Source: Flexithrix dorotheae DSM 6795 (GTDB taxonomy: Bacteria; Bacteroidota; Bacteroidia; Cytophagales; Flammeovirgaceae). Taken from it: DNA of 64,000 bases. How positions within the stretch are numbered: position 1 is the first letter of the stretch; the number at the start of each line of letters is the position of its first letter. Both the position numbers and the translations under genes were made by a program. The stretch is from assembly GCF_000379765.1 (NCBI RefSeq), contig NZ_KB903465.1, positions 248,001 through 312,000 on the forward strand, read 5' to 3'. The notes below the pieces were generated by a model, which did not search any database, was not told the origin of the DNA, and worked only from the letters and a program-made list of their open reading frames with translations. This document shows positions 1 through 64,000 of the stretch, piece by piece.

Positions 1-3000
1 ATCTCCTTTGAAATTCAAATGGTCCACATATAGATTTCTGTCTTGTCCGTTGGCGAGCAAATCATTATCAAACTGAATCCAGATACTGTCTATCGTAGAA
101 GGAAAACCAACGTAGGGAATGCGGTAATATAAATAAGGTTCATGAGCAAAAAATGAATCCCCTAAAACACCATTTACATAAGTTTTGAAATGCGCATAAA
201 CATCATTTGCTTTAGACCCTCTGATGTAGGCAAATGCATAATCACTGGCAGTAGGTTCATTTGTAATCAACTGGAAATCATCAAGAGCTAATCCGATACT
301 TCCAGATACAGAAGAGGCATCATTAGCTTCAAACCTAAACCTGAAGGCGGCATTTGGCTGACCCTGAAGCTCAGAAATATTGACGAAATAAGTTTTGAAC
401 TCTCCTTCGGTTGAGCCACTAAAAAATGGCATGTTCGGAAATTGCGTGTAAACGGCTTCAGGTAATGTCGTACTCAAATCCGCATAGGAATTGTACCAGC
501 CATCTCCCAGAAAGTTTCCAAGCAGATTCCATGAATTTCCCTTGTCTATGGAATATTCTACCACAAAACCAACAACATCGGCAAAAGTACTGTACTTAGC
601 CTTAAACTCAAGCACATAGGAGTTACCTGCAGAAAGATCAAAATTTGGCGTATACAAAACTGTTTTGGCAAGTTCAATACTGTGCAAGTTTAATCCGGTT
701 ACCCAGGCATGGTTGCCACTACTTGTCCCATTTTTTCCTAAAATTCCTGAATTTCCTCTTTCAAATAAACCAAGGTAGTCCAAAACCAAGGAATCATCGA
801 AAGCATCATAAGGCAAAGGCCCAAAATCATATGGATTCACCTCAAAATCTCCCCCATCTGCAAGTCCATATGGAGCTGGTTTATTGGGTAAAACCTGGAT
901 ATAGGCCGATTTGCAAGCGACATCTGCTCCATTATTTACCGAAAGGGAAACAGAGTAAATACCAGGCTGTGAATAGGAAACCACAGGATGTTGTGCTGTA
1001 GCAGATTGTCCATCTCCAAAAGTCCATTCCCAGGTATTTACATTTCCTGTTGAATAATCGGTAAATGTTACCGGAACACCTGTATAAACCACTCTATCAA
1101 TTGAACGAAATTCAGCCTTTACCACAGGTTGACCCTGAAAGTCAAATACCATTTTTCCTCCCCAATACATAGCCCCTTTATAAGCAATATTTTGTCCATC
1201 AGAACGGATGTAGTTTACATTATCAGCCGAAAAATGAACTTCATTTCCACAAATACCAAGATGTTCAATAAAAAGGTTCCTGTCTTCTGGATTACTATAA
1301 GCATCATTATCAAATATAATTTCTACATTTTCAATTTCAGTGCAACCTAAATCAATAGGAAATTGATAATCAAAAAATTCACTCATTGTACTGGCTTCAC
1401 CCATATATTCCCCATTGACCAAAACCTGAAAATGGGCATAAACATTCTCAATTGCAGTACCTTTTGCCCGAACGGTTAAATACTGTTGAGGGAATGTATT
1501 GAAAATCAAAAAAGCATTCCATGGTAAAACCACCTGACCGGGGATTATTCCAACTCCATCTTTAGCGCCTTTGTCCAGCATAGTTTTTTCAGTAGTAAGA
1601 TACACTTTCCTCCCCACTTTAATAGACGTTACAAATAAATTCCTGTCCTCAGGAGGGCTGTAGGCATCATTAAAAAATTCCACCCAAACTTCATTGATTT
1701 CATTTTCAGGGATATCTATACAAAACTTATATTCCTCATATTCACTTGTGGTAGTATCGCTTCCCACTTCTACCCCATCCACATAAAGTCGGAATCTGGC
1801 AAAAACACCATTTACTGCACTACCTTTTGCCACCACAGTAATTTGTGTAGTATTTAGCTTTCCATTCAGTTCCTGGCTTTTATTTTGGAAGCTTTCGAAA
1901 TCTATGATTTGCGGATATATGCAAGTATCTGATACCTTTTCATACCATAACCAGAAGTTTTGAGGAGGTTCACAAGAAATTTTATAAGTATTAAAATCAA
2001 ATTTATTTGAGCTTAAGCCAACCGTATCCAATGCAGATATACAGGCTTGTGTAATAGAATCTCTTTCACAACAACTTCCCACTTCAACTCCATTTTTACC
2101 TTGCCCCAAACCACTTTTTATTTTAATAATATTATGGTGTACATAATTATTAATTCCTTTTTCCGGAAATCTACATTCTCTTCGAATAAGTATTCCTCCA
2201 GGATTCTCATATGGAGAAAAGGTAGAATCGATATTAACCTCATTATAATATACTTTTACATCCTCTGAGCCAACAACATAAATCTGGGCACCATGGCTAA
2301 AAGCATTATTTGAAACTATATTATTTCGGATGGTAGCCTCACCACTTATTTCATGAAAAATGCCACTTGCAAAATTATCCTCTACCACATTTAATTCATA
2401 AACAGTTCCATAGTTGTCGATATCGGTCCAAAGACCAGGGCCATTATTTCCATACACATGGTTCCCCTTTACAAGGAGATTTTGAGTCCTCACAAACTTG
2501 GTCCCTCCACCCTCAAATCCCCAGTCATAACCCACATTTGGGCTTCTGTTCGCCCAAATATCATTTTCTATAACTTCACTATCTACTACAATTTTAGGCT
2601 CCCCTTCATTGGCTTCACCTATTGGATAACGGTCACTGGCTTTTATCCCAATTTGTCCATTGTGATGTACATTGTTTCCTTCCACCAGATTATGACTGGC
2701 AAAATGGATTCCTGCACCATGATTGTACCTCACCTCATTGTTTTTAATCGTCCAATGATCTCCGGGGATTCTATTTCCAATTGCCCCATAAGCAATCAAA
2801 CTGGCATATTTTTCAATCACCAGATTTTCTACCGTTACATGGGATGCGGCTTTCTCATTGGAAAACCCAAAACTTCCTGGCGTTTGAGAGTGTACACCAA
2901 AGGCAAACCTGGTCAGGCTTATTTCAACTGAATCAGCAGTATTGGTGGGATCATCGAACATATATACCGTACCTGTTGTCCCATTTTTTGCTTCTGAAGA

Positions 3001-3492
3001 GCCATAAGGAATTCCATAATCCAAATACCATTCACCACTTTCATCCAATGCATCCAAGGTATTCGTTTGTTTAAGAAAATTATTATTTAGGAATAAATCT
3101 TCAGGGCGATTACAGGGAATTCCATTCTCACACCCATCCTCTCCTTTAAAAGGCTCAGGATTAGGGGATAAAGGCACATTTTCATACTTCCAAAGGGTTC
3201 GGCCCATATAAGAGGTATCCTCCCAGTTTCCACTTTCTAAATACATTGCTCCTCTCATGATAGCACCAACTTCACCAATAAATTTTTGTCCTTCTTTGGG
3301 AACAACAGATTGCATTCTATGGACACCAGCTTTTATTAAAAAAGTAGTGTTAGTGGGCTGATTGTCTACAAAAGATTGAAAATCATCTCCCACCTTGAGT
3401 TCTACAACATTTAAATTTTGTTCTGTATTTTGAATAGCGCTTGATAATGTTATGAGGATAAAAAATCCACATAATTTGAAGAAAAATTTCAT
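1..3492 (-). CDS. Secreted parallel beta-helix protein with CBM60-like and PKD modules (partial, C-terminus off window)
   Basis: The frame starts at ATG 3492 and stays open for 1164 codons to the left edge, so the C-terminus is missing. Residues 1-20 are a hydrophobic signal peptide. Residues about 210-480 form repeated short strands rich in N, G and V (for example NNIVSNNAF, GNHVYGNNGPG), typical of a right-handed parallel beta-helix. Three modules at about 540-628, 660-749 and 1077-1164 carry the signature (F)NDxxxxxxDRNLxV, seen as FNDAYSPPEDRNLFV, DNDAYSNPEDRNLFI and DNDLLANGQDRNLYV. This resembles the calcium-dependent xylan-binding CBM36/CBM60 fold. A PKD domain lies at about 790-868 (WEWTFGDG), followed by a MAM/lectin-like stretch (about 880-1075). 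The architecture suggests an exported polysaccharide-binding or polysaccharide-cleaving protein; the substrate is unknown. A C-terminal sorting domain may lie outside the window. Confidence 0.85.
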   Translation of the reverse strand, partial: MKFFFKLCGFFILITLSSAIQNTEQNLNVVELKVGDDFQSFVDNQPTNTTFLIKAGVHRMQSVVPKEGQKFIGEVGAIMRGAMYLESGNWEDTSYMGRTLWKYENVPLSPNPEPFKGEDGCENGIPCNRPEDLFLNNNFLKQTNTLDALDESGEWYLDYGIPYGSSEAKNGTTGTVYMFDDPTNTADSVEISLTRFAFGVHSQTPGSFGFSNEKAASHVTVENLVIEKYASLIAYGAIGNRIPGDHWTIKNNEVRYNHGAGIHFASHNLVEGNNVHHNGQIGIKASDRYPIGEANEGEPKIVVDSEVIENDIWANRSPNVGYDWGFEGGGTKFVRTQNLLVKGNHVYGNNGPGLWTDIDNYGTVYELNVVEDNFASGIFHEISGEATIRNNIVSNNAFSHGAQIYVVGSEDVKVYYNEVNIDSTFSPYENPGGILIRRECRFPEKGINNYVHHNIIKIKSGLGQGKNGVEVGSCCERDSITQACISALDTVGLSSNKFDFNTYKISCEPPQNFWLWYEKVSDTCIYPQIIDFESFQNKSQELNGKLNTTQITVVAKGSAVNGVFARFRLYVDGVEVGSDTTTSEYEEYKFCIDIPENEINEVWVEFFNDAYSPPEDRNLFVTSIKVGRKVYLTTEKTMLDKGAKDGVGIIPGQVVLPWNAFLIFNTFPQQYLTVRAKGTAIENVYAHFQVLVNGEYMGEASTMSEFFDYQFPIDLGCTEIENVEIIFDNDAYSNPEDRNLFIEHLGICGNEVHFSADNVNYIRSDGQNIAYKGAMYWGGKMVFDFQGQPVVKAEFRSIDRVVYTGVPVTFTDYSTGNVNTWEWTFGDGQSATAQHPVVSYSQPGIYSVSLSVNNGADVACKSAYIQVLPNKPAPYGLADGGDFEVNPYDFGPLPYDAFDDSLVLDYLGLFERGNSGILGKNGTSSGNHAWVTGLNLHSIELAKTVLYTPNFDLSAGNSYVLEFKAKYSTFADVVGFVVEYSIDKGNSWNLLGNFLGDGWYNSYADLSTTLPEAVYTQFPNMPFFSGSTEGEFKTYFVNISELQGQPNAAFRFRFEANDASSVSGSIGLALDDFQLITNEPTASDYAFAYIRGSKANDVYAHFKTYVNGVLGDSFFAHEPYLYYRIPYVGFPSTIDSIWIQFDNDLLANGQDRNLYVDHLNFKGD

Positions 3493-4676
3493 GACGTTAG
3501 ATAGGTAAAAATTAAAAATTTGCTAGTCGTATTTTGTTATGAAGTATTGAGTCCCAACCAATAATCTCCCAATGATAATTGGCCGTATCCAGGTAAAAAT
3601 GACATAGGGGTACTGTTGGAAATACCCGGCTTCCATTGGGCTTTCCAAAGATTGATAGTAAAAAAGGCAATACAGCGCCACTATTGGCTAATGGCAAATT
3701 TTACAGATGATCAAAAAAGAGTTTAGAGAAGAAAATCAGGAGCCTATTTAAGAGATAAATATGCTTCAAATGACTCAAATTTTCCGAAGGTGATTATCAA
3801 ATAATAATTAGCATTACAATTCATGTTATGGAAACAGTCGGCAAATATGCTCTCGAATTTAAACTGTACTGGATAAATATTGATGCAAAAACTCTCTATT
3901 ATTAGCGAAGTAAAAATTGAATTTATCCGTAATTAATGTCGTCCTTCAATAGGTAAAGATGTGGCAGAGGAGACCTGCCAATTCATCCAAAAAAAATAGT
4001 ATTGCCTGGGAAGCCAATTGTTCATTGGAAGTTTAGTGAAGTGAATTTACCAAATAATTTAACAACCCTCAAAATATTCATGTTAACAAAAGCAAAGCAT
4101 TACAATAAAATAATCAGCTTTGTCAGGCTTTACCATATTTCTTTAAAGCAGATTCAACGTCTACCTACCTTGTACTAATCAACACAGCTTAATAAGCTCC
4201 GGGTTATTCGTGGTGAATGATGAGGTGATATTTTTGATCAGGCAATGGCTATAAACAATTAAACTAAAAAAAAGAAAGCATTATCTTTACCTGGTTTCCG
4301 GTAAAAATTCTACTTCTTTTCCAATTCATAAAAATTACAATATGGTTTGGTTACAGATAGTTAAACTTTAAAGGTCAAAAAACCGTTGGATAATACACTC
4401 AGGGGAACCACAATTTTAGTGTGGGAAATCCCCTCCTTAATTACCTTCCTAAATACTTTCTGACATTGCCAGATGGTAATTTTAGGGCCTAAAACCTGAA
4501 TTTAAGCTGAAATTAAATTAATTTTATAATTAGAATAAACTTTGATTCTTAGCAAAATGGGAAGTTTATTTAAATATATCCTAACTACAAAACTAAATTC
4601 CTCCACATTTTAAGTGGACTAAAATAATAACTAAGGGTTAATCTTTGCCCAAATGCTTTAGCAAACCTTTTTAGCC
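3493..4676. other. Long intergenic region, no supported gene
   Basis: About 1.18 kb between two divergent genes. No ORF has a recognisable family. A 61-codon minus-strand frame at 3512-3697 has no visible domain and no clear ribosome site. Around 4409-4433 there is a fragment similar to the start of the repeats at 14264 and 21323 (ATTTTAGTGTGGGAAA). The rest is AT-rich and may hold the promoters of the beta-helix gene (-) and the Hpt gene (+). Confidence 0.5.
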
Positions 4677-5051
4677 ATGAATAACCTAAAAAACACCTAT
4701 TCCGATTCCATAGATTTTAAGTATATAATTGACACCGTAGATGGAAATGAGGTTTTTCTGATCAAACTCCTAAAAACGATTGGTAAAAGCCTGAAAAAAT
4801 ATCCACAACTTTTAAATCAGCATTTTCAGGAAAAAGAATGGAAAAACCTGAAGGCTACTGCCCATAAATTTAAATCTTCTGTGGTTTACCTGGAAATGGC
4901 AACCTTTGATAATATTCTTAATGAAATAGAAAAATTTGATGAAAAAGGTATTGCTGAAAACCAACTATTGGGGCTAATAGAAAAAGTTCAACAATTGGCT
5001 ATTGAGGTAGGTGCCCAGGTTGACAGCAAAGTTGAAGAATTAACCCTTTGA
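4677..5051 (+). CDS. Orphan Hpt (histidine phosphotransfer) domain protein
   Basis: A 124-residue, all-helical cytoplasmic protein. Residues 60-70 read ATAHKFKSSVV, matching the Hpt consensus AHxLKGS; His63 is the expected phosphorylated residue, and K66-S67 occupy the usual K-G/S positions. The length fits one four-helix Hpt bundle. Such proteins relay phosphate between hybrid histidine kinases and response regulators. No kinase or regulator lies beside it, so its partners must be encoded elsewhere. It converges on the M23 peptidase gene, 51 bases away. Confidence 0.8.
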   Translation: MNNLKNTYSDSIDFKYIIDTVDGNEVFLIKLLKTIGKSLKKYPQLLNQHFQEKEWKNLKATAHKFKSSVVYLEMATFDNILNEIEKFDEKGIAENQLLGLIEKVQQLAIEVGAQVDSKVEELTL

Positions 5052-5102
5052 AATTTAATTCTATTATCAGATTTCCAGTGGCTTTATACGCTTTTTTCTC
5101 CT

Positions 5103-6974
5103 TTATAACCTGCTTTTATAAGTTCTCATATTCCCTGCCTTGTCCCAGACTTTGAGTTCCAATGGTCCTTTTAAGGGTTTCTTTTTATCCAGTAACTCAG
5201 ACCAAATTACATTTTTCCGATGATCATAATTCATCAACACCCATTCTCCATTCACCCGCAACTCATACTTATCAATCCCTGATAAACTGTCGTGTATTGT
5301 AAAGCGGAGGTAGTACGGACTTCTGTTTATTACCCGAATAGAAGGAATGACATTGTCTTCAAGGAGTCGAAACCTTCCCAATGCCATGGTTTTAAACTCA
5401 ATTTCCCCATTAACCCAATTTCCACCTCTGTAATTTTTGCTGTTGCGCTCATCAATATAATATACCTTTAAGTTTTTATAATTCTTTCCAAGAGCAAGGG
5501 TATCCGGCTTATACCTGAAGGTAATTGGATGAAATAGTGGTGTATAAATATTATTGACTCTAAACTCCCCATTCTCATTCCAGGTGCTAAGGTATAAGGT
5601 ATCATTAATAGCCCCATAGGGAACTGTGATATCTGCCAGTGAATCGAAAAATGTGGTAGTAGTATTGGGGTAAAAAGTGTACTTAAAATGATGATCCAGT
5701 TTTAATCCATTTTCCATAATCGAATCTGGCATCCCCAGTCGCATATCCCATAGATAAACATACTGATTTCCCTTTTTATAATCCGGCCTAAGCTGGTAAT
5801 TAAAATCACCTAAATGGAATGTAAGCCAATTTTGCATGGACTCCAGATAAAGCACATTTTCATAGATTTCCCCATGCGTAGCTTCCGCATTTAAAGCCGA
5901 ATACTGAGAAGTTTTGGTGAGGGGTATTAAAATAGTGGTTTTATTATTTTTACCGTCAAAAATACTCAGCTTTAATTCATGTTTATCCTGATCATGAAGT
6001 GAAATGAACCCATTTCCGGGACTATCTTCATAGAATGGAAGCATATTCCCATCTATAAAATAACACTTCTGAAACCGCTGCCTTTTAGTGGTCCACCTTT
6101 CATGATCCGTAAAAATATTGATCATTCGGCTATATTCGAATGGTACGGAATCAATTTCATGGCGGTAAATTTCCCTGCCATCCAATTCCAGAACAGCTTT
6201 ATTTATGCCATAATGGTTACTCGTCTGATTGGCCCGGTCTGTACCCTGAAATTCCACACCAATTGTGCCTTCCATCACTATGGTGCTATTAGCTTTATAC
6301 AGATTTCTTCCAATGCGGGAAAGGCTCACTTCCTCCCTTCCAAACTTTCCATTAATTCTGGAATTTTTTCCAAAGGTCTTCACCGCTATTCGAAAAGGAG
6401 TGGGAGCGATATTATCCTTTATTTCCAAATAATTAAATTCCAATGGATTTAAAACTGCATCATTGGCTTCTCTGATTTCAAAATGCAGGTGGGGTCCTCC
6501 GGAAGAACCAGTATTTCCTGAAAGTGCAATGATATCCCCCTTTTTAAAAGCAAACATTCCAGGCTTTGGAAATAGCTCAATTTCAAAAGTTTCCTGTGCA
6601 TATTGATTCTCCAGCACATATTGGGAAATGGCTTCATCAAATTTTTGAAGGTGGGCATAAACAGTTCTCCTCCCATCCGAATGCTGCATATACAACACTC
6701 TTCCATATCCATAACTTGAAACTTTTATCCTATAAATATATCCATCTCTTGCCGCATAAATAGGAAGGCCTTCTCTTCCATCTGTTTTAATATCCAGGCC
6801 TCCATGAAAATGGTTGCTTCTCAATTCTCCCATCGATCCGGAAAGGTAATTTCTTTGCCCCGGTTTTACGGGAAACAGATAAGACTGATCATAAACTCCA
6901 TTTCCATTGGACTGCCCAAAACAGTATGAAAGGTTAAAAAAAATAAAAGTCAGGTAAAAAAATGCTTTATACAT
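5103..6974 (-). CDS. M23 family (LytM-type) metallopeptidase, exported
   Basis: The protein has 623 residues with an N-terminal signal peptide (about 1-20, ending near CFGQS). The peptidase domain is unusually near the N-terminus: H57-G-G-L-D61, H108 in YAHLQ, and H162-L-H164 in GGPHLHFEIR give all the zinc and catalytic residues of active M23 enzymes. The GNTGSSGG loop before HLH is typical. The roughly 440 residues after the domain look beta-rich (Ig-like) and are unassigned. The family cleaves peptide cross-links in peptidoglycan in the periplasm. It is the only gene in its transcription unit here. Confidence 0.9.
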   Translation of the reverse strand: MYKAFFYLTFIFFNLSYCFGQSNGNGVYDQSYLFPVKPGQRNYLSGSMGELRSNHFHGGLDIKTDGREGLPIYAARDGYIYRIKVSSYGYGRVLYMQHSDGRRTVYAHLQKFDEAISQYVLENQYAQETFEIELFPKPGMFAFKKGDIIALSGNTGSSGGPHLHFEIREANDAVLNPLEFNYLEIKDNIAPTPFRIAVKTFGKNSRINGKFGREEVSLSRIGRNLYKANSTIVMEGTIGVEFQGTDRANQTSNHYGINKAVLELDGREIYRHEIDSVPFEYSRMINIFTDHERWTTKRQRFQKCYFIDGNMLPFYEDSPGNGFISLHDQDKHELKLSIFDGKNNKTTILIPLTKTSQYSALNAEATHGEIYENVLYLESMQNWLTFHLGDFNYQLRPDYKKGNQYVYLWDMRLGMPDSIMENGLKLDHHFKYTFYPNTTTTFFDSLADITVPYGAINDTLYLSTWNENGEFRVNNIYTPLFHPITFRYKPDTLALGKNYKNLKVYYIDERNSKNYRGGNWVNGEIEFKTMALGRFRLLEDNVIPSIRVINRSPYYLRFTIHDSLSGIDKYELRVNGEWVLMNYDHRKNVIWSELLDKKKPLKGPLELKVWDKAGNMRTYKSRL

Positions 6975-7082
6975 ACAGATATCAACAGGATAACCAATTG
7001 AAATTTATATACCCAAAAATGACATTGGATATAATATTATAGTACTTAAAATGTACCAGTATTAAAGAAATGCAAAAATAAA

Positions 7083-7106
7083 AAAGCCCAACATAAGTCG
7101 GGCTTT
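7083..7106 (-). terminator. Rho-independent terminator of the tonB gene
   Basis: AAAGCCC (7083-7089) pairs with GGGCTTT (7100-7106). Read on the minus strand, the hairpin is followed by a T-rich run (7077-7086). It lies 50 bases past the tonB stop. Confidence 0.85.
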
Positions 7107-7155
7107 CTTTCAAAATTTTTAATCAGGCTTTATACAAACCTAAGGTTTGGACTGA

Positions 7156-7974
7156 TTATCCTAGTTTAAAGTTGATAGGTAAAACGATTCTTTGTTTTAC
7201 TGATCTACCCCTTTGCTTACCAGGTTTCCATTTTGGAGCAAGGTTCATTACTCTTGCAGCTTCTTCGTCACATCCTGCGCCAATTCCTCTAATTACGTTC
7301 ACATTAGTAATTGTACCATCTTTGTCAATTACAAACTGAACATAAACTTTTCCTTCCACACCCATTCTCTTGGCCTGGTTTGGATACTTCATATTTTTCT
7401 TTACAAACTTGTAGAATGCAGCATAACCACCAACTGGTTCAGCACTTTCCTCCACAATCTCGAAAATCTCATCAACCTGCTCTTCAACTTCCGGCTCTTC
7501 ATCCACTACGATTTCTTCAACCACAGTTTCCTCATCTGCTTCCATATCAAGGTCAACCTCAATTTCTTCTTCAATTTCCTCTTCATCCGGCACCTCTACA
7601 ATTTCAGGCTGTTGGATTTTTGGAGGAGGAGGAGGTAATTGCTCGGTTGGAGGAATTTCCATCATTTCTTCCATTTCTGAATCAAGCACACCAAGATCTA
7701 CCAAAGATTGCTCTTCGAAATCAGGATACTCAAAAGCGGCTAAAACGATGGCCAAACTTATAGCAAGTCCAATATTTCCTAAAAGACCGCTATACTTATT
7801 TACATCTACAGAATAAAATTTCTTTTCTAACAGGTCTGATTCTCTTCCTTCTGCAATTAATTCATCACTTTTCTTTTTGATTAGGTACCTGAATAATTGC
7901 ACAAGTCCGATCATCAGGGCTACAAAAAACACGAGCAACCCAAATAAACCCATTGCATCTAATAATCTTAACAT
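7156..7974 (-). CDS. tonB: TonB family energy transducer
   Basis: 272 residues. Two membrane segments are visible at about 8-30 and 62-80, the second followed by an acidic linker with a poly-proline stretch (PPPPPK) and long runs of E, D and V (about 95-180). The C-terminal TonB domain (about 185-272) contains YPNQAKRMGVEGKVYVQF and ends in RIVLPINFKLG, the usual C-terminal beta strand. TonB couples the proton gradient to outer-membrane receptors. The two-helix N-terminus and very acidic, proline-poor linker differ from the single-anchor, proline- and lysine-rich proteobacterial type but are common in Bacteroidota. No exbB/exbD lies next to it. A strong terminator follows. Confidence 0.9.
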   Translation of the reverse strand: MLRLLDAMGLFGLLVFFVALMIGLVQLFRYLIKKKSDELIAEGRESDLLEKKFYSVDVNKYSGLLGNIGLAISLAIVLAAFEYPDFEEQSLVDLGVLDSEMEEMMEIPPTEQLPPPPPKIQQPEIVEVPDEEEIEEEIEVDLDMEADEETVVEEIVVDEEPEVEEQVDEIFEIVEESAEPVGGYAAFYKFVKKNMKYPNQAKRMGVEGKVYVQFVIDKDGTITNVNVIRGIGAGCDEEAARVMNLAPKWKPGKQRGRSVKQRIVLPINFKLG

Positions 7975-8131
7975 AGCTTTTTATTTATTTCAATAGTTGT
8001 GAATATAATTCAAAAATTCTTTCAAAAATACTTACAGAAATTTTCAGCAATTTATAACTATATATTATTAAAATCAAAAGAATGGTGTAAATAATTCCAT
8101 TTTCTTAAAAAAATCAAATTTATAGCCCTAT

Positions 8132-9193
8132 TTACTGATTAGAATGGTCCCAGTCAAACTTATTGATCACTTCCGAAGCTGCTAAAATGAGCTCAATACT
8201 TGCTGAAATATCAGCAGGATGAGCCATTTCTATCACTTGATGAACGTATCTTAACGGGATGGAAATCGCCCCGGCAATTGCCCCGTTTTTTCCCATTCTC
8301 TGAATTCCGGCAGTGTCAGTTCCACCAGCTGTTAAAATCTCTGCCTGCCATTTTATTCCGTTTTTATTGGCGGTTTGCTTAAGGAATTTTACCATCCGGT
8401 AGTCGCAAATAGTAGCAGAGTCCATTACTTTAATAGCTGTTCCTTTTCCCAGTTCTGTTACTTTTTCAAAATCGGGGATACCAGGGGTATCATTGGCAAT
8501 GGTTACATCAATCGCCAACCCGAAATCAGGGTTAATGGTATGTGAGGAGACATTTGCACCTCTTATCCCCACCTCTTCCTGCACGGTAAATACGGCATAA
8601 ACATCATAGGGATTTTGTTGCAATCTTTTCAAGACTTCAATAAGGATAAAAACAGAAATCCTGTTGTCCATGGACTTGCCATTCACCAGTTCACCAATTT
8701 CCAAAAACTCCTGTCTTCTGGTAATAGGAGTTCCTATCTCTACATATTTTTCAACTTCTTCCTTCGGTAAGCCAAGGTCAATATAAAAATCCTTAATTTT
8801 TGGGGCTGCATTCCGTTCATCCGGAGTCATGATATGGATGGGTTTGCTCCCCATTACCCCTACCAGATCCTTGGAGCCATGAACGGTTACCCGCATGGAA
8901 GTAAGTGTTTTGGGATCAAAACCACCAAGCGTATGGAATTTCAGGAATCCATTGTCATCGATATGCGTGACGATAAAACTTATTTCATCCATATGAGCAG
9001 CCAGCATGAACTTCTTATTATCGGGATTATCGCTGCCTTTTTTGATGGCAATTATATTTCCGATATTATCAATTTTAAGCTCATCTACATGGTTTTCAAT
9101 TTCCTGAATGATCCTTCCTCTGATTTTACTCTCGTATCCGGGAGCTCCAGGAGTATTGCAAATTTCTTTAAGTAAGTCGGTATTAATTTTCAT
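8132..9193 (-). CDS. M42 family metallopeptidase (glutamyl/deblocking aminopeptidase)
   Basis: 353 residues, full family length. Metal-site motifs appear in order: AAHMDEISFIV near 65, GKSMDNRI near 175, VQEEVGIRGA near 205 (catalytic and bridging glutamates), AIDVTIAND near 230, and a late histidine in RYVHQVIEM near 320. The family comprises cytosolic dinuclear zinc/cobalt aminopeptidases that trim peptides. The gene is 18 bases downstream of the DtxR-type regulator on the same strand, so the two are probably co-transcribed. No signal peptide is present. Confidence 0.9.
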   Translation of the reverse strand: MKINTDLLKEICNTPGAPGYESKIRGRIIQEIENHVDELKIDNIGNIIAIKKGSDNPDNKKFMLAAHMDEISFIVTHIDDNGFLKFHTLGGFDPKTLTSMRVTVHGSKDLVGVMGSKPIHIMTPDERNAAPKIKDFYIDLGLPKEEVEKYVEIGTPITRRQEFLEIGELVNGKSMDNRISVFILIEVLKRLQQNPYDVYAVFTVQEEVGIRGANVSSHTINPDFGLAIDVTIANDTPGIPDFEKVTELGKGTAIKVMDSATICDYRMVKFLKQTANKNGIKWQAEILTAGGTDTAGIQRMGKNGAIAGAISIPLRYVHQVIEMAHPADISASIELILAASEVINKFDWDHSNQ

Positions 9194-9211
9194 TTTTATC
9201 TGCGCTCTTTT

Positions 9212-9892
9212 TTAGTCTACTACTAAAATATTGTCTGCTACAATTTTTGAAACAAGTCTGGTATCTTTATCATCAATAATCAATTCTATTGAATCATCAA
9301 AGGTGATTTTTTCCACAATTTTCAATTTACTTCCAATAGCCACTCCAACCTTATCCAAATACCTCAACAGCTCCGGATTTCCATCACTTACCGAAACAAC
9401 CTTCAGAATTTTAGCTATTGGAGCCTCTGATAGCGGCTTTGCAGGAATAAAATGAATTTTTCCTTCTTTATCGGGGATGGGATCACCATGGGGATCAAAT
9501 TTAGGAAAGCCTAAAAAATCCTCCAATTGGTCTATCATTCTTTTTGATTTGATGTGTTCCAACTGCTCAGCTACTTCATGTACTTCATCCCAGTTGAACT
9601 TTAGTTTTTCTACCAAAAACACCTCCCAAAGCCTGTGCTTTCTTACTATCCATAAGGCAATTTTCTCCCCTTCTTCCGTAAGATTTACCCCTTTGTATTT
9701 CACATAGTTGATCACCTTTTTCTGAGCAAGTTTGCGGATCATATCACTTACAGAAGCAGGTTTTGTTTTTAGTTCTTCTGCAATGGCTGTTGTAGAAACA
9801 TCTTCACCCTTCTCAGACAGATGGTAAATGGTTTTTACATAGTTTTCCTCAGCATGACTGAAGTTGGAATAATTTAACTCAAAATTGTCCAA
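9212..9892 (-). CDS. DtxR/MntR family metal-dependent transcriptional regulator
   Basis: About 226 residues from the TTG at 9892; a longer frame reaches TTG 9928 and no ATG is available. HAEENYVKTIYHL begins the winged helix-turn-helix, whose recognition helix holds KPASVSDMIRKLAQK. The metal-binding and dimerisation domain follows (HRLWEVFLVEKL, EVAEQLEHIKS). An SH3-like FeoA domain ends the protein. The family represses metal uptake genes when Mn or Fe is bound. I prefer the inner TTG because an AGAAAAG stretch precedes it and because a perfect inverted repeat overlaps the outer TTG. Downstream is an M42 peptidase; no metal transporter is adjacent. Confidence 0.85.
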   Translation of the reverse strand: MDNFELNYSNFSHAEENYVKTIYHLSEKGEDVSTTAIAEELKTKPASVSDMIRKLAQKKVINYVKYKGVNLTEEGEKIALWIVRKHRLWEVFLVEKLKFNWDEVHEVAEQLEHIKSKRMIDQLEDFLGFPKFDPHGDPIPDKEGKIHFIPAKPLSEAPIAKILKVVSVSDGNPELLRYLDKVGVAIGSKLKIVEKITFDDSIELIIDDKDTRLVSKIVADNILVVD

Positions 9893-9926
9893 TTGGTGAA
9901 TCTTTTCTAATTTATTAAAACAAAAC

Positions 9927-9953
9927 AAGCTTATGACCTATTCCGATAAGCTT
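9927..9953. promoter_or_regulatory. Inverted repeat upstream of the DtxR-type gene, possible operator
   Basis: AAGCTTAT (9927-9934) and ATAAGCTT (9946-9953) form a perfect 8-base inverted repeat with an 11-base spacer, immediately upstream of the preferred start. Position and symmetry suit autoregulation by the dimeric regulator. That is inference; no known DtxR box was matched. Confidence 0.4.
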
Positions 9954-10165
9954 ATTTTCAAATGCTGTTCATTAGGGCTTGCTCGCTAATCTCTTTTCCG
10001 CTTTAACTACCTGATAATTAACCATTTATAAAAAACCTAAAGCAACTATTTAGAGCATACAGCCCCTGCTGATTCCACTATTGCAACTAGCAAAGCGTTT
10101 GTCCTAATGAAATAACTGTGGTTCATCAGAGGGTTAACAAGCTGACTATCAATCCCAAACTCCTG

Positions 10166-11290
10166 CTACTTATTTAATGCATGTAGCACTAGTTCCAAAA
10201 GTAATTTTTCCTCCCTGTTATCCCAAATGCAATTTTCCGAAATCCCTTCCACATTAGTATAAAATGGTTTTTCCCTGATTGTATTTATCACGCCCTGAGC
10301 AGAAAAATTTTCAAAATCAATAAATAAAGCAGCCTCATATGGCTTACAAATATTTTCCCACAAAGCATTATTTTGAATAACCATTGGAATTTGATTTGCC
10401 AGGCATTCGTATAATTTGGTAGGAATACAATTTGAAGTACTATTATTTGGCTTATAACTCAAAAGGGCAAAATCAGCTTCCAAATAAGCCTCCATCAACT
10501 GGTAATGAGGGATAAGCGGATTGCCCAAAGTTGCGCAAATGTAATTATTTTTTTGTGATAAACCGGCTATCCTTTTTTTAACATTTTCGCTGGCTACATT
10601 TCCAATGAGATGAAGCCTGGCATCCATTCCGGCCAGTCTCAATTGCTCCACAAAATTAATCGCCTCTAAAGTGCCATAAACTTCAGAAAGTGTTCCGCCA
10701 TGGATAAATACAGGGCTTTGTGTGTTCAAATTTTTCCTGGTTTTCAGGTGAGGGATTTTTCTATATTTATTTTCAAGAATGGTATTTTTCCCTCGGGCAA
10801 ACCAGAACTCTTTATCATAATTTCTTTCGGCAAGTATATAATGTGTCACAAACACCCGGGAAAGGATTTCCAAAAACCGGATACCAAATGCAAGCACATA
10901 TTTAAATAACCCCTTATAATTAGGTTGGTAAATTATATTCCTAAAATAATTTTCCCGAACATCATAAATCAATTTAACCTTTCGGTGGAGAGTTTTATAC
11001 CACATCGCTGCGGGTAATAATTCCACCGCATGCACAATTAATACATCCGGTTTAATTTTTTGAATTTCATCCAGAAACAACTGGCTTGACCTGAGTCGTT
11101 TTTGTTTTTTTGAGGAAAAATCAAAAAGGGGATAAAAGAAGAGATTGGGAAAACCCGCTGGAACATTCGCTTTATAACCTATGATATGTACTTCAAAATC
11201 ACCAGCAAGGGATTGCCCAAATTTTTCAAACATTCGGGTATCATCTATAGGTTTGAGCACTGAGGCAAGTACAATCTTTTTCCTGGTCAT
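10166..11290 (-). CDS. Glycosyltransferase, GT-B fold (GT4-like)
   Basis: About 374 residues from ATG 11290 (MTRKKIVLAS); an upstream in-frame TTG at 11308 is less likely. The N-terminal Rossmann half holds KPDVLIVHAVELLP. The C-terminal donor-binding half holds FIHGGTLSEVYGTLEAI and PTKLYECLANQIPMV, the latter replacing the usual E-x(7)-E donor motif with KLYECLA. It should be a cytoplasmic enzyme transferring a sugar from a nucleotide donor. It sits alone, about 7 kb from the polysaccharide locus. Confidence 0.75.
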   Translation of the reverse strand: MTRKKIVLASVLKPIDDTRMFEKFGQSLAGDFEVHIIGYKANVPAGFPNLFFYPLFDFSSKKQKRLRSSQLFLDEIQKIKPDVLIVHAVELLPAAMWYKTLHRKVKLIYDVRENYFRNIIYQPNYKGLFKYVLAFGIRFLEILSRVFVTHYILAERNYDKEFWFARGKNTILENKYRKIPHLKTRKNLNTQSPVFIHGGTLSEVYGTLEAINFVEQLRLAGMDARLHLIGNVASENVKKRIAGLSQKNNYICATLGNPLIPHYQLMEAYLEADFALLSYKPNNSTSNCIPTKLYECLANQIPMVIQNNALWENICKPYEAALFIDFENFSAQGVINTIREKPFYTNVEGISENCIWDNREEKLLLELVLHALNK

Positions 11291-11339
11291 AAATTTTAAG
11301 TCTTGCAACGCTCAAAAATTATCATTTTAGTGGAGAAAC

Positions 11340-11377
11340 AAAAAAAGTACTGCTAATTCAATAACAGTACTTTTTTT
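11340..11377 (-). terminator. Terminator downstream of ychF
   Basis: A perfect 13-base inverted repeat (11340-11352 with 11365-11377; GTACTG/CAGTAC core) with A and T runs on its outer sides, so it can act on both strands. It lies between ychF and the glycosyltransferase gene. Confidence 0.9.
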
Positions 11378-11386
11378 GAGGTTATG

Positions 11387-11434
11387 TGTCAGTTTCCCAA
11401 TCCCTAACACCTAATCCCTAACCCCTAGTTCCTA
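11387..11434 (-). repeat. Telomere-like TTAGGG array starting at the ychF stop codon
   Basis: On the minus (coding) strand the ychF stop TAG opens a run of degenerate 7-base units of the form TTAGGGG/TTAGGGA/TTAGGTG. The G-rich strand is the mRNA strand. The array precedes the terminator. The same type of array follows the sulfatase and epimerase stops. Confidence 0.7.
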
Positions 11435-12529
11435 AACATTAAATCTAAAATGCATCACATCGCCATCTTCCACCACATACTCCTTTCCTTCCACCGCCAG
11501 TTTTCCAGCCTCCCTACATCCAGCTTCAGTTTTATACTGCTGATAATCAGCTATTTTAATCACTTCTGCCCGAATAAATCCTCTTTCAAAATCGGAGTGA
11601 ATGACACCCGCTGCCTGAGGAGCCTTCCAGCCTTTTTCTATGGTCCAGGCCCTTACTTCCTTTTCTCCAGCGGTGAAGTAGGTAATTAAATTCAATAAAG
11701 CATATGAAGCCCTGATCAGTTTATTCAAACCCGATTCTTCCAAACCATATTCATCTAAAAACATGGCTTTTTCTTCTTCGTCTTCCAAAACAGCAATTTG
11801 CGATTCAATTCCAGCACAAATTGTAATTACCTGAGCATCTTCTTCCCTGGCACTTTCTTTAAGGGCTTCCACATATTCATTCCCTTCCTGAATCGACCCT
11901 TCATCCACATTGGCCAGGTAAATTACCGGCTTGGCGGTAAGCAAAAACAGTTCATCAATAAATTCTTTTTCCTCCTCATTGGCATCCATAATCCGCACAT
12001 TTTTTCCACTCTCCAGATGAGACTTTATTTTTTCCAGCATTTCAAGGGATTTCTTAGCATCCTTATCCCCTGTTTTAGCCACCTTGGCATTTTTCTGAAT
12101 TCGCTTTTCAATGGTATCCAGGTCCTTCAATTGCAATTCTGTATCGATAATTTCCTTATCCCCTACCGGATCCACACGACCAGCCACATGCACTATATTA
12201 TCATCCTGGAAGCACCTGTTTACATGAATAATTGCATCTACTTCTCTGATATTGGCCAAAAACTGATTTCCCAATCCTTCCCCTTTACTTGCACCTTCCA
12301 CCAATCCGGCAATATCCACAAACTCAATAGTAGTTGGCAAAACCTTCTGTGGATTTACTAAACTCTCCAAAATTTTCAACCTCGGATCAGGAACAGTTAC
12401 GATCCCTACATTGGGCTCAATCGTACAGAATGGATAATTCGCAGCTTCTGCTTTATTGCTCGATAAAGCATTGAACAAAGTGGATTTCCCAACGTTTGGC
12501 AGACCTACTATCCCACATCTTAGTGCCAT
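11432..12529 (-). CDS. ychF: Ribosome-binding ATPase YchF (OLA1 family)
   Basis: 365 residues, the standard length. The P-loop reads GLPNVGKST (about 9-17), the switch region [22 protein letters not shown] is typical, and the NxxE motif replacing NKxD (NVDEG) marks this ATP-preferring Obg subgroup. The C-terminal TGS domain contains [11 protein letters not shown], and the protein ends in MHFRFNV. It binds ribosomes and hydrolyses ATP; roles in translation start and stress response are known for the family. It is a single-gene unit with its own terminator. Confidence 0.97.
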
Positions 12530-12765
12530 ATATTTCTAATAATTATTTTAAAGAATCAAATTTTTTAACTTCTCCAAAATCATCCAAACTGACAGGATAA
12601 ATTTTTGAAAGTGCAAAGATAGCAAGATATCCTGAATCGGTATTCAAAAGGCCTAAGAATTAATATTTACCCGATTAAAATTGAGTGGGTATTTCATTAT
12701 TATTTGAATATGAATTTTCTTTGGGAAAATCATTCTGAGGAGAAACTAAAATACAATAAGTCCAA

Positions 12766-13548
12766 TTGGGAAAATTACATACCATCCAATCCTTTATAAA
12801 ATACCTATTAAAAGCACAAAATGCCCATGGTCTTCATTCCCCTTTTGTATTCGATCTGTACACCCAGGTGATTGCTCCAGACAAAAAATATTATGCTTTT
12901 GATGTCATTGAAGATTTAAGAAATAAACTCCGAAAGGATCAAAAAACCATTAAGGTGATGGATTATGGTGCTGGTTCTAAAAATCAGCCAGCCCCAGAAC
13001 GAAAAATTGCAAACATTGCCCGCTATTCCATAAGCCAGCCCAAACTTGGCCAGTTGATGTTTAAACTGGTGGATTATTTTAAGCCTGAAACCATACTGGA
13101 ATTAGGAACCTGCCTGGGCATCAATACCCTCTACCTGGCCAAAGCCTACCATAAATCTACCATTTTTACCTTTGAAGGGTGCCCCGAACTGGCCAGGATT
13201 GCAGCCAAAAACTTTAAGGAATTAAAAGTAAAACCCAGAATTTGTATTGGAAACCTGGATGAAACCTTAAAGCCAGCTATAAAAAAACTAAATGAAATTG
13301 ATATGGTTTTTTTTGATGCCAATCACCAATACCAACCCACCCTAAGTTATTTTGAAACCTGTCTGGAAAAAGTGCATGAAAACTCAGTCTTCATTTTTGA
13401 TGATATTTATTGGTCGGAAGGAATGACCAAAGCCTGGGAAGAAATCAAAGCGCATCCTCAGGTGGCCCTGAGTGTAGATTTGTTCCAGATTGGTATAGTC
13501 TTTTTCCGAAAAAAGCAACCCAAACAGCATTTTACCCTACGCTTCTAA
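12766..13548 (+). CDS. Class I SAM-dependent methyltransferase (O-methyltransferase-like)
   Basis: 260 residues. A stop codon lies just upstream and no early ATG exists, so TTG 12766 is the likely start; GAGGAG lies about 20 bases before it. The SAM site reads ILELGTCLGINTLYLA (about 110-125), motif II is FTFEGCPELA, and MVFFDANHQYQPTLSYF with FIFDDIYWSEGM follows, which resembles the metal-dependent O-methyltransferase pattern. The substrate is unknown. The neighbours (ychF on the other strand, a small secreted protein) give no hint. Confidence 0.75.
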   Translation: MGKLHTIQSFIKYLLKAQNAHGLHSPFVFDLYTQVIAPDKKYYAFDVIEDLRNKLRKDQKTIKVMDYGAGSKNQPAPERKIANIARYSISQPKLGQLMFKLVDYFKPETILELGTCLGINTLYLAKAYHKSTIFTFEGCPELARIAAKNFKELKVKPRICIGNLDETLKPAIKKLNEIDMVFFDANHQYQPTLSYFETCLEKVHENSVFIFDDIYWSEGMTKAWEEIKAHPQVALSVDLFQIGIVFFRKKQPKQHFTLRF

Positions 13549-13760
13549 ATCTTTTCTTCTCTCTCTATTATTCACGTAGGCTCCTTCCCGGAATTTAGTT
13601 TACTTTAACTTCATTAGAGGTGGTTTCTCTCCTTCTTACTTCCCCTTCGCTCCTTTCATTTTCTTGTTGGCTACTTTGGAATTTCAAAGCCCCTACAGCC
13701 TCTTCATATTTGTAATGTAATCAAAATCAAACATTATTTAAATCATAAAATCAGCATAAA

Positions 13761-14138
13761 ATGAAAACTTTAAAAAAAATAGGAATTGTTGCTTTAGCTA
13801 CCATGGTTTCATTTAGTGTAATGGCAGATCCGGGAACAGGAAATGATTCCAAGAACAAAAAGAATGAAACAACAGTCATGACCTATCAACAATCAAGTAG
13901 CCCTTTGGCGAATAATTATAAATTCAATAAATCATTCAGCAATGAAAAAGAATTAGCAACCCCTGTGGTTTCTGCACCAACCAGCAACAACTTTAAGGAA
14001 AACAACCATAAGTTGAATAAAAACAAAAGTAATAGTACGGAGGAGGGGAAAGCGATTGTGACACAACATGAAGAGCAGCGTAGCTTCACAGTTTATAAGG
14101 GACAAAAACATTCCAAAAGTAAAGGAAGAGTAAATTAA
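13761..14138 (+). CDS. Small secreted low-complexity protein, unknown function
   Basis: 125 residues. A clear signal peptide (MKTLKKIGIVALATMVSFSVMA) is cut near residue 22. The mature part is rich in N, K, S and T with two similar stretches, NNYKFNKSFSNEKE and NNHKLNKNKSN, and ends in a basic tail (GQKHSKSKGR). No family was recognised. A strong terminator follows at 14201, so it is probably a single, well-expressed gene. Confidence 0.65.
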   Translation: MKTLKKIGIVALATMVSFSVMADPGTGNDSKNKKNETTVMTYQQSSSPLANNYKFNKSFSNEKELATPVVSAPTSNNFKENNHKLNKNKSNSTEEGKAIVTQHEEQRSFTVYKGQKHSKSKGRVN

Positions 14139-14181
14139 GATAATAAAGTAGAGTTCATGAGTAAGTTTGATTTTAGTTTTG

Positions 14182-14230
14182 TATTAGGTTAGTTAGGTTA
14201 AAAATCCCGGAATTTATCCGGGATTTTTTT
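14182..14230 (+). terminator. Short GTTAG run and terminator after the small secreted protein
   Basis: A short TTAGG/TTAG run (14184-14200) leads into AAAATCCCGG (14201-14210), loop 14211-14217, CCGGGATTTT (14218-14227) and more T. This is a standard intrinsic terminator for the plus strand. Confidence 0.88.
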
Positions 14231-14263
14231 AGTATAAGATTGACTTGCTTTTAGAATTGAAAA

Positions 14264-14390
14264 TACCCTCAAAATTAGAGTGAGAAATCATAAGGGATTT
14301 TGGCATTTCCTTTTTGAGTTGCTTGGGGAAAATGTGCCGATACTTATCCCCCTTTCTCCTGATAACCTTTTTGAAGGCAAAGATTTTTTT
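14264..14390. repeat. MITE-like interspersed repeat, copy A
   Basis: The ends are CCCTCAAAATTAGAGTGAGA and CCTTTTTGAAGGCAAAGA followed by T7. These match the ends of copy B at 21323-21447, with a similar distance between them. The ends are inverted relative to each other (CCTCAAAA against TTTTTGAAGG). The element occupies much of the 409-base gap between the small secreted protein and the reductase gene. Confidence 0.55.
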
Positions 14391-14547
14391 ACTATTTTTC
14401 CTCTACTTGAAAAATAAAGAAGTCATGGTAATCCTTCATTTTTGAAAATAGCAGATTGACGATTCCAATGGGAATTGGTACCATTAATTATCCTATTTTT
14501 TTGTAACAAGGAAACCGGGCGTCACATTGATAAAACCATTCTGACAC

Positions 14548-15594
14548 ATGAATTTCCTCATTTATGGAGCCTATGGCTATACAGGCGAACTAATCTCAAG
14601 ACTGGCAAAAGAAAAAGGATATAAACCAACTTTAGCAGGAAGAAATCCAGAAAAAACTAAAAAACTGGCTGAAGCACTCAATCTTCCTTTTGAAGTATTT
14701 TCGCTAAATGAAACTCAATTGCTTGAGAAGGTACTTTCCAGGCACGATTTAGTTTTGCATATTGCCGGCCCCTATTCCCACACTGCAGAAATAATGGTAA
14801 ATGCCTGCCTGAAAACCAAAACCCATTATTTGGATGTAACCGGAGAACTGGAAGTATTTGAATGGATAGCCACTCAGGATAAAAAAGCCAAAGAGGCCGG
14901 CATAGTTTTATTGCCAGGAACCGGTTTCGATGTAGTACCCTCCGATTGCCTTGCCAGGTATCTGTACGAAAAATTACCGGATGCCAACAGCCTGGAACTG
15001 GCATGGCAGGGCGTTGGTAAGTTCTCAAGAGGGACAGCATTAACCATGGCTGAAAACCTGCACAAAGGCGGATCAATCAGAGAAAATGGGGCAATTAAAT
15101 TAGTTCCTCCTGCCTACCAGGTAAAGGAAATTTTCATAAATGGAAAAAACAGACTTGGTGCTACTATCCCCTGGGGTGATGTTTCTACTGCCTTTTACAG
15201 CACCGGAATACCCAATATCAAAGTTTTTATGATTGCCCCAAAGAACCTGATTAAAAACATGAAAAGAATGCGATATCTCCGCTGGTTTTTTGGGATTGGT
15301 TTTGTGAAGAAACAAATGCAGGCTAAAATAAGGAATAAAGTAACAGGGCCAGATGAACAAATGAGAAAAACCAGCAGGAGTTATTTTTGGGGACAGGTAG
15401 AAAATGCTCATGGTCAAAAAGTTGCGGCCAGATTGGAGACTCCGGAAGGTTATACCCTCACCGCCATCACTGCTCTAAAATCAGCAGAAAAACTTATGGA
15501 ATCGAAGCTGGCTCCGGGATTCTATACGCCATCCAAAGCCTTTGGGAAAGATTTTATTTTGAAAGTGGATTCGGTCGTCAGGGAGGATGTCTAA
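14548..15594 (+). CDS. Saccharopine dehydrogenase-like NAD(P)-binding reductase
   Basis: 348 residues. The N-terminal Rossmann motif is IYGAYGYTGELISRLA, and LAGRNPEKTKKLAEAL follows. This matches the saccharopine dehydrogenase/trans-acting enoyl reductase superfamily rather than true lysine-pathway enzymes. TGFDVVPSDCLARYL is a typical mid-domain motif in the family. Members reduce lipid-like or polyketide substrates or remain uncharacterised. It is a lone plus-strand gene converging on a small membrane protein gene. The substrate cannot be assigned. Confidence 0.8.
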   Translation: MNFLIYGAYGYTGELISRLAKEKGYKPTLAGRNPEKTKKLAEALNLPFEVFSLNETQLLEKVLSRHDLVLHIAGPYSHTAEIMVNACLKTKTHYLDVTGELEVFEWIATQDKKAKEAGIVLLPGTGFDVVPSDCLARYLYEKLPDANSLELAWQGVGKFSRGTALTMAENLHKGGSIRENGAIKLVPPAYQVKEIFINGKNRLGATIPWGDVSTAFYSTGIPNIKVFMIAPKNLIKNMKRMRYLRWFFGIGFVKKQMQAKIRNKVTGPDEQMRKTSRSYFWGQVENAHGQKVAARLETPEGYTLTAITALKSAEKLMESKLAPGFYTPSKAFGKDFILKVDSVVREDV

Positions 15595-15655
15595 AGATCA
15601 CATCTCAGGAAACCTTAGGTCAGAATTCTATCCATCAGTTTCTGACTCCCACCCT

Positions 15656-16105
15656 TTATTCCATCCATGAACTCATTCCAAATTTAGCCAGAAAATAGGC
15701 CAGGCTTGACCAAAACAATACCATCACCGAAAGGTAAATCAAAATTTTCGGAGCGGGTGTTTTAAATCTTTGTGAAATGATTGCCCCCAGGGGAATACTG
15801 ATCAAAATCGGGGAAAGTACCATCACTCCATAAAAGCCATATTTATTCCAGAAAACCAGAATTTTCCGCCACCTGGCATTATAGGGTTTTGGTTTCATTT
15901 TAAACAACCTCCTGATGAAAGCCACAATATTTGGGGCAAAATAAAGGGAGACCAAAGCACTTATTAAAGCTGCACTATAATTAAAAATCACCATTTCAAA
16001 ATAGGAAAACCCAAAACCAAAACTCAAAGCAGGTCCCACATAAGTTTTCCACAAACTCAGCAAAAATACCGTTAAGGCTTTTATCAGATATTCAGAAACG
16101 TCCAT
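15656..16105 (-). CDS. Small integral membrane protein, unknown function
   Basis: About 149 residues from ATG 16105 (a TTG two codons upstream is less likely). Three or four membrane helices are predicted by eye: about 25-65 (a long, possibly re-entrant pair), 92-112 and 122-142, separated by a basic loop (RRLFKMKPKPYNARWRK). It loosely resembles small SNARE-associated/DedA-like or export-type proteins (YGFYGVMVLSPILISIPLGA), but I cannot assign a family. It converges on the reductase gene. Confidence 0.55.
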   Translation of the reverse strand: MDVSEYLIKALTVFLLSLWKTYVGPALSFGFGFSYFEMVIFNYSAALISALVSLYFAPNIVAFIRRLFKMKPKPYNARWRKILVFWNKYGFYGVMVLSPILISIPLGAIISQRFKTPAPKILIYLSVMVLFWSSLAYFLAKFGMSSWME

Positions 16106-16310
16106 ATTCAATTCACACCTTGATTTAATTAGGTTTTAAGTTAGTAGAGATTTTTTTGATTTAGCTCATGCGCCATCCTGATTTTTAATCCCGGACCCAT
16201 TCCACCATTCTTTTTGCTTTAAACACCATATCCTTAGCAATTGTCCTTTCAAAATTGTTTGACAGCCATTCCCTTTATAAATTACGGCAAATTCTACTAA
16301 ATTACTGACA

Positions 16311-17876
16311 ATGAAAACAACCACCTTATTGCTCATTTGTTTGGCCTTTTTAGGCTGTGCTAAAACCTCCCAAAAACCAGAAGAAACCACCCAGGAAAAC
16401 CGACCTAATATTGTCCTTATTATGGGCGATGATATTGGGTTTTCTGATATATCCTGCTATGGAGGAGAAATCCCTACACCCAATCTGGATCAGTTGGCCA
16501 GTCAGGGAATCAGGTTCTCCCAGTTCTACAATATGGCCAAATGCGAAACAACCAGGACTGTGATGCATACAGGTCTTTATCAGGGAAATGACCAGGCCAT
16601 AAATTTCGCCCAACTCCTGCGGGATGCCGGCTATTACACTGCCCAATCGGGCAAAGAACATTTCAAAAACTGGGTCCCGGAGCATTGTTATGCTAAAAAT
16701 GTAATGGACCAGTCATTTACTTTCTGGGCTACCAATGAATTTTTCATTCCTCCGGGGGGTGAATTTGAAAGGCCTTTTATCCTAAATGGAGACACACTCA
16801 AAGCTTCAGAAATTCCTTTTAAGGGAAAGGAGTTTTATAAAACAGATGTCATTACCGACTATGCCATCAAATACCTGGAAGAAGCCAAGCAAAAGGAAAA
16901 GCCATTTTTACTCTATCTGCCCTACCATGCAGCTCATTATCCCTTGCAGGCACCCGAAGAAGAGATTGCCAAATTTAGAGGAAAGTATAAAAAAGGCTGG
17001 GATAAGATAAGGAAGGAGCGTTTTGAACGCATTAAAACATTAGGTTTGATTCCTGAACAGGCCAGACTCAGCCCGCCAGAAGGAAATATCAATAAATTCA
17101 GGGGACATAAAAAAGACAATTTAGAAATCAGGGGAAAAATTCCCCTTTACAGACCGTGGGAAACATTATCGGAAGAGGAACAGGATGAACTGGATCTGGA
17201 AATGTCTGTATTTGCAGCCATGGTGCATCGCATGGACAAAAACATTGGAAGAGTAATACAATGGCTGGAGGAAAATGACAAAAGGGAAAATACCTTAATC
17301 CTTTACTTGTCAGACAATGGTTCCTGCCCTTATGACAGCAATAAAGATTTTGATCATCCGCCAGGAACACCCGATTCCTACCGTACACTAAGCGCAGCCT
17401 GGGCCAATGCTGGCAATACCCCCTTCCGGTATTTTAAGCAATATGGCCATGAAGGCGGCAGCCATACCCACCTGATTGCCAATTGGCCATCTGTCATTAA
17501 AGAAAAAGGAGTAATCAGCGACCAGCCCGGTCATTTGGTAGATTTTTATCCTACCTTTCTGGAAGCAGCAGGAGTCCAGTATCCGGAAAATTATAAAGGG
17601 AAATCAACCCTGCCCCTGCATGGCACCTCACTTATGCCCATATTCAAAGGCGAAACCAGAACACCCCCAAAACAAATTATTTCCGGATTCACAGAAAGAT
17701 TCAGAATGTACAGAAAAGGAGACTGGAAAATTGTAAACCTCAACGGAGAAGGCTGGGAACTTTACCACCTGGCCAAAGACCCCACGGAACTCAATAATTT
17801 AGCGCCAACCAATCCGGAGAAACTAAAGGAATTATTAGAAAGCTATGAAGCATGGAAGTTAGAGGTTGAGAGTTAG
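16311..17876 (+). CDS. Sulfatase (arylsulfatase family), lipoprotein
   Basis: 521 residues. A lipobox LGC (Cys16) suggests a lipoprotein exported to the periplasm or cell surface. NIVLIMGDDIGFSDI holds the metal-binding aspartates D40-D41. The formylglycine segment reads C78-E-T-T-R82 followed by TVMHTG, where the canonical motif is C-x-P/A-x-R, so Thr stands at the third position. Later metal-site motifs are present: PYHAAHYP, YLSDNGSCPYD and GHEGGSHTH. It should hydrolyse sulfate esters, probably on a polysaccharide. No sulfatase-maturing enzyme or SusCD pair is adjacent. The coding end merges into a TTAGGGG array. Confidence 0.9.
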   Translation: MKTTTLLLICLAFLGCAKTSQKPEETTQENRPNIVLIMGDDIGFSDISCYGGEIPTPNLDQLASQGIRFSQFYNMAKCETTRTVMHTGLYQGNDQAINFAQLLRDAGYYTAQSGKEHFKNWVPEHCYAKNVMDQSFTFWATNEFFIPPGGEFERPFILNGDTLKASEIPFKGKEFYKTDVITDYAIKYLEEAKQKEKPFLLYLPYHAAHYPLQAPEEEIAKFRGKYKKGWDKIRKERFERIKTLGLIPEQARLSPPEGNINKFRGHKKDNLEIRGKIPLYRPWETLSEEEQDELDLEMSVFAAMVHRMDKNIGRVIQWLEENDKRENTLILYLSDNGSCPYDSNKDFDHPPGTPDSYRTLSAAWANAGNTPFRYFKQYGHEGGSHTHLIANWPSVIKEKGVISDQPGHLVDFYPTFLEAAGVQYPENYKGKSTLPLHGTSLMPIFKGETRTPPKQIISGFTERFRMYRKGDWKIVNLNGEGWELYHLAKDPTELNNLAPTNPEKLKELLESYEAWKLEVES

Positions 17877-17965
17877 TTGTTAGGGACTGGGGTTAGTGAT
17901 TAGGGGTTAGATATTTGTGGTTAGGGGTTAGATATTAGGGATTAGGAATTTGTGATTAGGTGGTG
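17868..17965 (+). repeat. Telomere-like TTAGGGG array at the sulfatase stop codon
   Basis: The TAG stop (17874-17876) is part of a run of degenerate units TTAGTTG, TTAGGGA, TTAGTGA, TTAGGGG and TTAGATA over about 90 bases. G-richness is on the coding strand. Confidence 0.75.
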
Positions 17966-18002
17966 GACCTGTAGTTTTAAATTGGAAATCATTTCCATAA
18001 AG

Positions 18003-18118
18003 GAAAGTTTACTTCCCCCTCGGTGAGGGGGTTAGGGGGAGGAAATTGGATTTTCTCACTAATTACATTTTTAAAAACCCTACAAGATTAGCCCCGAGGG
18101 GGCCAGGGGGAGAAAATC
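18003..18118. repeat. GC-rich palindromic interspersed repeat
   Basis: Contains CCCCCTCGGTGAGGGGG (18014-18031) followed by TTAGGGGGAGG, then about 45 AT-rich bases and GCCCCGAGGGGGCCAGGGGG. Related copies occur at 19595-19680, 22841-22916, 48530-48562 and 48888-48975. A 67-codon frame that crosses this repeat is not a gene. Confidence 0.7.
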
Positions 18119-18179
18119 GAAAGGAATCAAAAGCAACTAACGCAAGCAACCACTTGTACACTGGTTTATTTTTCAAGCA

Positions 18180-18248
18180 ATTTATCATCCTCGTTTGCAT
18201 CGAGGATAGCCGAGCCAAGCGTTTAAAACGCTTATTTCAATCAGTTTA
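18180..18248. repeat. Partial hairpin-chain repeat
   Basis: Holds TATCATCCTC/GAGGATA and AAGCGTTT/AAACGCTT hairpins. The first matches the opening hairpin of the larger copy at 19417; the second replaces the GGCGAT/ATCGCC hairpin there. It appears to be a short or variant copy, just downstream of the wecA-like gene. Confidence 0.6.
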
Positions 18249-18260
18249 AAAGCATCATTT

Positions 18261-19253
18261 TCACCCCAACACCTTCCTCATTATCCTGATTTTAAAAAAG
18301 ATGTAAAGCACAGAAAGGTATAATACCATACCAATCCCCATAATATACTGAAGGAAAATTGGGGCATGTGCAGAATAATAAATCACCAATAAGTTAATGA
18401 TGAATTGCACAGTCATGTACATTCCCGCCACTTGAAGATGAGGAATACCCATTTCATTGGCCAGATACTGATAAAAATGAGAACGATGGGCTTTAAAAAT
18501 ATTCTCCCTGCGCAACAACCTTTGGGCAATGGTGATGATGCTGTCAATTCCATAAACAGCAAAAAATAATATATAGGTAAAGTTTTCGGTAGTGACCATT
18601 AAACTGAATAGGGCAAAAATCAGGAGAAAGGCTAATGAAACACTTCCTACGTCCCCTGCAAAACATTTTGCCTTCTTTCTGAAATTAAAATAGTTGAAAA
18701 CCACCAAACCTAAAAAGACATAAATCAGAAAATCCAGCTGAATAAAGTCAACTGGCTCAGCCCAGCCAAAAATATTTAATTGAATAATGAGTAGAGAAAT
18801 AATGGTAACTAAGCCGTACCCTCCCGAAATGCCATTAATGCCATCCATAAAATTGAAGGCATTGACAATACCTGTGGTAAATATTAACACCAATACTAAC
18901 CCCCAGATGGGTAACAAATTCATTAAATCCAACTGGAACATCAATAACAAAATCCCTGACAGATGAAACAAAATTCTAATGCGATTGGGAACAGGTCTCA
19001 TGTCATCCACCATGCTGATCAGAGCAACCAGCGTCAAACCCAAAATAAACCAGGGATAACTGCCTTTAGAAAGCATAAAGAAAATCAAACCTGCAAAATA
19101 AAATATCACCCCACCCCCACGAATGATGATCCCTTTATGCGAACTCCTTTCATTCGGCTTATCAATAATACTAAACCGATCTGCCAGTCGAAAGTAAACC
19201 ACTTCCAACAACACAAGCGCAACAAATACTATGAAATAAATGAGATAAGCCAA
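18261..19253 (-). CDS. WecA/MraY-like undecaprenyl-phosphate sugar-1-phosphate transferase
   Basis: 330 residues, multi-spanning (about ten helices). Cytoplasmic-loop motifs of the family are present: NERSSHKGIIIRGGG, SMVDDMRP (catalytic DD), NAFNFMDGINGISGG, CFAGDVGSVSLAF and a late HRSHFYQYL histidine loop. It should attach the first sugar phosphate (GlcNAc or a derivative such as QuiNAc/FucNAc) to undecaprenyl phosphate at the inner membrane, starting the polymer. The start is TTG; no nearby ATG fits. It closes the polysaccharide locus and is separated from wlbA by a 440-base repeat field. Confidence 0.9.
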   Translation of the reverse strand: MAYLIYFIVFVALVLLEVVYFRLADRFSIIDKPNERSSHKGIIIRGGGVIFYFAGLIFFMLSKGSYPWFILGLTLVALISMVDDMRPVPNRIRILFHLSGILLLMFQLDLMNLLPIWGLVLVLIFTTGIVNAFNFMDGINGISGGYGLVTIISLLIIQLNIFGWAEPVDFIQLDFLIYVFLGLVVFNYFNFRKKAKCFAGDVGSVSLAFLLIFALFSLMVTTENFTYILFFAVYGIDSIITIAQRLLRRENIFKAHRSHFYQYLANEMGIPHLQVAGMYMTVQFIINLLVIYYSAHAPIFLQYIMGIGMVLYLSVLYIFFKIRIMRKVLG

Positions 19254-19416
19254 TTGTTTATTTGAATGGGAAAATAATTATGTTGGTTATAGAATAGTAT
19301 TTAATAACCCTCCCCTATATCCCCTCTTGAGGGGAAAACAATGTATGTATTTAAAGTTTTAATATGTTTAATTATAAAAAGTTTCCTCATTTTTCAAGGT
19401 AAAAACTAGATTCAAG

Positions 19417-19569
19417 CTAACCAAATTTATCATCCTCATTTTCAAAGAGGATAGTTGAGAAAGGCGATTGTATCGCCAGTCTTGTGAAAAGTTACAAACT
19501 TTCCTTTATTTAAAGGCTTAAGTAATCGCTTCGCTTTATACTTAAGCAAGGAACTATTTGAATTTTCAC
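19417..19569. repeat. Hairpin-chain interspersed repeat, left copy
   Basis: Four hairpins in series: ATCCTC..GAGGAT, GGCGATTGTATCGCC, AAAGTTACAAACTTT, and GCTTAAGT...ACTTAAGC. It ends in CTATTTGAATTTTCAC. The copy at 48625-48781 has the same order, spacing and flanks in the same orientation. Confidence 0.85.
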
Positions 19570-19594
19570 TAGCGAGGGAATTAACCTGACGGTT

Positions 19595-19680
19595 ATGCCC
19601 CTACCCCTCGGAATGCCAAACCACATCAAAGGGGAAAAAGTGATATCCCCCTCACCGAGGGGGTTAGGGGGAGGTTTTGA
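19595..19680. repeat. GC-rich palindromic repeat with conserved 20-nt core
   Basis: The core CCTCGGAATGCCAAACCACA at 19606-19625 differs by one base from the cores at 45402 and 45993. It is followed by CCCCCTCACCGAGGGGG and TTAGGGGGAGG. Confidence 0.8.
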
Positions 19681-19693
19681 GAAGATATTAAGA

Positions 19694-20659
19694 TTAAACC
19701 TTAAATGGATGCTCGGCTAATGGCAATTTAGCTAATGGATGATATTCCCCTTTTAGCCCAATAGGTTGCTCATTTCTGATTTGATGGACAATTTTTATTG
19801 AATCAAGGGCCTCCTCTACCCCAAAACCATTTCCATTTAATACCTCCTGATAACTAACCGAATGCAATTCTGTAAATCCTCCACTAAATTCAATTTCTTC
19901 CCCATCAATGGTGATTGATCGGTAAGTTCTTGCCCCGGACTCTTTAATGTGGTCAGGAATTGTATCATAATTAATACTCAGGAACCATTTCACCCTGGCC
20001 TGTTCAAACTCCAGATAACCGGAAGCCCTGTCATGGGTATGTACATGAATTTTATTATCCTGCACCTTGCCAAATAAATGCCCCAGCATATCAAAAAAAT
20101 GCACACCTATATTAGTGGCAATACCACCAGATTTCACTACATCCCCCTTCCAGGAAGTATAATACCAGTGTCCTCTGGAAGTGAGATAAGTTAAATCTAT
20201 TTCATATTTTTTATCCTTTGGCCCTTCTTCAATTTTTTTCTTTAAGGCAATGATGCTGGGATGTACCCTTAGCTGCAAAATATTGTAAATCCGCTTGCCG
20301 GATTCCTTTTCATACTCTTGTAAACCTTCTGCATTCCAGGGATTGAGCACCAGTGGTTTTTCGCATATCACATCTGCCCCCTGTCTCAGCCCAAACCGGA
20401 TGTGAGAGTCGTGCAGGTAATTTGGCGTACAGACACTCAGGTAATCAATCTGCTCCCCTTTCCTTTTCAATTTATCCAAATGCCTGTCAAATCGTTCAAA
20501 TTCTATAAAGAAATCTGCTGAAGGGAAGTAGCTATCGATTACCCCAACACTATCGAAAGTATCTAAAGCAGCTACCAATTGATTATTCGTATCCTTTATA
20601 GCCTTCATGTGCCTTGGAGCGATATATCCTGCCGCTCCGGTTAATGCAAATCTCTTCAT
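19694..20659 (-). CDS. wlbA: WlbA-type oxidoreductase (UDP-GlcNAcA 3-dehydrogenase, Gfo/Idh/MocA family)
   Basis: 321 residues. The N-terminal Rossmann motif is ALTGAAGYIAPRH, and the catalytic Lys lies in VICEKPLVL (about residue 100). LTYLTSRGHWYYTSWKGD, GGIATNIGVHFFDML and the short length are typical of WlbA/WbpB. It oxidises C3 of UDP-GlcNAc-uronic acid, giving the 3-keto sugar for WlbC. It lies 26 bases after wlbB on the same strand. UDP-GlcNAc 6-dehydrogenase, which makes its substrate, is not in the window. Confidence 0.88.
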   Translation of the reverse strand: MKRFALTGAAGYIAPRHMKAIKDTNNQLVAALDTFDSVGVIDSYFPSADFFIEFERFDRHLDKLKRKGEQIDYLSVCTPNYLHDSHIRFGLRQGADVICEKPLVLNPWNAEGLQEYEKESGKRIYNILQLRVHPSIIALKKKIEEGPKDKKYEIDLTYLTSRGHWYYTSWKGDVVKSGGIATNIGVHFFDMLGHLFGKVQDNKIHVHTHDRASGYLEFEQARVKWFLSINYDTIPDHIKESGARTYRSITIDGEEIEFSGGFTELHSVSYQEVLNGNGFGVEEALDSIKIVHQIRNEQPIGLKGEYHPLAKLPLAEHPFKV

Positions 20660-20685
20660 TTAACTTTTATATCTTTTTTATGTTT

Positions 20686-21264
20686 TTATAATTTGATTAC
20701 TTTACCTCCTTCCAGCTGATACCAGTCCCCACTTTCCTCACATTTAGCCTTATGCGTATCATCAAAAATTAACCTTTGCCCGAACTCACTCATCCAGCCA
20801 ATTTGCTTTGCTGGGTTACCTACCACCAGGCCATATGCCGGAACATCTTTGATAACCACCGTCCCTGCTCCAATAAAGGCATATTCGCCTAAGGTGATTC
20901 CACAAACAATAGTGGAATTGGCACCAATAGATACCCCTTTCTTTACGATGGTTTTGGCATATTGTCCTCTTCGGTTGACCCCACTCCTGGGATTAATGAC
21001 ATTCGTAAAAACCATGGAAGGTCCTAAAAACACATCATCCTCACAAGTGACTCCGGTATAAATAGATACATTATTCTGTACCTTTACATTATTACCCAGC
21101 ACTACCTCAGGAGAAACCACCACATTCTGACCAATATTACATTTCCGGCCAATTCTACAGTTCGGCATGATATGGGAAAAATGCCAAATCTTAGTTCCTT
21201 CTCCAATACTACAGCCCTCATCAATGACAGCCGTTTCATGTGCAAAAAAATCTTGTTTATTCAT
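20686..21264 (-). CDS. wlbB: WlbB-type N-acetyltransferase (left-handed beta-helix)
   Basis: 192 residues. Hexapeptide repeats run through residues 15-145 (IGEGTKIWHFSHIMPNCRIG, VVSPEVVLGNNVKVQNNVSI), with PRSGVNRRGQY and the final coil GANSTIVCGITLGEYAFIGAG. This is the WlbB/WbpD pattern: acetyl-CoA-dependent acetylation of the 3-amino group of UDP-GlcNAc(3NH2)A. It works between WlbC and the 2-epimerase. Its start is a clear ATG. Upstream is a 358-base gap holding a MITE-like repeat. Confidence 0.9.
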   Translation of the reverse strand: MNKQDFFAHETAVIDEGCSIGEGTKIWHFSHIMPNCRIGRKCNIGQNVVVSPEVVLGNNVKVQNNVSIYTGVTCEDDVFLGPSMVFTNVINPRSGVNRRGQYAKTIVKKGVSIGANSTIVCGITLGEYAFIGAGTVVIKDVPAYGLVVGNPAKQIGWMSEFGQRLIFDDTHKAKCEESGDWYQLEGGKVIKL

Positions 21265-21622
21265 TTTTAAAATAGCTAACCTTTCTATTTTTTTTTATTG
21301 AAGATAGTTATAGAGATAAAAAGCCTTCAAAATTAGTGTGGGAAAATTTTGCAGATCCCCCCTTACTTATTCTAGTCCATAGTGGAAAACTCTTGCAAGT
21401 ACCTGAAAATTTTCCTCGGAAAACCTTTTTGAAGGTGAGATTTTTTTGTTCCCGTCAAGGATTGATTTTTCATCGACTGGAAAAATCCATTCCATGTCGG
21501 GATCAAAAGCAAAATTTACCTTCACTTCTAATCATTTACCATTGAAGCCATTAGTAAAAGAATTGAATAAAACATATTTTAAGTAAGCCAATGGTAAGTT
21601 AATAATAGTCACTCATTAATTT
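21265..21622. other. Gap between wlbC and wlbB holding a MITE-like repeat
   Basis: No gene is supported; a 69-codon plus-strand frame at 21336 overlaps the repeat and has no family. The repeat (21323-21447) occupies the middle. The gap separates two genes of one pathway that are normally adjacent. Confidence 0.6.
21323..21447. repeat. MITE-like interspersed repeat, copy B
   Basis: Begins CCTTCAAAATTAGTGTGGGA and ends CCTTTTTGAAGGTGAGA followed by T7. The end sequences are inverted repeats of each other and match copy A (14264-14390). Confidence 0.6.
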
Positions 21623-22747
21623 CTACTTGAAAAACTCCTTAACCTTCCTCACAATATACTCCCTCTGCTCCTCCTTCATTTCCGTATGCATAGGTAGGGA
21701 AAGCACTTCTTTACAAAGTTGCTCAGCTACGGGAAAACTTCCAACTGGAAACTCCCTTTGGGCATAAGCTTTTTGTAAATGCAATGGGAAAGGATAATAG
21801 ACCATAGCCGGGATACCTGCTTCAGCCAAATAAGTTTTTAATTCATCCCTTCTCTCCTCCACTTTCAAGGTATACTGATGAAATACATGAGTCGTATCAC
21901 TAAACCTTTTTGGGGTAATTAATCCATCCAGGCCTGCCAATTCTGCATCATAAAAATCGGCAAGGCTTCTTCTGGCAGCCTCATACTCCTTTAAATATTT
22001 GAGTTTCACCCTGAGCACCGCAGCCTGTAAAGTATCTAACCTGGAATTACAACCAATCACCTCATGCTGGTATTTCACTTTTTGACCGTGATTGGCCATT
22101 AACCAGGCCATTTCTCCCAAAGCCTCATGATTGGTAAATATGGCACCACCATCTCCAAAGCAACCCAGATTTTTCGATGGGAAAAAGGAGGTAGTTCCCA
22201 AATCCCCTATCGTTCCTGAGTATTGGGTGTGGCCATTCGAAAAAGTATATTGAGCCCCCAAAGACTGAGCGGCATCTTCCACTATTTTCAGGTTATTTTT
22301 TTCTGCAATAGCTAACAAAGCTTCCATCTCGGCACATTGTCCAAATAAATGTACCGGGACAATAGCCCTGGTTTTGGAAGTAACCCGGGCCTTTACCTGT
22401 TCCAGATCAAGTGTGAAGCGATCGGGACAAACATCTACAAAAACAGGTGTTAATTTTAAAAGGGCAATGACTTCTGCTGTAGCCACATAGGTAAAAACTG
22501 GAAGAATAATTTCATCACCGGGCTGGCAATCCAAAGCCATTAATGCCAATTGCAAGGCATCCGTACCATTCCCACAAGTGATTACATGATTGACCTGATT
22601 GAATTCCCCCAGCTCTTTTCGAAAAGCTTTTACCGCAGGACCATTAATAAAGGAAGTGTTGGTAATCACCTCCTGCATCTCCTCATCTACTTCTCCTTTT
22701 ATTCGTTGATACTGGCCAAACAAATCAGCCATTTGGATTTTGTGCAT
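21623..22747 (-). CDS. wlbC: WlbC-type aminotransferase (DegT/DnrJ/EryC1/StrS family)
   Basis: 374 residues. PLP-enzyme motifs are visible: GNGTDALQLAL (phosphate-binding), VPVHLFGQCAEM, IVEDAAQSLGA (Asp stacking on PLP) and SFFPSKNLGCFGDGG, where the Lys is the Schiff-base residue. NSRLDTLQAAVL completes the family pattern. It transfers an amino group from glutamate to C3 of the keto-uronic acid made by WlbA. The start is ATG within a context consistent with the family N-terminus (HKIQMADLFGQY). Confidence 0.9.
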   Translation of the reverse strand: MHKIQMADLFGQYQRIKGEVDEEMQEVITNTSFINGPAVKAFRKELGEFNQVNHVITCGNGTDALQLALMALDCQPGDEIILPVFTYVATAEVIALLKLTPVFVDVCPDRFTLDLEQVKARVTSKTRAIVPVHLFGQCAEMEALLAIAEKNNLKIVEDAAQSLGAQYTFSNGHTQYSGTIGDLGTTSFFPSKNLGCFGDGGAIFTNHEALGEMAWLMANHGQKVKYQHEVIGCNSRLDTLQAAVLRVKLKYLKEYEAARRSLADFYDAELAGLDGLITPKRFSDTTHVFHQYTLKVEERRDELKTYLAEAGIPAMVYYPFPLHLQKAYAQREFPVGSFPVAEQLCKEVLSLPMHTEMKEEQREYIVRKVKEFFK

Positions 22748-22840
22748 AAGTTTAAAAAATCAGTATTACTGTAACTTATTTTCTAATGTTTAAACTTGCT
22801 ATTTAGTCTTTGAATTGCAGAAGAAATTTTGGCAAAATAT

Positions 22841-22916
22841 AGTTTCCCCCTCGGTGAGGCTTATCTAGTTGAGTTTTTAAAATTATACAAAGTGCGATTA
22901 GTGAGAAAATACTGTC
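22841..22916. repeat. GC-rich palindromic repeat, degenerate copy
   Basis: CCCCCTCGGTGAGG is followed by an AT-rich stretch and ATTAGTGAGAAAATA, matching the left half of the 18003 copy, but the right half is inverted or lost. Confidence 0.5.
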
Positions 22917-23764
22917 TGACAAAAAACTTTAGTAAAGTATTCTGCTCCTTGCTTGTTTAGATGATAAACATCAGAAAATAAATATTTCTTTGAAACAGAA
23001 TCAGAAAAATCAAAATAGTTTGGAAGGTACTTATTTAGGATATTAAAATCTGTTCTATCATCATAGATTGGAGCAGTAAAAAAGTACAAATCAATATTAT
23101 TTGATTTGCATAGTTCAATCATTGATTTAAAAATAGGATTTTCACTGTCACTTAATTCTTTTAAATTAGATGTTCCATTTTTTAATACACCAAAATTGGG
23201 AGAAAAGCCCAATTCTTCAATAAAAGTAGCTTTCTTTCCAGCTAATGCCAAACTCATATTTCTAATGCCAATTTTTGGTTCAAATAATTGATATCTATAA
23301 AAAGGTATGCCTTTATAAAAATAATATTCATTATCATAAGTAATAAGCTCATGGAAAATATCCTCCTCATTGATATATGGCATCCAAACTACTCTTGCCA
23401 AATCATCTGGCTTCAAATCATTATAGGCTAGATCTACCTGGATATATACTTCATCTACTTGAAATTTATTTAATACCTTTTTGAGCATAAGTTTAATTTC
23501 CACAGGACCTGATGCCGCATAGCCTAGATTTAAACCTTTTTTTCCACATATATTTTCAATTAATTTTGGTTGTAGATGATTAATACATCTTGAAGAACCT
23601 AAAAGGACATAATCAAAACGACCATCCTTTATTGAGTTTACCCAACTAATCTTGTCTCTAGGGGCTCCTTCATAATACACTTTTGTAAAAAACAAATCAA
23701 ATCCATATAGCTCAAGAACCGTAATTAGAATTAGAATTAAAACATATTTAATAAACTTCCTCAT
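22898..23764 (-). CDS. SGNH-like membrane-anchored protein partnered with MBOAT acyltransferase
   Basis: 288 residues. A single N-terminal membrane helix (about 5-25) anchors a periplasmic domain. YVLLGSSRCINHL gives the GxS-type nucleophile region, and DVYHLNKQGAEYF gives a D-x-x-H pair near the C-terminus, as in DltD/AlgJ/AlgX-like SGNH proteins. It lies 3 bases after the MBOAT gene, so both are surely co-expressed. The likely role is to complete transfer of an acyl group onto the surface polysaccharide. Which residue pair is catalytic is inferred from the motif only. Confidence 0.75.
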   Translation of the reverse strand: MRKFIKYVLILILITVLELYGFDLFFTKVYYEGAPRDKISWVNSIKDGRFDYVLLGSSRCINHLQPKLIENICGKKGLNLGYAASGPVEIKLMLKKVLNKFQVDEVYIQVDLAYNDLKPDDLARVVWMPYINEEDIFHELITYDNEYYFYKGIPFYRYQLFEPKIGIRNMSLALAGKKATFIEELGFSPNFGVLKNGTSNLKELSDSENPIFKSMIELCKSNNIDLYFFTAPIYDDRTDFNILNKYLPNYFDFSDSVSKKYLFSDVYHLNKQGAEYFTKVFCQTVFSH

Positions 23765-23767
23765 TCT

Positions 23768-25204
23768 TTAGAATTGAAAATAAATAAAACTTTGAATATC
23801 TGAATAGTTACCAAAAACTATTATCATAGCTAAAACTAAAGATTCTGCTATTAATGGTTTCTTAACTGATGATAATGGAAATTCAATATTCCTAGAATTC
23901 CACTCAATAATCAATAATATAAAAATAAGTGGTAATATCTCAACTGAGTATCTTTCTAATCCAATTCTTTGAATTTCAAATTGAAAATGGAAAATACCTA
24001 TAATATAATTATACGCTTTATTAAGACTTTCTGATCTAAAAAAGATCCATGCAAAAACGGTAAGGAAATATGTAAATGTAATAGATAGAAAATCAGGAAA
24101 TGATGGTAAATAACTATTCTGTGCAACTGTATCTGTAGTATAGCGTCTATTCCTTTTTGTCAACAATAGAGGTAAAAAATAAATTGCATTTAATGCCCCC
24201 CAAATTATAAATGTCCAATTAGCTCCATGCCAAAACCCGCTTACAATAAAAATTATGAAAACATTTTTTACTTTCATTAAAATGTCCCCTCTACTACCCC
24301 CTAGAGGTATATACAAATAATCTCTAAACCATGTAGAAAGTGAAATATGCCATCGTCTCCAAAACTCTGCTATATCTCTTGAAAAATATGGGTAAGCAAA
24401 GTTTTTCATTAGTTTAAAACCAAATAGACGCGCAGTACCAATTGCAATATCAGAATATCCGGAAAAGTCACCATAAATTTGAAAAGAGAAATATACTGCC
24501 CCTAACAATAGAGTTAAACTAGAGTAATCCTGATAATTATTAAAGATTTCATTGGCATATTGAGCACAATTATCTGCAATTACTATTTTTTTAAAAAGCC
24601 CCCAAATAATCTGCCTGAGTCCTAATAAGGAATTTGCATAGCTGAAACTTTGCCTTTTAAAGAATTGAGAAAGCAGATTGGTAGCTCTTTCAATAGGACC
24701 AGCCACTAACTGAGGGAAGAAACTTACAAAGGCAGCAAAAGCAATAAAATCCTTAGTTGGTTCAAGTTTACCTTTGTAAACATCAATGGTGTAACTAAGT
24801 GTCTGAAAAGTATAAAAGCTAATTCCTACTGGCAAAATAATATTTAAAGAAGATATTTTTAATTCAACACCAAAAAATGAAAATGCATTGGTAAAGTTTT
24901 CAAGAAAAAAATTAAAGTATTTGAAAAAACCAAGAAATCCTATATTAACTAAAACACTTACCCACAGAAGAATTTTTCTTTTTTTTTTGCTTTCTTTTTT
25001 TAAAAGCGACCATCCAATAAAATAATCAACACAAGTACTAAAAATTATAAGTGAAAGGAACCTCCAATCCCACCAGCCATAAAATACATAGCTTGCAATA
25101 ACTATTAAACTATTCTGATATTTTATACTCTTTTGTAGAACAAACCAATATAGGATAAAAACTATTGGTAGGAATATAGCAAAATCTAATGAATTAAAAA
25201 GCAC
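23768..25204 (-). CDS. MBOAT family O-acyltransferase (AlgI-like)
   Basis: 478 residues with about ten membrane helices. The family core is clear: PVGISFYTFQTLSYTIDVY, FFPQLVAGPIER, FGDFSGYSD-like IYGDFSGYSDIAIG, FWRRWHISLSTWFRDYLYI, and the active-site histidine in SGFWHGANW. It should move acetyl groups across the inner membrane to the SGNH-like partner encoded next. The start is GTG (MLFNSLDFAIF is the usual N-terminus). An A10 run on the coding strand (24979-24988) encodes KKK in a loop and is a possible slippage site. Confidence 0.93.
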   Translation of the reverse strand: MLFNSLDFAIFLPIVFILYWFVLQKSIKYQNSLIVIASYVFYGWWDWRFLSLIIFSTCVDYFIGWSLLKKESKKKRKILLWVSVLVNIGFLGFFKYFNFFLENFTNAFSFFGVELKISSLNIILPVGISFYTFQTLSYTIDVYKGKLEPTKDFIAFAAFVSFFPQLVAGPIERATNLLSQFFKRQSFSYANSLLGLRQIIWGLFKKIVIADNCAQYANEIFNNYQDYSSLTLLLGAVYFSFQIYGDFSGYSDIAIGTARLFGFKLMKNFAYPYFSRDIAEFWRRWHISLSTWFRDYLYIPLGGSRGDILMKVKNVFIIFIVSGFWHGANWTFIIWGALNAIYFLPLLLTKRNRRYTTDTVAQNSYLPSFPDFLSITFTYFLTVFAWIFFRSESLNKAYNYIIGIFHFQFEIQRIGLERYSVEILPLIFILLIIEWNSRNIEFPLSSVKKPLIAESLVLAMIIVFGNYSDIQSFIYFQF

Positions 25205-25285
25205 GAATTCTTATGTAAATGCTTATTTTATTTAAAGCTTAAATGATAAATCAATAATTAAAAAAAGGCTTAGGTCACTGATAAA

Positions 25286-26191
25286 TTAAACCAACTCATC
25301 CAAATGAGCTAATACAGAACGAGGTTGCCACCCTAGTACTTCCTTGGCTTTTTCATCCGAAAAAGTTAAAGAGGATGTCATTTTGGAATACGCTCTTTTA
25401 TTGAATGGAAACGATTTTTGAGTCATGACCTGAATCCCTGAACCTATACCTGCTAGGGTGAGGGCTATAGAGTTAGAAAGGTTTCGCACTGGTTTATGGA
25501 GCATTTTTCCTATATGTTGGGAAATTTCCGAATAGCTGGGATGACAACCATCAGTCAGGTTAAAAGTTCCCCCTGTTTGAACTAGCTTGGGAATGATTTC
25601 AGCAACATCCTCAGCCAATACCATACTCCTTCTTGCTTGCCCCTGCCCTATATTAAAATAATACCCTTTTTGAATGGCTTTTATCATAGCCCCAAGGTTA
25701 CCTGGTGGATTATTCCCCACGATCAAAGGCAATCTTAATATTCCTGTTTTCACTCCATGTACTCTCCCCCATTCCCTGATCATTTCCTCAGCTTCAATCT
25801 TACTCCTTCCATAAGGATCCTGAGCCATTAAGGAGGTGTTTTCAGCAATATTTTCACCCACTTCCCTTCCATAAACGGCAACTGTGCTGATAAATATAAA
25901 GGAACCGGGTAATCCGGGAGATTGCTCCAAACTTTTCAATAGATGCTTTGTACCTGCCACATTCACCTTAAAAAAATCCTCCCTTTCTGCCTGGGTCTTA
26001 GGCACTACATGTGCCTTACCCGCATTATGAACCACCAGATCAAACTGTTGATTCAGGACAGGGATTTCTGTGGAAAGATCGCAAAAAATAGCATTGGATG
26101 AACTTCTACCGATGGTAGTACAATTGGGTTGTAGTTTTTGAAGAAGGTACTGACCCAGGAAGCCTGATGAGCCGGAGAGAAGGGTATTCAT
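25286..26191 (-). CDS. NAD-dependent epimerase/reductase (SDR, WbpV-like)
   Basis: 301 residues. The Rossmann motif is GSSGFLGQYLL, VVHNAGKAHV follows, and the catalytic Y-x-x-x-K lies in DPYGRSKIEAEE with Ser in ISTVAVYG. The nearest well-known relatives by pattern are C4 reductases/epimerases acting on 4-keto N-acetylated UDP-sugars (WbpV-type). It overlaps the upstream WbuB-like transferase by 4 bases, which suggests it makes that enzyme's donor (a QuiNAc or FucNAc-type sugar) or the sugar carried by the WecA-like enzyme. The exact reaction is inferred. Confidence 0.75.
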   Translation of the reverse strand: MNTLLSGSSGFLGQYLLQKLQPNCTTIGRSSSNAIFCDLSTEIPVLNQQFDLVVHNAGKAHVVPKTQAEREDFFKVNVAGTKHLLKSLEQSPGLPGSFIFISTVAVYGREVGENIAENTSLMAQDPYGRSKIEAEEMIREWGRVHGVKTGILRLPLIVGNNPPGNLGAMIKAIQKGYYFNIGQGQARRSMVLAEDVAEIIPKLVQTGGTFNLTDGCHPSYSEISQHIGKMLHKPVRNLSNSIALTLAGIGSGIQVMTQKSFPFNKRAYSKMTSSLTFSDEKAKEVLGWQPRSVLAHLDELV

Positions 26192-27402
26192 TTTTTCTTT
26201 ACAACCTCCTCAATAGCTTTTATCATTTTATTTGCCAACTTATCCCGGTCAAATTTTTCCAAAGCTACTCTTTTAGCATTAAGTGCAAGGTTATTCCTTA
26301 ACTCTGAGTTCTCAGCCACCAGCTGAATAGCATCAGCCATGTTTGAAGGATCATTGGGTAAAACATTTAACCCACATTCTTCCTCTTCAACTAATTCTTT
26401 TATCCAACCCTGGGTAGTTTGAATGATAGGGACTCCTGCTGCAAATGCGTCAAATAATTTATTTGGTGAGGAAGTATTTAGCACCGGGATATTTTTAAAT
26501 ACTAAAAATGCTGCTGTGGCTTTTTTTAACCAACTCACGACCTCCATTTTTGGAAGGAGACCTAAAAAGAATATATTAGTCAGACCTTTATTCCTAACTT
26601 TGGACTCTAGTTCCTTTTTCTCTGCTCCTTCTCCTAGAATGACAATTATATTTTTTTTATCCTTTCTATTGTTCAATTCTTCTGCAGCCTCTACAAGTTG
26701 CTCACAGTTATCCATTAACCCAATAGAACCTGTATAAATAAATATATTTTTATCTTGTGTCCATTCTGGAAGTAAAAAATGATTATCCCTTCCTCCAAAT
26801 AACTGATTGTCAGAGGCATTGGGAATAGTTGTAATAATTGAAGATGGAAATCTTACCTTAATGGATTGAGCCATCCCGTTTGAACAAGGCACAATTAAAT
26901 CAGAGGACTTATAACATAATCCTTCAAACCAGTAAGCCAGTTTTTGAACCCTTTTATTATTTAATAATTGAAGTTCAATAGCACCCTGAGGCCAAAGATC
27001 TCTAACTTCAAATACAAGTTTTTTTCTCCTAATGTATTTACCAACCAAACCTGGAATACCTATTGTGATTGGCCCAGAACTACTTATTACACAGTTATAA
27101 TTTAAAGTTAAGGCAAAATAAATAGAAACAATTGAAAAAAGGGAAAAGGTGAAAATTCTATAAAAAAAGGAATGTTTATTGGATTGGGGAAAATTAAGTA
27201 CAATTACTTTTATTCCTTCAAAAGTTAAATGTTCAATTAGTTTTTTAGCTTTTATATCCGATTTATCATAAGGAGAGGTAACAACAGTTATTTTATGTCC
27301 CTCTATAACCCATCTCTTTGTCAACTCGTAAACTCTTGTACTCCATCCCCCTTTTGGGGTACCAAAATACTGGTAGAAGTAAAGGATATTAATTTTTTTC
27401 AA
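26188..27402 (-). CDS. Glycosyltransferase family 4, WbuB-like
   Basis: 404 residues. The N-terminus ILYFYQYFGTPKGGWSTRVYELTKRW is characteristic of the WbuB group (amino-sugar transferases in O-antigen loci). VFEVRDLWPQGAIELQLL and FIYTGSIGLMDN follow, and the donor site is SSPNKLFDAFAAGVPII. It is a cytoplasmic GT-B enzyme, membrane-associated through basic patches. The start is TTG, overlapping the preceding methyltransferase by 14 bases. It is likely to add the second sugar, near the initiating transferase. Confidence 0.85.
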   Translation of the reverse strand: MKKINILYFYQYFGTPKGGWSTRVYELTKRWVIEGHKITVVTSPYDKSDIKAKKLIEHLTFEGIKVIVLNFPQSNKHSFFYRIFTFSLFSIVSIYFALTLNYNCVISSSGPITIGIPGLVGKYIRRKKLVFEVRDLWPQGAIELQLLNNKRVQKLAYWFEGLCYKSSDLIVPCSNGMAQSIKVRFPSSIITTIPNASDNQLFGGRDNHFLLPEWTQDKNIFIYTGSIGLMDNCEQLVEAAEELNNRKDKKNIIVILGEGAEKKELESKVRNKGLTNIFFLGLLPKMEVVSWLKKATAAFLVFKNIPVLNTSSPNKLFDAFAAGVPIIQTTQGWIKELVEEEECGLNVLPNDPSNMADAIQLVAENSELRNNLALNAKRVALEKFDRDKLANKMIKAIEEVVKKK

Positions 27403-28243
27403 GTATAAAAATTAAAGAACCTGCAGTCAATTCCTCAATTGAAAAAGATTCAAATTCATCATCTATTTTTTTGGGGAAGTTTTTTGGAATTTCACTAGGG
27501 TTATCATGAAACTTATATATGACTTTATAACCTGTTTTTTCAAATATATCTATGTATTGAGGTAATCTTAATCTATTATGATAATCAAACCTTGTTTGGA
27601 TTCTATCCCATTGTCCTTGGCCATACTGTAAAAAATCCCATAACGAGAGAGTTTTATCCGAATAGGCTCTATGATCGCTCGGAGATACGAGATGAATTAA
27701 TTTACCATTTGGTTTTAAAAAATCTATAGCAATCTTATGAATTGAAAAGAGATTATTTGGACTAATATGCTCAAGTACATTTCTACTATACACGAAATCC
27801 ACAGAGCCTGATTTTGGAGGGTTTTTAATTATATCCGTATTAGGAAAATATCTTATTGAATCAGGTAATCCATTTATATTTTTGAACTCCTTTGGAAATT
27901 TATTTATAAATATATTATTTAATTCTTTTATCCTATTCTGTGAATAATGCTCATTAATATCATAAGTAAGTACTCTAAGTGCTTTCAAAAAATGAATAAA
28001 AATATAAGGGGTAACAGGTGCCCATCCAGACCCAATTTCTACAACTGTACTGTTTTCAAACGATATATTTAGTTTTTCAGCTACTTTTGTTACCTTTTCA
28101 AGGTCTTTTTGCTGTCTTTCTACAAATTTATTTAAATCTAAACTTCCGATTGCTTTCTGAAGAGAATGATAAAAAAAATCACCCAAGTTGATCGGTAATT
28201 TTGCTAAAATTTTAAATAAAGTTTGTCTATATATATATTTCAC
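27389..28243 (-). CDS. SAM-dependent methyltransferase of the polysaccharide locus
   Basis: 284 residues. The SAM motif is TVVEIGSGWAPVTPYIF (about 65-81), and VDFVYSRNVLEHISPNNLFSIH carries the class I 'LEH' motif with HLVSPSDHRAY after it. The N-terminus (KILAKLPINLGDFFYHSLQK) may contact the membrane. It probably methylates a sugar or a lipid-linked glycan. The start is GTG. It begins a sub-block: 270 non-coding AT-rich bases lie upstream, and the next gene overlaps it. Confidence 0.75.
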   Translation of the reverse strand: MKYIYRQTLFKILAKLPINLGDFFYHSLQKAIGSLDLNKFVERQQKDLEKVTKVAEKLNISFENSTVVEIGSGWAPVTPYIFIHFLKALRVLTYDINEHYSQNRIKELNNIFINKFPKEFKNINGLPDSIRYFPNTDIIKNPPKSGSVDFVYSRNVLEHISPNNLFSIHKIAIDFLKPNGKLIHLVSPSDHRAYSDKTLSLWDFLQYGQGQWDRIQTRFDYHNRLRLPQYIDIFEKTGYKVIYKFHDNPSEIPKNFPKKIDDEFESFSIEELTAGSLIFILEKN

Positions 28244-28513
28244 ACTTACACTTTTTATCAGTTTGTAAATTTAAATATCTTTTCCTAAAAACATTTTTTT
28301 GTAACTAAACAGTTTGTAATAATTTATTCACCCTAGTTTATTTATTTTCTTCACGAAATACTAAAAAATAATTTTCTATTTTGCCCAAATTATTATTACT
28401 GTGGCTATTCTATTATTTGTTATTAGTAAAACATTTAGTCATACTGTAAACCAAATAGTCAAATCTAAATTTCCTTTTAATTTCCCTAAATTATAAAAGT
28501 AAAGTTTTCTGAC
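28244..28513. other. AT-rich gap, possible internal promoter region
   Basis: The largest gap inside the core of the locus. No hairpin, repeat or gene was found. It is very AT-rich and could carry an internal promoter for the genes at 28243 and below. No consensus was confirmed. Confidence 0.35.
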
Positions 28514-29602
28514 TTACCCTAACTCAATTAAGTGTTCAATAATTCTTTTAGCAGCTTTTCCATCCCACTTTTCCGGAATACTACCTTTCTTCCAATTACC
28601 GGCAAAAAGTTTTTCGAATGCTGGTTTTAAATTTTCAGGGAGTGTACCTATTAATTCATTTGTTCCCTGTGTTATAGTTTCAGGTCGTTCTGTATTATCT
28701 CTAAGCGTCATACAGGGCACTCCCAATACAGTGGTTTCTTCAGTAATTCCTCCAGAATCAGTAATCACAACTTTAGCATTTTTAACAAGAAAATTAAAGG
28801 CTAAATAACCAAGAGGAGGAATAGAATTGAAGTTTGGAGCTTTAATACCAAGTCTGTCCAATACCTGTTGTGTTCTGGGGTGAACTGGAAAAATAATCGG
28901 CATTCCTTGACTTTGAAGCACAATAGTTTCAATCATTATTTTTAACTTCTCTTCTTCATCCACATTCCCAGGCCTATGTAAAGTCATCACAATATATTTG
29001 GCTTCCTTCAATCCAACTTCTTCCCAGACATCAGGCTTTTGAAAGTCATCCTTCTTTTTAAGTAAAGTATCAATCATGGTGTTCCCTACAAAAAATATCC
29101 GGTTTTCAGGAATACCCAACTGCAACAAATTGCGATTAGCGACTTTGGAAGTGGTAAAAAAATAATCGGTTATACTATCCGTCACCATTCTGTTAATTTC
29201 TTCAGGCATAGTAAGATCCCCTGAACGAATTCCTGCTTCCACATGAGCAACTTTAACATTAAGTTTTTTGGCGACAATAGCACATGCCATTGTAGAAGTT
29301 ACATCCCCAACTACCAAGCATAAATCTGTCCCTTTTTCAAATAATAGCTTTTCATAACCTATCATAATCTTAGCAGTTTGTTCGGCTTGAGTACCACCGC
29401 CTGCTCCCAAATTCACATCTGGCTGAGGGATTCCCAACTCATCAAAAAAGTCACCACTCATTTTTTTATCATAATGCTGCCCTGTGTGTACTAACCTGAA
29501 AGAGATGGACCTCCCTTTATTTTGCTGTGCTTTAATAGCATCAATGATAGGTGCTATTTTCATGAAATTTGGGCGAGCACCTGCAATTAAATCAATTTGC
29601 AT
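28514..29602 (-). CDS. Non-hydrolysing UDP-N-acetylglucosamine 2-epimerase (WecB/WlbD type)
   Basis: 362 residues. Family motifs: GARPNFMKIAPI, VHTGQHYDKKMSGDFF, HVEAGIRSGDLTMPEEINR, VMTLHRPGNVD and ITDSGGITEET. Its substrate could be UDP-GlcNAc (WecB) or the diacetamido uronic acid (WlbD/WbpI). Because wlbA, wlbB and wlbC are in the same locus and lack another 2-epimerase, I favour the WlbD role, giving UDP-ManNAc3NAcA. The 44148 gene is the hydrolysing NeuC type. It ends one base from the CapK-like gene. Confidence 0.88.
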   Translation of the reverse strand: MQIDLIAGARPNFMKIAPIIDAIKAQQNKGRSISFRLVHTGQHYDKKMSGDFFDELGIPQPDVNLGAGGGTQAEQTAKIMIGYEKLLFEKGTDLCLVVGDVTSTMACAIVAKKLNVKVAHVEAGIRSGDLTMPEEINRMVTDSITDYFFTTSKVANRNLLQLGIPENRIFFVGNTMIDTLLKKKDDFQKPDVWEEVGLKEAKYIVMTLHRPGNVDEEEKLKIMIETIVLQSQGMPIIFPVHPRTQQVLDRLGIKAPNFNSIPPLGYLAFNFLVKNAKVVITDSGGITEETTVLGVPCMTLRDNTERPETITQGTNELIGTLPENLKPAFEKLFAGNWKKGSIPEKWDGKAAKRIIEHLIELG

Positions 29603-29603
29603 T

Positions 29604-30929
29604 TTAGTCTAAGGAGATTAAGTTTTGAAAATGTTTCAGTTTTCCTGCTTTTGTCCTTTTTATTACTTTTTTCTGTTCGAATGTGGCTTTAAGTCCCGGT
29701 TCTAAATATTTATCCATAGCTTTTTTTATTTGCTCCTTTTCGAAAGTGTTTAATGAACGCTCTGCCACATATTCATAATGAAAGTGATCAAGCGCCAATT
29801 GTTTAATGATAAACTCTTTCACAATACTCCCCTGTTCTAATAAAGATTTAGAGATATAATAAAATGTTAAACCTGGAGATTTTTTACCACTCGGGAGTAA
29901 TGCAATATCATTTGTCCTGCCTGTCACTTTCTCCAAAACCTGATAATTACCTTTTCTATTTCTGGAAAGAATGGCTGTATCCCCAAGTTCATACCGAATA
30001 AAGGGCATAGCTTTGTTATATAAAGCAGTAACAATTACCCGCCCTTCTTCCCCAGGAGGCACAGCATGATTCTTTTCGTCCAATATCTCAACAAATAGCG
30101 ATTCATAGTTTAATAGCCAGTCGCCATCTTTGTCTTCAAATGCAATAAGATCAAGTTCTGCCGCTCCATATTCATTCACCACCCTTACTCCGAAGCCTTC
30201 TTCCAATATCTTTCTGTCTAACTGACTACAAACTTCTGATGTAGTGAAAACCACTTGCAAGTTAGGGCATACAGCTTTAGCGGTTACTCCTTTATCAATT
30301 AGAAAACGTGCAAAAAGTACCAGGCTACTGGTATAGCCATTCACATAGTAGTAAGGATTATTTTTAAAAGAATGAAAAATTTGTTCTAACTTCTCATCGG
30401 ATAAATCAAACACAGGAAAGCGTTTCCTTTTTGCGATTTTATCTTTTATCAGTTCCTTATAATATTTTATACCTCCCAAAGGGATCCCATAAAACCGTGC
30501 CTGCAAGCTATTACCAAACTCAACACCAAATTGCCCAAATCGATGGATATTAATGGCCCAACTCATTGCATGGCAATATTTATCTTTTGCAAAATAAAAT
30601 GGGGTACCTGAGGAACCAGAAGTATTGTGCAAATGAACATTTTTGGCTGTAAACCCTTCACTCAATCTACAGGAAAGAGGCTGCTGTAAATCTTTTTTGG
30701 TTAAAACAGGAATACTTTGCCAGTCATCTTTTCTAAAGAAACCGTTTTTAACAAACTGCCTGTACACAGAATTATACTGGAAATGATGCCTGAAGATTGC
30801 CCAAGAAGCTTGTTCATTTCTTTTAATTATTTCATGAGTATTTAGCTGGTGAATTTGAAGTAGTTTCTGTTGAGCTTGTTCAATGGGAAACCCCTGAAAA
30901 GTAAGTGATTTTTGAAAAAGGTTAATCAT
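29604..30929 (-). CDS. CapK-type AMP-binding protein (phenylacetate-CoA ligase family)
   Basis: 441 residues. The nucleotide-binding loop reads HNTSGSSGTPFYF (about 100), the acyl-AMP motif is VVNEYGAAELDLIAFED, and ALYNKAMPFIRYELGD with EKVTGRTNDIALLPSG completes the adenylate-forming fold. Members found in capsule loci are called CapK; their substrates are unknown, possibly an acyl or amino-acyl decoration. The spacing of 1-2 bases to both neighbours shows tight coupling. Confidence 0.85.
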   Translation of the reverse strand: MINLFQKSLTFQGFPIEQAQQKLLQIHQLNTHEIIKRNEQASWAIFRHHFQYNSVYRQFVKNGFFRKDDWQSIPVLTKKDLQQPLSCRLSEGFTAKNVHLHNTSGSSGTPFYFAKDKYCHAMSWAINIHRFGQFGVEFGNSLQARFYGIPLGGIKYYKELIKDKIAKRKRFPVFDLSDEKLEQIFHSFKNNPYYYVNGYTSSLVLFARFLIDKGVTAKAVCPNLQVVFTTSEVCSQLDRKILEEGFGVRVVNEYGAAELDLIAFEDKDGDWLLNYESLFVEILDEKNHAVPPGEEGRVIVTALYNKAMPFIRYELGDTAILSRNRKGNYQVLEKVTGRTNDIALLPSGKKSPGLTFYYISKSLLEQGSIVKEFIIKQLALDHFHYEYVAERSLNTFEKEQIKKAMDKYLEPGLKATFEQKKVIKRTKAGKLKHFQNLISLD

Positions 30930-30931
30930 GC

Positions 30932-31972
30932 TTAAGATTCTAGGATGTTATTCCATTTTAATTTAACATTCTCCCAGGCAAATTCTTCAGCCTTTTTTCT
31001 GGCATTGGAAGATAACATAATATATTTTTCAATATCCTTAGCGAGGTTTGTTATTTCATCTACCATCATATCAGAATCACCACAATTAATCATCACACCT
31101 TCTTTACCATTTTCAAATAAAAAAGGAATCCCTCCAGGGTTAGTAGTAATGACAGGGAATCCTAATGCCATCGCCTCTATAACACTAACCGGAGTATTAT
31201 CTACATTTGTAGTATTAATAAAAATATTATATTTCTTTGATAAGGCAATCCAATCTCCTTTAGATAATCTTCCTGTAAATGTGACAAAATTATCGACTCC
31301 TAACATTTTTGCGTACTCCTGTGCTTTAACCATACTGCCATCTTTATCAGGTCCAACCATGCAGAGTTGAGTATTTGTAAAACCTTTAGCGGTTAACTTT
31401 TTTAATACATCAATGGCCATACAGGGATTATATATTTTATGAAATGACCTTACCCATAAAAGTTTAATTCCCTCTTCTTTGTTTATTGCCTTTTCCACTA
31501 ATGGGTAGTTCTTAATATTTATATAATTAGGAATAACTTGAAAGTCCCTCTCAATAACCTTTTCCATAGCCTCTTTTAAATAATTAGAGGGACATACTAC
31601 TTTAAAAGCCTTGCTCAAATACCTTTTCATTATATTTGGAGACTGTTTGGCTCTTCTTGGCAAACTTCCTCCATGAAGAATTGGAATATATTTTAAATTA
31701 AACCAGCCTGCTATTCTTGCAGATGTCCAGGCAAAAAAGAATGCAGAAGTACTATAAGTATCAATGAGCAAATAGTTGGCATTTCTATTTTTAAGAACCA
31801 ACAGCCACATATGAAAGAGTCGAAAAATTGGATGTGGAATAGATGATCCTCGAATTACTTTATACACCTCCTTTAATTTAACACCCAAAGTGTCAACAGA
31901 TGTCGGTGTAAAACCATGTTTGGACAATTGATTTCCAATAAAAAGTATCTTAAGTTTATACTGACTTTTCAT
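30932..31972 (-). CDS. Glycosyltransferase family 4
   Basis: 346 residues. Motifs: LKYIPILHGGSLP (acceptor domain), VVCPSNYLKEAMEK, LLWVRSFHKIYNP, and the donor motif NTTNVDNTPVSVIEAMALGFPVI with an E-x(7)-E-like arrangement. A short hydrophobic patch near residue 55 may associate with the membrane. Sugar specificity cannot be read from sequence. It lies between the polymerase gene (8-base gap) and the CapK gene (2-base gap). Confidence 0.85.
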   Translation of the reverse strand: MKSQYKLKILFIGNQLSKHGFTPTSVDTLGVKLKEVYKVIRGSSIPHPIFRLFHMWLLVLKNRNANYLLIDTYSTSAFFFAWTSARIAGWFNLKYIPILHGGSLPRRAKQSPNIMKRYLSKAFKVVCPSNYLKEAMEKVIERDFQVIPNYINIKNYPLVEKAINKEEGIKLLWVRSFHKIYNPCMAIDVLKKLTAKGFTNTQLCMVGPDKDGSMVKAQEYAKMLGVDNFVTFTGRLSKGDWIALSKKYNIFINTTNVDNTPVSVIEAMALGFPVITTNPGGIPFLFENGKEGVMINCGDSDMMVDEITNLAKDIEKYIMLSSNARKKAEEFAWENVKLKWNNILES

Positions 31973-31980
31973 GAAAAAAT

Positions 31981-33342
31981 CTATAACTCCCGTCTAATAT
32001 TTATTTGAGACAAACCAACTAATAATGGTGTAACAAAAGTTCGCATAGCAGCATGAAATGATGTAAAAATACCAATTAAGAATAAAGAAATTAATATAGA
32101 TTTACAAAGCGGACTTATTTTTATTTTAAGTATATTGTAACTTAAACCCAAAAATATTAGAATAAAGATCAAACCCAAACTTCCATGTTCTGCTAATAAT
32201 CGACTGAATTCAACATGGGCAAGATTACCATTATGAGTAGGTCTCAGATATTTAGATGCCCCTGCACCTACTCCAGTAATTGGAAACTCCAAAAGTAATT
32301 CAATATCACCTAGTAAAATATCAAAACGATTAGTTGTGTACAAATTTAATGTCTTATCTCGAGTTCCTTTTAAGGTACTTTGAGTCTCCCCTTGATACCT
32401 CAATAAAAGTTTCCCATCGGTAATTTGATTTCCCAAAGTAATTGTAATTATAATTATGAAGGTAGCTGGCAAAACATATTTTTTGAAGTTAGGCAGTCGA
32501 TATTTTATTCTGTCTTTTAAAGAAAGATTTGAGACATACCAGCCAACAATAATAATTCCTAATGCACCTCCTAACATACCCCCTCTCGAAAAGGTAAGTA
32601 AACCCTGAAATAAAAATCCAAAAAGTAGAAATGCATCTAATTTTCTTAATCCACTCCATTTCCATCGGTTTAACCAAAACAAAAAGGTTAGAAAGGCACC
32701 AAGTCCTAAAGCCGTTGAAACCTGATTTGAACCAAATCCCCCTGTGGTAGAAAAATTAGCACCTAAATTAAACTCTATTTCATTGTACGCTGGAGTTTTA
32801 ATGAAAGTAAATACCAAAACACAGAATAAAGGGTATAACATTAGCCCTAGTGTATTTTTAAGATGAGGAAAAACTAAACCAATATTACTAAAATATAAAA
32901 TGGCTAAAGTCAAATTGACAGGTCCTAGTAAATTAAATACAATATCAGAAAATATTACCTGACTACTCAAATCAAAAAATAAAGCGGGCAATAGCAAAAT
33001 AAACAACCAAAAACCTACTTTTCTTTTCACATTATTTCTTATTATCCCATATCCAAGTAATATGAACATCAAGTATTTACTTAATTCGTAAGGAACATAG
33101 GGCGAAGTTTGAGCCATCCTTGCCAATAGCTCAAAAGGAACTAAATAGGCTATTAAATAAGAAATCGCTAAATTCCTGCTAAAGTTGTGACCTGATAACA
33201 CAGCAGACAATGATTTGAAAAAAACATAATAAAACCAGAATATCAATGGCCATGGACTTACTGTAGAAGAGATTCCTAATAAAGCATGAAAAACCAGCCA
33301 GTACTTTTTTTTGTGTATATTTAAAAGTTTACCTAAAAACAC
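31981..33342 (-). CDS. wzy: O-antigen/polysaccharide polymerase (Wzy-like)
   Basis: 453 residues with about eleven membrane helices. Near residues 340-390 is the Wzy_C/O-antigen ligase loop: FPITGVGAGASKYLRPTHNGNLAHVEFSRLLAEHGSLGL, where the H-x(n)-E/H cluster before the last helices is typical of polymerases and WaaL ligases. In a locus with a Wzx flippase, Wzy is the more likely role; a ligase cannot be ruled out. The start is GTG, inside the preceding glycosyltransferase gene (14-base overlap). Confidence 0.8.
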   Translation of the reverse strand: MFLGKLLNIHKKKYWLVFHALLGISSTVSPWPLIFWFYYVFFKSLSAVLSGHNFSRNLAISYLIAYLVPFELLARMAQTSPYVPYELSKYLMFILLGYGIIRNNVKRKVGFWLFILLLPALFFDLSSQVIFSDIVFNLLGPVNLTLAILYFSNIGLVFPHLKNTLGLMLYPLFCVLVFTFIKTPAYNEIEFNLGANFSTTGGFGSNQVSTALGLGAFLTFLFWLNRWKWSGLRKLDAFLLFGFLFQGLLTFSRGGMLGGALGIIIVGWYVSNLSLKDRIKYRLPNFKKYVLPATFIIIITITLGNQITDGKLLLRYQGETQSTLKGTRDKTLNLYTTNRFDILLGDIELLLEFPITGVGAGASKYLRPTHNGNLAHVEFSRLLAEHGSLGLIFILIFLGLSYNILKIKISPLCKSILISLFLIGIFTSFHAAMRTFVTPLLVGLSQINIRREL

Positions 33343-34462
33343 TTTGGGGTTTATTTAGTCCTGATTCTTCATTTAATCCAATTACTTTTAATAATTCTTT
33401 GTACCCTTTGGCAAAGGCCTCTCCACTATAATATTTTTTAACACTTTGATGCAAAAAATCGGCTTTCTTAATTGCAATATCTGGTTTGCTAATTGCCTCT
33501 AAAATAGCTTCAGCAAATTGTTCAGGGTTTGATTTAGGAATCAACCATCCTCCTTTTCCGAGATTAACCACCTTAGCGCATTGGCCTACATCTGTTACTA
33601 CCACAGGTTTTCTGGCTAAACCATATTCAAGTAATGTCACAGGTAATCCTTCGGATGTAGACGAAAGCACTGCTATATCTGATTGCTGAACTAAAGACAT
33701 TACATCTATTCGAGATCCCATTAATTCAATTTCATTTTCTAATACCAATTCATCAATCAGGTTGCTCAACTTAAGATGATACTCTTCATCAGGGAAAGCT
33801 CCAACCAAAAATAATTTAAGCTGTTTTGCTCCTTTTAATTTATGTTTTGCCAATGATAATGCTCTTACCAGTGTAAAATGGTCTTTTGGATACCTCAGGT
33901 TGGAAACACAAATGATATTAATAAAACTCTCTTGTTTTTTCTCCTCTAAAAACTGACAAACTGCTTCTTCAGGAAAGTTATGGAGCAACACGATTTTCTC
34001 TTGGGGAAGTTTCATATTTTTTCTGGACCAATCAAGCAAGTCTTCATTAACCGTTATAATTCCATCAATTTTAAAAGAAATTGCTTTATACAACAAGTTT
34101 TGAAAAGAAGGCTTAGCTGCTCTAGCACCATTATGGTCATGCCAAATTAACCTAACCTTTGGAAATAAAACCTTAATGCCTACACCCCAAATAACAGACG
34201 AGGAATGAGCATGTACCACCTGGATATTATACTGCTTAATTAAGTGAGTTAACTCATTAAATGATTTTAAATCAAGGATGTGCTTCTTATATAATTTGAA
34301 ATAAGGGAGATCTTTATTGATAAGTTTTTCCAGTGCCCCTCCACTTCTGGTAGCGCAAAGAATTACGTTATAATTTTTTCCTTTCAATAAATGGCTTATA
34401 CTCAAAGCCATTCTTTCAGCTCCTCCTGAATGAAGTGAATCGACTAACTGAAGTATATTCAA
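33329..34462 (-). CDS. Glycosyltransferase family 4
   Basis: 377 residues. NILQLVDSLHSGGAERMALS is the classic GT4 N-terminus with the GGAE loop. Then come VVHAHSSSVIWGVG, NIICVSNLRYPKDHFTLVRAL and the donor motif SSTSEGLPVTLLEYGLARKPVV (EGxP...E). The start is TTG; the match of the N-terminus to the family supports it. It overlaps the neighbouring genes by 4 and 14 bases. Confidence 0.88.
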   Translation of the reverse strand: MNILQLVDSLHSGGAERMALSISHLLKGKNYNVILCATRSGGALEKLINKDLPYFKLYKKHILDLKSFNELTHLIKQYNIQVVHAHSSSVIWGVGIKVLFPKVRLIWHDHNGARAAKPSFQNLLYKAISFKIDGIITVNEDLLDWSRKNMKLPQEKIVLLHNFPEEAVCQFLEEKKQESFINIICVSNLRYPKDHFTLVRALSLAKHKLKGAKQLKLFLVGAFPDEEYHLKLSNLIDELVLENEIELMGSRIDVMSLVQQSDIAVLSSTSEGLPVTLLEYGLARKPVVVTDVGQCAKVVNLGKGGWLIPKSNPEQFAEAILEAISKPDIAIKKADFLHQSVKKYYSGEAFAKGYKELLKVIGLNEESGLNKPQSVFR

Positions 34463-35586
34463 ATTAATGATTTTATGTCTTTTTCAAATCTTTCCAGTGT
34501 ATATTGTCTAGACCATTCCATTGCCTTTTTTGATACTTTTAGGTAGTCTCTTTTTTTACAAATATAATTTATTATACACTTGGATATAGATTCAGGATTT
34601 GGTGTAAGTAACTCTCCTCTTTTCCCAAAACCAACCATCTCTGGTACACAGGAGACTGGCGAGGTTATAGGAATACAACCCCACCACATGGCTTCTGCAA
34701 CAGCTTTAGGCCAGCCCTCAGACTTAGAAATAAAAATTAAAAAATGGGATTCAATTAAAACCGCCTTAACCTTTTCTGCCGATACATTGCCTAAAAAATG
34801 TACTTGATCCTGGATTTGCAAATTTAGTACTTTTTCTCTTAATCTTTCCCTTTCCAAGCCATCGCCACAAAAAGTCATAGTTACATTTACACCTTGCTTT
34901 TGTAATAAGTAAACCACTTCAAGTCCAATCTCCGGTCTTTTATTTTTTACTAACCCACCCACAAAGACCAACTTTACCTGATTGGCTGAATGTATTGATT
35001 TTTGAATATCAAGCCTGTCCATTTCTGAATAGGATGCAGTATAAAATGGTTTAATATTTTTAGTATTATTTGACCAATTCCCATATACTAATGCCATCAT
35101 ATTTTTTGTAAGAAAAGCACTTTTCAATATAAACCTCTGTAAACGATAGCTCCAAGGTTGTTTACTTACAGGATCCCAATTCCCGGCATATTTAGCTGTT
35201 TTGGTTTTATGAGGAAATAATATTTGTAAGAAACAACCAATTAAACCTACATTACCTGGACATCTCAAATGAATATGATTAGCATTTTTCATTGCGATGA
35301 AGCAGTAAATAATAATTTTAATTATTTTTATTGGTGCTATAAATCTTTCTTTATTTGTGAGAATATTGAAAGCTGGAATAGGGATAAAAGATATATTTGG
35401 ATGTTCATAAGGCAAATCTATAGCCCTTGGAATTGAAGCATTAGGATTTAAAACGCCTATAACCTTCACATTTTCTACATGATTTAGCCAGATATTCATT
35501 TCCCTTATATAAGGCCCATAAGCATAATATTTCCCATTGTGAAATGTGTGGTTAACATGGGTGATAATAAGAAAGGGATTTCTCAA
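34459..35586 (-). CDS. Glycosyltransferase family 4
   Basis: 375 residues. ADHIHLRCPGN-like ANHIHLRCPGNVGLIG lies in the acceptor half. The donor half holds VFVGGLVKNKRPEIGLEV, MTFCGDGLERERL and FISKSEGWPKAVAEAMWWGCIPI. The EGWPKAVAEAM motif is a normal variant of EGFPxxxxE. The start is TTG with a 4-base overlap with the upstream gene. The stop (34459) overlaps the next start. Confidence 0.85.
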   Translation of the reverse strand: MRNPFLIITHVNHTFHNGKYYAYGPYIREMNIWLNHVENVKVIGVLNPNASIPRAIDLPYEHPNISFIPIPAFNILTNKERFIAPIKIIKIIIYCFIAMKNANHIHLRCPGNVGLIGCFLQILFPHKTKTAKYAGNWDPVSKQPWSYRLQRFILKSAFLTKNMMALVYGNWSNNTKNIKPFYTASYSEMDRLDIQKSIHSANQVKLVFVGGLVKNKRPEIGLEVVYLLQKQGVNVTMTFCGDGLERERLREKVLNLQIQDQVHFLGNVSAEKVKAVLIESHFLIFISKSEGWPKAVAEAMWWGCIPITSPVSCVPEMVGFGKRGELLTPNPESISKCIINYICKKRDYLKVSKKAMEWSRQYTLERFEKDIKSLI

Positions 35587-36725
35587 GCTAATAATGAATT
35601 ATAAAATTTAATATTTTCTTTATACAAATGCTCAATACTAAATCTTTCATAAACATCCTTACGAGCATTACTTCCTAGTTCTTGAGCTTTTAAAGGATTT
35701 TTAAATAGATAAACTACTTTTTCTGCAATATCCTCAGGATCAAATGGATCACATAAAAGGCCTGTTTTATCATCTTTCACTACTTCTGAACCTGGACCTA
35801 ACTTACTTCCCACCAAGGCTTTTCCCATGCTTAACACTTCAATCCAAGCTAAAGGCATCGCCTCCATGTGTGAAGGATAAACACATACTTCAGACTCCTC
35901 AATAAACTTAGGCATCTTATTATTTTCTATTGGTCCTAAAAACTGAATACAATTCTTTACTGAAGAATCAATAAAATCATTTAAAAACTCTATATATGAC
36001 TTCCCCGTTTTTGGAAATTTCCAATCACGACCAGCAATTAATAAATGCGCGTTAGAAACCTCTTTTTTTATTAATGGAAAGGCTTGAATCAATTGTCTAA
36101 TACCTTTTTTTTCACATACTGTTCCTGCAAAAAAAATTCTACCTGAAACTTTCTTTAAAATGTCTGAAGGGTAAAATGAATCTAAATTTGCAGGGTTATA
36201 GATTACCTTACCTTTTTTGTCTGAAAAATCAATATACTTTGAGGTATGCTCCATTACATAGTTACTAACCCCAATAATTTTATCAGCATTTTTGAAAGAA
36301 CGCTTTTCCTGAAAACCTTTCCAAAAGTTAATTTTTCTTTTTTCAGATTCAGCAAAAAAATGATGACCTCCATGTAACCGAATTACATATTTAATATCTC
36401 TGTTTTTTTTTATAAAGGCAAAACCGAACTCTGATGCCTCAATGATGTTTATTTTATCTTTTTTATGTATTTGATCTAGTTTTCGGTTAATTTTTTTTGC
36501 ATGAATCAGCCAGTTAAGTCCTTTAAGTTTATTATTTCCCAATCGATAAATAGCAACTCCTTCGTCAATTTCATATTCGTCTGCAGAATTCATATTCATT
36601 CCTACAATCGATACGTTATGCCCATTTTTTATTAAGGCATGTCCTAGCGTTTTTATAAAGGTACCTACACCACCATGAGGGTAACCTTCCCTTGGGTATT
36701 CATGAGTTAGAAAGCAAATGTGCAT
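35583..36725 (-). CDS. Glycosyltransferase family 4
   Basis: 380 residues. The N-terminus HICFLTHEYPREGYPHGGVGTFIKTL is typical of GT4. NIIEASEFGF, IGVSNYVMEHTSKY, IFFAGTVCEKKGIRQLIQAF and the donor motif YPSHMEAMPLAWIEVLSMGKAL follow. In the donor motif MEAMPLAWIE replaces EGxPxxxxE. An A9 run on the coding strand lies near 36403-36411. The ATG start lies within the end of the upstream gene (26-base overlap). Confidence 0.85.
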   Translation of the reverse strand: MHICFLTHEYPREGYPHGGVGTFIKTLGHALIKNGHNVSIVGMNMNSADEYEIDEGVAIYRLGNNKLKGLNWLIHAKKINRKLDQIHKKDKINIIEASEFGFAFIKKNRDIKYVIRLHGGHHFFAESEKRKINFWKGFQEKRSFKNADKIIGVSNYVMEHTSKYIDFSDKKGKVIYNPANLDSFYPSDILKKVSGRIFFAGTVCEKKGIRQLIQAFPLIKKEVSNAHLLIAGRDWKFPKTGKSYIEFLNDFIDSSVKNCIQFLGPIENNKMPKFIEESEVCVYPSHMEAMPLAWIEVLSMGKALVGSKLGPGSEVVKDDKTGLLCDPFDPEDIAEKVVYLFKNPLKAQELGSNARKDVYERFSIEHLYKENIKFYNSLLA

Positions 36726-38100
36726 TACTTTTTAAAATTATTTTTGAAATAAAATCTGAGGATAAGTCTAAACTAAAGCCTGTAACACGCTCTAACCAGA
36801 TTAACCTTTCAGAACCAACAGTATTTGGAAATTTTATAGATTGTTGCACACAATTTAAAATATCACTTTTTTTATTTATCCAACCCACAGCATCAATTCC
36901 TTTTAATGTCTCAAAATGCTGAAAATTATAAATTGTTTTAACACTCCAGTTTTTTGCAAAAGGAAAATCATAATTAATATATAGGGCTGGACGATTAAAA
37001 ACTGCAAAATCCAAAGCCATTGTAGATCCGATATTTATAACAGTATTACAATGATAAGCCAGGTTTACAAGTAATTTCACATCTTCAAATTTTGGAAAAT
37101 TCATTGTCCAAAAGCTTCCATTGTTCCATCTAGGAGGAATATGTTTTATATATAAAAATTTATTTAAAACTTTCTTATACCGTTCAACAGTTTCAACTGG
37201 GACTTGCCTAAATAATAGTTCAATAGATGAATCCATACTAAGTGCTTCTGCTACATCATTTAAATAATGTGAATCATAAGGTGAAGTTGTTTTATCATCT
37301 CCTGAAAATAGTACCCAGCTTTTATCTTTATTTAGTTTATACTTTTTAGCAAATTCTTCTCTGGAAACAATCAATTCACTTTTTTTATAAAAATCAAATT
37401 GAGGAGTCCCAGTTACAAAAATTTGTTCATCCTTTACTTCCGGATAATAATATCTTAATTCTTTTCTCATATAATCAGACCAAACAAAATACATGTCAGT
37501 TCTAAAGGGGAGCCTTGCTTTTGGCAAATTATCCCAAGAAAAAATAGCTGTACTACTTTGAATCCCTAAATCTTGAGCAGCCAACATTATGGGCATACCT
37601 TCTGGAATTCGTTGATGTGTACAAAAAATAAAATCAGGTTTTATTTCCAGTAATTGTTCTCTAACAAAATTATAAGCAGTTGACGATTTAGAAAAACTAA
37701 AAAGCCTTTTCTCCTCTTTTAAAATTCTTTCCTCCGAAACCCAAAAGCTACCTAATAATTTTGCTATACTGTACAAAATCTTTCTTTTTAGATTATTATT
37801 TTTCTTATTCCAATTACTTAATATCGTTTTATTTTTAGTTTTTGCTACATTTAATATTAATCTTGCATAAGAAATCGCTTCCCTCCATAATCGTATTTTT
37901 GTTGGTTCAGTAAATTTCACAAAATCAATACTAGTTAATGGTTTTATGTTATGCAATTGCTCAATTTCCCGCAATATTGTTTTATCTAAACTATGCCAAA
38001 TCACAACTTCTGCATTGTTATTTATTAAATTTGGAATTAAATCTGAATACAAATAATTTCTAACACCAACACCATCAGGTATTATTAAGCAAACCTTCAT
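36700..38100 (-). CDS. Probable GT-B fold surface-carbohydrate biosynthesis protein
   Basis: 466 residues, no signal peptide. VCLIIPDGVGVRNYLYSDLIPNL opens a Rossmann-like domain. FIFCTHQRIPEGMPIMLAAQ, STAIFSWDNLPKARLPF, YFVWSDYMRKELRYYYPEV and FVTGTPQFDFY resemble the glycogen-phosphorylase/GT-B group of CDP-glycerol-type or UDP-epimerase-like transferases found in capsule loci. VINIGSTMALDFAVFNRPALYI is in the position of the donor-binding loop. I cannot name the sugar or confirm transferase activity. The context within the glycosyltransferase run supports a role in assembling the repeat unit. Confidence 0.65.
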   Translation of the reverse strand: MKVCLIIPDGVGVRNYLYSDLIPNLINNNAEVVIWHSLDKTILREIEQLHNIKPLTSIDFVKFTEPTKIRLWREAISYARLILNVAKTKNKTILSNWNKKNNNLKRKILYSIAKLLGSFWVSEERILKEEKRLFSFSKSSTAYNFVREQLLEIKPDFIFCTHQRIPEGMPIMLAAQDLGIQSSTAIFSWDNLPKARLPFRTDMYFVWSDYMRKELRYYYPEVKDEQIFVTGTPQFDFYKKSELIVSREEFAKKYKLNKDKSWVLFSGDDKTTSPYDSHYLNDVAEALSMDSSIELLFRQVPVETVERYKKVLNKFLYIKHIPPRWNNGSFWTMNFPKFEDVKLLVNLAYHCNTVINIGSTMALDFAVFNRPALYINYDFPFAKNWSVKTIYNFQHFETLKGIDAVGWINKKSDILNCVQQSIKFPNTVGSERLIWLERVTGFSLDLSSDFISKIILKSNAHLLSNS

Positions 38101-38144
38101 TATTAATTAAATAATTATGTATAGCTAATTGATTTCTATAAATA

Positions 38145-39437
38145 TTAATTTTTGTTAATCTTAAACTTCGCTATAGCTTCCTTAATTAATATAGAATTTA
38201 TATTTTCTTTGGAGACATAGTTAATTAAATCTAACCTATCAAAAGTAATTTTTTCTCCTGCCTGATATAATTTCCATACCTTTTTAAATATTAATATCAA
38301 CCCCTCCTCATCATCCGTTTCGGTCATATATTCATATCCTTCACCTAACAGTCTCCTTACCTCAGAATGCATTGGGGTAAGGGCAATAAAAGGAGTTTTT
38401 GAATAGACATAATCTGAAAATTTCCCAGGTAAAAAGGGGCTCTGTTTGGCAATAGCTTCTATTATTAATAAAACTGTTGCACTTTGCATGAGTTCAATAC
38501 TTTTTCTGTAACTAATCCTTTTTTCAATAATGACTATTCCCTCCTTATTTTCAAACTTTTTAATAGTTTCTTTCAATTCAGGCGCTACACTACCAACAAA
38601 ATATAATTTAAAATAATCTTTAGCATCAGGATAACTCAGTATGAAGGAATTAAACGCATTAAAAAGATGAGTAGGGTTTCTAGGGCCTAATAAAGTACCT
38701 AAATGCAAAATATTTATTTTCTCTTCGTCAAAAACCAGACGAGAATCCTCATCTCCTTTAGTTCTTGGCAATTCTTCAGGGTTTAATAAAATTCCAGGAT
38801 GAGGAATAACGATACATTTACCCTCAATTCCTTGATAAAAACCACACATCCATTCCATTAATAATTGAGAAGGAAAAGAAACCATGTTAGCTTTATCCAA
38901 TACTCTCTTAAAGTTATTGGCAAGTAAATGGTTAACCAAATTCTTATCTTTTTCAGATGAATAAGGTAAAGGATAAAACTTTTTAGGAAAGGGATCATGG
39001 ATATTTGCTATCCATGGTATATTCGTTTTAACTTTTGCCATTGCAAAATGGGCTGCAAAGCTCATCCCTGTGCCAAGTACTAATATCAAATCATATTGGT
39101 TTTCCTTAAGATGGTTATTTATAGACTTATACCAGTCTTTAATTTTTTTTGAAAAAGAAATCCCAAAGCCATCTAAATAAGTAAAAGCACCTCTTATTTT
39201 TGGGATTTTTAACAAGAACCTTTCAAATGAGTTTAATTTGCTATTTCTAATTTTATCCAGAGATATTCCTTCTAACCAACTATAGCTTAAATCACTTTCA
39301 TCATCATGCAAACAAGAAATATCATGTTTCCCGTGTTTCAAGCACATAATAAGTTTGGATCTCCCTATTCCGGAAGATGTCTTATTTATAGATAAGTTTT
39401 CTACTAATATTAATATTTTTAATCTTTGCAAAACCAT
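38145..39437 (-). CDS. Glycosyltransferase, GT4-like
   Basis: 430 residues. DLILVLGTGMSFAAHFAMA and WIANIHDPFPKKFYPLPY form the acceptor half. ILHLGTLLGPRNPTHLFNAF, KLYFVGSVAPEL and LIIEAIAKQSPFLPGKFSDYVYSKTPFIAL form the donor half; the usual EGxP is replaced by a KFSDY element, as in several capsule transferases. It overlaps the FkbM methyltransferase gene upstream by 19 bases. Confidence 0.75.
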   Translation of the reverse strand: MVLQRLKILILVENLSINKTSSGIGRSKLIMCLKHGKHDISCLHDDESDLSYSWLEGISLDKIRNSKLNSFERFLLKIPKIRGAFTYLDGFGISFSKKIKDWYKSINNHLKENQYDLILVLGTGMSFAAHFAMAKVKTNIPWIANIHDPFPKKFYPLPYSSEKDKNLVNHLLANNFKRVLDKANMVSFPSQLLMEWMCGFYQGIEGKCIVIPHPGILLNPEELPRTKGDEDSRLVFDEEKINILHLGTLLGPRNPTHLFNAFNSFILSYPDAKDYFKLYFVGSVAPELKETIKKFENKEGIVIIEKRISYRKSIELMQSATVLLIIEAIAKQSPFLPGKFSDYVYSKTPFIALTPMHSEVRRLLGEGYEYMTETDDEEGLILIFKKVWKLYQAGEKITFDRLDLINYVSKENINSILIKEAIAKFKINKN

Positions 39438-40246
39438 AAATTATTTTCTGGCAGATTCGAAATATTTTCATAATCCAACTCTTCCATATTCATATTTTTC
39501 AACTTATACCCTAATGACATTAAATGTTGTACAATACTATCTAATTCATTATTAACCTTTGGTCTATATTCAAGAATAATATTCTCGATTTTTAAGGATT
39601 TGTTATCCCAATCAATTCCATTAATTACTTCTTGTTCATGTCCTTCTACATCTATTTTTATTAATTTAATGTTATTCAGATTGGAAAATTCTAAAATATC
39701 TTTCAAGGCCATTGTACTTACAGTATGACCTTCTCCCACATTAATATTAGTCTTACTTAAAAAACTGGAGCTTACATTTCCAGAAGAATGATTATTTAAT
39801 ACTAATATTCTCTTTGCATCAGAAACAGGAATATTGAAAAGAGTCAAATTATTAAAACCATTAATTGTTTTATTAGTACTAAGACTGCTAAAAGCCTTAT
39901 AATGTGCTTCAAATGAAAAAACATTTACTTTTTTATTTGCTGCTCCAGTTAATGAATGAAGTCCCATATTAGCTCCTACATCAAAAAAAAAACCTCCTTC
40001 TCTTAAAATTTTTTTTATTAATGCTAATGTTTTCGGCTCATAACTTCCTTTAGTTAATAACAGTTTATCGCCAAAGTTTGATAAATTAAGTTTTACAATA
40101 AACTCTGTGTTAGTTAAATAAACTCCTCGAAATATAATTAGTCTTCTAATAATTTTATAGAAGAGTCTAAATACTCTTTTCCTAAACAGGTTGTAAAAAA
40201 ATATTAAAACTTTATCAGTGGGTGAATATCCTATAAATTTATTCAA
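39419..40246 (-). CDS. FkbM family methyltransferase
   Basis: 275 residues. The SAM motif is FFFDVGANMGLHSL (about residue 95), followed by VFSFEAHYKAFSSL, and the FkbM signature IKLIKIDVEGHEQEVINGI. The family O-methylates sugars and other hydroxyls. The start is TTG. The FFF codons form a T10 run (39983-39992), one of several ten-base homopolymers inside genes of this locus. The gene sits between the flippase and a glycosyltransferase. Confidence 0.88.
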   Translation of the reverse strand: MNKFIGYSPTDKVLIFFYNLFRKRVFRLFYKIIRRLIIFRGVYLTNTEFIVKLNLSNFGDKLLLTKGSYEPKTLALIKKILREGGFFFDVGANMGLHSLTGAANKKVNVFSFEAHYKAFSSLSTNKTINGFNNLTLFNIPVSDAKRILVLNNHSSGNVSSSFLSKTNINVGEGHTVSTMALKDILEFSNLNNIKLIKIDVEGHEQEVINGIDWDNKSLKIENIILEYRPKVNNELDSIVQHLMSLGYKLKNMNMEELDYENISNLPENNLWFCKD

Positions 40247-40276
40247 ATGTTCCTTTTGTTAAATTTTAATTATTCA

Positions 40277-41731
40277 TTATTTCTTTAAAAAGTCTAAAAT
40301 AAAGCCAACTGTCTTTAAATTAAGTAAATTAAAAACTATATAGCTGATCACTATATAGGCTATTGTTAGGCCTAAGCTCTCTAAAAGCGATTTATCAAAC
40401 AAACTGAAGGTTAAAGTAAAAACAATCCCACTAATAACCTGAACTACAAAAAACTGTTTGGATAAAGATGGAAAGTCATTAATTTTTACACCTAATTTTT
40501 TAACCCCTACAATTGCTTTTATTAAATCAAAAAATAAAACAACCATACAATAAACTGTAATGTATATCTCCAGGCTTGGCAAAAGTAGCCATGTAATCAC
40601 ATATAAAATACTTATTAATATTATGGATTTAGAAATGACAAGTCGTGTATTGATTTTTATTTCTCCAAGTGCAGTCAAAATGGGGAAGTAAGGGAACAAT
40701 ATTATTTTAAAGATATTAAATAAAAGAAAAATCTTCACTGAAGTAATTGCAGGAATCCACTTTGTTCCAAAAATCATTGGGATAATATAATCGGAGTAGA
40801 CAATGCCCAAAACAAAAAATGGGATTAATGAACTGGCAAATAAAAATAAATTATCAAATACATGTATTAATTTTTTAGTATCCTGTTTATAATTTGATAA
40901 ATAGGACATGACCAAACTTTGCTGAGGGCCTAGCAAATAATTAACAGGCATTGCAGCAGTACTACTAGAGAAATTATAGAAACCAACTGAACTTAATGAA
41001 TAATTGTTTTTCAAAAAAAACTTGTCCCCTTGTTGTGATAAATAAACAGAGATACCACTTATCCATGAATGTTTTGCAAACCACAAAGTCTTTTTGATTA
41101 CATTTTTTTTAATTTTGTTAAATTTTGGTGTGAAACCACTTGTCCTAACTAAAACTCCTGTATAAACTACTTGTTTTAGTATAGCTCCATAAGCAAAGCA
41201 AAATACCCCAAAACCAGATATTGCAAGACCTACCTTTAATATAATTCCCAAAAGTTCACCTATTACGCTTGCTTTTGTTATTTTTAAAAAATCTAATCGT
41301 TTTTTTAATCTCATTTCATTTATCTTACCAAAAATTGAAATGAGATAAATTAAGGATAATAACTGTATTATTTCTATTACAGTTTCATCAAAAAAATCAC
41401 CTAATAAAAAACCTGAGAAATATTGTGTTGTACATAATAAAGTATTAAACAAAACTCTTAAAAAAAAAACTGAATTTTCAATTGCATCTATTTCGTCAGA
41501 AGGAGTTTTGTTATCACCTATAAAATTAACCTCAATGATATAGTATGTTTCAAGTCCAACATCAATTACCAAAGTAAAAAAACTAGTAACTAAGGTCACC
41601 AATACCCAATAACCATAATCTTCTGGAGTTAAAATACGAGCCAGTATAACTGAAGCAATAATCGAGATTCCCCGGATAAATATATTTCCAAATAAAATTG
41701 CTTTGGAAGCCTTTTTTCCACTTTTAATCAT
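40277..41731 (-). CDS. wzx: Polysaccharide flippase (Wzx-like, MATE/MOP superfamily)
   Basis: 484 residues, about twelve to fourteen helices. It begins KSGKKASKAILFGNIFIRGISIIASVILARILTPEDYGYW, the standard N-terminus of the RfbX/Wzx family (basic start, then LARxLxPxDYG). It should flip the undecaprenyl-linked repeat unit to the periplasm for the Wzy polymerase. A T10 run on the coding strand (41460-41469) encodes FFL. It ends 3 bases before nothing but a coupled gene: asnB starts upstream with a 3-base gap. Confidence 0.9.
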   Translation of the reverse strand: MIKSGKKASKAILFGNIFIRGISIIASVILARILTPEDYGYWVLVTLVTSFFTLVIDVGLETYYIIEVNFIGDNKTPSDEIDAIENSVFFLRVLFNTLLCTTQYFSGFLLGDFFDETVIEIIQLLSLIYLISIFGKINEMRLKKRLDFLKITKASVIGELLGIILKVGLAISGFGVFCFAYGAILKQVVYTGVLVRTSGFTPKFNKIKKNVIKKTLWFAKHSWISGISVYLSQQGDKFFLKNNYSLSSVGFYNFSSSTAAMPVNYLLGPQQSLVMSYLSNYKQDTKKLIHVFDNLFLFASSLIPFFVLGIVYSDYIIPMIFGTKWIPAITSVKIFLLFNIFKIILFPYFPILTALGEIKINTRLVISKSIILISILYVITWLLLPSLEIYITVYCMVVLFFDLIKAIVGVKKLGVKINDFPSLSKQFFVVQVISGIVFTLTFSLFDKSLLESLGLTIAYIVISYIVFNLLNLKTVGFILDFLKK

Positions 41732-41734
41732 TTT

Positions 41735-43459
41735 TTAGAGTTTGGAAACCAAAGTAAAATTTATCCATTGCCAAACAAAAAAACTATTTTCACTTTGTCC
41801 ATCTTTATAAGCTTCCCAAAGCTCAATTAACTTTTCAGGTATTACAACATTATGTTTTGAAAATCGATTAATTTTTTCTTCAACAAAATGAAGCAATTCA
41901 TTACCTAACCATTCCCTTTGTGGTGTTTGTAGAGGTCTTTTGGGAGCTAAAATAATCTCACTTTTAAGGTACTTATTAGCTAATTCTCTAAGTGCCCATT
42001 TTACTTTTCCTTCATGGATTTTCATTGATAAAGGTAAAGCAAAGGCATATTCTATCAATCGATAATCTAAAAACGGCTCACGAAGCTCCGTAGAGTGCAT
42101 CATGGAAACCCGGTCATTAAAGCGCAATGCCCTCGGAATTTTAGTATAAAATAAATCTCGGTATTGTTTATTCAGCAAATCCTCTTCAAAAGGTTTAGGG
42201 TAGGCTTCAATTAAAGCATTTGATTTAAATTGTTCCGTAAGTACTTCAGGCTTAAATGGACTACTATTTACTCCCTGAACTATTGCATCAGAATTTTGAT
42301 GATAATAATCGTACCCGGCCCAGGCCTCATCCATTCCTTGTCCATCTAACAATACCTTTATTCCTTTTTGTTTTGCCCTTTCAAATATTTTGGAATAGGC
42401 TATTGTTGGAATACCTCCATAGGGTTCATCCTGAAAATAGCCAACTTTTTCGGAAAGTTCAGGGACTTCTTCAGCCGTTAATAAAACTTTATTTAAATCC
42501 TTGTTTGTAGCGGCAATTAATTTCTCTACCCAGGGCAGTTCATCATAACGCTCATCATCACAATAAAAAGTAAACGCTTCGATCTCCTCATTTGGAAATA
42601 AATGATCAACTGCCCCTAATAAAGTGGAGGAATCCAATCCACCACTAATATTAAACCCTACTGTTACATCAGCCTTAAATCGTAATTGAATACTATCTTC
42701 CAATAAATACTGATACTGCTCCAGATGTTCCTCCTTCGATCTTGATAGATAGGCTTTATCGGCTTTGAGCTTATTTATACGATCAATAAAATGATACCAT
42801 CTTTCAGTTTTGAATTTCCTATCACCATTTAAGCCAATATAAAAATAGTGGCCAGATTCTAACTGAAAAATATTCTTCCAAAAAGTCTTATTCTTATATT
42901 GATAGTACCCTCTTGTTAGAAATGAAGCCCAAACCCCTTCATTTCTTTTTTTAGGAATACCTGCTACATGCAAGGTTTTTATTTCACTTGCGAAATAGAA
43001 ATTGCCATGAATATCATAGGCATAATAAAAAGGTTTAACTCCAAATCGATCTCTGGCCGCAAAAAGTTTTTGATTTCTTTTATCCCATAATGCAAATGCA
43101 AACATCCCATTCAATCGGTTGAGCATGTCTTCCTTCCAGCAAATATATGCTGCTATTAAAACCTCTGTATCTGATTGTGTTTTGAAAGAATATCTATTTT
43201 TGAGTTCTTTTCGTAATTCTTCATAATTATATATTTCTCCATTAAAAACAAGAATATATTGCCCACAATTGCTAATCATTGGCTGATTAGCCTCTTCATG
43301 AAGGTCAATAATACTCAACCGATTATGCCCTAAAATAAAATTTTCATCTTTCCAAACACCTCTTGCATCTGGTCCTCTATGATGCTGAACGTCTAACATA
43401 ATTTGCATCTTCTCTTCCCTACTCCCTACTTCTCCTAATATTCCAGCTATTCCACACAT
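41735..43459 (-). CDS. Asparagine synthase-like glutamine amidotransferase
   Basis: 574 residues. Cys2 in MCGIAG is the glutaminase nucleophile; HHRGPDARG and FNGEIYNYEELR complete the class II amidotransferase domain. The synthetase half has the PP-loop GFNISGGLDSSTLLG and LLDGQGMDEAWAGYDYY. In polysaccharide loci such enzymes often convert a uronic acid carboxyl to an amide (WbpS-type), which would suit the diacetamido uronic acid made here. True asparagine synthesis is possible. It overlaps neuA by 13 bases. Confidence 0.9.
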   Translation of the reverse strand: MCGIAGILGEVGSREEKMQIMLDVQHHRGPDARGVWKDENFILGHNRLSIIDLHEEANQPMISNCGQYILVFNGEIYNYEELRKELKNRYSFKTQSDTEVLIAAYICWKEDMLNRLNGMFAFALWDKRNQKLFAARDRFGVKPFYYAYDIHGNFYFASEIKTLHVAGIPKKRNEGVWASFLTRGYYQYKNKTFWKNIFQLESGHYFYIGLNGDRKFKTERWYHFIDRINKLKADKAYLSRSKEEHLEQYQYLLEDSIQLRFKADVTVGFNISGGLDSSTLLGAVDHLFPNEEIEAFTFYCDDERYDELPWVEKLIAATNKDLNKVLLTAEEVPELSEKVGYFQDEPYGGIPTIAYSKIFERAKQKGIKVLLDGQGMDEAWAGYDYYHQNSDAIVQGVNSSPFKPEVLTEQFKSNALIEAYPKPFEEDLLNKQYRDLFYTKIPRALRFNDRVSMMHSTELREPFLDYRLIEYAFALPLSMKIHEGKVKWALRELANKYLKSEIILAPKRPLQTPQREWLGNELLHFVEEKINRFSKHNVVIPEKLIELWEAYKDGQSENSFFVWQWINFTLVSKL

Positions 43460-44151
43460 GCTAAATCAGTTAACTTATTCTCTGCCTTTTCCCAATCTTT
43501 CATAGTATCAATATTCACATAATGGTTTTTATCCGCAAGAATATATCCTAATTTCTGCCCATACAATGAGTTTTCGTTTAAGATTACTTCAGCTTTAGTA
43601 AGATAAATTGACCCATCTCTGAAATAAGCCTTAGGGAGTTCTTGTCGTCTTGGGACCAATGTATTTTCTCCTGTCGCTATTTTTAACTTCCCCTCAGGGT
43701 CTGGCTCAAATACCCAATGTGGATTATACTCATGAGGTACCTCCAATACAGAAATCAGCGCATCCATTTCTTTCTGTTTGAACTTTGTTATAGCCTCATC
43801 TATAAATCCTTTTGGTCGAAAGGGATTAGTAGGTTGTAATAAACAAACTGCATCATACTGAATACCATTATCAAGAAACCAATTTAAAGTATACTGAATA
43901 ACAGGAAGTGTTGGAGTAGCATCTTCAGCTAATCTTTTAGGCCTAAGGAAAGGCACTTCTACACCTAACTCTTTCCCTACTTCAGCAATTTTGGGATCAT
44001 CTGTATTTAACATCAATTGATCAATCCCTTTAGCTTCCAAAGCCCGCTCTATGGTATAATATATAAGAGGGTGCTTTCCTAACAACTTAATATTCTTCCC
44101 AGGTACACCCTTTGAACCTCCTCTGGCTGGTATAATCCCTAATATTTTCAA
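43447..44151 (-). CDS. neuA: CMP-nonulosonate (acylneuraminate) cytidylyltransferase
   Basis: 234 residues, single-domain. IIPARGGSKGVPGKNIKLLG is the CTP-binding signature; LMLNTDDPKIAEVGKE and CLLQPTNPFRPKGFIDEAI follow. It activates the product of NeuB with CTP. The start is TTG within TTGA, overlapping the neuC stop by 4 bases. The sequence cannot separate sialic from legionaminic or pseudaminic acid. Confidence 0.88.
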   Translation of the reverse strand: MKILGIIPARGGSKGVPGKNIKLLGKHPLIYYTIERALEAKGIDQLMLNTDDPKIAEVGKELGVEVPFLRPKRLAEDATPTLPVIQYTLNWFLDNGIQYDAVCLLQPTNPFRPKGFIDEAITKFKQKEMDALISVLEVPHEYNPHWVFEPDPEGKLKIATGENTLVPRRQELPKAYFRDGSIYLTKAEVILNENSLYGQKLGYILADKNHYVNIDTMKDWEKAENKLTDLACVE

Positions 44152-45308
44152 TACACAAGTTTTTTATCAAATGTTAATGGCAGAGTTGCCAGTAAATGGG
44201 CTGTTTTTAAACCAGCCTCCCCATCCCCATAAATTTTATCTGGAGGATAATTTCCATTTTGCCACTGCTCTTCTATACTTTTGATTAGGTTATCAACATC
44301 ATAATTAATATCTTTTACATTTCTTCCTCTCTCCCGTCCTGCTTGCCTGGTTCCAATATTAATCACAGGAACACCCAAATAGGCACATTCCCGTATGCCC
44401 ACACTAGAGTTCCCTATCAGGCATTTGCTGTTTTTTAATAATCGTAGAAAGTCATTGGGTTCCATATTTTTAAAGAAATGTACATGAGGCATCTCATAAA
44501 TTTCTCTGTAATGCCTTATTCCTCTTGAAGTGCCATCTGCCCCTGCATCTACATTTGGCCAGAACCATAATGTGGGGTATTGCAATTGATTAATGGCTTC
44601 CAGGGTAATCTCTATATGTTTTCTGGATTCTTTATATTCAGTAGTTACCGGATGCTGCATGACGACCAGATAACCGTTCTTCAATTCCTTCAGGGCTCCT
44701 ACCCCCCCATATTTTTCAAAGGGATCGAAATCCATTTCTGGTTGCATCAAAACTTCATGCGCTAAATCTATAGATGGACAGCCGGTTAAGAATACCTTTT
44801 CAGGGTCTTCCCCCATCTTTATTACTCTTTCCTTAGCCTTGGGGGAAGCTACAAAATGCAAATCAGCCAGTTTGGTGATGGCATGTCTTACTTTTTCATC
44901 TATATTCCCGGTTACCTCTCCCCCCTGTATATGCACCAGTGGAATATTCATATAAGAGGCTGCAATCGCAGTGGCCATGGTTTCAAAGCGATCTGCAATG
45001 GTTACCACTGCATCAGGTTGCAGGTTATCGAATACACTGGACAATTCTAATATGCCCAAGCCAGTAGTCTTGGCCATAGCGGCCTGGTTCTCTCCTTCAA
45101 GGACATTAAATACCTTGGCTGTAATTTCAAAGCCATCTTTCTGCATCACATTCACTGCTGTACCGTATCGATCCAATAAAGCAGAAGCCGCTACTACCAG
45201 CTGCAATTCCAAATCAGGATGGTCTTTTATGGCTTGTAAGGCAGTTTTCACCCTGCTATAACTGGGCCTGGCAGTCACTACTACACATATTTTTCTTTTA
45301 TATGGCAT
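44148..45308 (-). CDS. neuC: Hydrolysing UDP-GlcNAc 2-epimerase (NeuC/LegG type)
   Basis: 386 residues. CVVVTARPSYSRVKTAL, VHIQGGEVTGNIDEKVRHAITKLADLH and CLIGNSSVGIRECAYLGVPVINIGTRQ are NeuC/LegG/PtmC motifs, distinct from the WecB-like gene at 28514. It releases ManNAc (or a 6-deoxy diacetamido analogue) from the UDP sugar for NeuB. Adjacent legionaminate genes (LegB, LegC, LegH) are absent in the window, so ManNAc and Neu5Ac is the simplest reading. An 871-base insertion separates it from neuB. Confidence 0.9.
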   Translation of the reverse strand: MPYKRKICVVVTARPSYSRVKTALQAIKDHPDLELQLVVAASALLDRYGTAVNVMQKDGFEITAKVFNVLEGENQAAMAKTTGLGILELSSVFDNLQPDAVVTIADRFETMATAIAASYMNIPLVHIQGGEVTGNIDEKVRHAITKLADLHFVASPKAKERVIKMGEDPEKVFLTGCPSIDLAHEVLMQPEMDFDPFEKYGGVGALKELKNGYLVVMQHPVTTEYKESRKHIEITLEAINQLQYPTLWFWPNVDAGADGTSRGIRHYREIYEMPHVHFFKNMEPNDFLRLLKNSKCLIGNSSVGIRECAYLGVPVINIGTRQAGRERGRNVKDINYDVDNLIKSIEEQWQNGNYPPDKIYGDGEAGLKTAHLLATLPLTFDKKLVY

Positions 45309-45389
45309 TACTTTAATGCTTTAGTTGGATATTGGGTTTGGTAGAGGCTCTTTTTATTATCTGTTTTAACATGCTCCTGCTTATTTTAA

Positions 45390-45510
45390 CCCCCCCCCTA
45401 ACCTCGGAATGCCGAACCACACTCAAGAGGGGAGACCTTTAGTTTCCCTCCTCTTGAGAGAGGAGATTTTTATTTCCCCTCTTGAGAGGGGATAAAGGGG
45501 TGTGTTTTCC
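45390..45510. repeat. GC-rich palindromic element, left flank of the DUF559 gene
   Basis: Starts with a C9 run (45390-45398) and CTAA, then the 20-nt core CCTCGGAATGCCGAACCACA (45402-45421). It ends with the perfect palindrome CCCCTCTTGAGAGGGG (45476-45491) and AGGGGTGTGTTTTCC. Its two ends are inverted repeats of each other (CCCCTAAC.. against ..GGGGTGTG). The copy at 45984 has the same plan and orientation. Confidence 0.85.
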
Positions 45511-45537
45511 TTATTTCCATTTATGATACTGCTCAAT

Positions 45538-45918
45538 CTACTTCCCCTCAAAATCCAGTATATAGTTTTCAATTGTGCTTAAGACATTATCTATATCATT
45601 CATCACTTCATCATCTTCAAACCTCAAAATATGAACTCCTAATGAATTTAATTTTTCTTCTTTTTGCCTGTCTTTTATGGCTGTTACTTCTTCCTGATGA
45701 GTGATGCCATCCAGTTCTATCCCCAGCATAAGTTCATGGCAAAAGAAATCGAGTATATAATTGTTAATTGGTTTTTGCCTGTGGAAATCATAGCCCATCA
45801 TCTGCTTTCCTTTCAAATATCCCCACAGTTTGATTTCCGATTTTGTACTGTTATTTCTTAGTGATCTGGCTAAAGCTTTAAGCTTCGGATTATAGGGAAT
45901 GATTTTCCTTTTAGCCAA
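45538..45918 (-). CDS. DUF559 family nuclease-like protein
   Basis: 126 residues. ARSLRNNSTKSEIKLWGYLKG, then DFHRQKPINNYILDFFC, LGIELDGITHQEE and LGVHILRFEDDEV match the DUF559/very-short-patch-repair-like PD-(D/E)xK fold: a Glu in SEIKLW, an Asp in YILDFF and the GIELDG pair are the expected metal ligands. It is complete. TTG is the start. It lies between neuC and neuB with palindromic repeats on both sides, apparently as an inserted unit unrelated to polysaccharide synthesis. Its biological role is unknown. Confidence 0.88.
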   Translation of the reverse strand: MAKRKIIPYNPKLKALARSLRNNSTKSEIKLWGYLKGKQMMGYDFHRQKPINNYILDFFCHELMLGIELDGITHQEEVTAIKDRQKEEKLNSLGVHILRFEDDEVMNDIDNVLSTIENYILDFEGK

Positions 45919-45983
45919 TTTGCATTAATTTGTTTTTTTGATAGTTAATTTTTTAGCTTGGGTCTTCTTTGTACATTTTTACA

Positions 45984-46156
45984 CACCCCTAACCTCGGAA
46001 TGCCGAACCACACTCAAGAGGGGAATTTTTAAAATTCCTATCCTTTATATGTATAGGTTTAAGAAAAATATACTCCTAGCTTTGGTATATCAAACCTCAC
46101 TCACGAGAGGAAAACAGAAACCTCCCCTCTTGAGAGGGGCAGGGGGTGTGTTTTCC
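45984..46156. repeat. GC-rich palindromic element, right flank of the DUF559 gene
   Basis: The core CCTCGGAATGCCGAACCACA at 45993-46012 is identical to the left copy. The palindrome CCCCTCTTGAGAGGGG is at 46124-46139, and the end reads GGGGGTGTGTTTTCC. It is in the same orientation as the left flank, and its central part differs (46025-46110). Confidence 0.85.
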
Positions 46157-46179
46157 AAATTACCCAATAAATAAAACAT

Positions 46180-47193
46180 TTAAGCATCCGAATCAATATC
46201 CTCCCAATTCAGGAACTCCCACTTTTTCATATCTCTTGTAATTCTTTTACCCACTACTGCCCTAAATTCTGAGGCCAGGATACCATGTCCTTTTGGTTTT
46301 TTGGTTTCCAGATCATTTACTGTAATCTTATGACCCTGGTTTAATGGTTTATTAACTGCCAGTGATTTTTCGAAAATTCCTTTTAGACTTGCAAAATCAC
46401 TATTGTCAGTTTTGTCAATTGGATGGTTTAAGGTCGTTTCAATAAACCTAACCCCTTTCACTAAATCTTTTACCTGCTCAATCGTTAGGGATGATTTTGC
46501 ATCCGGGCCAAACATATTTTTATCAAATACAGCATGAAACTCTAAAATTTCTGCTCCAAGTGAAGTTGCTGCTATAGCCGGATAAATTTCCCCGGAATGA
46601 TCCGATAAGCCTACAGGTATACCGTATCTCTCCTTTAATTCATTAAGCACATTTAAGCCGATTTGTTCGGGAGCCGTTGGATAACTGGTGGTGCATTGTA
46701 ACACCGACAATTCATTTCCATAGGGTTTCAGGAAGTTTATGGTAGCATCCAGCTCTTCAAATGAACTCATCCCGGAAGAGAGAATAATTGGCTTTCTGGT
46801 TTTAGCGATTTTTTCCAACATTAGAAAATTATTTACTTCCCCTGACCCAATTTTATATCTTTTAACCCCTACCTCTTCTAATAATTCCACAGCAGCATTT
46901 GAAAAGGGAGAAGACATAAATTCCAATCCCACCTCATCACAATGTTTTTTTATACCCAGCCATTGTTCCCTGGTGAATCCCATTCTTTGCCAGTATTCGT
47001 AGCGGGTATCGTCCTGAAACGAGAACTTCACTCTGAAGGGTTCATGAATACTACTTTCTGCCTCAGCAATATGGGTTTGAAACTTAATGGCATCAATCCC
47101 GGTTTTGGCAAGCGCATCAATATAAGAATGCAAAATGCCTAAACTTCCATCATGGGCCTGCCCAATTTCCGCTATAACCTCTACTTTTTTCAA
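46180..47193 (-). CDS. neuB: N-acetylneuraminate (nonulosonic acid) synthase
   Basis: 337 residues. VIAEIGQAHDGSLGILHSYI, AIKFQTHIAEAESS, KIGSGEVNNFLMLEKIA, PIILSSGMSSFEELDATI, VLQCTTSYPTAPEQIGL and GLSDHSGEIYPAIAA are the NeuB barrel motifs. The C-terminal SAF (antifreeze-like) domain is present (about 275-335). It condenses ManNAc-type sugars with phosphoenolpyruvate. The TTG start fits the family N-terminus. It should be co-transcribed with neuC and neuA were it not for the inserted DUF559 unit. Confidence 0.92.
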   Translation of the reverse strand: MKKVEVIAEIGQAHDGSLGILHSYIDALAKTGIDAIKFQTHIAEAESSIHEPFRVKFSFQDDTRYEYWQRMGFTREQWLGIKKHCDEVGLEFMSSPFSNAAVELLEEVGVKRYKIGSGEVNNFLMLEKIAKTRKPIILSSGMSSFEELDATINFLKPYGNELSVLQCTTSYPTAPEQIGLNVLNELKERYGIPVGLSDHSGEIYPAIAATSLGAEILEFHAVFDKNMFGPDAKSSLTIEQVKDLVKGVRFIETTLNHPIDKTDNSDFASLKGIFEKSLAVNKPLNQGHKITVNDLETKKPKGHGILASEFRAVVGKRITRDMKKWEFLNWEDIDSDA

Positions 47194-47246
47194 CTAATAC
47201 AGTCTACAAAAACACAAAAAACCATACATTTCTTTAATTGGATTAT

Positions 47247-47296
47247 TCTTAGCCAAATATTTAATTTTATTTACATTTAATTCATTTCGGCTAAGA
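47247..47296. promoter_or_regulatory. Inverted repeat in the neuB / HU-DUF4469 divergent region
   Basis: TCTTAGCC (47247-47254) and GGCTAAGA (47289-47296) are perfect 8-base arms, 34 bases apart, in the space between the divergent starts of neuB (-) and the DUF4469 gene (+). It could be an operator or a long hairpin. The function is unknown. Confidence 0.35.
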
Positions 47297-47447
47297 CAGC
47301 CTGTCCACACAGTGTTATTTCTTACGCTTCTCACTAAAACTTTCACAAAACAAAACACAAGCTTTTCCCCAAATCACAGTATAGTATTCAAATAAATTTT
47401 TAACCTATGGTTGACTTACTAAAGTTAATCACTAAAACACTAAACAA

Positions 47448-48143
47448 ATGATCAAATTTCATTTGTCTCCCAACGCTTTGGGAAATGGAGATGGGGCCTT
47501 CAAGGCTACTGTCAAACCTATGGGCTCTCTTACGCCCGAACAATTGGTGGAGCGCATCCTGGCTAAAAGTACTACTGTCAGTAAAGCCGATGTACTTGCG
47601 GTACTTTCTCTTTATGAAGAAGTGAAGCAGGCGGCTTTGAAAGAAGGCTATAGCCTGGTTACGCCAACAGGTAACTTCCGACTTTCTATCGGGGGTACCT
47701 TTAATTCTCAAACGGATCGATTTGATCCCAGTCGTCATGAGATCCGGGTCAATATCAGTGCCCCTACGCCAATGGTCAATTTTATTCGTCAGGCTTCTGT
47801 GGAAAAGGTTGAGGGTTCTATACCAAGCCCTTCCATTCTGGAGCTTCAGGATGTCACTTCCAATACCACTAACCAGACACTTACTCCAGGTGGTTTGGTG
47901 AATATAGCGGGTAAACGTTTGAAGTTTGATCCTGCAAATCCTGATGAAGGCATTTTCTTTATTGACTCGGCTAACACCGCTACCAGAGTCGATGCTGTGG
48001 CCGACAATAAACCAGCCCGGTTGATTTTTATGGCACCAGGCGGTTTGGCCAAAGGCGATTATAAAGTGGAAGTAAGAGTTGCTTATACTCAAAATAATGT
48101 CATTAGGATTGGTCAGTTAGGTCAGGTTTTAAAAGTAGCCTGA
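47448..48143 (+). CDS. HU/IHF-like DNA-binding protein with C-terminal DUF4469 domain
   Basis: 231 residues. Residues 1-120 resemble an HU-like fold used by this group (SLTPEQLVERILAKSTTVSKADVLAVLSLYEEVKQAALKEGYSLVTPTGNFRLSIGG, then HEIRVNISAP). Residues 130-231 form the Ig-like DUF4469 part (TPGGLVNIAGKRLKFDP, RLIFMAPGGLAKGDYKVEVR). It is probably a nucleoid-type DNA-binding protein whose targets are unknown. It is the only plus-strand gene inside the locus and sits directly before a large repeat field. Base composition looks less AT-rich than its neighbours. Downstream terminator at 48178. Confidence 0.88.
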   Translation: MIKFHLSPNALGNGDGAFKATVKPMGSLTPEQLVERILAKSTTVSKADVLAVLSLYEEVKQAALKEGYSLVTPTGNFRLSIGGTFNSQTDRFDPSRHEIRVNISAPTPMVNFIRQASVEKVEGSIPSPSILELQDVTSNTTNQTLTPGGLVNIAGKRLKFDPANPDEGIFFIDSANTATRVDAVADNKPARLIFMAPGGLAKGDYKVEVRVAYTQNNVIRIGQLGQVLKVA

Positions 48144-48177
48144 TTTCATCTTTTTATTTCAAATAATTAATTTAATA

Positions 48178-48207
48178 AAGGCCGTGCTTTCCGCATGGCT
48201 TTTTTTA
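48178..48207 (+). terminator. Terminator of the HU-DUF4469 gene
   Basis: AAAGGCCGTGC pairs with GCATGGCTTT (one G-T pair and a bulge), followed by a T7 run, 35 bases after the stop. Confidence 0.75.
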
Positions 48208-48282
48208 TGCCTTTATTTAATATTTTATTCCTTCCCAACTGGATCATTTTATATCCCTTACCTGTTAATACACACCACTCAA

Positions 48283-48470
48283 TAAGCAAACGCTTCAGTT
48301 GTAGTAAGCAAAGCCTCCGTTTGCCGTAAGGAAACGGTCTGCTTCTGGTAAGCAAACGACCACGTTCCTTATAAGGAAACACCTACAACCCTTATAAGCA
48401 AATGGTCACATTGCTTATAAGGAAACGACCTCTTTGCTTATTGGGATTGTAGGACGATCCCAATAAGGGA
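48283..48470. repeat. Tandem array of 22-23 nt self-complementary units
   Basis: Seven head-to-tail units start at 48283, 48305, 48327, 48349, 48372, 48395 and 48418. Each begins TAAGCAAA or TAAGGAAA. Units 4-7 end in TTCCTTA, CCCTTA or TTGCTTA, so each folds on itself, and each junction reads CTTATAAG. A last unit is a perfect hairpin TTGGGAT/ATCCCAA (48441-48463). The first three units have decayed right arms. There are no unique spacers, so it is not a CRISPR array. Confidence 0.85.
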
Positions 48471-48529
48471 GTGTTAAATTTCCTTCTTTTGATCCTGAAA
48501 TCAGTCTTTTTTGTGCTTGTTTTTTCCTC

Positions 48530-48562
48530 CCACTGGCCCCCTCAGTGAGGGGGAAATCATGT
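48530..48562. repeat. GC-rich palindromic repeat (short copy)
   Basis: GGCCCCCTCAGTGAGGGGG preceded by TTTCCTCCCACT. It is the reverse-complement version of the first half of the element at 18003. Confidence 0.7.
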
Positions 48563-48624
48563 TTGTCTTTGCCAGATTCTGGTTTCTGACTCAATCTTTC
48601 ATTATAAATCTATAGCCGTCAGAT

Positions 48625-48781
48625 TAACAAAATTTATTATCCTCTTTGGCAACCAGGATTACTCAGATAGGCGATTGTATCGCCAGTCTTGCGGAAAGTT
48701 ACAAACTTTCTATTTATTTAATAGGCTTAAGTAAACGCTTTGCTTGATACTTAAGCCAGGTAGTGCTATTTGAATTTTCAC
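48625..48781. repeat. Hairpin-chain interspersed repeat, right copy
   Basis: The same four hairpins as 19417-19569 in the same order and orientation: ATCCT..AGGAT, GGCGATTGTATCGCC, GAAAGTTACAAACTTTC, GCTTAAGT..ACTTAAGC, and a shared end CTATTTGAATTTTCAC. Most differences from the left copy are in loops or are paired. Confidence 0.85.
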
Positions 48782-48824
48782 CATAAATCTAAAGCTCTCT
48801 TCACCTTATACTTAGCCCAAATCT

Positions 48825-48872
48825 CCAACCGCTTATTCCTAACAACTAAATACTAACTTCTAATCACCAAAT
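48825..48872 (-). repeat. Degenerate TTAGTG heptad array
   Basis: On the minus strand, units of TTAGAAG, TTAGTAT, TTAGTTG and TTAGGAA. Same strand sense as the array at 49036, from which it is split by a GC-rich element. Confidence 0.55.
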
Positions 48873-48887
48873 ATCTTCTACCCTTGT

Positions 48888-48975
48888 TTTTCCTCCCCCT
48901 GACCCCCTCGGTGAGGGGGAAAAATCTCTCCCCTTCTGGAAATGCTTCGGCACCCCGAGGACTAAGGGGAAGGTT
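48888..48975. repeat. GC-rich palindromic repeat between heptad arrays
   Basis: GACCCCCTCGGTGAGGGGG followed by AAATGCTTCGGCACCCCGAGG and AAGGGGAAGG. Its second half, reversed, is a degraded version of the 20-nt core seen at 45402. Confidence 0.7.
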
Positions 48976-49035
48976 TTTAACCGCCAAATTCCCTTGAAAC
49001 TTAATCCAGAAAAAAACCAAAATCACTAACCACTT

Positions 49036-49135
49036 ATTCCTAACAACTAAAAACTAATCCCTAACCACTCATAACTAACAACTAATCACAAACATCTAAT
49101 ATCTCACCCCTAATCACTAGTCCCTAACCCCTACT
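49036..49135 (-). repeat. Telomere-like TTAGGG array at the epimerase stop codon
   Basis: On the minus strand the epimerase stop TAG (49131-49133) opens a run of TAGGGG, TTAGGGA, TAGTGA, TTAGGGG, TTAGTTG and similar units for about 100 bases. The G-rich strand is the coding strand. Confidence 0.75.
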
Positions 49136-50192
49136 TACCATCAACTTTAAAATACTCCACATACCACTTCACAAATTCATCTATGCCTTCCTGTAGCGGT
49201 GTATTCGGCTTATAGCCAATTTTGTCTTCCAGTTTTTGGGTGGCGGCAAAGGTTTTGGTTACATCTCCCGGTTGCATAGGTAGCATTTCCTTTTTAGCCT
49301 TTTTACCCGTAGCCTTTTCTATGGCTTCTATAAAATCCATCAGGTTCACCGGCTGGCTATTGCCTATATTATATATGGCATAAGGTGCACTGCTACTATC
49401 AGGATTGGGCAGATGATGGTTGAAATGTTTATTTCTTTGGGGAATTGCCTTAATTGTCCCACAAACTCCCTCCACTATATCTTTTACATAAGTAAAATCC
49501 CTTTGCATTTTCCCATGATTATAAACCTGGATGGACCTTTCCTCCAAAATGGCTTTGGTAAATTTAAAAGGGGCCATATCAGGTCTTCCCCAGGGGCCAT
49601 ATACCGTAAAAAACCTTAAACCTGTCATAGGGATATCAAACAACTGGCTATAGGTATGCGCCATGGATTCGTTCGATTTTTTAGTAGCCGCATAAACAGA
49701 AGCCGGATGATCGGCATGATCCGATTCTTTAAAGGGTATAGATTGATTCAAACCATATACCGAAGAACTGGAAGCATAAACCAAATGTTTTATTTTATTA
49801 TGCCGACAGGCTTCCAATATATTGAAAAAACCTGTGATATTACTATCTATATATACCCTGGGATTGTCAATGGAATACCTCACCCCTGCCTGAGCAGCCA
49901 GATGAATGACATAATCAAATTTTTCCTGGAAGAATAAGCGCTCTAGGTTGGCCGGATCGGTGATGTCTATTTGAACAAATTTAAACTTAGCATTCCCTTC
50001 CAGCACCCTGTTATACATCACATTTTCTCTGGTGAAGGGTCCGAGCTGAGCCAACCGGTCAAACTTTAATTGTTTATCGTAGTACTCATTGATGTTATCA
50101 ATACCAACCACTGCATACCCCAAATCCAATAATTTAAGGCAGGTATGCATTCCAATAAATCCTGCAGCTCCGGTGAGTAATACTTTTTCCAA
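49131..50192 (-). CDS. UDP-glucuronate 4-epimerase-like NAD-dependent epimerase
   Basis: 353 residues. VLLTGAAGFIGMHTCLKLLDLGY, GIDNINEYYDKQLKFDRL, VIHLAAQAGVRYSIDNPRVY, the catalytic SSSSVYG and Y-x-x-x-K in YAATKKSNE, then LRFFTVYGPWGRPDMA. NEYYD and GRPDMAPF are hallmarks of the GAE/CapI group, which interconverts UDP-GlcA and UDP-GalA. The start is TTG. It is the second gene of the locus after the antiterminator; a hairpin lies between them. Its stop codon opens a TTAGGG array. Confidence 0.88.
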   Translation of the reverse strand: MEKVLLTGAAGFIGMHTCLKLLDLGYAVVGIDNINEYYDKQLKFDRLAQLGPFTRENVMYNRVLEGNAKFKFVQIDITDPANLERLFFQEKFDYVIHLAAQAGVRYSIDNPRVYIDSNITGFFNILEACRHNKIKHLVYASSSSVYGLNQSIPFKESDHADHPASVYAATKKSNESMAHTYSQLFDIPMTGLRFFTVYGPWGRPDMAPFKFTKAILEERSIQVYNHGKMQRDFTYVKDIVEGVCGTIKAIPQRNKHFNHHLPNPDSSSAPYAIYNIGNSQPVNLMDFIEAIEKATGKKAKKEMLPMQPGDVTKTFAATQKLEDKIGYKPNTPLQEGIDEFVKWYVEYFKVDGK

Positions 50193-50568
50193 TTTATAAT
50201 TTTTTGATGGTTTGCCGGGGTAATCTAACCTTTATTCTAAGTGAAAAACTTTAGTTTATCCTTAGGTTTAACAATTCCATTGTGAGTATTAAACTTAAAT
50301 CAGTGAGGGAACTCCTTTCATTGCACTTCTTTGTCTCTCTGAAACAGCCCCCTAAATACAGCTTCGCCTCGTAAGTCACACCACAAACAATGTAACTGAT
50401 TGATAACCAATACTGTATATTTTTAGTAATTCTTTAAATCAGGTTGTGATTTTAGGTAAAATATAAGTTAAAAAAAACAACCCGATACCCACATTCAAAA
50501 AATAACCTTACTAATAGAGGAGTAAGGCATTTAAAAAATTTTGCCTAAGATAGAAGGAAATAATGAAC
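50193..50568. other. Gap between upxY-like gene and epimerase gene
   Basis: No ORF with a family. The only clear structure is the hairpin at 50506-50527. The remaining 300 bases may carry the leader RNA on which the antiterminator acts. Confidence 0.45.
50493..50527 (-). terminator. Terminator-like hairpin between the antiterminator and the first biosynthetic gene
   Basis: CCTTACT (50506-50512) and AGTAAGG (50521-50527) form a 7-base stem with an 8-base loop. On the minus strand it is followed by TTATTTTTTG. It sits 42 bases past the upxY-like stop and upstream of the epimerase, so it could be a true terminator or an attenuator overcome by the NusG-like protein. Confidence 0.55.
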
Positions 50569-51060
50569 TTAAAAAGCTGCCAAAGCAATTTGATTCACAG
50601 GAATACTGGCAATCAACTGATAACCAAGATTTTCCAGTGCTAAACTTACTGATCCATTTTTGTGTTTAACTACAATTCCCGTATTTCCCTTCAATGTTCC
50701 CGCCTTTATCTCAAGCCGGCTCCCAATAGCCAGGGATTCTGCCTTTATTTCTGTATAATTATTCAATAAAAACCGGATGGCTTCTATTTCATGCTCCCTT
50801 ACAATAGCAGGTTTGCCCAGGTAATTCACAAAGCGCACTACCCCATTGGTTTCCAAAACATCATACTTATGCTTGATGTCAATCCGCACAAAGAGATAGG
50901 AAGAAAACACCGGGATTTCCACTTTCTTTTTTCTGTCACTCCACTGCCTGAGGGTTTTCTGTAAGGGAAGAAATGTTTGAATATTTTTATCAACAAGACG
51001 TTGATTTACCTTTTTTTCATTTTTGGGTTTTGTGTAGATTACGTACCACTGCTTATCCAT
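50569..51060 (-). CDS. UpxY-type NusG/RfaH-like transcription antiterminator
   Basis: 163 residues. The NGN domain (about 1-100) holds QWYVIYTKPKNEKKVNQRL, IQTFLPLQ and PVFSSYLFVRID. The C-terminal KOW domain (about 110-160) holds IEIKAG-like LEIKAGTLKGNTGIVV. It is a specialised paralogue of NusG (UpxY in Bacteroides), which lets RNA polymerase pass terminators in long polysaccharide operons. It is the first gene of the minus-strand locus, starting at ATG 51060, which is where such genes normally stand. Confidence 0.9.
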   Translation of the reverse strand: MDKQWYVIYTKPKNEKKVNQRLVDKNIQTFLPLQKTLRQWSDRKKKVEIPVFSSYLFVRIDIKHKYDVLETNGVVRFVNYLGKPAIVREHEIEAIRFLLNNYTEIKAESLAIGSRLEIKAGTLKGNTGIVVKHKNGSVSLALENLGYQLIASIPVNQIALAAF

Positions 51061-51704
51061 GCAATCTTTTTTATAGACTAAAGTTAAAAAAATAATTTGT
51101 TTTCAGGAGACAATTATCCTCTCCGATTTCACCTGAAATACAATTATAGTGCTAGTGTAAAAGGTATCAACAAGTAATACCAGCATTAATCTGACAGTCA
51201 ATTGGTTAAGTCAATAAAACACCTCACTTCAATAATTCCCAATATCCGCTATAAACCACCTTTTCTTTGCCAGGTCTTCAGTAGAGACCTTGCTTGCACC
51301 TTGCTTTGGATGCTTAAGGGTCGCAAAAGGCAGCCCCATACCGGGACCTTTTTTTAACCACATTGGAAATTACTGACCTCTCTTGATCTATACTAATTGT
51401 ACTAGTATAAAACACTTCATCTTATATCATTTAAGATCGTAAATATTCAAATTAATGGGCAAATGCGCAAGCCTAAATATTTAAAATTGCGTTTTTTTGC
51501 TCATCTAATTGGATTTCTAAATTTTACCTTTATATATATATTTCCAGCACTTATATATTGATCATTCCAGCTTTTAAAATTTGTCCCCATAATATACAAA
51601 ACAGGTTACCACCATGGCTTCTTATTTCCGGATCTCTGTCCCTTATTGCAAGGCAGGTTATTGCCAGGGAAAATTCTCTCAATAAAAAAAGCTTTATTTA
51701 CCTA
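51061..51704. other. Intergenic leader and promoter region of the polysaccharide locus
   Basis: No gene. Near-repeats ATACAATTATAGTGCTAGTGTAA (51131) and CTAATTGTACTAGTATAAAA (51391) face each other across about 250 bases. Between them (about 51279-51355) is a GC-richer, hairpin-prone stretch. This is the likely place for the locus promoter and 5' leader. Confidence 0.45.
51279..51355 (-). other. GC-richer structured stretch upstream of the antiterminator gene
   Basis: AGGTCT/AGACCT forms a hairpin near 51279-51297. GGGTCGC and GGGACC segments can pair with neighbouring GACCC-type segments. It stands out against the AT-rich surroundings. A structured leader RNA or a degraded repeat are both possible. 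Confidence 0.3.
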
Positions 51705-54581
51705 TTAGGATTTGGCTTTCCGAGGTCTTTTTCTTTTAAAAAACATAAAGGTTATTCCCATTGCTAAACCAGTACTAATTATCCAGTATTTTGGTCTATT
51801 TATTCCCTTTTCTAATATAGGATCGGTATTTCCAATAAGGATGAAATTAGCCCAATGGACAGGGGTCTTATCAATTTTATAAAATTCATCACTTTGCAAA
51901 TAATCCAGCTTAGCCTGCCTCAAAGCCTCGTCCTTAGGTAATCCATCCATTAAATAGGCATACATCTTTTGCGCAATAAATGAGGTGGATTTGTCTTCAG
52001 CCCGCCATAAGGTCATCATAATATTGGGGCAACCTGCATAAGCAATGGCCCTTGCCAGACTCATAATGCCTTCTCCCCTTTGAAACTGCCCACTTCCCGT
52101 TTCACATCCACTCAACACCACCAGTTTGGTACTATCGAATTTGAGGTTATACAATTCATGTACAAATAATTTATAGGCTGAGGCAGTTTCATTCCCTGTA
52201 GGGAAAAAAGTAATATAGGAAAAAGATGGGTCCTCCTCATTTACACTGGCATGGGTTGCAAAATGTAAAACCGAATATTGTTGGTAAGTATTCAGAAACT
52301 CCTGTTTGGTTGCCTGCTCGTTCAGGTAAAAACTATTGGTGATCCCACTCACCTCCTGTCTGGAAGCTGGCAGGGGACTCAGAAAATTTTCCCTTGAGGC
52401 CAAAAGCCTTGGCTCATGGCCTTGGTCCCCGGCAAAAGGCGCCATAGCCAATATTTCATTTTTCGGATTTACGGAAGTTTGCTTTGCATCCAGCCAAAGT
52501 TTGGCAGAACTGGATTGGCTTATACTAAAGTTTTCTATTAAATACCTTTTCACCTTTAAATCGACCATAAATGCATCAAATGGCAAGTAATTCAATTTCC
52601 CATCTGGCACAATAACCAGTCTTCTACTGTCATTCAGGTTATTTTCAAAAGGATGAAAAAGCTGTTTGTAAATCTGATGACTTAAGTGGTCCACCACAAA
52701 AGGCTCTCCCGATTTATAATTTTGGCAGGTTTCCAGATATTGATCAATATTGCTCTTTAATTCTGGATTGAGGGGGAATCTTTTAATGGTCAATGCTTCA
52801 GGTGTGACTAAAAACCCAATAATTTCCTTTTCCCCCCAGAAATATTCCAGTAATGATTTTTCATCTTTAGCCAATTGGTGCTGTAAGGCTTTCAGGTTAA
52901 TTTCATCCCTGGCATATTTTAATGCATAGTATTGGGGATAAGCCTCAAATGATTGAATTACTTTTGACAATTCTATTTCCAGACTGGCCAATTTAGATTT
53001 TAATTTATCTATTTTTCCCTGGCTTTTTGCATTTCCCAGTTGGTTTTTCAATCTGGAAATTTGTATTTTCAAATCCTTTTCCTGGGCTAAAAGATGATTG
53101 GGGATACCGGCAAAGCTTTTTATTTCCTGGTCATTGATGGACTCTTTTAACACTGCTGCTTTGTTTTGCTCTGAAAAATTAAAGGCCAGTTCTTTATAGC
53201 TTTCATCCTGTGTTTGGGCATACAATTGCAATGACACCCTTATTGATTCCTCAAAAACCGGGGAAACTTCATTCAGGAAAAAAAGTTTGGCTTCATCATT
53301 ATGATAGCCCTTTCTAATTTTATCTCCCAATTCCATGGCCAGTCGGTAGCAATCCAGCACCTGGGGCAATTGAAAATAATCTTTTTGTAGCTTTATACTT
53401 TCCTCCATCAGTCTGGCCTTTACTAACAGAATTTGAAAGGTATACCTATCTGACAAGGTGGGAGTGGCGGGTTCTGGGTTAGTGGTGGGATCAAGGGAAG
53501 AAAAACCTGGCACCACAGAAACTAATGCCTGCTGGATTTCTTCCATAGCTTTTTGGGTTTGGCCCATTTCCATTAAAACCTCTGCACGCTTTTTATACGC
53601 CCCCGCCAACAACACATTATTAAAATCAAAATACTTTTGGTTAATTTCAATAGCCTTTTTAAAATAAACCAATGCACTTTCCAGCTTACCCAGGCCTTTG
53701 TAGGCCATCCCCATATTTTCATATAACCTAAATGCAATTGTAGCATCTATTTCAATCTGAGCATCATACTTGCTCAATGCAATTTCAAGGTATTTTATTC
53801 CTTTATCAAAATTTCCCAGCTTGTTGTGCATAACCCCCAGATTCTGGTATAAGACCAATTGGGTGATTTCTTTTACGCCTTTATTTGCCTTGGTTTCATC
53901 CAATAATTGTTGGGAAAGAGCGAGACTTTTTTTGAATTCTCCCTGCCGCTTGTAAATGGAGGCCAGATTGTTTTTGGCCCGAAATATCGCATCTGTTTTT
54001 TCGGGGAAATGGTGCTGGTATATTTCCAGAAAACGGGATGTATAATTTAAACTTTGCTTATAGTCCCCCAGGTGGTAATAATAAACTCCGATGTATCCCA
54101 TCAAATCGGCTGTGGATTTACTGTTGGGAAAATTCTTTGAAACTTCTTCAGCTACACCATAATAATATTTTGCTGAATCAGATTTATTCAGTAAGGCATA
54201 AGTCTGTCCCAAAACCTTATTCAACTTTAGCGTTTTTGAAGAATTGGAACTGAATGATTTTTCAATTTCCAAGGCACTTAAATAGTGAGGAAGGGCCTTT
54301 TTATATTCACTGTACCAATAATAAACTGCTCCGCACCTGGAATGGATCTGGGAAATTTGTGGGGAATGCACATCTATGTTTTGCTGAATGGATAAAGCTT
54401 TGTAAAACTCTTGTAAAGCGAGTGTATCCAGGCTTTTTTTCTTTTGATTAAAATGTGTTTCTCCTTTTTCCAGATGCCTGGCTACAAGAATGCTGTCTGA
54501 AGTAGAGATGAAATCAAGTCCGTAGGTGTAAATGTTAAGTGAGGAAATTAGAAGTAATAGTATAGCTAGTCTGAGTTTCAT
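51705..54581 (-). CDS. TPR-CHAT domain membrane protein (caspase-like), copy 1
   Basis: About 958 residues from ATG 54581; the longer frame begins at a TTG. A signal peptide or membrane helix opens the protein (LAILLLLISSLNIYTYG). TPR repeats fill about residues 35-390 (for example SAKYYYGVAEEV, LGYIGVYYYHLGDYKQSLNYTSRFLEIY). A coiled coil lies at about 500-550. The CHAT domain ends it: the catalytic His777 in LHFATHA and Cys826 in LSGCETG. A single membrane helix (about 930-948) with a basic tail KRKRPRKAKS follows. Topology would place TPR and CHAT outside the cytoplasm. The substrate is unknown. Very similar in plan to the gene at 54737. Confidence 0.92.
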   Translation of the reverse strand: MKLRLAILLLLISSLNIYTYGLDFISTSDSILVARHLEKGETHFNQKKKSLDTLALQEFYKALSIQQNIDVHSPQISQIHSRCGAVYYWYSEYKKALPHYLSALEIEKSFSSNSSKTLKLNKVLGQTYALLNKSDSAKYYYGVAEEVSKNFPNSKSTADLMGYIGVYYYHLGDYKQSLNYTSRFLEIYQHHFPEKTDAIFRAKNNLASIYKRQGEFKKSLALSQQLLDETKANKGVKEITQLVLYQNLGVMHNKLGNFDKGIKYLEIALSKYDAQIEIDATIAFRLYENMGMAYKGLGKLESALVYFKKAIEINQKYFDFNNVLLAGAYKKRAEVLMEMGQTQKAMEEIQQALVSVVPGFSSLDPTTNPEPATPTLSDRYTFQILLVKARLMEESIKLQKDYFQLPQVLDCYRLAMELGDKIRKGYHNDEAKLFFLNEVSPVFEESIRVSLQLYAQTQDESYKELAFNFSEQNKAAVLKESINDQEIKSFAGIPNHLLAQEKDLKIQISRLKNQLGNAKSQGKIDKLKSKLASLEIELSKVIQSFEAYPQYYALKYARDEINLKALQHQLAKDEKSLLEYFWGEKEIIGFLVTPEALTIKRFPLNPELKSNIDQYLETCQNYKSGEPFVVDHLSHQIYKQLFHPFENNLNDSRRLVIVPDGKLNYLPFDAFMVDLKVKRYLIENFSISQSSSAKLWLDAKQTSVNPKNEILAMAPFAGDQGHEPRLLASRENFLSPLPASRQEVSGITNSFYLNEQATKQEFLNTYQQYSVLHFATHASVNEEDPSFSYITFFPTGNETASAYKLFVHELYNLKFDSTKLVVLSGCETGSGQFQRGEGIMSLARAIAYAGCPNIMMTLWRAEDKSTSFIAQKMYAYLMDGLPKDEALRQAKLDYLQSDEFYKIDKTPVHWANFILIGNTDPILEKGINRPKYWIISTGLAMGITFMFFKRKRPRKAKS

Positions 54582-54736
54582 ATATAAGGGTAGTTGTGCA
54601 AAACCCAAATCTATTATAAAAAATGTATTATTAAAGCTATTTCTCTAAAGAGGCTTCGAATTACAGATTTATTTTACATTCATTATGGTTTGAGCAAATA
54701 CTTTGTAGCCCACCGTCCCTTCAAATCAATATTTTT

Positions 54737-57610
54737 TTAAGCAAAGGTTTTACTCCCTTTCCTCTTCAAAAACATTAAAACAGCACCCACAATTAGCGCC
54801 AGACTAACCCAAAAATAAATCTGTTTGTAAATCGGAAGGCTGGCGATGGGGTCAGCATTTCCAATTACGATAAAATTAGCCCAATGTACTGGGGTTTTAT
54901 CGATTTTAAAAAATTCATCGGAATGCAGGTAATCGAGTTTGGCCTGCCTTAAAGCTTCATCTTTAGGCTTTCCGTCTTCCAGGTATTGATACATTTTTTG
55001 GGCAATAAAAGAGGTGGATTTGTCCTCTGCCCGCCATAAGGTCATAATGATATTGGGGCATCCAGCATAGGCTATAGCCCTTGCAAGGCTCATAATCCCC
55101 TCCCCTCTTTGGAATTGTCCGCTTCCTGTTTCACATCCACTCAACACCACCAGTTTGGTACTGTCAAAATTCAGGTTGTACATTTCATGGACATATAACC
55201 GATATTCTGCATCCTCACCTTTGGGGAAAAAGGTAATATAAGAAGACGAAGGTTCCTCTTCATTTACTTCAGCATGAGTGGCAAAATGGAGGATATTATA
55301 ATTCTGGTATTCATCCAAAAAACGATTTTTAGTAGCTTCTTCATTGATATAAAAATGATTACTGATCCCTTTCACCTCCTGCCGGGTGGCGGGTAATGGA
55401 CTAAAATATTTATCCCTAAATGCCACATATCCCAGGGCTACATCCTTGGCAAAAGGAGCAATAGCCAGAATTTCATTATTCCCTGAATTATTAATTTTCT
55501 GTGCATCCAGCCATAACTTTCCAGAATAGGATTGGCTAATGATATATTTTTCAATTAAATAGAAATCTTTGTGGGGCTCAGTTTTCAAGGCATCAAAGGG
55601 TAGGTAATTAAGTTTGCCATCGGGGATGATTACCAGTTTTTTATATTTTGAAAGCTCCTTTTCAAATGGTTCGAAAATTTTATTATAAATTTCATAGCCG
55701 GACTGATGTCCTCCAAAAGGCTCCCCGGGGCTATAAGTTTTATAAGCAGTATAATATTGATCTATATTATTAATTAATCCACTATCCAAGGGAAATCGCC
55801 TGATCAGAAAATTTTTTCCACTTACCAGAAACCCAATAATTTCTTTTTCTCCCCAAAAATATTCTAAAAGAGCCTTATCTTCATGCTGAAGTCTTTTTTG
55901 AAATTCCTCCAGATTTACTTCATTGTTGGCATACTTTAATGCATAATAATTTGGATAAGCTTCAAATGATTTAATCACTTTCCCTAATTCTATTTCCAAA
56001 TCTGCCAACTGCAAGGTGTATTTATCAATTTTTTCCTGGTCATTGGCATTAGCCAGTCTGCTTTTTACCTTGGAGAGCTGGATTTTCAAATCCCTTTCCT
56101 GTACCAATAATTCTTTGGGGATTCCTGTGTATCCCTTTATCTCATGGTTCTTAATGGATTCTTCAAGAACAGCAGCCTTACTTTGTTCTGAAAACTGGAA
56201 AGCCAAATGTTTGTACTTTTCATCCTGCGTATGTTCAAATAATTGAAGAGCTACACGAATAGACTCCTCAAATACCGGATATACATTGTTTTGAAAAAAT
56301 ATTTTTGCTTCATCTGAATCATAACTTTTTCTTATTTTCTCAGCGAGTTGTAAGGCTAATTGGTAAGTATCTAATACTAATTTGGAAGTTTCAGAATCGT
56401 TGTTTTCATTAAATTTTTCAATTATTTCAGCCTTGCTAACTAAGATTCTGAAAGTTTCAAGATCAGATAAAGTTTGAAAAGGATATTTTGGGTTGACTTT
56501 AAAATTTGGGTTATTAAAATTAATTATAACAGTTTTTATGGCTTCCTGAATTTCATCCTTAGCCTCCTTACCTAAATTCATTTCATTAAGGAGAAGAGCT
56601 TTTTTCATTAGAATATTAGCAAATAAAACATTTTTATAGGGAAAATATTTATTATACTCAATAATGGCTTTATCGAAATATTTCATCGCAGAATCAACTT
56701 TACCTAACCCTTGATATGAAGTCCCTAAGTTTTCGTAAAGCCTTACAGATAAACGAGAATTTGAACTCTCGTCAAAATTATGATTATCAATTCCACGTTT
56801 AATAAACTTAATTGCTTCTTCAAATTTATCCACTTCATTATATACAGTACCTAGATTCTGATAAAGGATAACAAAAGTTTCAGCAATTCTTACATCATTT
56901 TTACTTCTATCAGTTTGATCTATGATTTCTTTATATATTTCTAAACTTCTATCATATTTTTCCAGCCTTTTATAAATTGTAGCAATATTATTTTTTGCTC
57001 GGTAAATTGCCTTTTTATAACTAGGGAAATAATTTTCATATATTTCTAAATACCTTAAGGAATAATTCAATCCTTGAATGAAATTTCCCGTTTCAAAATA
57101 TAAAAGCCCAATAAAACCATAAAGATCAGCTGTAGTTTTACTATGTGGATAATTATCAGACAATACTTCTGCCTCTGAATAATAAAAAAATGCAGAATCA
57201 ATTTCTCCAAGATTCCAAAACACCTGACCGATTTTTTTATTGATTGACAACAAACTTTCCGTGTTGTTTGGCAGGTTTTCTTGGATTGATAAAGCTCTTT
57301 TATAGTAATCTAATGCACTATTAAAATCTTTATACCAATAAAAAACACTTGCACATCGTAAATTTACCTTTACATTTAAATCAGAAAGCTGGCTTTGATG
57401 ATTCAAAATGTCTATTGCACTCAAATATTCTTTTAAAGCCAAGGAATCTAATTTTTTCTTTTTCGATTCAAAAAACTTATCTCCAGCTTTAATATAATAA
57501 TTAACTTTTGTTGAATCAGAAATAGTAAACTCAGCATGAGAGTTCAATGGAGCAATGAATAAAATAAAAATTATAAATACCACTACTCTAATTAACATAA
57601 TAGATAACAT
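54737..57610 (-). CDS. TPR-CHAT domain membrane protein (caspase-like), copy 2
   Basis: 957 residues. N-terminal hydrophobic segment (MLIRVVVFIIFILFIAPLNS), TPR repeats to about residue 390, coiled coil about 490-545, CHAT domain with His779 (LHFATHAEVNEE) and Cys826 (LSGCETGSGQFQRGEG), C-terminal membrane helix (YFWVSLALIVGAVLMFL) and basic tail. The CHAT half is nearly identical to copy 1 over long stretches, while TPR segments have drifted, so the two are tandem duplicates. Such proteases are known as effectors in defence systems in other lineages, but the membrane form in Bacteroidota is not assigned a role. Expressed after a lipoprotein gene on the same strand. Confidence 0.93.
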   Translation of the reverse strand: MLSIMLIRVVVFIIFILFIAPLNSHAEFTISDSTKVNYYIKAGDKFFESKKKKLDSLALKEYLSAIDILNHQSQLSDLNVKVNLRCASVFYWYKDFNSALDYYKRALSIQENLPNNTESLLSINKKIGQVFWNLGEIDSAFFYYSEAEVLSDNYPHSKTTADLYGFIGLLYFETGNFIQGLNYSLRYLEIYENYFPSYKKAIYRAKNNIATIYKRLEKYDRSLEIYKEIIDQTDRSKNDVRIAETFVILYQNLGTVYNEVDKFEEAIKFIKRGIDNHNFDESSNSRLSVRLYENLGTSYQGLGKVDSAMKYFDKAIIEYNKYFPYKNVLFANILMKKALLLNEMNLGKEAKDEIQEAIKTVIINFNNPNFKVNPKYPFQTLSDLETFRILVSKAEIIEKFNENNDSETSKLVLDTYQLALQLAEKIRKSYDSDEAKIFFQNNVYPVFEESIRVALQLFEHTQDEKYKHLAFQFSEQSKAAVLEESIKNHEIKGYTGIPKELLVQERDLKIQLSKVKSRLANANDQEKIDKYTLQLADLEIELGKVIKSFEAYPNYYALKYANNEVNLEEFQKRLQHEDKALLEYFWGEKEIIGFLVSGKNFLIRRFPLDSGLINNIDQYYTAYKTYSPGEPFGGHQSGYEIYNKIFEPFEKELSKYKKLVIIPDGKLNYLPFDALKTEPHKDFYLIEKYIISQSYSGKLWLDAQKINNSGNNEILAIAPFAKDVALGYVAFRDKYFSPLPATRQEVKGISNHFYINEEATKNRFLDEYQNYNILHFATHAEVNEEEPSSSYITFFPKGEDAEYRLYVHEMYNLNFDSTKLVVLSGCETGSGQFQRGEGIMSLARAIAYAGCPNIIMTLWRAEDKSTSFIAQKMYQYLEDGKPKDEALRQAKLDYLHSDEFFKIDKTPVHWANFIVIGNADPIASLPIYKQIYFWVSLALIVGAVLMFLKRKGSKTFA

Positions 57611-57702
57611 TTTGCTTGCCTAAATATATTAAAAATGAAAATTATATTTAGCATCTGCGGAAAATTATAAACCTCAATTTTAGTTTATTGATTAAAATCC
57701 AT

Positions 57703-57728
57703 AAAAAAAACCGACTGAAAAAGCCGGT
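57703..57728 (-). terminator. Terminator downstream of the small lipoprotein gene
   Basis: ACCGAC (57710-57715) pairs with GCCGGT (57723-57728) with one wobble, loop of 7, then T8 on the minus strand. It lies between the lipoprotein gene and CHAT copy 2, so expression of the CHAT genes from the lipoprotein promoter would be partial. Confidence 0.75.
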
Positions 57729-57761
57729 CATATTTTATATATAATGTTTCCTTAAAAATTA

Positions 57762-58220
57762 TTAATTAGATCCGTCAATAATAACTGGTGGATCTTCATC
57801 TCCTTCGCCATTCTTTCTCAATTTAAATCCAGTCAAATCCAAAAGGTAATCTGGAATATCATTAGTACTTTTAAATGTATGGATATTAATAGTTTTGGTT
57901 TGGATTAATGTTCCTGCATTTACCAATTTAATTTCGAAATTAAACTTTTCCCCTTTTGCTAAATTTAGATTGTCTAAAGTGGCTTCTAAATTGATAACTC
58001 CTGTCTTTGCATCAAGCACGACTCCTTCATTTGAAGTTTCAAATTGTCCGGTTAACTGACCAGTAATAGAAGGGCTTAACAACTTATTGTCGCCTGATTC
58101 GAAAGCGGTGGTCTTATACGAAAAATCAGCAGAAGGGATTATTTCTTCCTCTGTACACGATGAAAGAAAAATCAGAAAAGAGAAGATAACTCCGTAAAAA
58201 CGTAGTATTTTTTTGTTCAT
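57762..58220 (-). CDS. Small lipoprotein, unknown function
   Basis: 152 residues. Signal sequence MNKKILRFYGVIFSFLIFLSSC with lipobox LSSC (Cys22), followed by TEEEI; the mature part is beta-rich (TGQLTGQFETSNEGVVLDAKTGVINLEATLD) with a short acidic tail (GEGDEDPPVII). There is no known family. The segment from 50 to 100 resembles an Ig-like or cadherin-type strand pattern. It precedes the two CHAT genes on the same strand, which may be functional context, though a terminator intervenes. Confidence 0.7.
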   Translation of the reverse strand: MNKKILRFYGVIFSFLIFLSSCTEEEIIPSADFSYKTTAFESGDNKLLSPSITGQLTGQFETSNEGVVLDAKTGVINLEATLDNLNLAKGEKFNFEIKLVNAGTLIQTKTINIHTFKSTNDIPDYLLDLTGFKLRKNGEGDEDPPVIIDGSN

Positions 58221-58268
58221 GATCGTAAGAGTTTGTTTAGTTTAGTTTGTTTGTCAGGTCTACGATCA
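58220..58268. promoter_or_regulatory. Inverted repeat at the lipoprotein start codon
   Basis: TGATCGTA (58220-58227) and TACGATCA (58261-58268) are perfect arms. The left arm overlaps the ATG of the lipoprotein gene. In RNA the hairpin would cover the start; as DNA it could be an operator. Between the arms are repeated TTTG/TTAG words. Confidence 0.4.
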
Positions 58269-58565
58269 CAAACAATGCAAAATTATATTCCAAGCTACAT
58301 TAGCCCGCCCCACACAAAGCCTATATATCCTTTCTATTTACTACTATTTTATACTTTTTTTTCATTTTTTATTAAAAAAAGTACTTAAGCATGGTTATAT
58401 TTTTTTTGTTGGCTCCCACTAAATAATTGAACTCATTAATTCTTCATTGGCAGACATCAAACAAACAATTTTTATTCTTTCAAAACCAGCTATGGGTGTC
58501 TGCATTTAGAATTAATCTGAAGTTCCAATCACGTTAATCATTTTATAACTTTAATTTCTACATCT
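58221..58565. other. Divergent promoter region between lipoprotein and O-methyltransferase genes
   Basis: No gene found. Besides the inverted repeat at its left end, it is AT-rich with T runs. It must carry promoters in both directions; no consensus was confirmed. Confidence 0.4.
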
Positions 58566-59639
58566 ATGTCTGATAACAGAACAGGTTCCATTGAAAAAGC
58601 AATAGAATCCCCACAGCCAGCCCTTGATCCTTCTGGCATTATGCAGGTTGGAATGGGTTTTTGGGCTTCAAAAACCTTACTTACTGCTGTAAAAGCTGGT
58701 GTTTTTACTATCATTTCTGAAAGCAAAAGTCTTTCAGGAAAAGAAATCCAGGCCAAACTTGGATGGCATGACAGAGGGGTTTATGACCTTTTAGATACCC
58801 TTGTTGCTCTAAAATTTTTAACCAAAGAAGGTTTAAAAGAAACAGCAGTTTACAGCAACACACCAGAAACAGATTTTTTCCTTGATAAAAATAAGCAGGC
58901 CTACATTGGTGGTATCCTGGAAATGGCCAACGACAGGTTATACAAATTCTGGGCTGATCTGGACGAAGCTATGGTTACAGGAAAGGCACAAAACGAAATT
59001 AAACACACGGGTAAATCCATGTTCGAAAGTGTTTATGCCGAACCAGAAAGATTGAAGTTGTTTGTGAATGGCATGACTGGTATCTCAAGAGGGAATTTCA
59101 CTTCCTTTGCACAAAAATTTGACTTCTCTAAATATAAGACAATGTGTGATATGGGCGGTGCTGTTGGTCTTTTATCATGCCTTGTGGCTGAGCATAACCC
59201 TCATATGCAATGTACTTCTTTCGATCTACCAAAAGTAGAACCAATCGCGCAAGAGTTTATTAAGGAAAACAACATGGAAGGAAAAGTTGAAACCATGGCC
59301 GGAGATTTCTTTAATAATGAATTCCCAAAAGCAGATGTCATTACCATGGGTATGATTCTTCATGACTGGAATTTGGAAGACAAGAAAAAACTTATCAAAA
59401 AAGCATATAATGCCTTACCCGAAGGCGGTGCATTTGTAGCCATAGAAAATATCATTGATGACGAAAGACAAGAAAATGCTTTTGGTTTGATGATGTCTTT
59501 GAATATGCTTATCGAATTTGGCGATGCATTTGATTTCACTGGAGCTGATTTTGATTCGTGGATAAAAGAGGCCGGGTTTAAATCCAGCGAGAAAATTCAT
59601 TTAGCAGGCCCTTGCTCTGCAGTTATTGCTTATAAATAA
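58566..59639 (+). CDS. O-methyltransferase (COMT/ASMT-like, class I SAM-dependent)
   Basis: 357 residues. Residues 20-110 form a winged-helix dimerisation domain (MGFWASKTLLTAVKAGVF, VYDLLDTLVALKFL). The SAM motif is CDMGGAVGLLSCLVAEHNP (about 198-215) and TSFDLPKVEPIA lies in motif II; MGMILHDWNLEDKKKLI carries the catalytic His-Asp seen in plant COMT/hydroxyindole O-methyltransferases. It probably methylates an aromatic hydroxyl. Followed on the same strand by HPPD and a UbiA prenyltransferase, so its substrate may be a homogentisate-derived quinol. Confidence 0.85.
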   Translation: MSDNRTGSIEKAIESPQPALDPSGIMQVGMGFWASKTLLTAVKAGVFTIISESKSLSGKEIQAKLGWHDRGVYDLLDTLVALKFLTKEGLKETAVYSNTPETDFFLDKNKQAYIGGILEMANDRLYKFWADLDEAMVTGKAQNEIKHTGKSMFESVYAEPERLKLFVNGMTGISRGNFTSFAQKFDFSKYKTMCDMGGAVGLLSCLVAEHNPHMQCTSFDLPKVEPIAQEFIKENNMEGKVETMAGDFFNNEFPKADVITMGMILHDWNLEDKKKLIKKAYNALPEGGAFVAIENIIDDERQENAFGLMMSLNMLIEFGDAFDFTGADFDSWIKEAGFKSSEKIHLAGPCSAVIAYK

Positions 59640-59900
59640 AGATATTGATTGCAAAATCTATATAAAAAAACTAACGATTACTATCAGAACGTGATGTAGA
59701 AACTGGAAGGGTATAACAAGTCGATTGGCTTGTTTTCCCTCACCAGGGCTTTTCACGACTATAAATTGTACTTTTCGAAATATTTATTTTCAAATATTCA
59801 GCACCTTATTTTTAAAGTTGCCACTATTTAATCTAACAATTACACTTTCCAGAAAACTATTTCAAAAAAGTATTTTTAATCTGAAACAGCCAATTAAGTT

Positions 59901-61034
59901 ATGACCACTAAAGCACCCTCAATAGAAAAAATCTTACCAGCCATCGAAGATTTTCTCCCGCTTTTAGGAGTAGATTATATCGAAATGTACGTAAGTAATG
60001 CCAAACAGGCAGCTCATTATTATCAATCAGCTTTTGGATTTCAACCATTGGCTTATTGCGGCCTAGAAACAGGTATTAAAGACAGACAATCCTATGTGGT
60101 TTGTCAGGGAAATATTAAACTAGTGCTTACCAGCCCGCTAGGCAATAATCAGGAAATCGGAAAACACATAGAAGAGAAGGGAGATGCAGTAAAGGTTGTT
60201 GGGCTAACTGTAGAAAATGCCAACAAATCTTATAATGAAACCGTATTAAGAGGGGCAAAACCCTATTTAAATCTGGTAACAGAAAATGACCAGAATGGTG
60301 AAGTAAAAAGAGCAGGAATCCATACTTATGGTCAAACAGTACATATGTTTGTAGAAAGAAAGAATTACAATGGAATATTTCTTCCTGGCTTCGAAAAATG
60401 GGAATCAAATTACCAACCTGCTGAAATTGGGTTCAAAGATGTGGACCATATTGTTGGAAATGTGGGATGGGGCGAAATGAATAAATGGGTAGATTTTTAT
60501 GCCAATGTTTTGGGATTCTATCAATTGATTTCCTTCGATGACAATGAAATTTCTACAGATTACACTGCTTTAATGAGCAAGGTAATGGTGAACGGGAATA
60601 AAAAAATCAAATTCCCTATCAATGAGCCTGCCGAAGGAAAGAAAAAATCACAAGTAGAAGAATACCTTAATTTCAATGGAGGCGCTGGTGTGCAGCATAT
60701 TGCCATCACTACCGACAATATCATTGAAACTGTGACAAGCCTTAGAAAAAGAGGTGTTGAGTTTTTGACAGTCCCCAAAACTTATTATGATACTGTCTAT
60801 GAAAGAGTTGGGGAAATTGATGAAGAACTGGCTGCTATAAGAGACCTGGGAATTTTGGTGGATAGAGATGAAGATGGTTACCTGTTACAAATCTTCACCA
60901 AACCGCTAGGCCCAAGACCAACCCTATTTTTTGAAATTATTCAAAGAAAAGGAGCACAGTCATTTGGTAAGGGAAATTTTAAAGCGCTATTTGAATCAAT
61001 TGAAAGAGAGCAGGAATTAAGAGGAACATTATAA
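59901..61034 (+). CDS. hppD: 4-hydroxyphenylpyruvate dioxygenase
   Basis: 377 residues, two vicinal-oxygen-chelate halves. The iron ligands are H183 (DHIVGNV), H266 (GVQHIAI) and E345 (LFFEIIQR). YLLQIFTKPLGPRPT is the C-terminal signature. It converts 4-hydroxyphenylpyruvate to homogentisate with oxygen. Hydroxymandelate synthase shares the fold, but the C-terminal motif fits HPPD. Homogentisate 1,2-dioxygenase, fumarylacetoacetase and maleylacetoacetate isomerase, expected if this were tyrosine breakdown, are absent; instead a UbiA gene follows. Confidence 0.93.
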   Translation: MTTKAPSIEKILPAIEDFLPLLGVDYIEMYVSNAKQAAHYYQSAFGFQPLAYCGLETGIKDRQSYVVCQGNIKLVLTSPLGNNQEIGKHIEEKGDAVKVVGLTVENANKSYNETVLRGAKPYLNLVTENDQNGEVKRAGIHTYGQTVHMFVERKNYNGIFLPGFEKWESNYQPAEIGFKDVDHIVGNVGWGEMNKWVDFYANVLGFYQLISFDDNEISTDYTALMSKVMVNGNKKIKFPINEPAEGKKKSQVEEYLNFNGGAGVQHIAITTDNIIETVTSLRKRGVEFLTVPKTYYDTVYERVGEIDEELAAIRDLGILVDRDEDGYLLQIFTKPLGPRPTLFFEIIQRKGAQSFGKGNFKALFESIEREQELRGTL

Positions 61035-61145
61035 TTCCTGTTCAAAAGCAATTCTAAAAATATATTCTGAAACTATAATATAAACATTGGACTATCCTGA
61101 TTCTTCCTGATAGCTAATGTAAATATTTTACGTCCATCAACAGTT

Positions 61146-62237
61146 ATGACTTTTTTCAATAATTTATTAAGACTGGGAAGACTGAAGTTTTTGATCTACA
61201 GCTCTATGTCTTATACTTTCGGAATGACAATTTGTCTTTCCCTTGGCTACACTGAGTTGAGCCTTTATAATTATATCTTAGGTTTAGTTGCGGTTTGGTG
61301 CATTCACTTAATGACTCATTACTGCAATGAATACTATGATTTAGAAGCCGATAAAGCAAATTTATCATTCACCAAATGGACAGGAGGAAGCAGAGTATTG
61401 GTGGAAGGGAAAATAAAACCAGAAACAAGTATTGGATTAGGGTACATGCTATTATTCTTAGGGATTGTACTAGCCATGTTCATGCCTAATAAATCAGCTA
61501 GCTGGATTGTAATTGGCGGACTATTTTTTGGATGGTTTTACACTGCCCCTCCTTTCAAATTTAATTACGTAGGTCTTGGTGAATTTGCTGTGGCCATTAC
61601 CCTTGTACTGTTGGTTCCTTCTATTGGTTTTGCTATTCAGGCTGGAGAAGTCCTTACTCCCATATTAATTATTTTACTGCCTGCTTTTATTATCCAGTAC
61701 AACAGAATGATGATCATGAATCTTTCTGACCATGACGGAGATGTAATAGTTGGGAAAAAGACAGTTGTGGTTGCACTAGGTCCTGAAAAAGCCATAAAAA
61801 TTTATGGGATTGGACATGTAATCGCCTATTCTCTTCTTCTTCCCATGTGGTTATTATGGGATATTCCCGGTGAAATAGTTGGTGCAATTGCCCTGACCAT
61901 TCCCATTTCTATTTGGCAATACAGACGGATAAAAAGAGGAGGATATAGGGAGAAGGACACTGCAAACAGTATTGTTTTTTGGGCTTCCACTCACAGTATT
62001 TTGATTATTATTACTGCCTATGTTGGGCTTATTCTTCATATGGAATTAAGTGAGCAGTTTTCACTTTTGGCATTTGATCAGGTAAACATTTTATTTAAAT
62101 TATGTGCTATTCCTCCAGTGCTTTATTTTATCATCCTTTTTAAGCAAATCAGGATGAATGAATTTGGAAAAGGTAATCAAGGAAAAAGCCAGCTTGAAGA
62201 AAGAGAAGAAATGGAAAAATCACCTGTGGCTGCCTAG
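61146..62237 (+). CDS. UbiA superfamily prenyltransferase
   Basis: 363 residues, eight or nine membrane helices. The first aspartate motif is N61-E-Y-Y-D65-L-E-A-D69 and the second is S-D195-H-D197-G-D199 (Mg-diphosphate binding). It resembles MenA more than UbiA proper. It transfers a prenyl chain onto an aromatic ring; with HPPD just upstream, homogentisate is the most probable acceptor, as in plastoquinone/tocopherol routes. 1,4-dihydroxy-naphthoate (menaquinone) is the alternative. A C-terminal charged tail (about 338-363) is non-membrane. Short TTAG runs follow its stop. Confidence 0.88.
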   Translation: MTFFNNLLRLGRLKFLIYSSMSYTFGMTICLSLGYTELSLYNYILGLVAVWCIHLMTHYCNEYYDLEADKANLSFTKWTGGSRVLVEGKIKPETSIGLGYMLLFLGIVLAMFMPNKSASWIVIGGLFFGWFYTAPPFKFNYVGLGEFAVAITLVLLVPSIGFAIQAGEVLTPILIILLPAFIIQYNRMMIMNLSDHDGDVIVGKKTVVVALGPEKAIKIYGIGHVIAYSLLLPMWLLWDIPGEIVGAIALTIPISIWQYRRIKRGGYREKDTANSIVFWASTHSILIIITAYVGLILHMELSEQFSLLAFDQVNILFKLCAIPPVLYFIILFKQIRMNEFGKGNQGKSQLEEREEMEKSPVAA

Positions 62238-62452
62238 TTCATTGCACCATAAGGTAAGGTATAATCAACAAGTTAAAAACTTGTTAGTTAGTTGGTTAGT
62301 TAAAAAGCAAAATCAACAAATGATTTACTTCTTTTAGAAGCAAATCATTTTTTTTTATCCCTTAAAAAATATAAAACCAAATTATACAATGAGGTTTAAG
62401 AATTCTCGTTTCGTATTTGATTTTTAAAAATAATCCAATTTAAATATTAATT

Positions 62453-62869
62453 ATGAGCACATTTAAAACACCTTTCGCAAAATTTGAAATTGACGCTTCG
62501 ACTAAAACCTTAAACATGGAGTGGCAGCCTAATACTAAAAATATGGGAGATGAAGGTTTTAAAGAAACTTTAACTGCAGTAATTGAGGCAGTAGAGAAAG
62601 AAGGGCTTAACAAAATCTTTGTTGATGCTAGACAATACTTTCATACCTTAATTCCTGAATTACAATCATGGCATGACAATACCATTGTACCAAGATATAT
62701 AAAAGCTGATGTAAGAAGAATTGCTTTTGTAATGCCGGAAGATTTCTTTAACCAGGTTGCAATTGAGCAGACTTTTGAGGAAGATACTGCTGTTTCTTCT
62801 CTTCAAACCCAATATTTTGGATCAGAAAGTGAGGCCAAAGGATGGCTAAATGTTGCTGTAGCTGCATAA
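62453..62869 (+). CDS. STAS/SpoIIAA-like domain protein
   Basis: 138 residues. FEIDASTKTLNMEWQPNT, then EGLNKIFVDARQYFHTLIPELQSWHD and IAFVMPEDFFNQVAIEQTFEE follow the alternating strand-helix pattern of the STAS/SEC14-like fold found in many Bacteroidota proteins. No cofactor motif is visible. It is 215 bases downstream of the UbiA gene and on the same strand, possibly in the same unit. It has a strong terminator. Function unknown; a regulatory or lipid-binding role is possible. Confidence 0.6.
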   Translation: MSTFKTPFAKFEIDASTKTLNMEWQPNTKNMGDEGFKETLTAVIEAVEKEGLNKIFVDARQYFHTLIPELQSWHDNTIVPRYIKADVRRIAFVMPEDFFNQVAIEQTFEEDTAVSSLQTQYFGSESEAKGWLNVAVAA

Positions 62870-62889
62870 AACACCTAATGCCTAAATTA

Positions 62890-62923
62890 AAAAAAGGACT
62901 TTGAGCAATCAAAGTCCTTTTTT
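62890..62923. terminator. Bidirectional terminator between the STAS-like gene and htpG
   Basis: A 14-base perfect inverted repeat (62890-62903 with 62910-62923) with A and T runs on both sides. It serves the converging genes on both strands. Confidence 0.93.
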
Positions 62924-62945
62924 GTATTCAATAAAAACAAAAGGC

Positions 62946-64000
62946 TTATTTGCCTGAAATCATTTCAAAGCTTTTACTGATGAATGCAGTTAAATTGGCT
63001 CCAGTTAATAATCCCTGAGACAATAAGCCAAGATCATAAGCCTGCTTCGCCAAAGCTTTTTGATCCTCTTCTCCTTCCGTTTTCAGGATTTTATCAATCA
63101 AAGGATGATTCCCATTAATGGTTACGGTTTGTGAGTTTGGCATTGCTCCGAACATATTCATTCCCTGCATTTCAGACATCTCCTGCATTCTTCTCATAAA
63201 CTCAGGAACCGTAATAGTTACAGGAGCTTCATCTACTCCCATGCCGAGTACCTCTGGTTCCAGTTTCTCATCTCCAATCGCTTTTTTGAAGATTTCTTTC
63301 ACCTTTCCTTCGTCATCTTTACTCAATACTGACTCGAGTTTATCATCCTTCTCTACTAATTTATTCACGACCTCTGAGTCAACTCTTTTCAGAGTTACAT
63401 TTTCCAGCTTTTGCTCTAATACACCAATAAAATGAGTATCAATAATTTCATCAAACTTAAGGATATCATAATCCTTTTTCTTTGCAGCCTGGATATAAGA
63501 ATCCTGCTTTCCAGGTTCAGTGGTGTAAATAATTACTCTTTTCTTATCCTTATCAGTCTGATTTGCTTCTATTTTAGCCAGGTATTCTTCGAAAGTAAAA
63601 AACTCATTACCAAGGTTTTTAAGTAACCCGAATCCTTTTGCTCTATCATAAAATTTCTCATCACTGATCATTCCGTACTTCACAAACAATCCGATGCTTT
63701 CCCATTTTTGCTGATAAGACTCTCTGTCATTTTTGAATAAATCGCCCAGTTTATCCGCTACTTTTCTGGTAATGTAGCTATTAATTTTCTTTACATTACT
63801 GTCAGCCTGAAGGTAGCTTCTGGATACATTCAAAGGAATATCTGGGGAATCTATCACCCCATGCATCAGGGTTAAAAATTCAGGAACAATTTCCTTTACT
63901 TCATCAGTAATGAATACCTGCCGGGAATAAAGCTGGATTTTATCTTTATGTTGGGTAATATCCTGTCTTACTTTTGGAAAGTAAAGAATTCCTGTCAGAT
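62946..64000 (-). CDS. htpG: Molecular chaperone HtpG (Hsp90), C-terminal part, 5' end off window
   Basis: The reading frame stays open from its stop at 62946 to the right edge, so only the middle and C-terminal domains are present. LYFPKVRQDITQHKDKIQLYSRQVFITDEVKEIVPEFL and SPDIPLNVSRSYLQ are Hsp90 middle-domain motifs; the C-terminal region (about 200 residues) carries VDSEVVNKLVEKDDKL and the hydrophobic tail. It assists folding of client proteins in the cytoplasm with ATP; the ATPase domain is outside the window. The ATG at 63866 is internal and not the true start. Confidence 0.93.
   Translation of the reverse strand, partial: LTGILYFPKVRQDITQHKDKIQLYSRQVFITDEVKEIVPEFLTLMHGVIDSPDIPLNVSRSYLQADSNVKKINSYITRKVADKLGDLFKNDRESYQQKWESIGLFVKYGMISDEKFYDRAKGFGLLKNLGNEFFTFEEYLAKIEANQTDKDKKRVIIYTTEPGKQDSYIQAAKKKDYDILKFDEIIDTHFIGVLEQKLENVTLKRVDSEVVNKLVEKDDKLESVLSKDDEGKVKEIFKKAIGDEKLEPEVLGMGVDEAPVTITVPEFMRRMQEMSEMQGMNMFGAMPNSQTVTINGNHPLIDKILKTEGEEDQKALAKQAYDLGLLSQGLLTGANLTAFISKSFEMISGK

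Follow-up and report, generated by a model that had tools for sequence, protein, structure and literature searches.

The window, i.e., the 64,000-nucleotide stretch of the Flexithrix dorotheae DSM 6795 genome that was analysed, contains a small gene of the DUF559 family between neuC and neuB (Table 1). The open reading frame matched PF04480 with an E-value of 2.9e-31 and 108 bits, the curated cut-off being 20.6, and thus belongs to DUF559; Pfam reported for the protein only this family and the related MTES_1575 nuclease. The gene is a singleton in the 9.5-Mb genome (the window lies on contig C36). A sequence-only reading of the window had proposed that a DUF559 nuclease gene splits neuC from neuB. 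Both neighbours were recovered by Pfam, the gap of 871 bp is exact, and the observation of a repeat-flanked DUF559 gene between neuC and neuB is confirmed.

Table 1. Features at and near the neuB-neuC junction (window coordinates)
Feature	Position	Strand	Basis
neuC, neighbour downstream of DUF559	44148..45308	-	PF02350 (Pfam)
neuB, neighbour upstream of DUF559; parted from neuC by the insertion	46180..47193	-	PF03102 (Pfam)
871-bp insertion between neuB and neuC, plan REPIN - DUF559 - REPIN	45309..46179	.	neuB-neuC gaps in relatives
Gene for the Vsr-like DUF559 nuclease (126 aa), starting with TTG	45538..45918	-	PF04480, AlphaFold, fold matches
REP-like unit adjoining the gene upstream, CCCCTCTTGAG-TGTGGTTCGGCATTCCGAGG-TTAGGGGTGTGT, tail gene-facing	45981..46023	-	sequence; relatives agree in position and tail
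Gene-distal REP-like unit upstream, CCCCTCTTGAGAGGGG + CAGGGGGTGTGTT, tail outward	46124..46152	+	sequence, genome match
REP-like unit adjoining the gene downstream, CCCCTCTTGAGAGGGG + ATAAAGGGGTGTGTTTT, tail gene-facing	45476..45508	+	sequence; 7-bp hairpin fold
Hairpin inside the downstream pair, CTCCTCT-TGAG-AGAGGAG	45448..45465	.	sequence; fold of whole flank
Gene-distal REP-like unit downstream, with a variant hairpin and a degenerate tail, GGGGGGGGG replacing GGGGTGTGT	45390..45432	-	sequence
Resident repeat with related core (1 mismatch), TTAGGGGGAGG tail, no DUF559 nearby	19599..19674	+	pattern search

Each flank of the gene is a REPIN-like pair, composed of two inverted units of hairpin plus tail. 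The signature of the units, a hairpin with the tail GGGGTGTGT, stands in inverted copies on both sides of the nuclease gene and faces it: read in the direction of the gene, CCCCTCTTGAG-TGTGGTTCGGCATTCCGAGG-TTAGGGGTGTGT is found just upstream and ACACACCCCTTTAT-CCCCTCTCAAGAGGGG just downstream. The outer unit of the downstream pair (45390..45432) has its tail pointing outward. The element had been described earlier as occurring in direct copies; the gene-proximal units are in fact inverted repeats, and the apparent direct copies result from the presence of a REPIN-like pair on either side of the gene. Similarly, the 16-mer CCCCTCTTGAGAGGGG, present at 45476-45491 and 46124-46139, had been called a perfect palindrome, but it reads CCCCTCT-TG-AGAGGGG, a 7-bp stem with a TG loop, whose reverse complement has a central CA. 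Folding of the downstream flank gave a z value of -3.8, better than 200 of 200 shuffled sequences; the upstream flank is more degenerate, and the part of it that was folded gave a z value of -1.3, with some shuffles doing as well. The Rfam search returned no match. Repeat counts for the whole genome were obtained by pattern searches; at up to two mismatches, all copies of CCCCTCTTGAGAGGGG except one were located in the two flanks.

The flanks also share a 20-nt core, CCTCGGAATGCCGAACCACA, exact at 45402-45421 and 45993-46012 on the same strand. It constitutes one arm and the loop of a variant hairpin, which is also the hairpin of the unit adjoining the gene upstream (45981..46023). The exact copies of core and 16-mer in the same orientation, as described before, are thus present; the core, however, is no marker of DUF559. 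With up to three mismatches it was found 11 times in the genome, compared with no copy of the reversed control, and 13 times in another count; 11 of these 13 copies lie outside the window flanks, in repeats with a different tail. As a marker the core was rejected, being near-specific to the window's genus and situated mostly away from DUF559 (13 copies in its own genome, two in a congener, one weak match in one other genome, none in 15 family members). Since it also occurs in resident repeats which carry a different tail (CCTTCCCCTAA/TTAGGGGGAGG) and no DUF559, the units of the window look, by their sequences, like hybrids of a resident hairpin and a DUF559-type tail. A resident core within the flanks would also suit another explanation, namely that DUF559 is a free-standing homing endonuclease which entered pre-existing hairpin repeats, these being its targets and having spread otherwise. 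The canonical hairpin, however, stands in this genome almost solely beside the gene, which argues that such targets were not pre-existing in number.

Several other repeats are present in the window. A second hairpin family, TCCCCCTCGGTGAGGGGGTTAGGGGGAGG, occurs at 18014-18042, 19646-19674, 48536-48564 and 48902-48930, in a genome without a DUF559 partner for it. A 23-nt unit (TAAGCAAACGACCACGTTCCTTA) is repeated four times in tandem in the intergenic region 48349-48449. Two stretches of 300 bp, 51817-52116 and 54846-55145, are 80% identical at a distance of 3 kb and belong to apparently paralogous adjacent tetratricopeptide/CHAT-like genes.

Comparison with other loci (79 from named genomes and about 50 from the class of the window) showed a common plan in both sets. 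A match score of at least 14 between the inverted flanks was reached at 78% of 72 loci and in 1% of 658 control windows; in the diverse set the values were 61% of 49 loci and 0 of 219 controls. GC-rich hairpins were found within 200 bp of DUF559 upstream at 97 and downstream at 94 of 125 loci, compared with 3/122 and 5/118 at about 1.1 kb away and with 16% of other intergenic segments. In a gene-calling control, hairpins accompanied DUF559 in 63% (upstream) and 33% (downstream), and other genes in 6%; the lower DUF559 values here are probably due to the many called ORF ends which extend into the repeats. Matches of the family search with frames of 1777-1963 aa were put aside as large proteins. 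The stems vary by subfamily (CCCCTCT/AGAGGGG, CCCCTCC/GGAGGGG, CCCCCTTTA/TAAAGGGGG and others), with the pairing kept. Some DUF559 loci (L041, L044, L140) had no clear repeat pair. In plasmid records from other phyla, DUF559 adjoins hairpins in Pseudanabaena, Picosynechococcus, Deinococcus, Azospirillum and Sphingomonas, in places with sufB and sufC or paaD and paaZ on its two sides; the repeat at the Deinococcus locus is inverted, nearly perfect and about 50 bp long. Several of these loci possess a hairpin on a single side only, and the paired layout is therefore best established in Bacteroidota. The association is thus wider than was supposed from the window.

Gene and repeats also vary together. 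Over 115 loci, the higher the identity of two DUF559 sequences, the more alike their adjacent flanks tended to be (Mantel r 0.74, p 0.005, highest permuted value 0.22), while flanks taken 900 bp away gave r 0.075 in the same test; according to these comparisons, nuclease and hairpin repeats behave as one co-evolving unit. In a survey of the class, DUF559 was present in 26 of 34 genomes with the GGGGTTAGGGGTGTGT motif compared with 90 of 261 (p 3e-6, with genomes counted as independent). The abundance of the repeats differs by genome: the canonical hairpin of the window genome occurs almost only near the gene, whereas 84 copies of the GGGGTTAGGGGTGTGT motif are dispersed in genome G210, the copies inspected there being intergenic and either single or in inverted pairs; the DUF559 gene of G210 (L215) carries a hairpin and tail identical in kind to the dispersed copies. 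The dispersed REPs of genome G110, with a GGGGTGGGT tail, do not match the flanks of the DUF559 locus detected there. Such REPs without a cognate DUF559, together with the layout REPIN-gene-REPIN in the window, could mean that another enzyme, e.g., a RAYT-type HUH transposase, spreads the REPs, DUF559 being cargo that hitchhikes between two REPINs. We regard this as very unlikely in view of the co-variation across the class, the tails of the gene-proximal units, which face the gene, and the lack of the REP-specific GT(A/G)G head.

Two further observations concern repeats by themselves. The dispersed REPIN-like pairs with GGGGTGGGT tails in G110 (L209, L201-L203) represent either an orphan family or one whose partner was undetected. 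At L206 (206-2882), two REP units lie in a long open frame, in a stretch where no DUF559 was noticed, and the short repeat alone may perhaps insert into coding sequence.

Evidence for mobility came from empty sites. The gap between neuB and neuC measures -11 to +44 bp in 10 relatives versus 871 bp in the window; an empty junction, for which the sequence-only reading had suggested a search in relatives, thus exists in all 10. A different DUF559 gene (37% identical) occupies the neuB-neuC junction in another relative (L155:2420-2740, G027) as an independent insertion, and the junction may be a favoured insertion site. Empty alleles without the repeat at the exact site were found for ileS and for neuB-neuC; ileS is uninterrupted in family members and icmF in genus members. 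Many members of the class have multiple copies of DUF559, with 11 in one single-contig genome.

DUF559 was also found, together with repeat-coded linkers, as an in-frame part of other genes, either internal or terminal, namely in ileS (twice), leuS, metH (twice), recG and tsaB (L134, L130, L140, L138, L136, L142, L146). Further in-frame hosts are hisF (N-terminus), a DEXH helicase, icmF (twice), hsdR (twice) and several methylases of restriction-modification systems; fusions with thiE and queG were read from the sequence only. Alignments of the hosts to solved structures stop and resume within a few residues (RecG 514/519, IleS 538/541, MetH 757/756). A Hint (intein) domain was not listed by Pfam at 1e-5 in seven host proteins. 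Several of the in-frame insertions are on contigs of 3.9 Mb, 0.8 Mb and 0.4 Mb and are therefore unlikely to be assembly artefacts.

These insertions bear on the possibility that the hairpins, which are strong on both sides of the gene, are ordinary bidirectional terminators or insulators shielding a potentially toxic nuclease gene, and that a Vsr-type repair gene was moved by passive recombination. It would agree with the proposal that a Caulobacter DUF559 protein is a VSP repair enzyme (PMC12907096). However, units lie in frame within coding sequence, and a terminator at such a place would ruin the host gene; they possess no T-run but a conserved G-rich tail of fixed orientation, and solo and paired copies are dispersed far from any DUF559; as a whole, this explanation appears most improbable.

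A target-site duplication of fixed length was sought at 128 loci, and none was constant, in better agreement with a repair-type route than with a DDE-type one. Additional direct repeats of 14-56 bp, not part of the hairpins, were present outside the flanking units at 28 of the 128 loci and in 3 of 400 permuted pairs; they lie at variable distance (e.g., L078, L075, L054, L057, L093). A phage origin was unsupported, with two distant matches only among 50,697 phage records.

The nuclease itself is maintained. All 20 copies found in frame retain the residues E28, D57, E68, D70, H74 and D83, as do almost all of the 124 sequences compared, and the median dN/dS was 0.065 (172 pairs), the closest pairs ranging from 0.04 to 0.15. 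The AlphaFold model of the window protein (pLDDT 90.9) matched the folds of 3hrl, a DUF559 protein, and 3r3p (I-Bth0305I), and more weakly those of Vsr (1vsr, 1cw0). I-Bth0305I was recovered with E-values of 2.5e-5 by fold and 6e-5 by profile, consistent with the Vsr/EDxHD nuclease fold; the profile search against 3hrl (NGO0050) gave 7.5e-28. Membership in a defence system was rejected, since PADLOC gave weak matches only, the best being 'homing endonuclease'. VsrA of Caulobacter, a DUF559 protein, is genotoxic and causes a DNA damage response when its partner methylase is absent (PMC12907096), and the family can therefore act on DNA in vivo.

With I-Bth0305I among the closest solved folds, the weak PADLOC match to a homing endonuclease model, and genomes which contain the repeats without DUF559, the above explanation by a homing endonuclease entering resident targets gains some ground. 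It is nevertheless considered unlikely, since the flanks follow the phylogeny of DUF559 and since even within ileS, recG and metH DUF559 has its repeats, relatives or solved homologues having none at these places. The 871-bp insert is probably a single copy of a REP-DUF559-REP unit which is mobile or spreads by copying, here with an extra REP-like unit on each outer side. Cutting by a nuclease followed by repair-templated copying has been proposed for REP/RAYT and is established for free-standing homing endonucleases. By analogy, a Vsr/homing-type nuclease would recognise, nick or cut the REP-like sequence or its hairpin, and repair or template switching would then copy the REP-gene-REP unit, or short REP pairs alone, to new sites; the spread of solo repeats could be driven by the nuclease in the same way. 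The hairpin repeats often lack stop codons in one reading frame, and the unit could therefore land in genes as a tolerated extra domain.

It is quite possible, if not yet probable, that DUF559 represents a widespread REP-like mobile class in several phyla, built from a lone Vsr-type nuclease and hairpin ends, which invades operons and, in frame, the inside of essential genes, and gives rise to the dispersed hairpin repeats in many bacterial genomes. If so, the unspliced insertions in ileS, leuS, recG, metH and tsaB would oblige the host to keep an active internal nuclease domain. The insertions in tRNA synthetases and RecG raise the question whether essential enzymes can house an active nuclease and thereby guard the element from loss. 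For the large DUF559 family, whose function is unknown, the data suggest a concrete role as the enzyme of a REP-like element that evolved independently of RAYTs. Such a role would account for a class of GC-rich hairpin repeats that abound between genes in Bacteroidota and, probably, in Cyanobacteria, Deinococcota and Alphaproteobacteria. It also bears on the recent view of Caulobacter VsrA as a mismatch-repair enzyme.

What defines a RAYT gene is a pair of REPs in inverted orientation on its two sides, REPs throughout the genome and co-evolution of gene and repeat (PMC2817692). In the window and in the survey, too, a gene lies between short inverted hairpin repeats whose end is conserved, and dispersal as single units and inverted pairs, as well as gene-repeat co-evolution, are shared with REP/RAYT and REPINs. 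RAYTs are of the HUH/IS200-IS605 type, whereas DUF559 has a Vsr/PD-(D/E)xK fold, and neither Pfam nor fold comparison indicated a HUH tyrosine transposase (Transposase_17 / IS200-IS605) in the window protein. The REP head GT(A/G)G is replaced by G-rich tails (TTAGGGGTGTGT and relatives). Due to the different enzyme class and repeat head, the DUF559 unit is not a RAYT; moreover, a genome can have several copies of it, and it interrupts operons and enters genes, while RAYTs were reported to be without IS-like mobility (PMC2817692). With I-Bth0305I, a Vsr-like homing endonuclease, DUF559 shares the catalytic fold, by structure and profile, and spread to new loci, but it is flanked by hairpins and located at many unrelated sites, and no intron or intein host domain was seen; lacking a fixed site, intron or intein, the unit is not a classical homing endonuclease, though the fold is related. 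A DDE insertion sequence is equally inappropriate, as Pfam detected no transposase domain and no duplication was of constant length.

Vsr of E. coli and Caulobacter VsrA are similar in fold (1vsr, 1cw0), and VsrA has a DUF559 domain; the role given for VsrA is mismatch repair tied to a cytosine methylase, and palindromes are not mentioned (PMC12907096). Rickettsia palindromic elements resemble the units by being palindromic and lying in frame in unrelated metabolic genes, but they are about 150 bp long and were described without a nuclease gene, while the DUF559 unit brings a nuclease domain (PMC10969869). The structure of NGO0050 (3hrl) was deposited as a putative endonuclease-like protein, and its record contains no repeat association. 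In the open-access literature searched on DUF559, COG2852/YcjD, REP/RAYT, homing nucleases and Rickettsia palindromic elements, no report of a DUF559-repeat association was found. The inverted hairpins across the class and in other phyla, the co-variation, the empty sites, and the dispersed solo units and pairs speak for the original proposal of a module associated with repeats, which resembles REP/RAYT in concept and has a PD-(D/E)xK-type protein. The best reading of these sequence data would be a variant of the REP-type element, convergent with REP/RAYT and equipped with an unrelated Vsr-like nuclease, which possibly constitutes a class of its own.
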